From Glandiceps talaboti (lineage: Eukaryota; Hemichordata; Enteropneusta; Spengelidae), in assembly GCF_964340395.1 (NCBI RefSeq), contig NC_135550.1, forward strand, positions 33,324,176-33,388,175: 64,000 nucleotides of DNA, written 5' to 3'. The first letter of the stretch is position 1, and each line of letters begins with the position of its first letter. Made by a program: the position numbers and the translations under genes. Shown one piece after another: positions 1 to 64,000 of the stretch. Below the pieces are notes generated by a model. That model worked only from the letters and a program-made list of their open reading frames with translations, did not search any database and was not told where the DNA came from.

Positions 1-500
1 AGTGACTCCAATAGTGTTGCCAATAATAAAAGTGTTGATGCACTTGAAGAACACTGAACCTAGAACTGTCATTATGATAACAATATTACACTGGATAGAG
101 TTGCCTTCATTTTGTCGGAGTTCTAAAACAAGCTACGGTATACAACATTGTATATTATGTCCAGTGTTCTTCACTCCTGCAAAAGTGTGTAGTTGACATA
201 AGTGTCATAATTGTGTACATACAAATAGCATTGTCAGCTGTTATGTCATTATGTATACAAATGAAGAGATCAAAGTCAGTCAGTACAGATTCAGATTCAG
301 ATTCACACATAAGTGTTAATCCCGTTCACCATTGTATCTAATAATTTACTCTATCATTCAAACTTTGTTGTTTCTCTCCATGAATTAAAGCCTACATAGA
401 TAATTTTTCAATGTTATATTTCATATTAAGCTACTAAAATAATCATAATATTTCATATTAAACTACTAAAATAATCATAATATTTCCATATTTTCTTCAG

Positions 501-3500
501 ATACTTTGTTGATATCAGTAAGACCAAAGACAGGAGATACGTGACCATCAATAGTAGTTGTAGGTCTTCATCTGAAGTTAGACTTATAGATTGTGAGTGT
601 GAAAACAGTTCACCAGTGTTAGTACAGACAAGACAAGATGGAGTGGAGTACTTTATAGAGCATAGTAATGGAATGTTCTACATTTTGACCAACAGTGATG
701 GAGCTAAAGATTACAAGGTGATGATGTGTTGTGTGTGTGTTGGTAGTTTCTGTAAGTGTACAAGGTTATGATGTGTTGTGTGTGTTGGTAGTTTCCCTAA
801 GCTTACATGATGATGATCTGATGTGTATGTGTGTTGGTACTTTCTGTAAGCTTAGAAGGTGATGGTCGGTGTGATGTGTGTGTAGGTATCATTCAATTGA
901 TCAATCATTCAACCAAATAATAAATCAATCAATAAATCAATCAATCAATCGATCGATCAATCAATTACATGCTCACTGCCCCCTGTGGTTTAACATGTGA
1001 TACACATTTTACAAATACTGGTCAAAACCAACTCAATTTTAAATGTGAAGTCTTCTAATTGCTGCAATGTGCATAGTAGTAGTAGTACCATATTTGCTGT
1101 AATATGCATAGTAGTAGTAGTACCATATTTGCTGTTTGCTTGACAGATCTCTTGCTTAGTCTTTTGGATTTTGTAGATTATTGGCACTTTTGAAAACCCA
1201 ATAAAATGACAATATATCACATATATTGTGATTGGTTACTATTAAAGTGTGTTCCAGTGACAATATGTCACATATATTGTGATTGGTTACTAGGTGTGTT
1301 TCAGTGACAATATATCACATATATTGTGATTGGTTACTAAGTGTGTTCCAGTGACAATATGTCACATACATTGTGATTGGTTACTAAGTGTGTTTGACAA
1401 TATATCACATATATTGTGATTGGTTACTAGGTGTGTTCCAGTGACAATATGTCACATATATCGTGATTGGTTACTAGGTGTGTTTGACAATATATCACAT
1501 ATATTGTGATTGGTTACTAGGTGTTCCAGTGACAATATGTCACATATATCGTGATTGGTTACTAAGTGTGTTCCAGTGACATACCATATAATTCTAGTCA
1601 GCGAAGAAAAGAATTTGCTTGACTCAAAGTAATCTGAAATGTTGTGAGTGTATTAAATGACCAAAAGTTCTTTCTATTTGATGTTACAGTTCATGAAGGT
1701 GCCAAGTGATAGCGCCCTCACAGCTGAACATTGGCAGACTATTTATATAGCAGAATCTAACACAAAGATTGTAGATATGGATATATTTGATACATATTGT
1801 GTTCTACTACTCAAAATGAATGGTCTTGCCATAGTCAAGGTTCTTCCTTTAGACAATTCATCTGATGGAAGAACAGTGCAGGTATGTTTTGTCTATATGT
1901 ATCTGTTATTGTCGAATACTTTCTATTCACATTCATTATTTCTACCAACTTTGTAAAAGTGTAACATCTAAGGAAATTTCAACAGGACTTATTGATGATT
2001 CTTACAGTAAGTAAGTATGAAATGCAAATAAAACTTTCTATTTTCAGTAATATTGCATCAAAAATGGTGTACTCAAGAGTAGTTTTGATGCCATCCATGG
2101 ATGACGTGTACTCCACAATAGTTATCCCCCTAAATTATTATACAGCCATGTATAGATTCATAAACTTCAGGGGTTTATCCCCCTAAATTATTATACAGCC
2201 ATGTATAGATTCATAAACTTCAGGGGTTTATCCCCCTAAATTATTATACAGCCATGTATAGATTCATGCAGAATGAAGTATTAGTGATTTTTTTTCATCT
2301 TATTACTGATCACAAGTGAGATGCAGTCTATGTAATTTTCGGAACTGTAGAAATGTAACCATTAATAATTATTTTCAAGCTGTACATCTCCACCAGCATC
2401 ATAAATCCACAGGATAATCAAGTCTTTATTTATTTTCCAGCTTCCTAGCTTTGCCAGTACCTTAGACCCAAAGGAAAACCCAGACTTCTACTCCACAAAT
2501 TACAAGTTTACCATATCATCGCCATGCCTACCAGATGTCCCATGTGAAGTAGATCTGAAGTCATTTCAACTCAAGGAGTCTTATATTGATGATAGTCATA
2601 ACAAGTACAAATGTCAGAGATTATTCACTGCCAGCAAGGTATACCAATAAATTTATCATGCAAAACTATTATTAAGTAGTTTATATTCTCCAGTACCATA
2701 TGTGGGTATTGTTTTAGTTTGTTTTTTAAAAAATGAACTTCTTTCCCAATATTGTAGCATGTAGTGTTATAAAGTCTCCATTTTTAGCCCCAACGGGCAA
2801 AGCCCGTTGGGGCTAACTATGTTGGGTCCCGTCCGTCCATCCTTCCGTATCCACCTGTAATATGCATGCGCCAATTTCAACTTTCAACCAAACCTGGTTA
2901 CAAATGTCAGATGTTATGGAGGGCATATGCACATCACTTGGTTTTACAACCCTCATGACAACAGCGAAATGGCAGCCATATATGTCATAAGTAATCACAC
3001 TTTGCCCAATAACTCTTGAAGTTTAACAGATAGAGACCTCATTCAAGTGTCTTCACCTATTTTATCAATCATGAGCTTTTTAATGGCACATTGACTTTTG
3101 ACCTTGACCTCCATCTTCAAGGTCAAATAGCCATATTATTGTCAAAGTGTGTATATATATCTCTCATATGCATTTACTGATTTCAACCAAACCTTGTACA
3201 AATGTCAGATGCTATAGTCAGCATATACACATCACTTCGTTTCACAAGTGACAACCCCAATGATAACAGCAAAATGGCGGCCATATTTGTCATAAATCAC
3301 ACTTTGCCCAATAACTGTTGAAGTTTAACAGATAGAGACCTCACTCAAGTGTCTTTACCCATATTACCAATCATGAGCTTTTTAATGGCACTTGACTTTT
3401 TGACCTTGACCTCCATCTTCAAGTTCAAATAGCCATATTATTGTCAAAGTGTGTATATATATCTCTGGTATGCATGGACTGATTTCGACCAAACCTTGTA

Positions 3501-6500
3501 CAAATGTCAGACTCTATAGTCTGCATATCCCATCACTTCGTTTCACAACCCCAATGATAACAGCAAAATGGCGACCATATTTGTCATAAATATTCACATT
3601 TTGGCTGATCTTGACAATTAACAGATAGAGACCCTATTCAAGTGCCTTTGTCATGATTATCAGTGATGAGCTTTCTAATGACACACTGACTTTTGACCTT
3701 GCCCTTCATCTTCAAGGTCAAATAGCTGTCTTCCTATTTTGAAATCATTAAGATAATATAAATATAAATGCCAATGTGCCTGAAATTATCAAGGATCTAC
3801 ACATAATAGATAAGAAATGAACAACCCTTTCAGGTGTTGTCAGTGTATTTTTTTGATTGCCTTAAAGGCCATGCCATAGTTGTCCTTTTTGAACTGAACG
3901 CCTGCAGCATATGTACAAACTAAAGAACTTGTAGTAGTCACTACAAGAAATGCTTTTGGGGGGGGGGGGGGGGCTGGGCTATGTCTTCCCTGAAGATTTG
4001 TGTTAATTTCTTTAGCTGCTCCTTTCCTAGTTTGTGTTGTAGGCTTAAAATCCTCATCAACAAACATTGTGCTTTTCTCTATACAAGGGTACTTCCTCCA
4101 CAAATGCCATCCCTACACTATCTCAAGTATTGAAAGTCAAGTCACATACTCATAATATATAATGAATACTATATTTAATATCTATAGGATGGTACAATGG
4201 TTCCAATGTCAGTATTCTACAAGACAGATTTACAACTTGATGGTAGTCATCCTATGTTAATACATTGTTACGGTGCATATGGCAAGGATTTAGATATGGA
4301 ATATAAACCAGGAAGCCTAACACTGCTAGATAGAGGCTGGATACTTGCATTTATACATGTCAGGTTAGTTGCCATGGATACTTGAATTTATACATGTAAG
4401 GTTAGTTGCCATGGATACTTGCATTTGTACATGCTATGTTGTGTAAATGAAAACAGTACAACATTCAGTGTTTGACTGTCTTATTGTCTAGTTCAAATGC
4501 ATTTCCTTTTCTCTGCATGTGCTGATCCCTATTGTTGACTGTGTGTATGCTTTGTGTTGTCAAGGTTACAGGTATATCTTACAAGTAGTCATGTCAGTTT
4601 TACCATAGACCCAGGGTCATATTACATAGATGTCATGTTTGACCAGTGAGTGGAGAAGAATATGAACAGAATGCATTCTACTTCTACTGGTAGGACAAAA
4701 TCAGTGACATTAAACATTGGAAAACGTTTTAATTTTGATAAAATAATGTCTTCATTTTCTTAACAGAGGTGGTGCAGAACTTGGTAGACAATGGTATTAT
4801 GACGGACGATTGGAGAAGAAACATAAAAGTTTTGAGGTTAAAAAAATCATATTATAAGAAACCACAGAACAAAATGACTTAATTGAACCAAATTAAAAAA
4901 TTAAAAGCCCATGTACCCCGGTAGAGTCTCACGTTATTTTCCATAAATAGACACTTTAAATACACAAATGAATATTGATGAGATGGGTATTGTACAGTAT
5001 ATTAAAACAGCAACTGTTGTTATCATATTGTATTATTATCATGTCATCATGTTACATATTGCATGGTCAGGCCTATTGCATGGTCAGGCCTACATTATCA
5101 AATAACAACCATTGCATATTGCATGGTCAGGCCTACATTATCAAATAACAACTGTTACATATTGCATGGTCAGGCCTACATTATCAAATAACAACTGTTA
5201 CATATTGCATGGTCAGGCCTGCATTATCAAATAACAACTGTTGTCATCATGTTACATATTGTATGGTTGGGCCCACATTATCAAATTTTATGCTGAAAGC
5301 CTCATAAACACTCAATCTGTCCTAAGAAGAACTGAGTATTTGTATTCCTCACATAGAAAAGACTTTGTGACTTAATTGCAATGTCACTGTGTATAAGTTT
5401 AGAACATAAAATTACTGTTAGACAACACAAATGTTATTAATCCATTAAGTTTCTAGCAGGCTGATACGGTATTGAATGACCCATCACATTCTAAATTTTG
5501 TGATTATTTTTGTAGGATTTTGAAGCCTGTGTAGAACACCTATATGACACAGGGTATTCTACCAGTGCATTGACTGCTGGGTATGGAGTCAGTGCTGGTG
5601 GCTTGCTGTTGGCAAGTGTATGTAACAGATCTCCACATCTGCTCAAAGCTGTAATATTAAAGGTACGGATTCCCATGTCTTTGTACATTAAGCAGGGAGA
5701 ACAGTAGGATTTCACTTATTTAGTATTCATTGCTGTAAATGTACATCTTGAAATATCACTCTTTCATATGGCTGTACTACAAGCTCAAACTGAGAAATGA
5801 CAAATATAAAAGTTACAGTCATGTATCATGATGGTCCAATGAAAATGACACCTAGAAGTTACACCTGTGTGTGACAGTTTTTGACGAATAAAAAAACAAA
5901 ATTGTTATTGTAACCCTGTATGTCTTAATTTATTCTACAGGTTCCATTTGTTGATGTGTTAAACACTATGTTGACCCCATCGTTGCCATTGACAACACAA
6001 GACTATGGAGAATGGGGCAATCCATCACAAGATGAACACATGTTTGATTACATTAGAAGTTACTGTCCATATCAGAATGTCACAGAACAGGTATTACAAT
6101 AATGCACTAACTGATACATAACATGAAGTGCTAACAAGCCAAGATGATATATTATGCCTGTCATGTTGAAGGCATATTATCAATCTTTTTTTTTTCTGAT
6201 AAGACATCTTCATGTTTTTATTTGTAGATATATACCCACAAGGTGAAGTGGACTTATTCTGCAAATGACTTCAATCATGCTATTAGTCAATATAGTTGTG
6301 GTATATATTGTGGGTACAATCTACAAGCAAAATGCCTTGATAGTCTGATCAAACCCCATAATAGAATCTGAAATCAAAGTGTAGGGGAATGCTAGGAATT
6401 GTGTGTTAATAGTGTACACTATTAGTGCAATGGTATTGTAAGTCATGTGTAAATCAAAGTAATGTCTTGGGTATAATAGAAATGTAACAAATGTTGTGAC

Positions 6501-8236
6501 ACAATATTGAATGGAAAGTTTACAGATTGGACCGCAGACCATTCTTCAACTGTTTGCCTTTCTGAACTGTTTATTTTCTTATCTACACTGACAGCATCTT
6601 CCATCTTTCATTTTGCACAACTGAATCCTAATTCCCAGTGAGAATCTATCTATCTGTATGCATATAGGGTATGTTGTGTGTATGTAGAGGAAATAATTAA
6701 CTCCCAAAAAATTATTGTGGTCTCACTGTCTCACCAATTCTCTTCATTATCAGACACTTATGTCTGTCTTTACGTATTAAACCTATTTTGAAGTGTTTGG
6801 GACTACAGTTTTGTCATAGTAACTAGATTATCTTAAAGACATTTGACCCAGTCCTCCTGATAATGGCATCAGATAAAGCAATGATGGCCATGACCCCCTT
6901 GGTAACACTTAAGTGTTTTCTGTCGTTAGACCTACCCATCAATGTTGGTGACTGCCAGTATGAATGATATCAGAGTACCATTCTGGGCTCCACTAAAGTA
7001 TGTAGCCAAAAGAAGACACTTCACTACTTGTAAAGATCAAAGTTTACTACTATACCAGTTTAATACAGGTGCCGGACATACTGATGATGATGGACATGAA
7101 CAGGTTAGCTACATACTTCTTGATTGCATGTTTACATGTTTGTGTGTACCAGAGTGCATGTCTGCAAGTTCTTCTACTGTCGTAACTCACTGTATAGTAG
7201 TACATGTTTGTGTGTACCAGAGTGCATGTCTGCAAGTTCTTCTACTGTGGTAACTCACTGTAGTACATGTTTGTATGTCCTAGAGTGCATGTCTGTAAGT
7301 ACTTTTACTGTAGTAACTCACTGTAGTACATGTTTGTATGTCCCAGAGTGCATGTCTGTTAGTACTTCTAGTACTGTGGTAACTCACTGTAGTACATGTT
7401 TGTGTGTACCGGAGTGCATGTCTGTAAGTACTTCTACTGTGGTAACTCACTGTAGTACATGTTTGTATGTCCTAGAGTGCATGTCTGTAAGTACTTCTAC
7501 TGTGGTAACTCACTGTAGTACATGTTTGTATGTCCTAGAGTGCATGTCTGTAAGTACTTCTACTGTGGTAACTCACTGTAGTACATGTTTGTATGTACCG
7601 GAGTGCATGTCTGTAAGTACTTCTACTGTGGTAACTCACTGTAGTACATGTTTGTGTGTACCGGAGTGCATGTCTGTAAGTACTTCTACTGTGGTAACTC
7701 AATGTAGTACATGTTTGTATGTCCCAGAGTGCTTGTCTGTAAGTACTTCTACTGTGGTAACTCACTGTAGTACATGTTTGTGTGTACCGGAGTGCTTGTC
7801 TGTAAGTACTTCTACTGTGGTAACTCACTGTAGTACATGTTTGTGTGTCCCAGAGTGCTTGTCTGTAAGTACTTCTACTGTGGTAACTCAATGTAGTACA
7901 TGTTTGTATGTCCCAGAGTGCTTGTCTGTAAGTACTTCTACTGTGGTAACTCACTGTAGTACATTAATATACTACATTAAATTAGCATGTATACCTTTCA
8001 ATGATCTGTCTGTGTTTTGAGAATAGTGTGTGATGAACACATTACAGTAAGTATAACAACTAAGCGCTGTTTTTAGAATCATACAGTGTGTGTGATGAAC
8101 ACATTACAATGAATGCTAAGTGTAGCAACTAAACCGTTGTACAGATTTACTTATTATTGTCAAACCTGGTGTATTCTTTCAGACTGCCTTGGAGTATGCC
8201 TTCCTCTACAAAGCCCTGGGACTATCTTTGGAATAG
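501..8236 (+). CDS. PREPL: Prolyl endopeptidase-like serine hydrolase, C-terminal 9 exons (5' end outside window)
   Basis: PREPL is a cytosolic S9A-family alpha/beta hydrolase with esterase/thioesterase activity, linked in vertebrates to vesicle and AP-1 trafficking. Coding exons: 501-717, 1690-1881, 2441-2638, 4188-4363, 4767-4836, 5516-5662, 5941-6090, 6930-7103, 8183-8236 (stop TAG 8234-8236). All junctions are GT-AG and phases agree throughout, giving 458 codons. By eye the protein follows human PREPL: beta-propeller end (exons 1-3), then the hydrolase domain ([43 protein letters not shown]). The triad is present: Ser in GVSAGG (codon 5591-5593), Asp in MNDIRVP (6966-6968), His in GAGHTDD (7077-7079). 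Roughly 250-270 N-terminal residues must lie upstream; bases 1-500 read as intron. Exons 1 and 4 have tandem copies of their own donor region. The family is certain from many collinear motifs. Confidence 0.95.
714..890 (+). repeat. Tandem copies of the PREPL exon (501-717) donor region
   Basis: About four units of 37-48 bp starting at ACAAG|GTGATG, the real exon end and 5' splice site. Unit 2 reads ACAAG|GTTATG, unit 4 AGAAG|GTGATG; unit 3 has lost the junction. Each unit also carries a TTTCTGTAAG-like second potential donor. Confidence 0.7.
893..965 (+). repeat. (AATC)n simple repeat
   Basis: Irregular ATCAATCAATC run in PREPL intron 1. Confidence 0.85.
1045..1135 (+). repeat. Two-copy 39-bp tandem duplication
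   Basis: The stretch containing GCATAGTAGTAGTAGTACCA followed by TATTTGCTGT occurs twice side by side. Confidence 0.7.
1205..1585 (+). repeat. 42-50-bp minisatellite in PREPL intron 1
   Basis: About eight units built around GACAATATATCACATATATT and GTGATTGGTTACTA, alternating between forms with and without a GTTCCA spacer. The intron then continues to the exon at 1690. Confidence 0.85.
2118..2270 (+). repeat. 53-bp tandem triplication in PREPL intron 2
   Basis: Three nearly identical units containing TCCCCCTAAATTATTATACA and CATGTATAGATTCAT. Confidence 0.85.
2780..3735 (+). mobile_element. Dispersed element with palindromic head and three ~300-bp internal repeats
   Basis: It begins with a hairpin (AGCCCCAACGGGC / GCCCGTTGGGGCT, 2787-2815) followed by GTTGGGTCCCGTCCGTCC. 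The body repeats a block of about 300 bp three times. ACAAATGTCAGA recurs near 2900, 3200 and 3500, each followed by an ATGGCGGCCAT-like word and TTGACCTTGACCTCCATCTT. No protein is encoded. Related copies lie at 10420-11245 and 33880-34565 (opposite strand), with a truncated head at 32653-32930. It is non-autonomous; the superfamily is not resolved. Confidence 0.6.
3958..3973 (+). repeat. Poly(G) tract
   Basis: Sixteen consecutive G in PREPL intron 3. Confidence 0.9.
4339..4440 (+). repeat. 37-bp tandem copies of the PREPL exon 4188-4363 donor region
   Basis: The last 25 bases of the exon plus GTTAGTTGCCAT of the intron recur at about 4376 and, degraded, at about 4413. The second unit keeps a usable donor (ATGTAAG|GTTAGT). 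Confidence 0.85.
5045..5285 (+). repeat. 43-56-bp minisatellite in PREPL intron 5
   Basis: Five or six units containing CATATTGCATGGTCAGGCCT and ACATTATCAAATAACAAC. Confidence 0.8.
7125..7970 (+). repeat. 63-bp minisatellite in the last PREPL intron
   Basis: About 13 units of 63 bp (one is 66) starting about 20 bp after the exon donor at 7103. The unit contains GTAGTACATGTTTGT, AGAGTGCATGTCTGTAAGTA and TGTGGTAACTCACT. Because 63 is a multiple of three, long open frames exist on both strands, but they are repeat artefacts, not genes. CTGTAAGTAC within each unit resembles a 5' splice site. Confidence 0.9.
8025..8135 (+). repeat. Imperfect ~65-bp tandem duplication before the last PREPL exon
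   Basis: GTGTGATGAACACATTACA followed by an AGTATAACAACTAA-like stretch occurs twice. Confidence 0.6.
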
Positions 8237-8382
8237 CTGACAGTATAGCCAAAATGATGAGCATATATACAAACTTCTCTTCCAGTATGATGACGATATG
8301 TACTGCTAGTAAACAATTCATATCACGTTGTCATGGAAATCCTTTTATAGGTATTTTATACAAATCTTGAAAGATGAGGCTC

Positions 8383-8388
8383 AATAAA
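8383..8388 (+). terminator. PREPL poly(A) signal AATAAA
   Basis: AATAAA lies 147 bp after the PREPL stop and is followed by an A-run at 8401-8410, so the 3' UTR is about 165-175 nt. It lies only 32 bp from the opposing POLR2G signal. Confidence 0.75.
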
Positions 8389-8419
8389 AGTGTATTTATA
8401 AAAAAAAAAGTTGATGTTT

Positions 8420-8425
8420 TTTATT
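8420..8425 (-). terminator. POLR2G poly(A) signal (TTTATT on + strand)
   Basis: Reverse-strand AATAAA about 150 nt past the POLR2G stop codon. Cleavage 10-30 nt further on would fall near 8390-8410, at or inside the 3' end of PREPL. Confidence 0.6.
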
Positions 8426-8574
8426 TCTGAAATGTTTTACTATATTTACTTTCTAGACTAAGAAACACAGTTATATCCAAATTTTAAAAAATATGATGGA
8501 AATGTACATATTGTTGGAAAAATAAACTGAAAGGACTGGCAGTTGTAATCTTGACAATAAACTTGATACTTTGC

Positions 8575-21965
<13,391 letters not shown>

Positions 21966-22335
21966 GATGAATCGTACTATCTCCTTGTTTTAATACGAGC
22001 TGACGAACCAAAACGGAAGTGCCACTAAACACAGCGCCCTCAACATAGCAAGTTAGCAACCCGTGTGTGTTTTCCATTCACTCACTTATCCACTTTATCT
22101 TTTCATCAGCATGTACGGCCACAGCAAATGATATATAAATGAATAGTTAGAGTCGAAGTACTTCATTTTTTAAACACCATCCATGAAAATAGGGCATTAC
22201 TAATTATTTCAAATTTATGAAGTTGAACGAATTAATGGAGAATAGTGCATTATGGGTAGGTCATATTTGGGGTCATCCTTCAGAAACACATGCGATGCGA
22301 AATATGCACATAACCAATACGTGAAATTAAGTAGT
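21966..22335. promoter_or_regulatory. Bidirectional promoter between POLR2G and MRPL4
   Basis: The POLR2G ATG (reverse strand, 21963-21965) and the preferred MRPL4 ATG (22336) face away from each other across about 370 bp. The stretch is richer in CpG than the flanking introns. An ETS/GABP-type ACGGAAGTG lies at 22013-22021, a motif typical of TATA-less housekeeping and nuclear-mitochondrial gene promoters. No TATA box is evident. An in-frame upstream ATG for MRPL4 lies at 22252. Transcription starts cannot be read from sequence. Confidence 0.65.
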
Positions 22336-25300
22336 ATGAGTCTTTCAAATGTATTCAGATTTATTGTAGGCAAAGGAACAAAGATTAGTAGATTATCGAC
22401 GTGTCAGTATGTACAAACACAGGTAAGGTATTAACATATATTAAATTGTAAATTCTCATTTTTACAGGGGAGCATGATCAAGATGCAAATTCAATGTAGA
22501 TCATTTCTGTTTACTGGAGCAGAAATCAACATATCACCTACACACACACACACACACACACACATTTCATTGTATTACTTTACTCCTGGAATACATAACA
22601 CACATAATTTACAAAATATTCACATGTGGTTACAATATGATGTAGTAACCCATATTGAAAATAATTGTTTATAATTTGGTGATAAAAGCAGAGATCTCTG
22701 GTTGATCCATAGATAAATAAATAATTAACTAATAAAATATTACATGTAAAAGCTAAAAGTGTTTGCTTTCATCTGAATTCTACAATGAGTCAGATTCTGT
22801 TCAGTATTCTGTTCAAAATAATTGTTGTACAAAGCACTTTTTGCATTCCTGCAAGAACTGAAATAATATAATAATTGTGAAGTCATAGAAATTTAATTTA
22901 TAATTCTAGCCTATGCTGTATATACATTTATACATGTAGCACACATCTCTCATTATTATTTACATTGTACAGAGTTTATCGACATCACCTTCAAATCATA
23001 AGAATGGAGATTCCGTAGGTAACTTTCACATGCAAGATCCTGAATTAGATGAAGCTTCAGAAAAAATTCAAAAAGGTGTGTAGCATTTCATGTTATTCAG
23101 TAACTTTTTATGTTTTTCATGTTATTTACAATGACCATATTTATTATTATATGTATTGTGTATTATTGTTGGCAATATCCAAGGAAATCAAAATTTCTCT
23201 AATTGAACCATGCACAAACCAAGTTATTTTCTGTGAACAGAAAATATGGATTATATTATAATCCACATTTTCTGTTATCATTATATACTTTGGTCTTTCC
23301 ATGTCTTGACAACTAAGTCTATGTTACTGGTTCTGTTTTGCTCTCAATACAAGTCAAAATGTTCAAAAGTGCCGTAATTTTTCCTGATTTTTCACAAATT
23401 TTGCATGCGGAAGTATAATAACATTATTCCACAATATTTGTCTTTATTCATCTGGAAAACACTCATGTCATAAGGGTTTTGTCACTATTTGTCTAACAAC
23501 TTGTATTGACAAGGTCCCTTAGGTCACTCATATTATAATTCCTTGGCAGAAGAAAGAAATATATTGGAGAATAATATATACATGTACCAGGGTAATATTT
23601 TCATTGTAGTACAGTAACATGGCAATGTGTCTCAAAGGTATTCATTTTACCCATTTTGTCAGCTTCCCAGTTATCATGTTTTGTATGTTAACATCTGTTC
23701 GCAATAAAATGTGACAAAACATAATCAACTTAATAAATGCAGACATGCAACATCACAAACTTGCTCGCTTTACATACTTTTGACAACCGTGTTTGGTTTT
23801 TACAGATTATGTATCAGCTAAAATAAGATCCAGTCTTCCCTTGATAACATCAAGGCCTTTGAAACAGTTACCATTTCATGTACAACCTAAACAAGCATGG
23901 TTAGAAACACTTGGCAGCAAGGAAGATATAAAACTAGGTCTGATTGATCTACATCCAGATGTATTTGGTACCTATCCCAGGTTAGAAATGATTGAATACT
24001 ATGACAGAACCCCATGCCGTGTGAGTGCAAGTGTGGCATACTCTAGGGAACACTTTCACAATCATAGCAAGTGAAAGTGCAGCAGAAAACAATGCATGCA
24101 AAAGTGCAAATACCCATAAGTACCCACACCCTGCACTCACATGACATGCATCCTCATTTATGCAATAATGTTTTTCGGTATTGTACTGCAGTGCAAATAC
24201 CACTAGAATGCATGTGCTCTGATGCAAGTAATCTCTGGTGCAATTAATCTCTGGTACATGTGTAATAACATGAGGTTATTACTCTGTCTTCTGTTCAAAC
24301 CATGAATCTTATAAACTAACCCAAGAGGTAGTGTCCAAGAAAATATCAAACATTTCATAAAGTAAGATTCATCCTATGTTTAAGAAATAAGGTGGCCATA
24401 CACTAAATCCATATATGTATCACACTTGCATTTGATGGTTTTGGATCTTGAATTACTCATGCCAAACATTACATATCTTGATTTCTTTGATTTTCATAAT
24501 ATTTGCTTACAGTATTTGCATTACATGTATTACCATAAGTAAATAATCTTTCTACATTTTTTGATGTAGTGATATATATTGTATACATATGTATTTCAGG
24601 GGTGAACAAAGCATTTTGTGAACTGGTGGTCCCCGGACCAGTGCCTTAAAAAATCCAGTGGTCCTGCTGAAAGAATTAGTGGTCCCAGGTCCCGCTAATG
24701 TGAAACATTAAATCTTGCCGATGAATCTGTATATTCAGACAACTTTTTAACATAGTTTAGTTATTAACAGTAAGGTACTGGTCCGATGGACCAGACAAGG
24801 TAACATTTGTGTGGTCCGCCCAAAAAAATCGCTAGTCCCGGACCCAGGACCAGTGGATTTGTTCACCCCTGTATTTACATCATATGTAGTGATCTATATT
24901 GTATACATATGTATTTACATCATATGTAGTGATCTATATTGTATACATATGTATTTATCGGTACATCATATGTAGTGATCTATATTGTATACATATGTAT
25001 TTACATCATATGTAGTGATCTATATTGTATACATATGTATTTACATCATATGTAGTGATCTATATTGTATAAATATGTATTTACATCATATGTAGTGATC
25101 TATATTGTATAAATATGTATTTACATCATATGTAGTGATCTATATTGTGTACATATGTATTTACATCATATGTAGTGATCTATATTGTATACATATGTAT
25201 TTACATCATATGTAGTAATCTATATTGTATACATATGTATTTACATCATATGTAGTGATCTATATTGTATACATATGTATTTACATCATATGTAGTGATC

Positions 25301-28300
25301 TATATTGTATACATATGTATTTACATCATATGTAGTGATCTATATTGTATACATATGTATTTACATCATATGTAGTGATCTATATTGTATACATATGTAT
25401 TTACATCATATGTAGTGATCTATATTGTATACATATGTATTTACATCATATTTGTCTTTTCTTTTATCTAGAATTGATCTTCTCCACAAATGTCTCCAGT
25501 GGCAGAAAATGTATAAAAAAATTGTAAGTATAGCTCATATAGATTAAACTGAGTAGACTTTGTCTGAAATAAATTGATATATCAATGTATTCATAGAGTG
25601 GATGGTATTGTTGCAAGAAAGGACAGACAAGGTCATGTTATGCCCAATGAGCCATATATTGAGAGGAGACCCCTTTTGGTAATATGCAAAGAGAAGGTCC
25701 CTTTGTCATTCCATGGCTCAAAATCATACTCATATTGTGATGGAACTTGAGTTTATGTAACTTCAATGTACTTCAGAAATTGATTGCCATCCAAATTTAC
25801 CAATATATACCAAATGTACTATACCAATGCCAATACATTATGCATATTTGTTGTTTTTTCAGAATTTTGAGAAGGCAAAAACAAGAGCTGAGATGAGAGG
25901 TGGTGGTAGGAAACCATGGAAACAGAAAGGCAGTGGTAGAGCTCGACATGGCAGTATCAGATCACCTTTATGGAAAGGAGGTACTACACTATCAATACCT
26001 ATTAAATAGTACTTCTACAATTCACCATAGACCCTGGGTCAAACTATATTTTGATAATTATTAATGATTTGATGGAGATAGGAGGCATGTATTAACTTCA
26101 ACTATGTATACATCCAACATTTAGATTAGCAACTACATTTCAGTCAGGTGCTGATTTACTTCTTCTGACATCAAATCTCAAATGCTTTATTAGAGTATCT
26201 AGTGTATCTACGTTAATCCTATTGGATCAGTTAAATGCCAAATAGTACAGTTTTCAAACAAAACAAGAAGTACAGATAAACAAAATCCTATTTGAGGCAG
26301 AATGTCATCAGTAATGTTACTTGTTGTGTATAATTTAGGTCCAATATCTCAATGTTCATTCCTTTATTAATTGACAGGTGGTTCAGCCAAAGGACCTAGA
26401 GGCCCTCTATCTTACTGGTATGTTTTACCAACCAGAGTACGAGAAAGAGGACTAAGGGTTGCATTGACTGTCAAATACTCTCAAGATACAATGCACATAG
26501 TAGATTCTTTAGATATCCCTGTACCAGAACCAGAGGTATGTCTCAGATACAATGCACATAGTAGATTCTTTAGATATCCCTGTACCAGAACCAGAGGTAT
26601 GTCTCAGATACAATGCACATAGTAGATTCTTTAGATATCCCTGTACCAGAACCTGAGGTATGTCTCAGATACAATGCACATAGTAGATTCTTTAGATATC
26701 CCTGTACCAGAACCAGAGGTATGTCTCAGATACAATGCACATAGTAGATTCTTTAGATATCCCTGTACCAGAACCTGAGGTATGTCTCAGATACAATGCA
26801 CATAGTAGATTCTTTAGATATCCCTGTACCAGAACCTGAGGTATGTCTTAGATACAATGCATATAGTAGATTCTTTAGATATCCCTGTACCAGAACCTGA
26901 GGTATGTCTCAGATACAGTGCATATAGTAGATTCTTTAGATATCCCTGTACCAGAACCTGAGGTATGTCTCAGATACAATAATTATAGTAGATTCTTTAG
27001 ATATCCCTGTACCAGAACCAGAGGTATGTCTCAGATACAATGCATATAGTAGATTCTTTAGATATCCCTGTACCAGAACCTGAGGTATGTCTCAGATACA
27101 ATAATTATAGTAGATTCTTTAGATATCCCTGTACCAGAACCAGAGGTATGTCTCAGATACAATAATTATAGTAGATTCTTTAGATATCCCTGTACCAGAA
27201 CCAGAGGTATGTCTCAGATACAATAATTATAGTAGATTCTTTAGATATCCCTGTACCAGAACCTGAGGTATGTCTCAGATACAATGCACATAGTAGATTC
27301 TTTAGATATCCCTGTACCAGAACCAGAGGTATGTCTTAGATACAATGCATATAGTAGATTCTTTAGATATCCCTGTACCAGAACCAGAGGTATGTCTCAG
27401 ATACAATGCATATAGTAGATTCTTTAGATATCCCTGTACCAGAACCAGAGGTATGTCTTAGATACAATGCACATAGTAGATTCTTTAGATATCCCTGTAC
27501 CAGAACCAGAGGTATGTCTTAGATACAATGCATATAGTAGATTCTTTAGATACCCCTGTACCAGAACCAGAGGTATGTCTCAGATACAATAATTATAGTA
27601 GATTCTTTAGATATCCCTGTACCAGAACCTGAGGTATGTCTCAGATACAATAATTATAGTAGATTCTTTAGATATCCCTGTACCAGAACCTGAGGTATGT
27701 CTCAGATACAATGCACATAGTAGATTCTTTAGATATCCCTGTACCAGAACCAGAGGTATGTCTTAGATACAATGCATATAGTAGATTCTTTAGATATCCC
27801 TGTACCAGAACCAGAGGTATGTCTCAGATACAATGCATATAGTAGATTCTTTAGATATCCCTGTACCAGAACCAGAGGTATGTCTTAGATACAATGCACA
27901 TAGTAGATTCTTTAGATATCCCTGTACCAGAACCAGAGGTATGTCTTAGATACAATGCATATAGTAGATTCTTTAGATACCCCTGTACCAGAACCAGAGG
28001 TATGTCTCAGATACAATAATTATAGTAGATTCTTTAGATATCCCTGTACCAGAACCTGAGGTATGCCTTAGATACAATGAATGAATTTTGATATATTTTC
28101 AGTGTAACATTGTGTCAGATACAATGAATGAATTTTGATATATTTTCAGTGTAACATTGTGTCAGATACAATGAATGAATTTTGATATATTTTCAGTGTA
28201 ACATTGTGTCAGATACAATGAATGAATTTTGACATTTTCAGTGTAACACTACATTTTCTCTATGTTACAGTACTTAGAAGATCTTGCAATGGAGAGGTAC

Positions 28301-29600
28301 TGGGGAGGATCTGTCTTATTTATTGATCAGTAAGTGGCTTTCAATACTCTTGACTGATTGTCTCTATGTTTCATCAAGATATGACAAAATAATGCCATTT
28401 TCACTCATATTGTATGTAAATAATTGCCGTCTGAAAACAATGGTACCCCTTTTAATATTTATCAAATGAAATGCACACTTTTTTCTGACAACAAAATTAC
28501 AACACTTAAAGATGCAAAAGAAGGTGTTCATGTCATTGATGCTGAAATGTAACTGGTAATCCAGCTGACACAGTACCAGCTGTCTGGATGTACATTGTAC
28601 ATCTACAGGGGGTGTTCACCTGGTAACATTTATTATACACATTACCAGTTGTCTGGTTGTACATTGTACATCTACAGGGGGTGTTCACCTGGTAACATTG
28701 ATTATACACAGTACCAGCTGTCTGGTTGTACATTGTACATCTAACAGGGGGTGTTCACCTGGTAACATTGATTATACACAGTACCAGCTGTCTGGTTGTA
28801 CATTGTACATCTAACAGGGGGTGTTCACCTGGTAACATTGATTATACACAGTACCAGCTGTCTGGTTGTACATTGTACATCTAACAGGGGGTGTTCACCT
28901 GGTAACATTGATTATTACACAGTACCAGCTGTCTGGTTGTACATTGTACATCTACAGGGGCGTTCAACTGGTAACACTGATTATCTCATTACAGTAAACC
29001 AGTTGAAGAAATGCCATCTAATATCATAGCTGCTACCAATAGGATAAAAACCTACAATGTAATGTCAACAGAAGGTATGTGTCTTAAGAGTTAAAAAAAA
29101 TAGCAGTCTTAGAGTGTTCAGAATTTAGCTCAAGGTGGATCATACTTTCATTGCACATTACACATGATGATTTAGTCTAGCTGCTAGACCTACTGGCAAT
29201 GCTGCTAACTTAAAAAAGTATATTATATCAAAGGTGCTGTCATGGGCTGGTGCTGCACACCAGTGGTACTGTCAACCTCCGATCAAAGTCTTACCACAAG
29301 ACTAATAATGTTGTTGATGTACATTTTTCAGTGTGTTCAATCAGTTTATACAACAAAGACCTCTCAATCTAGATATTATCACTAAGCTTTCATGAACTAA
29401 TCTACTTTACTATTACAGGACTTAATGTGTACAGCATGCTGAAACACTACACTCTAGTTCTCACCCTGGATGCTGTCAATTTTCTTGAAGACCGACTTCT
29501 GTATCACATGAACAGATACACTGGAGATTTGAAGTATGACGTCATAATGTCACAACAGCTAAACAGAATAGATGCCTTCAACAAACAAGTCAAGTCCTAG
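22336..29600 (+). CDS. MRPL4: Mitochondrial large ribosomal subunit protein uL4m, complete, 9 exons
   Basis: uL4m is a structural protein of the mitochondrial large ribosomal subunit. Exons: 22336-22422, 22973-23075, 23806-23980, 25472-25523, 25863-25980, 26378-26535, 28271-28329, 28995-29074, 29419-29600 (TAG 29598-29600). The sum is 1014 nt, 337 aa; all phases close. Using the in-frame ATG at 22252 would give 365 aa. I prefer 22336 because [13 protein letters not shown], rich in basic and hydrophobic residues with no acidic residue, looks like a mitochondrial presequence. Family landmarks: [98 protein letters not shown]. Human MRPL4 is 311 aa. Exon 6 is followed by about 26 tandem copies of its own 3' end plus donor; only the first donor (after 26535) keeps the frame to exon 7. 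Confidence 0.96.
22541..22563 (+). repeat. (CA)n microsatellite
   Basis: Eleven CA units in MRPL4 intron 1. Confidence 0.9.
24540..25450 (+). repeat. 40-bp minisatellite in MRPL4 intron 3
   Basis: Units of TTACATCATATGTAGTGATC and TATATTGTATACATATGTAT, about 16 copies, ending 22 bp before the exon 4 acceptor. A 275-bp transposon interrupts the array after its first unit. Confidence 0.95.
24597..24871. mobile_element. Short DNA transposon with CAGGGGTGAACAAA inverted ends, inserted in the 40-bp array
   Basis: A 275-bp element with a 14-bp terminal inverted repeat and 5-bp target duplication TATTT (24592-24596, 24872-24876). The interior is rich in GTGGTCC/GGACCAG words in inverted arrangement. 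Non-coding, non-autonomous; same kind of termini and target duplication length as the element at 16546-17992. Confidence 0.88.
26485..28068 (+). repeat. 61-bp array made from the MRPL4 exon 6 end and its 5' splice site
   Basis: About 26 units. Each holds the last 50 nt of exon 6 (GATACAATGCACATAGTAGA to CCAGAACCAGAG), the donor GTATGT and CTCAG or CTTAG leading into the next copy. Variants (GCACATAG, GCATATAG, AATTATAG; CCAGAGG/CCTGAGG; one TACCCCTG) recur in the same order 427 bp (7 units) apart, as at about 27550 and 27976, showing a higher-order duplication. Only the first unit is exon. Confidence 0.97.
28069..28255 (+). repeat. 47-bp tandem repeat before the MRPL4 exon 7 acceptor
   Basis: Four units of GATACAATGAATGAATTTTG and ATATATTTTCAGTGTAACAT; each offers an ATTTTCAG acceptor-like site 40-180 bp upstream of the true acceptor at 28270. 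Confidence 0.9.
28553..28985 (+). repeat. ~69-bp array resembling the MRPL4 exon 8 acceptor
   Basis: Six units containing GTTGTACATTGTACATCTA and TTCACCTGGTAACATTGATT followed by ATACACAGTACCAG. The true acceptor reads CTGGTAACACTGATTATCTC-ATTACAG|TAAACCAG, a diverged version of the same junction. Confidence 0.85.
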
Positions 29601-30228
29601 GAATATATGGCTAGGTCAAAGTTCACATTAACTGTCTGCAAACTCTGCTGTGGCTTATGTTGTGAATCACATGCAGAATCTGATTCTAACACCAATGTGT
29701 GAGAGGTCATAACCCCAAATTTAAATATCTCATACAGTTTTGTAGGAAAACATGTCTTGTGTCTGCTGAAGCACAGCAAAAAATGTGCAGCAAGTGTGAC
29801 TTATGATAACAGAGACATGGTAACAATTTTGTGTTCTATAACAACATCAGATACAGGTACACTAACTGCTCAAGGATATATATGCAAATGTCAGATTTGC
29901 GTATAGTATACACTTGGTGTATTAAGAGACCAAAATACAATATCAAAATGACAAGTTTTTATATTCCCTAAAATATTCTGTAGAAATATCAAATATTGAA
30001 AGTATATGTTAATGTGATTGATTACCCTGCATTTAGATTCACTGCAAAATATTTGACGGGTCAGTAGATCGTAGTTTTGGAACTCCATATTTTTGTAATC
30101 ATTGATTTGGATGATAAGTAAGAATAGTCAACCAATAAGCAAAATGGTTATGCATTGCATCAGATTTATCATGTTACCATGTCATTTCATGTCAACTTTT
30201 TAGTTTGTGCAAAATTAATTTGATGTGT

Positions 30229-30234
30229 AATAAA
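30229..30234 (+). terminator. MRPL4 poly(A) signal AATAAA
   Basis: First good AATAAA after the stop, giving a 3' UTR of about 650 nt. Bases 29601-30228 hold no other recognisable feature. Confidence 0.55.
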
Positions 30235-30414
30235 ATGAACACACATATCAAATGTTTTAAGTTGCTTTATTTATCTTCCAGATATCAGTTTCATTGAACA
30301 ATGCATTTTACTTTTCAGGTCTTTTCAGGTTATGTTTTGTAAATATTCATTTCATTTTGTGCTCATACATAGAATTCAACAAAAAATGCTGCAGACATGA
30401 AGAACAAGGAAAAA

Positions 30415-30745
30415 TAATTTGAAGGAGCTACCAGCTACAAAGTTCATTGTTACAGGACATAGTTTGACAATCTAAGTTGTAATACAAAGTGAGTGTGCAT
30501 TCTTGCGAGCAGTGCCAATCTCATGAAACAGTATACGACTTGAACTGTTGATAAATTCAAGAAGGATATCTAGACACGTCTGTTTGCATTCCAACTAATT
30601 TTTTACAAGGATCTACTATTGTTCCTGTTCAGCACCATAGAACATTATGTTGTATTGGATTTTGGCACTCTACAAATTCTATTGATTGATTGATTGAATT
30701 TGAAGGAGCTTTGTACAAAGTTCATTGTTACAGGCCATAGTCGGA
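30415..30745 (+). mobile_element. Degenerate LINE 3' tail with (ATTG)n, flanked by ~45-bp direct repeats
   Basis: The segment near 30470-30700 ends in TTTTGGCACTCTACAAATTC then ATTGATTGATTG, a typical non-LTR retrotransposon end. Flanks at 30415-30466 and 30697-30741 share TTTGAAGGAGCT and TACAAAGTTCATTGTTACAG. The coding remnant is too decayed to classify. Confidence 0.5.
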
Positions 30746-30984
30746 TATGTACAAAGTCCTACAATATACACTATGCATTACTAAATATTGTACATAAATA
30801 TTACAAAGTTGACAAGTGGAATACTCAGATTATCATAAAAGATAATCATTAATTTGGTGATATGAAAACAACCCCATTCATTGTCTACCCAAGTTCAACA
30901 TACTTCATTTAAGTGATAAGGTGAATCCTTACATCGGTCATTGGCCCTAAACATAATCTGTGCTAAACGGGATGCAATATCTTG

Positions 30985-31685
30985 GACATCTTGGTACGAC
31001 AGTTAATTTTGGCCTTGGGGGAGTTCTGACATCTTAGGTTAATATGATGTCACGTGGCCTTAGGAGAATTCAGACATCTTGGTATGACAGTTAATTTTGG
31101 CCTTATGAGAGTTCAGACATTTAAGTATGATGTCATGTGGCCTAAGGAGAGTTCAAACATCTTGGTACGACCATAGACAGTGGTGGCCTTATAGAAGAGT
31201 TCAGACATCTTGGTATGACCATAGACAGTGGTGGCCTTATAGAAGAGTTCAGACATCTTGGTACGACCATAGACAGTGGTGGCCTTATTGGAGAGTTCAG
31301 ACATCTTGGTACGACCATAGACAGTGGTGGCCTTATTGGAGAGTTCAGACATCTTGGTACGACCATAGACAGTGGTGGCCTTATTGGAGAGTTCAGACAT
31401 CTTGGTACGACCATAGACAGTGGTGGCCTTATTGGAGAGTTCAGACATCTTGGTACGACCATAGACAGTGGTGGCCTTATTGGAGAGTTCAGACATCTTG
31501 GTACGACCATAGACAGTGGTGGCCTTATTGGAGAGTTCAGACATCTTGGTACGACCATAGACAGTGGTGGCCTTATTGGAGAGTTCAGACATCTTGGTAC
31601 GACCATAGACAGTGGTGGCCTTATTGGAGAGTTCAGACATCTTGGTACGACCATAGACAGTGGTGGCCTTATAGGAGAGTACACA
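30985..31685 (+). repeat. 48-bp minisatellite between MRPL4 and SLC46
   Basis: About 11 clean units (31150-31685) of GAGAGTTCAGACATCTTGGT, ACGACCATAGACAGTGGTGG and CCTTATTG, preceded by diverged units from about 30985. Open frames of 159-221 codons on both strands are a product of the period being a multiple of three. Confidence 0.95.
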
Positions 31686-31689
31686 TTTA

Positions 31690-32650
31690 CATAACTCAGC
31701 ATACCATGGTGATAAATATGACATTGTGAGACAGTAGAAAAGTATAGTATGCTACAGACTATCCCACTTATCCTAAAATAAAAATCCAAAATACAGCCAG
31801 ATTCCAAACATTTCTCTGAAAAAAATGTGTATTTAATAGTACTGTAAAATACCTACTGGTAGTATCAATTTATGTATTTTTGGAAATTCTGAAGTATAAT
31901 TCTTTCCTAGCCTGACAGGGTCGAATCCCAAATCCTTTGCAAAAGTCCCAATGTAGGGATCTAAATCATAACTTTTTAATTGTCATGTGAAGTCTGATAA
32001 TTATGGATTCTGCTGTAGCAGATGTCTATGATTTATTAACAAGATTGAAAACCATGTATACACTAGTTCTTGTACATGTATACTGGTAAAAGATGATTAT
32101 TCTGGTAATCAATACCATATTGCACTCATACTTATCTCAAATTAAAAGTCAATTTCAACATTCAGTTCTACAATAATGCTGACATCAGCAAATTTTGCAT
32201 AAGCCCCATACTTTAGAGCATAGAATAGGAATTTCATTATTTTATACTTTGAAGCAAAACTTGCTATATATGGATAAAATGAAATCACATCTGTAGAAGA
32301 GTCATATATTGACCTTATCTAAAACTGTCAAGGACTTGCACAAGACAACTTTACAAAAATACTGACATTCAACAAATTCACTTGAAATAAAACAATAATA
32401 GCCTTCACAAAAGCATGCTTCAAATACTGCATCAAACATGGCACAAATACTGCACAAAACATCACACCTAAACAACACCATCCATAAAGTGAACAAGACT
32501 GGTAGTTTATAGTTGAAAGCTCTGAGTTGTCAAATTGCATTGTGTGTATTGATTAAATATCTAATTGTCATGACCTGTTAATAGTCATCTATATTACTTT
32601 TGTTGAAATATTTGTTGACAATGATGATCTGTTTTACAGCCATCACCCGA
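31690..32650. other. Intergenic / 3' flank of SLC46: no feature recognised
   Basis: AT-rich sequence that may contain the SLC46 3' UTR; the poly(A) site could not be fixed. Confidence 0.4.
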
Positions 32651-32652
32651 TG

Positions 32653-32930
32653 TAACAGGCTTTTAACCCCAACAGGCCCCACTTGCAGGGGGCTATTACA
32701 TTGGGTTCTGTCAGTCTGTATGTGTGTTCAGCCTCATATACAAGCATATGATATAGTGTTCTGATTGTCAAATTTGAATGACAGTGCAGATTGTTTTTAA
32801 AGACTACTTAATAGTTCATGTTTACCTCCACACAACCCACTTGTTGGTTGACTGGACTATTAAACCATACTAGAACCTACATAGGTGATAAATGTATCAC
32901 TGATATAGGTTCTAGCATTTAGTGGATTGC
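32653..32930 (+). mobile_element. Truncated head of the 2780-type dispersed element
   Basis: AACCCCAACAGGCCCC...GGGGGCTATTACATTGGGTTCTGTCAGTCTG parallels the hairpin head and following words of the 2780 element. Only the first part is present, just downstream of the SLC46 stop. Confidence 0.45.
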
Positions 32931-32996
32931 GTAGATGTAAAAACTGAACTAAATAAATCAAGTTGAGTCCTCCCCATCTGATTCAGCTCAGAGAGT

Positions 32997-35900
32997 TTAG
33001 ACATCACTACTTTGATGGGAGTCTTCACTTCCACCTTCATCACCAACATTTTCACTGTTGCTGCCAGTCTGTTCAGGTCCTTCCTCTGAAAGTCTCAGAT
33101 AAGAGTTGATGTGTCGCATACTGTCACCAACCCAGCTGAAAAACAAATAATTCTAGTATTAAATTTGAGCCAAAATTCTCTGATAGGTAAACTCATAAGA
33201 GTTCTGGCCGATGTTAAATTAAATTAAATTTTTCCTGAGGTAACAATGTATTCAAAGGTAGACGCATATTCCCTGGGGTTTATTCAGTGGAAAAGAAATA
33301 TTTGCTAAAATTGATCAAAGGAAATTCCAAGCAAAAATGAAAGAGTTGCAGAGTATGCTAGCAGGAACATCAGAGTCACAGGTAGTATTATTAACTATTG
33401 TCAACAAATCACAAAATTGTATGAAAAGACAAGGAGTACTTACAATAGAAGGATTAAAGCAATAACCAGTAGTGATGCCATCACTATGTAGACAAAACCA
33501 CCATTCAGTATTGATAGTGTGGCCGGATACAATGAATTGAAAATGAAGGAAGCTAAGAAAGCTACCAGACTTTCACATGCTGCCATGAAGGAAAACAAAC
33601 TTCCTGCAAGTAGAGATATGAAGTTGAATATGAGAACTATGTTGATGATAACACAACTACTTGGTCAGTGTCTCATCTTTCATAAATTGAAATGTAGCAT
33701 GAACAAAATATCTTGTCTCATCAGAATGCTATGTAACATCTGTTTTGGGCAAAGTCATTGAACTTGTTTGTTTTCAAACTTACTACTTACAACATTCCAG
33801 CGAGTCATGAAGTGCACAAGTCTAGATGAAACAAGTCTTCACACAAAACAGTCACCCCCGCCCTAATGTAGTTTATTTGTGTGTGACTAAAATGAACACC
33901 TGGTCCATTAAGTGCATGTGATATGCAAGAAATTAACTGATTTTAAGTGACCCTGGAGGTTGAGTTAAAGGTCAAAGGTCAATGTATTAATAAAAAGCTT
34001 ACATCTAATTATGTAGGGGTAGGCATTTGAATGCAGTATCTAATATGTAATATAGTTTTGAGTGATGCAATAAATATGGATTTCTAGCAACAAAATGGCC
34101 GCCATTCCAGTAAAAATTGACTTGAGCTCCAAGAACAACAATTGATCAAGTATCTCCCTGCCTGTATTATTTGTGAACATGATTTTTTAAAGAAATTGAA
34201 CACAAATGAACACCACTGATTGCATGTGATATGCATGAAATTAATGGACTTTGAAAGGTCAAGGTCAAGGTCAAATGTCACAGTATCATAAGATATCTTG
34301 TATCTGATAATATAGGGTAGACACTTGAATGAAGTCTCTATGTATTATAGTTGATTTAGAAATCCAAATATGGCTGCCATTCGGTCATATTTCCATATTT
34401 CACAAAACAAAGTGACATGCATATGTACCACATGATATGTCACCTATGTGCATGGTAATGTATGGATGATATTACATGTTACATGTCTGAGCAATGATGT
34501 ATAACAGATGCACACATGTATGGACAGACAGAGCCTATTGTAGTAGCATGGGGTGGGGGGCACTAATAAATTCCAATATCATCTCCTTAACCACCCTGCT
34601 ACTGCAATACTGGAATTCAACAAATCAGTAGACATTACAGATTGCCTAGTATTCTTGTATTGTTGATTGGACTGCCTAGATACCATACCTTGTTCATCAG
34701 CATTAACAACTTTGGATATCAGTGAGCGTACAGAAGCTGCAGGTATACCAGCCAAACACATCAATATTGGTACTGCAATAGATGTGAAGTAGCCGAGTTA
34801 GGAAAAAAACATCTATGAAATCTACTGATATTGTCATTCAATCCCTCTAAGCACTATTGCATTGTCCTATTAATGCCCCATCTTAAACTAAAACATGAAG
34901 AAAACATAACTGTCAATAGATGTAGAAATAGCTGGATCTGTCATACAACCCCAGTCAAAAAATGGACAAATTTGCTTCCTTTAAAGCTTATACAACATTA
35001 TGAGACTATCCCTAATCTTGTTGAAATTTCTTTCATTCAATTTCACTGAATCATCAACTGTTCATAACAGGGTGACCTTTGACCTACCAATGAACATCAT
35101 CCACGTCTCTGTAGAGAATGCAATCAGAATGTATGCCCCCATACGGAATAAGGTACCAATCATGGCAACAGTGGTGTCATGAAATGTGGTCTTGTATGTT
35201 AGAAATGGTAGTACAGTAACCAGACACAGTCCCTTCAAGAAGCTATTCAAGGCAAGGTAGTAACCCAATAGATCTGGAGTCCATGATAAGGGTTCTTTCT
35301 TTGTGTACAATACTGTTACATCAGAATCACCTGTGAAGTGATAAATGAAAACATTGAATTGTTTGTTAGTATTTGACATTGTTTACCATTTTGAAACCAT
35401 AACCCTGTGATTGGTAAATCACTACCCAAAGGGCCTTGTTGGTAAACATTTATTAGTATTATGGTACACTGCAATGAATGAAATATAATTTCAATTTTTT
35501 TTATTGATAGTGACCAACTTACAAATCATGGAAAGAAGGTTTTTTCTTACGTCAATTTTCAGATGATAAGTAAAACCTCCAAATCTGAGTCTGGGTATAA
35601 ACAGACCATTGCTTCTTGATAAAAGACAAATTGATTTATTAAGCTGTGTTTTTGTTTGAATAAATGGTTCTTACCACTTCCAACTAGTTGAAATAACAAT
35701 AATATTGTAGCCAGTAGAATAAGATGCAATCTACCACTGTTAGGCCTTGTCTTTAAACATACACTCAGTGATTTCTTTATGTTGTCCAGCTGACACAATT
35801 CAGAGCACAGACCTCTCCCTCCTGCATCTGTCAACGAGATCTGATCATTTGACTGAACGTGTTGTGTAGATGTTGCTATCGGAGATGATGAACTTTCCTT

Positions 35901-36566
35901 TGTGATTTTCACTGATTCTTGCAGCCAACTTATGATGTACAGAAAGGCCATCAAATTGAGAGACCCATACAAGATAAAGACAGATACAAATCCTACATTT
36001 TCTATCATAATGCCTCCACAGAGTAATCCAATGGTGCTGCCTAAAAATGTCATAGATTCCAAGAAGCCCACACGTCTGGTTCTGTTTTTCATATCTGTGA
36101 TATCAGCCATGTAGCTGAACACTGTGAAAGTGATTGAAATGTAGCCTCCAGAACATCCCAGCAGGAATGTACCAATAAAAATAACTGGGATGGGCATCAA
36201 GATGTACACTGACGAAATGATGAGGATTGTTGCATTGATGACACTTGCTAAACATGGCAACATCATTGATATCTTACGACCAACTTTATCAGACCATGCA
36301 CCTAGAAACAGGGCAACAAGAATGGATGGAATAGTCTGCACCAAGTTCAAATAGATCAACCAGTGTGATGTCTGTGTTTGGACGTGTTTCTCTTCATCGC
36401 CATAATGTGTCAGGTTACCACATATGGCTGAGTTGAATAATTGCAGGCAGGTTTTCTTGTACAGAAGGTGTTGTACACTGGTGTACTGTAGAAAACTACC
36501 CAACATATATAGGAACATTACAGGCTCAACTGTCACTAGACGGAGATACATCATTATTTTGGCCAT
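32997..36566 (-). CDS. SLC46-family major-facilitator transporter, complete, 5 exons, 505 aa
   Basis: A multi-pass MFS transporter of the SLC46 family, which includes the proton-coupled folate transporter and lysosomal SLC46A3. Exons in transcript order: 35675-36566, 35088-35330, 34689-34772, 33444-33603, 32997-33135, total 1518 nt with all phases closing. Visible parts: N-terminal VEPVMFLYMLGSFLQ, a luminal/extracellular loop with an NLT glycosylation site, TSHWLIYLNL, MFS motif A as GAWSDKVGRK, a long Ser-rich central loop, then VRSLISKVVNADEQG and FNSLYPATLSIL, all SLC46 signatures. The tail is long, acidic and Ser-rich (ending SSDV). The histidine of PCFT after the central loop (VHFGAQ in human SLC46A1) has no counterpart (QLVGSG), so folate/proton transport should not be assumed. 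The ligand is unknown. Four short introns; the gene is compact. Confidence 0.92.
33880..34565 (-). mobile_element. Dispersed element, family of 2780-3735, in SLC46 intron 3
   Basis: Two ~290-bp blocks with GGTCAAAGGTCAATG or AAGGTCAAGGTCAAATG, AAAATGGCCGCCATTC, and a right end with GACAGACAGAGCCTATTGTA matching the reversed head. Shares the ACATGTCTGAG(A/C)AATGA word with the copy at 10420-11245. Non-coding. Confidence 0.5.
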
Positions 36567-36900
36567 CTTGTCGTCTTCTGCCTCTCAGCAATCTACTGTT
36601 GTATTTTTGCCACACACCTTGTGACCCAAGGTCATTTACTGTTGTTCTCTATAGATTCTACGTGTTCTTGCTTGTCACGTACTTGCTTCTGTCCTGACGT
36701 TCTGTTCTGCGCAGGGCAAATACCATCCCAGCATGTTATTCAGTTCAAATTGGTATACTATAAGTCTCACCCCGTCTACAGAGAATGTGTAGAGGTAGTA
36801 AATAAAGACAACAGATTCAGTAGACAAACCTCTCAGCAAAATACCTACTGGAACCTCCGGGTGGAGCCTCTTTCACATGTGTGATGTACTTTCTGTAATA
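36567..36900 (-). promoter_or_regulatory. 5' flank of the SLC46 gene
   Basis: Sequence immediately upstream of the SLC46 ATG. CpG content rises here relative to the gene body. No TATA box is recognised. A 5' UTR exon may lie here but cannot be fixed without transcripts. Confidence 0.3.
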
Positions 36901-39900
36901 TGACCTTTGACCTGCGTGACCTTTGAACTTGCACTTGTAATTAGTTAATTTGCCAGTTTTCTGTTCCCAAACGTATGGTTACATTAATATATATATGACA
37001 ACAGATACCTACACCAAAAGAACGTAAAGCAAAATTCAAATAGATCAGTTCACTGACTAATAATAGTAATATAATGTTCTCTATTTTTTTTTACATAGAG
37101 GGCGCACCTATACGAACACAAACCCTGACACCATGCCCTGACACAAACCAACTTACTGACAGGACCAAGCTTCAAGTTATTGTCATCACATCAAATTTTG
37201 AATGCATGGCACTCTTCATACTGTCCTAGCCAACATTCCCTTTATTTAATCAAACTCTTGTTGTTCACCTGGAATCTACAGTAGGTAGTGGAATCTCAAG
37301 TCACCAATAAAGGGACTTACTAATACTACAAGGCTAGAGTGGCACCAGTCGCTTGGCCTATTTTTTAGTCTTCAAATGTTTTTGAGTTTGTAATTCACTT
37401 TAACTTTATGTAAGGAAAATGTCCGTCACTTTTCATAGTTGCTAGTAGTGTCCCAAGACAAATCGTTGGGCTTTCTCGTTCACTCGATTTTTTTGCAATC
37501 ACTCACTCAGTTTATCATTCATAAAAGGTGCCAGGTGTGAAACCTTCGCAAGGAAAAGAAGTATAATTCATTTTATTTCACCAAAAAGGATGACAGAACT
37601 TAGACTGGGAAAGTGTACATGACAAAAACATAATTTAATATTGCATGGTACGAAGTGCACATAATGTATTACAAGAACACATATGCGTTGTTGTTTTTTG
37701 TAAGTTATTTTATTCATGATTACAAAGAATGAAACATGCCTGCCGACTTAAGAAAGTCTACTGTGCCAACTCAACAATATAAACGTATTTTACTTTCACG
37801 TTTTCACCAGTCTGTCTGTATTCTCGTTATTCAAAAGCTATTAAATGGTCAATTATAAACTACTATTTTCTAAATAAAGTATTGGGGCAACTTTAAAGTT
37901 TGTTATTCTGAATTGTCGCGGTCATAACTATAGCTTATCAAATTCAGTTTATTTGTATCTGTCGTCCGCTATATATGTGATCGAACCAGATTTAAATACT
38001 AGATTTGATACGTCAATAGTGGTTGATACTGGCAACACTACGCGTCCCTGTGGTGTGATTGACTATTCCATAATCTGTATGTATACACAATGAATGTTGT
38101 CTAAGGATGCTTGTTCCAATGTTGTGCATATGAAATGATTGTGTTTGAAGGGTCAAAAAGTGTAAGATTATTTTTTCCATTTATGCAACTTCGAAACTAC
38201 TTTATAAATTTCGGATGTATGTGGCACGTTATTGTTCCGACATCTATATATAATCGGTAAGTTAACTTGCACAAAATTATCTGTTAACACTGCAAGGCGT
38301 TTCATGCAGTTGATTATATCTCATTTGCGCAATTGCATAGTCCATTGTCAAACTGTCAGTCTTTGCAGTTTATTTAGTGAAATGAGCTCCTGTCATGCGA
38401 GGCAAGCTAGAGTAAAGATTCCAAATCCAATTATTATATTCAAGCTAGTCGATGGTTTACTTAAAGGCTTTTTCAATTAATCACGCTCCTATAGTGAGCA
38501 TGTATAATCACAACGACAACGGATTATGATGTTGTCAGCAGCTTTTTACCCTAGAAATTCAAATATTAAACTTTCTTATATAGAAATGTTAGTGTGGAAC
38601 TTGCCTTCTACTGTAATCCAATTCCTCGTAATTCTTACAGTAGAGTGGTTTGTTCTTAATCTATTCTAAGATAATTGCCCGTCATATTATTTATCTGTTT
38701 GTTACTATAATAACATTTGACAAAAGCGATCATGTACATCAGACAGGCAATTAGGGATCGGAGATTTTCGATAATTATCGTAATACTATTATAGTACAAC
38801 CTCCCCATTTATTTACTCCATGTTAACATGTCCTCAGGTTTTCATAATTTACTACATCCAGACAGACGTGACCATTGAAGAAAGTCTTGGGGATATTAAG
38901 ATGAGAGGGATTTTCGATTTGTTCTTTCGTCCATACCTGTATGACTCTGAACAAGCTTACGCATTGTACGAACAAGCTTACTCTTCGTGACGAGTGAAAC
39001 GTCAAAAGTCAGTATATAAACATTGCCTGCCCTGAACTGGACGACAATAACACTTCTACACGAGACGTATTTAACCCGGAGACTTTGCTATCTCAGACCG
39101 GTTTGAAAATGTCCATTCTCGCAAACCACAGCTGTTATTTCTTCCGCTACTACCCACTTCGTCAGTGGGGCGGCACGTACGGTAAGAACGGTGCCGTAAT
39201 ACCCCGGGCGTAAAACAGGCCCTGGTTTGCGACGATGGAAAATGTCGTTCACCAGAATATCTGATGAGCCATACATGTCAACTCAGATAGCCAAGTCCCT
39301 GGGTTAAGACATATCATATATGATCTTCGAATCGGAAATATTTTTTCTAATGTCATCGTGTAATTCCCCCTGTACCAAGCTTTACAAAATTCTTGACAAA
39401 AATTATCATGAACCTTCTTGTTTAAACTTGCAAAGATTTGACCACATACTGTTCTCACTATATTTATCGATAGTAGCCTGGTCACATATACTATTATGAA
39501 GTGTCTCGTACTAGATAAGCATAATTCCGGGTTGAGGGTTGTGAGGAAAACTCGATAATCTCCGTGTAGAAGTGGTCTATATAATGTTTGGAAGGTAAAG
39601 CGTTCATATATTTGACGATGTGAGCTTCGAGATGTCCTATATTGTAAATTAATTCACAATTAAATACAATAAGTTCACTATATTATATTTCTCCGGAATT
39701 TGTTTTCATCAGGTGAAGAAAATACATATCGTAAAGTTATTGTATAAGATTGGGTTTATTCGGATTTTTAGAGTTTTCCCCTTTTTTAATTTCAATTTTC
39801 CGATATTAATCGTACGGTTGTCTACTGTCAACAGGTTTTCAATGTTTACCGGAAACATTGGTCATTTGTCCGACATGATGACACAACGCAAGCATCTCTG

Positions 39901-41770
39901 CAAGGTTATGAAATATAGCTGAATAAATAAATGTTCTCTCAACGCTTGTTAAAATCTGTTTATTTTATGTTTTCCTTTTTGTTGACTAATTGCCTGTGAC
40001 ATTACTTCTTACTGAATTGCCCAGAAGTAATCACATCTGGTCACACGACAACTCGGAGGCACTGCAATGGTGTAATCAACCCTGACAATTATTTTAACAT
40101 GATTGTCGGCTGATTACAATTCTGCTAAAAAGATTTTTTTATTAAGTTGTTTGCCACAGTGAATTTTATAGTCATAAAATTATTTGTTTACTTGGTTGCC
40201 TCAGTTCGATTGGTAATGTCACAGATTTGTGTACATGGCAAGAGGTTGGAAATTTTGGCAAAATGACAACAACAAAACAACAAAAACCTAGGTTGCTAAA
40301 ACCAGAGTTTGTCAGTTGCCATATTACAAATCCTTCCTTAGGTAAAGGTCAATCAGAAGAGACATGTGTTGTCAATCCAGCCAGGGGGAATGACATCGCG
40401 TGTTTCAACTGTCGCGTGCTTAGCAGTCGCCACGTCAATAAACCAATCTGTCATTGTACCTCCTCTAGAATTATTACTACTTTTCACACTCCGACGATTT
40501 GGAGGCCAAGTAAGGTCACTTGAGAGTTTGTACAGTCACTGACCGAGTTACACTTGTGTATGGCATTCAACCTTTATGACCTAGTTCGTGCTAGATTCTC
40601 ACCAACCAAATTCTTGGATGCAACCATGTTCCATAGAAGCACAAAGGCACAAAACATGCCTGGTTTTGCAATGGGTGACTGGCAATTAACACAACAGGTC
40701 TTCAGGTGTTTCTCCAACAAGTGAGGGAACAGTGTATGCATCCAAAATGAATCTGTCTTTTAAATTTGTATTACCTTCTGTCAGGGAGCCGTCATTATTT
40801 ATGACCTGGGAGTGGGGTAGGGGTCGGAGGAATAGGAGGGGGGTTACTCAAAAACTGGGAAGTGAAAGGGGGGGGGGGGCTACTAATTTTTTTTTGCAAA
40901 CACTGAAGTATACAACACACCTATATATACACAATTATGCTAGTTGTTTATCAACACGGTGCTTTTTCTCTTCTAGTTTTTCAGTGAGTGCATATTGCAT
41001 ATACATAGCCCCTATGAAAATGCATACACATTCGACATATACATGTAGTTTCTGAAGCCAGTACAGTGGACCATAATAATCTGTAACACAAATTAATTAA
41101 ACCGATACTAGTACATTGAATTATGTTACATGAAACAAACCGTTAATTGATAAAGTAGTAAGGAATAACCTAGTTAAAGAAATAAACGGCTGAAGCCACA
41201 CAGGAGGGCAAAGTCTGACCAAATAGGATCAATTCATCTAGAATATCATGGTGTAGATTATATGTCAGTCAGTGAAAGCATACCAGATACTGGGATGATA
41301 TGGTGACTTGGTGAGCTGAAAATCTCTGCCAGGTTTCATTGCACAGATATTTATAACTGGTAAATGTTGATTATAAATATTAAATACATAAAAGAATATG
41401 GTAATATATAGCTAACTATTCATTGCACAGATACTAGTACATGGTGTTCGGTTACATGAAATGGATATATTAAAGTATACTTTGTCTGTAATTTTTCATA
41501 ATTTTAAATGGTATGGCATGCAACTATACTTTGAGAATTTTTCTAGTGTTAGTATTCTGAATTCAAATTGTGATCAATTGTGATCAGGGGAGGGTATTGT
41601 TATAACCTTGACATGTTAAAATAATACCAGATAACACTTTGGTTTAGTCCTTGCCTATCAAAAAATTTTAGGGGCTCAAGGGGAACCCCTCCTGTACCTA
41701 CCCTCACACTGCTCCCTTTTATTTTGATTCAAATTTTATGTAGTATTATATATTACTACCTTGACATGTT
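36901..41770. other. Gene-poor region, no protein gene recognised
   Basis: CpG-richer AT-rich DNA with short open frames only. The longest (40227-40523, 98 codons, and 40732-41055, 107 codons) match no family I know and have no exon-like context. It contains a GC-rich structured patch at 39100-39250 and a poly(G) run near 40869. Confidence 0.5.
39104..39246. other. GC-rich patch with nested inverted repeats
   Basis: Outer arms CCATTCTCGCAAACCACAG (about 39113-39131) and CCTGGTTTGCGACGATGG (39221-39238) are imperfect reverse complements. Inside are a perfect CCCACT/AGTGGG stem with a 5-nt loop and an ACGG/CCGT pairing. It stands out from the AT-rich surroundings. No known RNA family is recognised. 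Confidence 0.35.
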
Positions 41771-41774
41771 AAAG

Positions 41775-42110
41775 TAGCAGGCTGTCATTCCAATTATAAT
41801 ATAGAGTAGAGGCTGTCATTCCAATTATACTGTAGAGTAAAGGCTGTCATTCCAATTATAATGTAGAGTAGAGGCTGTCATTCCAATTATAATGTAGAGT
41901 AAAGGCTGTCATTCCAATTATAATGTAGAGTAGAGGCTGTCATTCCAATTATAATGTAGAGTAGAGGCTGTCATTCCAATTATAATGTAGAGTAAAGGCT
42001 GTCATTCCAATTATAATGTAGAGTAGAGGCTGTCATTCCAATTATGGTATAGAGTAAAGGCTATCATCGAATTATAATATAGAGTAAAGGTTGTCATAAC
42101 TACACACTCT
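41775..42110 (+). repeat. 31-bp minisatellite
   Basis: About 10 units of GGCTGTCATTCCAATTATAA and TGTAGAGTAGA, decaying at the right end. Confidence 0.9.
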
Positions 42111-42214
42111 CATTATAGTAAAGGATATGTGTCATCCCACAGTTGTGAAGAAATCTTCTCTTCAGAATTCATGGTTAACCGAATTCCCTTTTCAGAACTT
42201 GAAAAAAAATGTTT

Positions 42215-42572
42215 TATTCTTAAGGTGTAAAAATGTGTGGTTCCGATTACATTAAATTTTAGAATAGGTGGGGTAGGTAAAAACTTTTAGTTTATTATAT
42301 TGTTTTTTTTTTCACGTGTGAGTGTCTAGTTCAGGTTTTCCATTGTTTTCCAAATGGTCTCTGTGTTGTTTATTTCTTCCTATCAGATGTACAGCCATTA
42401 CAGATTGAAATAATACTCAGTTTCCGCACCCACTATTTCTTGTGAGACTTCATGATTTTCGTGATTTTATTATTACTTTTCTCGAATACGTGTAAAAGTT
42501 TAGGGTCGGCGTAAAAAAATAGGTGGGGTCGGGTAACTGGAACCAAACAACTTTTTTTATTTGGCCTAACTA
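42215..42572. mobile_element. MITE with GGTTCC-type inverted ends, possible TAA target duplication
   Basis: The right end (GTAACTGGAACCAAACAACT then TTTTTTATTTGGCC) is an imperfect reverse complement of the left end (GGTGTAAAAATGTGTGGTTCC), with AGGTGGGGT words inside both ends. Flanking TAA would suit a PIF/Harbinger-like MITE; this is tentative. Confidence 0.45.
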
Positions 42573-43304
42573 ATAACACCATTATATTATGACTATCCCT
42601 GAATAGAGTAATATTAGCTCACAAGTGACTGTGGTTATCTGGAATGACTGACATTGGCTAGCTAGGTTTTACTTTTTTTTACGAGTGCGGGCGTTGTTTG
42701 TTAATATGACAGCTTGAAACGCCAACTTCGCATGGGCTGAGCAGCTAGCTATTAAACATATCAAAGATGGTGAACATTGGTGTACACTGGTACATGTATG
42801 CAGGGAAAATATAACTGTCTGAACATATTTCAATACTGTTCAAAGATTTTTAGAAAATAATTGTTGTCTGGCCTAGGCCTGACATATTAAATAATTTCCA
42901 AAGATGCCTGACCATTTCGACAATTCATCGCACCATCAGGGTGCGACTTAGTCCTGCTGTCATTCGGGTTGTCATTCGTTTTAGAGTTTCGTTTCGTTTC
43001 CGTTTTTGTTTTGTTTATTTTCATCAGCCATACAAACTTAACAGAAAAGACACCTTGTCGAGAGTAGTAGACCATCCCAAACTATGAATGAGGAACAAAT
43101 TATTACTAAATGTATGTTGGGTATTCTTTGCCAACTTATTTGAACAATGCTTTAAATGTAAAAGTGCTTTCTCAGAAAAATCCATTTGTGAACAAAACCA
43201 GGATGAATCACACAATACGTATCCTCATAATAAATGATGACTCTGATCTCAGACCAATATAAAGCGAAGAAAACTGTTCTCTTAGTGGTCTGAGCTCAGA
43301 TGTA

Positions 43305-43440
43305 CCCCCTAGTCCAGACATGTTTGTACATACAATTATACATGTACCCCCTAGTCCAGACATGTTTGTACATACAATTATACAAGTACCCCCTTGTCCA
43401 GACATGTTTTTACATACAATTATACATGTACCCTATTGTA
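43305..43440 (+). repeat. 42-bp tandem triplication
   Basis: Three units containing GTACCCCCTAGTCCAGACAT and TTGTACATACAATTATA. Confidence 0.85.
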
Positions 43441-43444
43441 TCAA

Positions 43445-44299
<855 letters not shown>

Positions 44300-44429
44300 G
44301 GAGTGTTAAATCCTGGAGCAGTCAAAGGTACAATATGAAGGACTCCTGAGTTTGTGTAAGACATGACACACATTATACTTGCAACTGTTAGCAATCTGAT
44401 CGATCACAATTCAATTGTCCTAAGTGTGG

Positions 44430-44650
44430 GGTTTCTACTTGATAAAATTGAGCAATCCTTTTCTATACCGCATGCTACTGACGATTCCTTGTAGTAGACT
44501 GCAGTGATAGGGATGACAATGTCTTTCAAATTTCTCACATGTATACAAAAAAAATATTTTCCAAATCTTTCTACTTGATAAAATTGAGCTATCCTTTTCT
44601 ATACCGCATGCTACTGACGATTCGTTGTAGTAGACTGCAGTGATTTGACT
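44430..44650 (+). repeat. 75-bp direct repeats separated by ~65 bp
   Basis: TTCTACTTGATAAAATTGAG through ACTGCAGTGAT occurs at 44429 and again near 44569 with few differences. Confidence 0.85.
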
Positions 44651-44654
44651 GTCT

Positions 44655-46340
44655 AGTTTCACTTTAATACATCCTGTAAAAACGAAATCTACAAGTTTTA
44701 AACTTTATTTTCTATTTACCAAACGTTGCCGACAGGAAACCTCGGCACTTTTAAGCGACATGACCGAGCTGCCCTCTTTTCTCTTAACACAATTGATTTA
44801 TCAGGTGAAAAAGCAGGCATGACTGAACGACTGGCATTCCTTCAAAGAATAGTAAGATTGACATAAATTGTCTGGTTGCGGAGCGTAACAAGTATCCATG
44901 CACGTGGCTATATATATTACTTTAGAGCTGGAAGCTCCTGTAAATCTCGCCTCAAGTCAGAGGAAATATATTTTGCTTTAATAAGTACCCGAAAGATTGG
45001 AAATTAAATTGAGAAATATCCTCTATGGAGTAAATTTATGGGGCCGATCGGATATGGTCGCTCACCTAAATCCATATATATAATTTATATATGTGTTGTT
45101 GTATCAAAGTGTCAGTTCCATTGATAGACAAGTAGGTCGAATATTTGGTTATTTGTCGTAAATTCGTTGTCATCTATTTGGCCTTAGACAATAAAAGTTC
45201 AATTGTGTATGTAAGTTGAAACAAAATGGACAAAATTTATACTTACTCTAAACACCATGGTGCAAATTTACATGATTCGTACAGTAGTACACTATGCATA
45301 ATATTTCATTTCCAACATTGGCCCGTGAGTTTACACCAGGGTCTTGACTATGCATACAGTTTCTAAAGTATTTAAAAATATTATTAAAGGTGACCAGCTG
45401 ATATCTAACCAGTTGAGTTCACCATGAATGTGGAACTCCTGTTTCTGTTGTACTAAATAACGAAAGCATTTTTTTTTACAGGATATACAAGAATTCTGTG
45501 TGTCTCAAACACCCAAACGCTAAGGTTTTATGACAAAATGTAAAAAAAATCACCAGGTTGTAAACGATCTTAAGAATTTTATTTGACCAAGTATAGACCA
45601 GTTCACGCGCAGTATTCGAGCTAAAATACGAACGAATTCATGAACAGTGTAGAGGACAATTGGTTAGTTTATACTTTTAATTTTGGAGATTAACTAAAAC
45701 GTCAATGCCAGGACCCAAGAATTTACAGTAAACACCAAGTAAAGGGAATCTCCCATTTCTCACCCGTCATTAATTTGATTATAATAAAGATACCAATTGA
45801 CGTAGTTTGAAATGAGGGCGTGAGGAATTGCCAAGGCCTTAACAAATTTGGTGAAGTTTATAAACCACAAGAGGAAATCGGTACAAATGGGATTAAACGT
45901 GAAGGGCACGACAAGGAAACTATTCGGCATTGCCTCGTTTGTAACACACATGCGGATGTCATCATATAATACGTCATACCAGCGGCTAGACAATGAATTT
46001 TACCTTGAATAGACTACCCCGTACACGATTTCAATGGTTTCTCTTTCTTGGCGTTCTGGACTGCCAGTCTTAACATCTCTGTCAACATGACACTTATTAT
46101 GACTATTCTCAGATGACCTTTACCATTTCGATGAAATGTTTGACCATGTAGAATCGTTGATCAAGAATTTCTCATACATATTACCAGGATAATTTTTCCT
46201 TGACTGTTACTGTACAAGTAGTTAAAAAGAATTACTGTATATTTATAAACATAATTTTGACATTGAACAGGCCAGTTGATACTCATCCCCTGCATTTATA
46301 TAATGTAATAATGCCTGCTCCTTTTCTTATTCCTTTTTCA
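44655..46340. other. Intergenic stretch, no feature recognised
   Basis: AT-rich, CpG-containing; only short unrecognised frames. Confidence 0.5.
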
Positions 46341-46341
46341 T

Positions 46342-46532
46342 AAACAAACAAACAAACAAACAAACAAACAAACAAACAAACAAACAAACACACACACGCA
46401 TACATACATACATACATACATACATACATACATACATACATACATACATACATACATACATGCATGCATACATACATACATACATACATACATACATACA
46501 TACATACATACATACATACATACATACATAAA
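46342..46532 (+). repeat. (AAAC)n followed by (ATAC)n
   Basis: About 12 AAAC units, a short CACACA bridge, then more than 30 CATA units. A further (ATAC)n block lies at 46791-46850. Confidence 0.98.
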
Positions 46533-46790
46533 GAAATGCATAAGGAACTAATAAACCAGTCCGTATATATAGCTGTTAAATCCGACGTTTCGAATAAATA
46601 TTCTTTTTCAAAGGAAAAATTGGCGAGACAGAGAAATGCCAGGTGACAACCCGAACATTTCTAAATATAATGGAACAAAACCGCGCGTGATATAAATAAA
46701 CGGTACGTGGGATAAGTTCTTAAATTCGCACGCACCTAATAGAACCCAATAGAATACGCCTGAAATTTAAAAAATACCCAATAATCATGA

Positions 46791-46850
46791 TACATACATA
46801 CATACATACATACATACATACATACATACATACATACATACATACATACT
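46791..46850 (+). repeat. (ATAC)n simple repeat
   Basis: About 15 tetranucleotide units. Confidence 0.95.
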
Positions 46851-46917
46851 GAATCTATGCGAATGAAATGATAAGATTCAGCCAGAGTACAATTTTACTG
46901 CTGACGCAACGAAAAAC

Positions 46918-47034
46918 GGCGTCTGTGTCTGTGTCTGTGTTTGTTTGTCTGTCTGTGTGTATATCTATCTGTGTGTATGTGTGTATCTGTGTGTGTATCT
47001 GTGTGTGTATGTGTGTGTGTGTGTGTGTGTGTCA
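46918..47034 (+). repeat. GT-rich compound simple repeat
   Basis: GTCTGTGT, TATCTGTGTG and (GT)n in succession. Confidence 0.85.
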
Positions 47035-47119
47035 AAAATCCCAAGACCGAGATCCCAAGATGACGCTGTATTCCGACATAATGATCCCATCAGTTAATTA
47101 GGTCTAAAAAGTTCATTTG

Positions 47120-47490
47120 GTCAAAAACCTATATCTCCAAAACTACATGTGAATGGGGCTGAAATTTAGTGGGGATGTTTCTAGGGGTGTTATTCTGCAG
47201 ATGTTGTAAAAAAATTAATTTAGACACAAGTGGCCCTAGCAACCATGACTACACCCTTAGCTACAGTCAAATTATGATGTTTATTACAAAGGTAAAGATG
47301 GGGGTGGGTAGGCAAGTGAATAAAGATTTTAAAATGTATGCAAATATGCCTAACAACAAGACCACGCCCATAGCAACAGTCAAATGATGGAGTAAGATAA
47401 CAACATGGATGGCCAGGCAAGTAAATGAACTTTCAAAAACTTGAAATAATTGATCCAGCAATGAAGATACTACCCATACCAACAGTAATA
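47120..47490 (+). repeat. Probable dispersed repeat with two diverged internal units
   Basis: Words such as CCTAGCAACCATGACTACAC and CATAGCAACAGTCAAATGAT, and AGGCAAGTGAATAAA/AGGCAAGTAAATGAA, recur at about 120-bp spacing. No coding content. Confidence 0.4.
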
Positions 47491-47494
47491 ACAT

Positions 47495-48772
47495 ATAGTG
47501 TACAGTTGTTCTACAATACCATTAGCATTGTTTTGTGTGTGAAAAGGTTAGCTAGAGAGTGAATTATCAAAATGAGGAGACTGATTATACATACACATAC
47601 GACTTGTCATATCAAGATCCCCAGGTGTGCGAAGGTACATTCTGGCTATTTTTTAAAATCTTAAACTGTACAAACGGGATGTCTGGTAGACTTTTAGGGA
47701 TCGTATTTGTGAAAGTCGGCATAGCATACGTACCATGACAAGTGTTTGCCTTGGAGTTGAGGGCTTTTACAAATGTACATTCCTGTTACTTTAACTTTGG
47801 TATCATGCACACAAACAGAGCACATGTTATTAACGACGGACGAAAATCATTTCTTGAAAACATTGAATTCCCGTACCTGCGGCGAAAGCAATGGAAGTTT
47901 TGATGGAATTAAGTGACAATATGTCTAACCATTTCATGGGCAGTATTGTTTTGCTTATTTAAAAATGTCTTTCATTCTTAATTCATGAAACGTTCTTTGC
48001 GGTGTCATCTTACAGGGCGACGTGCATCTCCTGTCTCCAACGAGAATTGGAATGTCAACAGACGCCATCAGCACAGTGTCTTATCATGAAGACGTTCCTA
48101 ATTCAATTACCATACAGCAATTAAGAGATATCAATAGAATAGGCGCCTGTTTTATAACACTATGAATCTTTTTTTTAAACAGCCAAAACGTATGTTTCTG
48201 GGACACCGACATATTCGTAACATCACGAATGGCAGAGTGGTGTGTTAAAGTCATTACTCTATTCAGTGCAATGTTAAATTTGACATGTGTATCTCAATAG
48301 ACGTTTTGATGTGATAAATCATGAATCTACTTGAGTCAAGTTTGTCAATTGTGACAGGTTAAACAAATCATTCTATATGAAAGCACCACAAATCAAGTAA
48401 ACACAAATACAAACACAGCCTGAACTCTAAGGGAATCATGGCACTGACAATAAACACCGCGTATTAAAACTTACATGCAATATGGTCCGTTTACCCATGT
48501 CCTATTTAATGATTGCTATATAAACAAAATCAAATTGGCATTCAAGCAAATAATAAAAACAAATCCAGATTTTCAATGTGCCAAATTGTTTTCTTTTAAA
48601 AGTTTCTTTTTCTGTTGAAAATTACTCCTTTTTGACACGTTGAAGAAACTTTAGAAGCAGTTGTGTACATGTCATTATCAAAAACTTAAAAAATAAGGAA
48701 ATATAGTAAACGACTGCCGATTAGCATACACATACATACATACATACATACATACATACATACATACATACA

Positions 48773-48806
<34 letters not shown>

Positions 48807-51490
48807 GGGACTGGTTTTACTCGACAACAGAAAATCCTCTGATTAAGACGATTTCGTAATTGTCGGTCTGACAACAACGCATTCAATGGAAATCTGTCGA
48901 GACAGTCTCTAAATATAAGCTATGAGTCTCTTTATGTGAACAAAGTGAACCCTAAGTGGACAGACAAGCGTTGTATCAACTATGAATTTATGGAGAAAAT
49001 GTTTCAAGAGACTGCGTCAAGTGGTCTTAGTGAAAACTATGTGAAATCAACACTAAGGTTAACGCAATATTAATGTTGAACAAGAGTTTTCTTTTAGGAC
49101 GTCGACAAATTGAAATGAGTCTGGTGATTCTTACTCCGTCATGTCTAAAGAATGTGGCAACCCATTCCATTCACTTTGATCGATTAGGAACAGCAGCAAA
49201 CTGTGGGACTACTAAAACTCTCCAATTTACCTGTCACGAAAACTATACCATATCATTGTTGAATTTGACCTGAGAACTAGTCGTGACTTTGCGATGAAAT
49301 AAACAATCTGATGTGAAGTCAAGTTCACAGAGACAATATAGAGAACGAATCTAAATCAAACGTATTATGTCAACTAATGTCATGGTTTTTCACCTTAACT
49401 ATACTCGAAGCTATTATTTTATAACAATGTTGAGAACCGGGTCATCCCAGGTTTCGAAGCAGTAGATATTTACTACTAATTATGAGAAGCAATAAAAGTT
49501 GCTGTCGCGTCTAAAGGCGCCTCCGAATTCGCTGTGTTGGAGTCTTGGGTCTGCTAAACCCCTGTCGAAAATACACATACTATGAAACGTCTTTGTCTTT
49601 TTAACAGTAGATCTCGTGTTGGTTTTGGTCAAGTACCCCATTTGAAGGAGAAATGGTGACATCATACAGTAATGGTTTTTCCGTGCAAATAAGGTACCAT
49701 ATAATATTTTACCATAAGTACCTTGCACGAGTTTCTGTGATCTTTGCCGTGTTTGGAAACTTTTAAGAAAACCAGACGTAAAGGACGACACTTTTATACT
49801 CCAGCTGAAAACTTCAGCTATAGATTTTTCCCTCTCAAAATATAAAGCATGAAGCAATCAAATCCAAAATATAATGTATTGTTATATGTGATACCTATAA
49901 CTTTAGATATTTGTCATTTCTGGATAATTCAGCACTATTTTAGTTTGGCAATGTCGTTCCCCAGAACAGTCCGGCCAGTATATGGAGACAGTAGTGTTTG
50001 TGATGTGCAGTATTCAAGTGGTTTAAAACCGTTTTTTTCTGTTCTCGATAAGGCAATGTCTGCTGTGGTTATATTAGCAGCATTGTCTGTACTGTGTACT
50101 TGTAAGAAAAGGAAAGCCTAAAACTAGGCTTCCGCAGAAATTTTAATATTAAGTTTTTACTTTTATGTTAAATCCAAAAAGACGTTTCTCGAAAGATGAG
50201 AAAATGTGTACATGTATGATGTATATTGTGATTCCGATATAGTAATAACGCTTAGTATCTCAATACAAGCTTAGTGTATGCATTTGAAGGGAAAGCTTTA
50301 ACGAAAACCTCGCTCCTCATTTTTCACTGTTGCTGAATAAAGATTGGATTTTGATAGGATTCGTTGGGAAAGTTAATGTGAAGGTTGTTATCCGTGCATC
50401 CATTGGTATAAACTCAGATTTTTAGTGGTCAGAGGTATAAATAACACTTTTGTCATTATCGTAACTACGGTAATACACACTGTTCGAAATGGTAAACTCG
50501 ATGGATTGTGGGTGCGTCCTTCAAGCATGTTTCTCTTTCTACGTCAAACTGTATATCTTTGCTATCAATGATGGCTTTTCTCAAAACTTTGACATCACCT
50601 CGTGTAATCCTATATTTTAGATTTGCCGAACGGAATTAAAGTGGTCAATACCAAGACATGATAAAGCAGATGTATTGTTTGATTTGCTTTGTTCCTTGTG
50701 AAGAAAAAAATACCCCCGGGGTTGATTGGTATGTTTGCTGATCAATCACTCATGTCAGCTTTACAATTTATGATATAGTAGATTAAAAAACTATTGTTAT
50801 TTGTGTCATAAATAACAGAGGGGCAAATAAAACTAGAACCAATTCTTCAATCACACATCGGGGTGGGGGTGGGGAGGATATGAAATTGAATCATGGGACA
50901 TTCAACAAGTTTGAAGTGTGTGGAACTGTAGCCTCATCTGTCCTTTGTTTAAACCCGAATCTGTTTAGAAGTGTTTTAATTTTGAATGAACTATGTAAAA
51001 ACTCCCTTCATCTATACCATACGACATACTAGTATTTGACCTTCAGTTGGTCTACTGCTGATGAACCTAACCCCACTCATCAATTTATGGAACGCTTTGC
51101 GTAAGTTAACAGAATAAGTGCTAAGGTCGATGTGTACGATATTTGGCCTTAGCACAAACACGTACATACATTGTTTGATAATCCAGCAACGTGCTGTTAT
51201 TGAGGTCTTTTAATCGTTTGTTGATATTTTATGTAAAATGTTTGTAAACTCAATGCAGTAGTATCGGTGCCCTTCGAATAAAAACTCGAACCAAATAAAC
51301 AGTATTTATGGTTTAGGTGAATATTTAGCTAAAATCACAGTATACATAAATCTTCTATCGTAAACTACTTGTAGCTCTATCGAAACTTGCCATGTAGTTT
51401 GTGTCGTCATCTAAAATAACCGCGAAAATACTCTTCAGTCATTTCAGTTACTCTACTACAACAGTTGTCGTCAAAAATAATATAAATGTT
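47495..51490. other. Intergenic stretch with one (ATAC)n block; no gene recognised
   Basis: Contains (ATAC)n at 48726-48802. Open frames at 49480-49857 (- strand, 125 codons) and 49849-50121 (+ strand, 90 codons) resemble no known family and have no supporting context. Confidence 0.5.
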
Positions 51491-51499
51491 ACGAGGAAT

Positions 51500-51950
51500 C
51501 AAAGAAGAAAGCCACCGACGCTCAGAGAACGTCTTCAAAGACATCTTTATATTACTAGTACATGTATTTTGCTATTACTCAGAGACAAAATACTAGATGC
51601 ATAAGCTTAATATATTTCTAGTATCTTGTCGTCGCTCAAAGAACACCTTGCAAAACAAGAGACAATTTTATACGTATGATCTTGCCACCGCTTAGGGTAC
51701 ACGTCAAAATACAAGACGTCTTCCTGTTCATCGCTCAGAGAACACCTCACAAAATACTAGTTGACGTCTTTATATTATCTCATCGCTCAAGGAACACCTC
51801 ACGAATACAAGACGTCTTTCTATTAATAGCTTGTCATCGCTGAGAGAACACCTCACAGCATACAAGACGTTTTTGTAATATCTTGTTATCACTTAAGGGA
51901 ACACCTCACAAAACATAAGACGTCCTTATGTTGTATTGTCATTGCTCAGA
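51500..51950 (+). repeat. Decayed ~60-70-bp tandem repeat
   Basis: Seven diverged units around TCATCGCTCAGAGAACACCT and CACAAAATACAAGACGTCTT. Confidence 0.75.
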
Positions 51951-51954
51951 GCAC

Positions 51955-52268
51955 AGGGGGGGCTCCGGCTCAGTTAGTAATGTTTACGAAAGCAAACAAA
52001 CAAACAAACAAACAAACAAACAAACAAACAAACAAACACAAGCAAGCAAGCAAACAAACAAACAAACAAACACAAGCAAGCAAACAAACAAACAAACAAA
52101 CACAAGCAAGCAAACAAACAAACAAACAAACAATAATACATATGCAAAGTAGTCACAATTACACATACCTCAATTGTGACAATTTCGCATATTTACTATT
52201 GTTTGTTTGTTTGTTTGTGTGTTTGTTTGTTTTAGTAAACAACACTAACTGAGCCTGAGCCCCCCATG
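51955..52268. mobile_element. Foldback element with (AAAC)n arms, shorter copy
   Basis: The left arm GGCTCAGTTAGTAATGTTTA-CG then (AAAC)n mirrors the right arm ((GTTT)n then AGTAAACAACACTAACTGAG-CC), both ending in GGGGGG/CCCCCC. The core has an ATTTCGCAT word shared with the next copy. Confidence 0.7.
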
Positions 52269-52616
52269 TGATTTATCATCAACTTTACTCAGTAGGCGTT
52301 ATAGCAGATTACAATTTTTCGTTAGAGTGTTTGATACAATAGCCTACCTATACGGCCATCGTTACACTATTCCGCTATCCTAACTGACATTTTGATCTTT
52401 CCGCTACGTAAGTAGCTATTGATACACAAGCCGGAGTCGACAAATGGCATCAAAATGACGAGTCGTTGGGATTTAGTTGTTCGTGAAGGAAATTTATAGT
52501 GCTGTTTTTTTTTTATAGATATATTTATATTTATTTACCATCCAACAGGTATTGCCCAATAACAGCATTCAGTGTTTTAGTACAGGAGGAAACAGGACTA
52601 CACAGGGAAAACTACA

Positions 52617-53107
52617 TGGCACTCAGGCTTAGTTAGTTATGTTTACGAAAACAAACAAACAAACAAACAAACAAACAAACAAACAAAATAAACAAACAAA
52701 CAAACAAAACAAACAAACAATAAATAAATAGATAAATAGATAGATAGATAAACAAACAAACAAACAAATGAATGAATGAATGAATGAATGAATAAATAAA
52801 TAAATAAATAAATAAATAAATGCTGACAAGTGTCAACAAGAGAGTAATTACAAATCAATATCAACTACAAGAATTACTATATGTTTTCCTATATGCGAAA
52901 TGGTGGGTATGTACAATTGTGGCCATTTCGCATTTTAGGAAAACATATAGCAATTTTTCAGTGTTCTTGGTAACAATTTCTAACTACTCTCTTGTTGATG
53001 TTCGTCAGTATTTATTCATTTATTAGTTCATTTTGTTTGTTTGTTTGTTTGTTTGTTTGTTTGTTTCTTTCTTTGTTTTCGTAAACATAACTAACTAAGC
53101 CTGAGTG
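52617..53107. mobile_element. Foldback element with (AAAC)n arms, longer copy
   Basis: Arms GGCACTCAGGCTTAGTTAGT-TATGTTTACG and the exact reverse complement at 53070-53107 enclose (AAAC)n, (ATAG)n, (AATG)n and a second palindromic core (ATATGTTTTCCTATATGCGA versus its reverse complement near 52930). It could be a foldback transposon or two SINE tails joined tail to tail. Confidence 0.75.
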
Positions 53108-53194
53108 CCTTGTGGAAAACATGCGTTGTTCGGTAGCGTCAAACTGAAGGACACCCTTCTTACTTTACAGCAAGGTAAATTTAACTTCAAACCC

Positions 53195-53265
53195 AGAATG
53201 CGTTCGAACCCCACTGAATTGGCCAGTGGTTTACATGTAACCACTCGGCCACCCACAACCCCTAA
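53195..53265 (-). mobile_element. tRNA-like sequence, probable SINE head
   Basis: On the reverse strand TGGCCGAGTGG (53241-53251) fits the RNA polymerase III A box and GGTTCGAACGC (53200-53210) the B box, about 30 nt apart, as in tRNA-derived SINEs of Leu/Ser type. No clean cloverleaf or acceptor stem is formed, so a functional tRNA is unlikely. Downstream on the same strand lies the arm and (AAAC)n of the foldback element. Confidence 0.55.
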
Positions 53266-53267
53266 CA

Positions 53268-53308
53268 GATATACAGTTATACAGTTATACAGTTATACAG
53301 TTATACAG
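53268..53308 (+). repeat. 8-bp tandem repeat (ATACAGTT)n
   Basis: About five units. Confidence 0.9.
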
Positions 53309-53309
53309 T

Positions 53310-55899
53310 GAATCGATTTATGCGATAAGTTTATCTTGAGTGATACTTTTTATTTATGATCCTTCGATTTCATTAATGTGAAAACGATGACAGTTGAACA
53401 AAATTACCTAAATAAGAGAAATTCCTTTCTGGTCACAAATTCCCTATTCAGATTAACAACCTGTAGAATTACGACGTATATGAGTGTGTACATGTCGTCT
53501 TCCACGCTAAAGATAGAATATGCCTCACGTGTTGGAATGCTTGTTGCTAGACAATTTGTACGATACAAGTGTTGATGAATCATTCACGATCGGATATAAA
53601 TTTTTACGTACTCAGAAGCCAAAAATAACGTTTGCGTTGACAAAAAATACCCACATGAAAGGAGCGTGATAGGCTGGTGTTTACTCAAGTCACCCATATC
53701 ATCATATCCTACGCTTCTATATATCCGGTTATGTGGCCTGAATGATAAATTTAGCCTATGTAGGCAGGGAGCTTCGTAGTTAAGATCTTTTCGGAAACAA
53801 CACCCACAATATCATAAACTATAAAACGGGGTATCGTACAGTTTAAATTCCTAGCATAATTTGGATCCCAACTTTCCATGATTCACAGGATGCGGGAAAA
53901 AAATATGTACTTGAGATTTAAAAAATGTGTAAATAAGATGATAATATATCGTCCAATATCTCTCATTCTAATTTTATGAATGGAAGTTCATGCCTTAACT
54001 TCATGGTGGTTAGTGAAGTGGATTTACACGGCTGTACGTCCGATACGTCAACCGGACAATAATAACTGGTGCCACTAACCACGTTCACTCCCTCGGCCAC
54101 TGTTACCAGATTAGCACTGACGGATAATGAATACACGTAGAAGATATGTGTCATTAGACCGGGTTACTACTCATCCCAGCTTCTTTATAACACTTCATCT
54201 AAACATTGACTATATTGATTTTAATTTGAAAGGACATTTCAAAAGTTCTTTGTTTCGATAGAATGTACCTTGTCTATGTTGTGAATGACAGTTACACGGT
54301 CTAGCGAAGTAGATATCGAATGAGTTTTAATAGAATCGTACTAGTCGACTGGTCATCCCTTAGCCAGAATATGACAACCAGGCGTGGCTCCTTTCACGCC
54401 CTTTTGTCATCGAAATTAGATTGTAAATCATTCATATGCTTTGAGATGAAAGCTAGGGAATTCTTGAGATGCCAAAAATTCCGGTAAAATAAAGGAAACT
54501 ACCAGAGGCATATAGGTTCACCCCACTGGAGTGCGAGAAAATAAACAGTTATTATCACCATAACACAGCCATGATGGATACTAAAGATTCATATATGTAA
54601 AACAAGACAGTGCACCCAAAGACTTTTTGTAACTCGTAAATGGGTATTTATAAATAATGAAAGCAAATGTGTAATTACATTAATTGGATTGCAATAAACC
54701 ATAATCCTGTTTTACTCCTTTGTTACTATTAAACTGTGGCTTCTGTAAGTTTTGACGAACAATTGTGAAAACAATTGTTTGTATTGCATTGAGTGATGTT
54801 GGTGATATGAAGTTCACACATTTGTGAGAGAACTAGGTATTTGTTACACAAGTGTGAGGAACAATTGAAGGGGACTTTTATTCCCAAGTCGCATTCTTGG
54901 CTTTCTTTCACTATAGAGCTATACCCTGAAGGACAGTTTCAGAATGTACTATTGGGTAATGAACAGTAAATACGTTCACAGTAGTCGATCGCATTGCTGC
55001 GGTCACCTGGAGATGTGTAAAACTTAACAATGGACATCACATCTATTTCTAATCAACAATCAGACACGATTTTGTAAATCAACTATCTGGTTATAAATAG
55101 ATGGTTCTTCCGCTGACTCTTTTATTTATGGTTTTCATTCCCCAATCCAACCACTGCGTGATAATCGACACGTCAAAAGTTACTACCGCTTACTTATGTT
55201 AGCCCGTGATGTTAGCCACTCTGTCACTTTGGCGAATACACGTTTACTAAATACTATGGTAATAAGTGTTGTTAGCTTTTTAAAATTTGTAACTTAAAAA
55301 AATATTATATCAATAATAGCACGAGCCTTTAATGTATATATAGGGACACATGTCAGTAATGTCGTCATATCATGCCATCTGAAAACCTCAGCACATGGCA
55401 CACCTAAAAGAGAGGAAGGAATCTAGCCACGCACTGAATGGAATGTGGTTTCCGTGGGCGAAAACAAGTCGATCGTCTGCCAATATATGGACACGTCCTT
55501 TCAAGTGTGTAGCTATGCTATGAGTTCAGTTACTACACTAGTGAAACAGTAGGCTATCTATCAGTCATTTACATAACCGATAACCCCAAATAATACACAA
55601 CAGTGATTATCAAAACTGTCATCGTTATAAAGTGTCCCGTGATTTAACATGTTCATAAATGTAGTCATATCAAAAGACTACTTTAATAGTTGTAGGATTC
55701 GTATATACGTGTATGTACTCCGTTTCTTCGAGGTAGTCAGACACCACTTTCTCCTGCTGTCTATCTTGAGTATCTGGGGGAGTACTAGTGCTATATGGAA
55801 GAGCCGCACACACTCAGCCAAGAATGATTGACGGAGGCAATGAATGCTAATAACGGCTGGCTACTATGCACATTGTATTGTGCAACCCAGAACGCAGAT
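53310..55899. other. Intergenic stretch upstream of CRIM1, no gene recognised
   Basis: CpG-containing AT-rich DNA with short open frames only. Confidence 0.5.
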
Positions 55900-56270
55900 C
55901 ACTAGAAGTGTCCGGTCACAGTGTTTGGCGACGCAGTGTCCAATCAGCATTGTTGCTGACCCAGCCCCCAAAGGTGTCGGGGTTGACTAAATACACGAAA
56001 TTTTCTCTCCACTTTTCATACATCACCGATCCGCATGGTGAGAAGAACTGTGAAACTTGGAGGAGTACACTGTAGCCAGTCGCAGTGATCAAACGCCATA
56101 TTCGCGCGAGCTAAGCTAGCTGTTGACCACTTCCTTGTTTTGGACTTATGTACGTTGGCGTGTTTATGTGCGTAAAGAGCTTATAGTTAGAAGCAAGTCG
56201 TCGCTGTGCAAGTTTAGTTGAATTCAAACTTGTACTTTATCATTTACGAAAAGTGACAATATCCAGGACG
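55900..56270 (+). promoter_or_regulatory. 5' flank and 5' UTR of CRIM1
   Basis: A CpG-bearing stretch just upstream of the CRIM1 start codon. A CCAAT box in NF-Y context (CCAATCAG) starts at 55940. No convincing TATA box. The transcription start is not determined. Confidence 0.4.
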
Positions 56271-57518
56271 ATGGCTACAGTGCGAAGACATGGTTTTATC
56301 GTGTTGTTGATGATGGCTTTAGGACTTACTTCAGTCGTCAGCCATTCTTATTCGTGTTCCCAACCATGTGATATGAGTGCATGTCCACCAACAACGGACT
56401 GTAAAGGAGGGCTAGTAGATGATATCTGCCGTTGCTGTAAAACGTGTGCGAGGCAGGTGAATGAAAGTTGTGGTGGTATTGATGACATTTTTGGTATATG
56501 CGATGAAGAACTTTTCTGTTCTGTTCAACCACCGGCCTTCGGGGAACCGATAACAGGCAACGAAGATGGTACATGCCAACGTAAGTTATATAGATCAGAC
56601 CTCAGTCTTCTTTGTAAACAACCTGTCTTTAATATGCCATTCGAGTTTTGTGCACTTACTCACGACAGTTCAGTCATGTGTAGACGTTAACTTTCAACTG
56701 GACGTTCACCGATTCGGTGATTGCATTTGATAAATGGGAAAAGTTGACTATGTTTTTTCCCTACAAAGTTCAAATCGCTCGTTCGGTATCCCAAAGCCAA
56801 ACATGCTTTGCACGATGTGCCACTCCGTCGCGTGACTTCATTTTCTTTCTTGTCCTCTGAAAGGCTCACATATTTTCAAACATTATAGGGTTAGTCTATT
56901 ACCATACGAACAATAGGAATTCAGCCGTCTCAAATAGAGTGGTTTATATTGGATAGGTTGCTTGTAAGTGTTAATTAGAGAGCGCTGTTCTTTCTCTATC
57001 TTATAAAAAAAAGTAAATAGGTTTTTCTCGGGTTCCACAATGTTCATTGGTCATCCCCGGCCCATTTACCTTCTCTGAACACATACATGTACATGCACCT
57101 TGATTATGAAGTATACCGTTAAACGTCACACTTAACATATGTGGCATATTTTGATACAATCAATTGCAAAATATGAATTCATACTTGTTGACTGGTAAAT
57201 AATACTTGCTTTCTACGCTTTCATCTCAAAATAAACCTTCGCCAAAGTACTGGACAGAATTGTTCGACCAGATAAAAGAAACTATCCCCGATCAAGTTGC
57301 ACAGATTTTAGTCATACTATTTACTAGTCAATCACGCATGTTTCACTTTTCAATGATTACAGAGAAACCAGACCATATGAAACCCTGTGATGGGCGGTAT
57401 ACGGGTTGTAACATAATTAACATGGAGTGTCTGTGCGAAACTACTGTAAAGGCATGTTTCAATCCCTACGACTATGCCGATAAAAAACAATGTCGAAGAG
57501 CTTTGTCGCAACTTGGAG
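56271..57518 (+). CDS. CRIM1: Cysteine-rich motor neuron 1 homologue, first two coding exons (3' end outside window)
   Basis: CRIM1 is a type I membrane protein with an N-terminal IGFBP-like domain and von Willebrand C repeats that binds BMP/TGF-beta ligands. Exon 1 coding 56271-56580 (donor GTAAGT), exon 2 57363-57518 (donor GTAAGC), phases 1 and 1. Residues about 1-25 are a signal peptide (MATVRRHGFIVLLMMALGL). The IGFBP domain follows: PCDMSACP, CRCCKTCARQVNESCGG, FGICDEELFCSVQPP. Exon 2 carries KPCDGRYTGCNIINMECLCE and ACFNPYDYADKKQCRRAL, collinear with human CRIM1 (GCNIINGKCECNTIRTCSNPF). The match across both exons separates it from plain IGFBPs or single-domain IGFBP proteins. The first ATG in frame after the 5' UTR is chosen. 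No VWC or antistasin exon is visible to 64000, so intron 2 exceeds 6.4 kb. Confidence 0.9.
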
Positions 57519-60500
57519 GTAAGCATTATTTCTGTTATCAAATGGTCTCTTGTACTTCATGCATCCCGAAGGTCCCATCACCCCCATGGCCCCATACAGT
57601 GCTTAATTGTGGATTTACTACAATTTCGCGCGTTTTGGATATATCATATGGACCATGCTAAATGTTGCTCGATGACTAGCGGTGATCAGTGAACTGAGTA
57701 TCACTGCACTTGTGTCATTAAAAGTATCCATGATTTTTGTTCTGTACCAAATAAGTAAGTGGTGTTGTTTGTGTCGATCATCCTTGAATGGGTGTATTGT
57801 TATTCTTCTCTACCATTGTAAATAATTTGAGAAAGACAGGTTCTTGGTCTTGGACATAATGTTGCTTTTGAACCAAGATTAATGTATGGCGTCATATATT
57901 TTTCGTCTGGGAACCAAATGCTGTAATCCATTGAAGTGTACCATGAATTTGGTTGTTGTATCCCCCCAACTAGTACAAGTGCATTCAAATTTCATACCTG
58001 ATTACATCCCTATAAACCCCATCATTTACACCCCCTGGTGATGTGCTGATTCAAAAGGCATTACAAGATTGAATTACATGTGTATAGACTCCAATGTGAA
58101 ACCATAAGGCAGCTATAATTTCCTGTAAAGAAAACATTTTTCATGACATGTTTATTTCTGTAATGGCACTGTTTCACTAATTAAATTAACAGAACACTAC
58201 TGTCTTAATCAGATCTTAGTTGTAGAAATAATCTGTTTAGCAACTATTGTTGTATCAGCACAGAGGTGGTTGATGACAGTTAACAGGAAGTGTGAACTAT
58301 CTGCTATGTTTGAACAGTTAATTGATGAAAACTGTCTGATACCCTATCAGCTGACTGTGAAAGACTTGTGAAAAGCACTCACATGGCAGGAAAGATCTAG
58401 CCATCAAGTACTACCAAAACTAGCCAGAAAAAAAATCTCTAAGAAAAGCAGACATGCTAACCGTCATAAACATTGACATGTTCAAGTATTTGTTCTGTGT
58501 GGTACACTTGATTTTTTGCCTTGTCAATAAGACTGAAGGAGGGTGGAAGATTTAGATCAACTGTAGTAGTAAGCAGTTGGTTGTGATTGATCAGCAACAG
58601 TGAGACAACAGCCTTCAAAATAAAAAAAATAATACTGCCATCGTGTTTTCAATTCAAGTCAAATAGTTCTTTGAAGTCAGAGTATCATAGAATTTGATAG
58701 TTTGTTATTCATTCTGTCAGTTGGTGAAAGCGCATCAGAGGATGGTGGTAAACAGAGCAGGTTTAGCACTGAAACCCAAACTGTTCAGTTTAGATTAATA
58801 CTAACTAAAAGAACAGCACATTGTGTGGGTAGCTTAATACATAAAGGAGGCTTTCATGTAGTAGTTGTGAGCTTTACTGGTGTTAATATCAAGGTGTCTT
58901 ACTCCTGTATGGCTTGCTGCCAAAGTGACACAATGAATAGACCTTTGTTAACCTCTGCATAATCCTTAATCTGCCTTGTTTAACTGAATTAGTAGATGGC
59001 TGACCATGGCACAAGTTCACCTATCAGTACCACAGTTTAGCCTTCAAATAAGAATGTCAAGTGAGGACTTGGATAATTCTGGAACAAGAAGAAATCAAAA
59101 ACAAATTTCAGTGGTAGATGTGAAATAAATAAGAAAAAAAAAAGTTTGCTACAGTCATGTTTTCAAAATAAAATTTGATAATTGAAAAGAAAAAGAGGAA
59201 GGTAATGCATAAGGTATAGTTTTGCTAGAGTTTGAACAAAAGTTGCTAAGAGCAAAATAATGTTGTTCAAGGTTTGTGGCCCACCCTTTCACACAACATT
59301 GAAAAACTAACAATTAAAAACCATGTCACATAACTGGTGCTGTAGGGCAGTGAACTATTGGCAACCACACTGGAACCAGGCACAGCAGTCAATGACTCCA
59401 ATGTTGGTTAAATATAGGACTGGTAGACGTGCAGTTTTGCTGAAGGGGAATTCATATCTGAAAAAAAATAATAGAATTATTGTGAGGCACTGCTCAATAC
59501 TGTCATTGTTCTTAGCCATTCAGCATGTCAAGCTGAATTCTAACCCCTACTCCATCGTACCTGTGTTCACACAGCAGTACCGGCTTTTACCTAGAGACTG
59601 ACTTCATACTCAGTGGTGTCCATGGAAAACCATATGTGAAGTTGCCCATTCTGATATCACATTATCAGTAATATGAGCCAGTCATTGATTCAAGTTCAAA
59701 TAGTCCTAAGTAATCATCCATTCACTTTGTTGACAAATTTGCCATCATGGTCATTGATATACATAACTATTGGTAAACCACCTCAAAATAATCACACAGT
59801 GAGAATATATTGAAATATACCATGATGTCAGTCTAATTCCACAATACCCTAAAAATCAATTTACTGGTACTCAACACACCCAAACATATCATGCAATCAT
59901 TAACACTGCTTAGCTACATATCAAAGGTTGAAGTATGCACTGTGTACATGTAGGACAGGTCAAATGCAAGAACATGCAAAATATTGTGAAATTTTGCAAT
60001 TTGAACCATAAAATGATGGTATTCAAGATATGAACCAATGTTTTAGATACCAGGTATTCTCTCTGGTAATCTTTCCGATTTCTTTTTTCATTTGATTATA
60101 TTTTGAGAGGGGGGAAAATGTGGAACCTTTGATAACACAGTGACAGTAGGGTATGTGGTTAGGTTTATCAACTTACTGCTCAACTAGTATTGACATTTTG
60201 TCATGTAGAGTTTCACAGCATTATCTTTAATAAACAGAACATTCAACTTAATAATACTCAAAATTAATAGAGCCCAGACTACACAGTACACAATTTGACT
60301 TGTACAGTATGTTAGGTATACAACACTACCATCAGAACTTATGTGGATGTGAGATTCAAAGAATTGAAAGAGTCAGTTGAGTTCTAAACCCAGAATGATG
60401 ACTGAAATATGTAGTGACTGCATGACTAGCTATGCTATGGTGTATAGGGGCGTGTAATATTTCATAGATTGTTGTTTTCCAGGTCTACAGACTAAATATA

Positions 60501-63500
60501 ACAACCTTTTGACTATATATTCCTACCTGTAAGGAGAAAAGAGAGTAAATATTTCTATGTAGTATAGAGATTGATACATTTGTAGCAGCAAGATTCGTAT
60601 GATATTAATATAAGAAAATGGCACTCTAAGCAATAATACATACCCCTGTGCTATGGTGTGGGTTAGTGACCGATAGTGTTCTTTTGTCTAAATAGTTAAA
60701 GCCATATTTGGAATGGCTGCCCCCCACAAAAATGCAAATCATTTGGGCTAAGTTTTAGGTCAGGAAGTGTTTTTATGTAATGAAGTATGTATTTTATTCT
60801 GAATGTGGTAGCAGACAAGTTAGCTGTGTCTCATGGGCTTTGTTTGACAGGTGAGGATAGCAAGATCAACTTGTAAATATATCAGTTGTTGTTGGTCAAC
60901 AAAGTAGAGTATTATTTAACAATTGTATTGTTATGTAGCCACAAAGTAGACCTACTAAAATAAGTGCAAAATGTTAGCAATGAAGCTTACTTCCAGTATG
61001 GATGGCTGTCAAATTTAGAACCAAAAAGGGAGAAAATTCCAAGTAGTATAGGGTTACTATGTAGCATGGCTTCTGGTTTCTTCTAAAAATGAGCTACTTA
61101 ATTGAAGTACTAATACTTCTGTCAATAAGGATGGCCTGTGGCGCCAGCATAGGCTACTGCAGTGTTGTTAGCAATGATTTGCAATAGTCTGATAGCTTAC
61201 ACTGAAGTGGGAACATCCCAGCCTATTAGCAAAGTGCCCCTGCTATAAACTGACTTTAGCCTCTGTCAGTCCACATCAGAGGTTGATTCCAATGGAGATG
61301 TCAGCAACAGAAACAAATCAAATTCATTATGTATGTGTTTCCTTCCCAGTCTTTTCAAGATTCTAATCTGTACAAATCTCAATATTGATCAGTCCCTTTC
61401 TTTCATCAAGGTACCAAGGCCACATCTGTTCACATTCAGTCATTAGTTATTTAAAGCTAGCTGACAAACACAATCACATTTCTAAAATTTCAAAAACACA
61501 TTTCTTTTAAGGTTTGGATTGAATTCTCAACTCCTGTGTCTAAACTGAAAGTAAAAAGGTTTTCACTTGAAAATGTTGAGATATTAGTATAACAGTTCTG
61601 ACTTTAATTAAACTTGATATGCAATTATAAAGACCTAATGACTTGAAGTACTTATTTGTACCTTTCTTATGGTCAGTCTTTGCCAACAAACCAGCAATGG
61701 TGGGTGGTGGGGGTGGGGATGAGGGGGGTTGGTGGGTTGGTGGGGGTGGGGTGGGAGTTGACTTGTTCCATTCTATAGTACAATATTTTAACATGATGAC
61801 ACCAATGCAACATTTTCGTAAGTAAGGCTTTGGATAGGTCAGTCATTTTTGCACTCCATTTCAATAAACATTTTTGTAATATTGCCTTCATCATAAAATT
61901 GCATGGATTTGAATTATTTTCACCTGTTGGTTGATAAGATGACAAATATTAAAAGAAGATGGTGTAGACATAGACAATTTAGGTTGAACTGTTTCCCACA
62001 ACATCCTTGGTGTTATCAAACATGATCACCTACAAAAGTCACCTGGAGATATATAGTGAATATGTGTTAGCTTTAGTAGCAAGTACAGTGATCCAGTGTT
62101 TTTCTTTGATGTGTACCTGTATACTGACAAGAAGAAAAATAAGATATGAACCCGCTTCTGGAGGAGAATAAAGACGCCTTTGTAAGGTGATGTTGATTCT
62201 GTCATGGTTAGAAACCTGATGGACATCAGTCATTGAATGGTTGGAAAAATAAAAATGGCAATAACAGCCACCTCTGGTGTATGCGACGAAGAATAGAACT
62301 TTAATTGTGGGAGGCGAAGTAAAAGCTTTCTTTGTATGATATGAGGTGAAGTTACACAATGGCTGGAAGTGAGGACACTGGTGACATAGACTAATTTAAT
62401 CCTTGAATGGCACTTCCCCTATATCCCCTGATTACCCAACTACACTAATGCATACCCATCATTGCCATCAAGAGAAGTACACGTTATTTCTTTTCCAGAC
62501 ATGGGAATAAGCTAAAAGAATTCCATGACACCCAGTTTGCCTACATTGTTGGTGAAACTGAAAGATGGAAACACTATCCAATTCAGTTCTTTCAGTGAAA
62601 TCATCAGACCATTATACTATGTTCCGCTACATTACAGGCTAAGATACATTAGTCACCATTCACCATCCAAGATAAATATTTTTTCATGCTTGCATGAACT
62701 CTGGTATATATGTTTGGTAAGTAATTGAGTTGAACTGGCAGACCATAGCTACTCTGAACGATTTTAGTTGTTAGTTCTTATTTGTAAGATTTGCTAAACA
62801 AAATAAGGCCAATATGTCAATTTTGTGGATCAAAATGATTGGTCTATTTTTTCATGTGAAGTTGTTCGAAACAAATCTTGCAAAGAAGGCATTACCGGGG
62901 TATGTGTTTGTAAAGAATTTGGCAACTTTGTAAAGAAAGCATCATTTGGTTCTTAAGAACTTAGGCACCTCTGGAAAAGGTAAGAATAGTTTTAAATTGG
63001 AAGGTTAGATGGGTCAAAATATGTGGCCTTCCTTGAGTCCAGCTCAACTGAATGAGGTACTTGACTTGACCACAACAAGAGCTTAAAATAACCTTGATAA
63101 CATTAATGGATAATTACTGAAAGCCATGTAGGGCAGAGAGTCCTTCCTGTCATAAAACATCAGTATGGTCAGTTTATACATAAGATGGGTCATGACATCA
63201 CAACATTCTGTCATGTGTCAGTCATGTCAAGTCAGAGCCAAGTGAATGGTTATTTTCTCTCACACCAAATAGCAGAAACTTGTCCAAAATAAACAATCCT
63301 GATAGTAGATGTCATTTAGAAAGTTGGCGTGTCAAATGCCTGAGATAGGTATGTAGCAAGAATCCCACAATATCTTTCCCCTCTGGATACAAGGTTAGAA
63401 GTAAAGGTTTGAGTCAACACATAAAGTGCATTTTAGACATTCTGAAAGTTACTTATGTGGGTTTGTGGCAATTGTACAAATATTGATAAGTTATTTGAGG

Positions 63501-64000
63501 ACATTATATCTGATGATGAAAAGAATGGCACCATGACAGTCATGTTAAAATTGCTGAGAATCTTACTCCTGAGCTAAAACCCTCACACTCTCTGTCATGT
63601 GTTGTTGCTGACCAATGTCATCATCGAGAAGAATAGAATGGGCAGTTGTGCCCAAAGGCACTTTAGGAGTGGTTCAGATAGTTCAGTCATTTTCCATGAA
63701 GAGACATTTGGTGGAAAGGTCACAATAGTCAACTGAATCGTGTCATAAGTATCACTCTTGGTTTTATTTCACACAAGGAAATAATCAACATTTGCTGAAT
63801 TTCTTTGAGATCAAGAGAGTTTATATCCATAAATTGTTACTTTTATAAGTTTAACCTTGTGAACACAGTAAAGCATGTCAACAACTCTATTCTTTTTTTT
63901 TCCATCTCAGTGATATTCAAAACATTTCAGGAATTTGTGTTTCTGAAATTGGTTTCTCATCTTTGAGATAGCTGCCATACCTGCAGAATTATTAGGTCAA
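57519..64000. other. CRIM1 intron 2, CpG-poor; no further exon recognised
   Basis: No VWC, antistasin or transmembrane exon of CRIM1 is visible, and no other gene. CpG becomes rare from about 57.7 kb on. The only distinct item is a G-rich tract at 61698-61755. Confidence 0.55.
61698..61755 (+). repeat. G-rich tract with quadruplex-forming potential
   Basis: Repeated GGTGGG/GGGGTGGGG runs give well over four G-triplets on the + strand within 60 bp. Confidence 0.7.

What the first reader, a model, noticed from the sequence alone, without database searches (positions are those of the whole stretch)
501..28994. Splice junctions are repeatedly the seed of tandem duplications in this genome
Seen: in about 28 introns, four exon ends are tandemly copied together with their own 5' splice site (PREPL exons 501-717 and 4188-4363, POLR2G exon 3, MRPL4 exon 6), and two acceptor regions are copied (POLR2G exon 3 start, MRPL4 exon 8). 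Copy numbers range from 2 to about 26. Known: tandem duplication of an AGGT-containing segment is a proposed route to new introns. Inference: the window catches many stages of junction duplication, which suggests either a local bias for duplication at exon-intron borders or tolerance because the first donor still works. It could be a source of new introns and exons.
Basis: partly seen in the sequence, partly recalled or inferred. Interest (0 to 1): 0.8.

Follow-up and report, generated by a model that had tools for sequence, protein, structure and literature searches.

The report
Tandem repeats straddling splice donor sites
In this animal genome short DNA segments that straddle the end of an exon and its splice donor site are copied in tandem, up to about 26 times; it looks like a kind of repeat already described in lancelets, and here it is seen at donor sites much more than at acceptor sites.

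Summary
Gene models (PREPL, POLR2G, MRPL4, an MFS-like gene) give 26 complete introns. All four claimed donor copies are real. Of two claimed acceptor copies one is real (POLR2G exon 3) and one is not (MRPL4 exon 8).

I tested the claim outside the window. In 26 other loci of the same genome (237 kb), arrays cross 4 of 117 predicted donors and 0 of 117 acceptors. Random placement expects about 0.6 each; P = 0.0015 for donors. Genome-wide, the donor word AAGGTAAGT recurs 20-50 bp apart more often than an equally common acceptor word: 755 pairs among 8,922 against 110 among 9,096.

Against: per site, donors are no more duplicated than intron interiors, and 11 of 16 donor-word clusters show no clear exon.

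Such arrays are known from lancelets as 'mirages' (PMC3087553). Conserved protein joins use the first donor, and reading past it meets an early stop in 7 of 8 arrays. I saw no evidence of new introns or exons. A bias is supported for donors only; its cause (splicing, motif or persistence) is open.

The parts
501..717 (+). PREPL exon whose 3' end and donor (717|718) are copied
   Evidence: gene model; PDB match
707..888 (+). donor-spanning array, about 49 bp, 3.8 copies, 11 nt of exon in the first unit
   Evidence: TRF
4188..4363 (+). PREPL exon whose 3' end and donor (4363|4364) are copied
   Evidence: gene model; PDB match
4338..4433 (+). donor-spanning array, 37 bp, 2.6 copies, 26 nt of exon in the first unit
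   Evidence: TRF
14602..14761 (-). POLR2G exon 3; donor at 14601-14600
   Evidence: gene model; PDB match through the join
13984..14615 (-). donor-spanning array, 36 bp, 17.6 copies, 14 nt of exon in the first unit, open in frame for 17.8 units
   Evidence: TRF
14821..14888 (-). one diverged upstream copy of the POLR2G exon 3 acceptor region (original 14720-14782)
   Evidence: alignment score 41, best of 200 shuffles 14
26378..26535 (+). MRPL4 exon 6; donor 26535|26536
   Evidence: gene model; PDB match through the join
26479..28079 (+). donor-spanning array, 61 bp, 26.2 copies, 57 nt of exon in the first unit
   Evidence: TRF
28568..28984 (+). 70-bp intronic array that stops 10 nt before the MRPL4 exon 8 acceptor; not a junction copy
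   Evidence: TRF; alignment

Best explanation
These are minisatellites whose repeat unit (23-104 bp in the 8 arrays measured) straddles an exon end and its donor, the architecture called 'mirages' in lancelets. Step 1 (inferred): ordinary tandem duplication, by slippage or unequal exchange, copies a segment that covers the junction at no fixed offset. Step 2 (indirectly shown): the first copy still ends the exon correctly, so the conserved protein is kept by using the first donor while later donors lie inside the intron. Step 3 (the lack is seen, the reason is inferred): acceptor-spanning arrays are removed by selection because extra acceptor copies lie upstream and would be met first; donor-spanning ones are tolerated because the right site is transcribed first and mis-splicing to a later donor usually brings an early stop. 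Step 4 (the excess is supported, its cause is inferred): donors carry more arrays than random intron positions because the exon-side copy is protected by selection and stays an intact template that can seed arrays again and again.
For: Donor crossings 8 against 1.26 expected, independent loci alone 4 against 0.56; acceptors 0 against 1.28. The same four independent crossings appear at exon-caller penalties 15, 18 and 21. Donor-word array clusters 16 against 2 for an equally common acceptor word on C1, C2 and C4, P = 0.0006. Homologues align through the joins without insertion. Reading past the first donor meets a stop within 0.2-1.4 units in 7 of 8 arrays. Donor arrays recur in genes matching STK40, a TCP-1 chaperonin, INO80, an AZUL-domain protein and a neuron navigator.
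Against: Small numbers. Per site, donors equal intron interiors. 11 of 16 AAGGTAAGT clusters show no clear exon, so the motif may matter by itself. The acceptor word too exceeds its own reversed control (110 pairs of 9,096 against 51 of 11,932). Donor against reversed donor word is only P = 0.04-0.05 by cluster. One acceptor copy exists in the window, and lancelet mirages occur at both borders (PMC3087553). No RNA was seen.
Confidence: 0.5

Rival explanations
1. Motif effect. GGTAAGT-like words are themselves prone to tandem duplication, wherever they lie, and donors are enriched only because they carry the word.
For: Both donor words pair up more than their reversed controls: AAGGTAAGT 8.5% against 2.4%, CAGGTAAGT 8.7% against 4.3%. 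11 of 16 AAGGTAAGT clusters show no clear exon.
Against: The 8 donor-spanning arrays include donors far from the word, such as AAGGTGATG and GGGGTAAAT. Pair counts are dominated by a few very long arrays; by cluster the excess over the reversed word is P = 0.04-0.05. Only one reversed control per word was run, so word-to-word variation is unknown.
Confidence: 0.2
2. Tolerance only. Arrays form evenly along genes; donor-spanning ones survive because the first donor works, acceptor-spanning ones do not. There is no true donor excess and the counts are luck.
For: Per site, donors equal intron interiors in the independent loci (5 of 106 against 29 of 655) while acceptors are low (0 of 104).
Against: Per event the independent loci give 4 against 0.56, P = 0.0015, and the window 4 against 0.71, P = 0.004.
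Confidence: 0.2
3. Function. Extra donor copies are kept as spare donors or to tune alternative splicing.
For: 26 MRPL4 copies keep the donor word. POLR2G stays open in frame, so later donors there would add multiples of 12 residues.
Against: Most other columns of the MRPL4 unit are as invariant as the donor. Donors with arrays do not differ significantly in strength from 135 others (P = 0.17). In 7 of 8 arrays a later donor brings an early stop.
Confidence: 0.06
4. Intron or exon birth. The arrays are stages in the making of new introns or exons.
For: Duplication of AGGT segments is a published route to new introns (PMC4974935, passages), and lancelet mirages were proposed as one (PMC3087553). 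Each POLR2G unit holds both CAG|G and AAG|GTAAG.
Against: Every array studied lies in one intron of a gene whose protein join matches homologues where checked. No unit was shown to be used as an exon; the POLR2G unit would leave only 27 nt for an intron.
Confidence: 0.04

Closest known systems
'Mirages' of lancelet Adh3, globin and PGBD5 genes (PMC3087553: section 16 read, other passages; PMC3902484: passages; the original Adh3 paper was not held)
   Same: Tandem repeats across exon-intron borders, many copies with AG/GT signals, normal mRNA apparently kept, units of similar size (10-160 bp there).
   Different: Here found in a genome of unnamed species, with a count of donors against acceptors; the lancelet reports describe single genes and both borders.
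[quoted passage not shown] PMC4974935, passages)
   Same: Tandem duplication that multiplies AG and GT signals.
   Different: No new intron position was shown here; the arrays lengthen introns of conserved genes.
Human IFI6 (6-16) minisatellite that repeats a splice donor
   Same: A minisatellite that multiplies the donor of one exon.

Membership tests
mirages (lancelet junction minisatellites) | tandem repeat whose unit spans an exon-intron border | tested here: met
   4 donors in the window, 4 in 26 independent loci
mirages (lancelet junction minisatellites) | copies carry the splice signal | tested here: met
   26 GAG|GTATG in MRPL4 and 17 AATAAG|GTAAG in POLR2G; CCT copies
mirages (lancelet junction minisatellites) | normal splicing is not disturbed | not testable with these tools
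   no RNA; only the conserved joins speak for it
mirages (lancelet junction minisatellites) | copy number varies between haplotypes or cells | not tested
   one assembly, no reads
mirages (lancelet junction minisatellites) | found in lancelets | tested here: inconclusive
   species unnamed; about 35% G+C; no GFP-family match, but that search had no working control
intron gain by tandem duplication | an intron at a position that relatives lack | not tested
   intron positions of relatives were not compared
intron gain by tandem duplication | AG and GT of the duplicated segment used as the two ends of an intron | not testable with these tools
   needs RNA

The most novel reading that the evidence does not exclude
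Donor-side exon ends act as protected master copies that keep seeding minisatellites. Some percent of all donors in this genome (4 of 117 sampled, 95% interval 0.9-8.5%), hence perhaps thousands, stand at the head of a series of near-identical donors. The splicing machinery must then follow a first-site rule on a genome-wide scale, which would also explain why acceptors, where the first site met would be the wrong one, are spared.
Probability: 0.3. Interest if true: 0.75.

Novelty: new member of a known kind. Interest (0 to 1): 0.5.

Why it matters
Series of up to 26 near-identical donors in conserved genes are a natural experiment on how the spliceosome chooses among equal sites. The donor-acceptor contrast is a test: if order of transcription decides, donor arrays should be tolerated and acceptor arrays should not. 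If the donor excess holds genome-wide, exon ends are lasting seeds of minisatellites, which bears on how introns lengthen and perhaps on how new splice sites arise.

Tried and rejected
Rejected: an acceptor copy at MRPL4 exon 8. A POLR2G exon near 13540 that I considered by eye; the VGLFTE exon is at 12719-12769. Crowding of arrays just upstream of acceptors: 4 in the window (P = 0.004) but 0 of 11 arrays in the independent loci. Stronger donors at arrays: P = 0.17. Too few multiples of 3 among periods: 1 of 13, P = 0.04, not corrected for the many things looked at.

Rows dropped and choices made: arrays of period under 10 were dropped before all counts. The quoted independent test used period 20 or more, score 60 or more, 1,000-base margins (17 arrays); the other five settings gave P from 0.0009 to 0.015. 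The null was run only on exons called at penalty 18. L001 lies in and beside the window and was left out. At penalty 15 (146 exons) two further predicted exons, in L002 and L013, are crossed at both ends; they look like false exons inside arrays, but they count as acceptor crossings too. The caller was trained on the window and CCT genes; it finds 20 of 22 internal window exons, 0 exons in reversed L002-L017 against 33 real and 1 in reversed L002-L027 against 117. The 16 first loci stand at round positions that I set on contigs C1, C2, C4 and C5 without seeing them (20 were asked for; the 4 on C3 do not exist). L026 and L027 are neighbours of loci with exons, taken without looking at arrays. 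The 8 CCT regions were chosen by Pfam hits; hits on C26, C13:16531566-16532206, C2:33103780 and C17:3793519-3795189 were not fetched. One of those 8 regions has a crossing.

Papers: PMC3087553 (section 16 and passages), PMC3902484, PMC2206037 and PMC4974935 (passages); others only as listings. Not held: the Adh3 paper under a DOI that I guessed, PMC1783408, PMC2791625.

Full report
Setting. The window is G000:C2:33324176-33388175 of a genome of 590,416,875 bases in 47 contigs. I rebuilt four genes: PREPL (+, 501-8236, 5' part outside), POLR2G (-), MRPL4 (+) and an MFS-like gene (-). All 26 complete introns are GT-AG, after one border of mine was corrected, and the joined frames are open. Pfam and PDB support the first three names; the fourth is my reading.

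The observation. TRF gives 28 merged arrays of period 10 or more in the window, 18 of them inside the gene spans. Four cross a donor: PREPL 717 and 4363, POLR2G exon 3, MRPL4 exon 6. None crosses an acceptor. Alignment shows one diverged extra copy of the POLR2G exon 3 acceptor region, and shows that the array before MRPL4 exon 8 holds no exon sequence. Five of six claimed junction copies stand.

Chance in the window. I collapsed each array to one unit and asked how often a unit of that length, placed anywhere tolerated, covers a donor: 0.72 expected, 4 seen, P = 0.005. This region was noticed because it is striking: its first 29.6 kb are 29% array, against 4.6% in the 16 blind loci. It cannot stand alone.

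Independent test. I fetched 16 blind 10-kb loci, 8 regions of chaperonin (CCT) genes chosen by Pfam hits and 2 neighbouring loci, 237 kb in all, and called exons with a small splice-plus-coding model. Of 117 predicted exons, 4 have the donor inside an array and 0 the acceptor: L007 (23 bp, 6.3 copies, protein not identified), L014 (104 bp, 2.3 copies, STK40, E = 7.6e-52), L023 (85-86 bp, 2.8 copies, TCP-1 family; the name CCT3 is my recall) and L026 (43 bp, 13.8 copies, a weak COR-A match under Pfam's cut-off). Expected 0.56, P = 0.0015. With the window 8 against 1.26, P = 2e-5; acceptors 0 against 1.28. The same four appear at caller penalties 15, 18 and 21; at 15 two doubtful exons are crossed at both ends.

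Genome-wide word test. The pattern search counts a word and the word read backwards. AAGGTAAGT: 8,922 single, 755 pairs 20-50 bp apart (8.5%); reversed 12,217 and 293 (2.4%). CAGGTAAGT: 7,510 and 656 (8.7%); reversed 5,869 and 251 (4.3%). Acceptor word TTTTACAGG: 9,096 and 110 (1.2%); reversed 11,932 and 51 (0.4%). A few long arrays dominate pair counts, so clusters are fairer. On C1, C2 and C4, where the capped lists are complete: 16 AAGGTAAGT clusters, 9-10 reversed, 2 acceptor. Donor against acceptor P = 0.0006; donor against reversed P = 0.04-0.05. The acceptor word also exceeds its reversed control, so words differ for other reasons too.

What the 16 clusters are. I read 520 bases at each. 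Five begin at a clear coding exon end: L031 (INO80, E = 2.8e-19), L040 (AZUL domain, E = 4e-11), L037 (neuron navigator 2, E = 3e-5), L029 (TIM17-like, E only 0.09) and L030 (not identified). Eleven do not; in L028, L032, L033 and L036 the array begins well upstream of the first exact word or fills the flank, so these are less certain, and L028 has an ambiguous exon call. Only 2 of 143 sampled donors have this exact word, too few to say what share of such words are true donors, so this neither shows nor excludes an excess at true donors.

A result against. Asking per site whether the 40 nt around a junction have a copy within 400 nt, donors score 9 of 132 (independent 5 of 106), intron interiors 85 of 826 (29 of 655), acceptors 1 of 130 (0 of 104). 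One long array makes many interior sites positive, which is why I rely on the event count. A reader who prefers sites would say that donors are merely unprotected while acceptors are protected.

How it works. Homologues align through the joins of POLR2G, MRPL4, PREPL and STK40 without insertion, so the first donor must serve the working mRNA. Reading past the first donor meets a stop within 0.2-1.4 units in 7 of 8 arrays; POLR2G is open for 17.8 units with a 12-residue repeat. Where the unit begins relative to the junction looks random, so the junction is covered, not cut. My reading: ordinary duplication, tolerated at donors, purged at acceptors, and kept alive because the exon-side copy cannot decay. 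The last step is inference.

Known background. Lancelet mirages share the architecture: the globin paper describes both borders, RT-PCR suggesting regular splicing, and copy number differing between haplotypes (PMC3087553); PGBD5 is a further gene (PMC3902484). My searches showed no genome-wide count of donor against acceptor mirages, but they cover open-licence papers only. Whether this genome is a lancelet I could not settle: G+C is about 35% and a GFP-family search found nothing, though without a working control.

Verdict. The structure is real and of a known kind. Its donor bias is supported but rests on small numbers. A general junction bias and new introns are not supported.

Noticed in passing
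16546-17992: 1,447-bp element with inverted ends CAGGGCTCGAAATTCG and a 5-bp target repeat TCATA, sitting inside the 29-bp array of POLR2G intron 2, so it is younger than the array.
   Followed up: partly
24597-24871: 275-bp element with inverted ends CAGGGGTGAACAAA and a 5-bp target repeat TATTT, at the edge of the 40-bp array in MRPL4 intron 3.
   Followed up: partly
13984-14615 (-): The POLR2G array is open in frame: 17-18 copies of a 12-residue repeat close to [12 protein letters not shown], so later donors would insert multiples of 12 residues.
   Followed up: partly
28070-28248, 28568-28984, 24870-25451, 11762-11964: Four arrays end 10-29 nt before an acceptor without crossing it; not seen in the independent loci. 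A fifth (416-492) ends 8 nt before the acceptor of a partial intron.
   Followed up: partly
about 21390-21690 (+): Open stretch inside POLR2G intron 1 that looks by eye like the tail of a mobile-element reading frame; not searched.
   Followed up: no
31039-31680: 48-bp array of about 11 copies downstream of MRPL4, outside the genes modelled.
   Followed up: no
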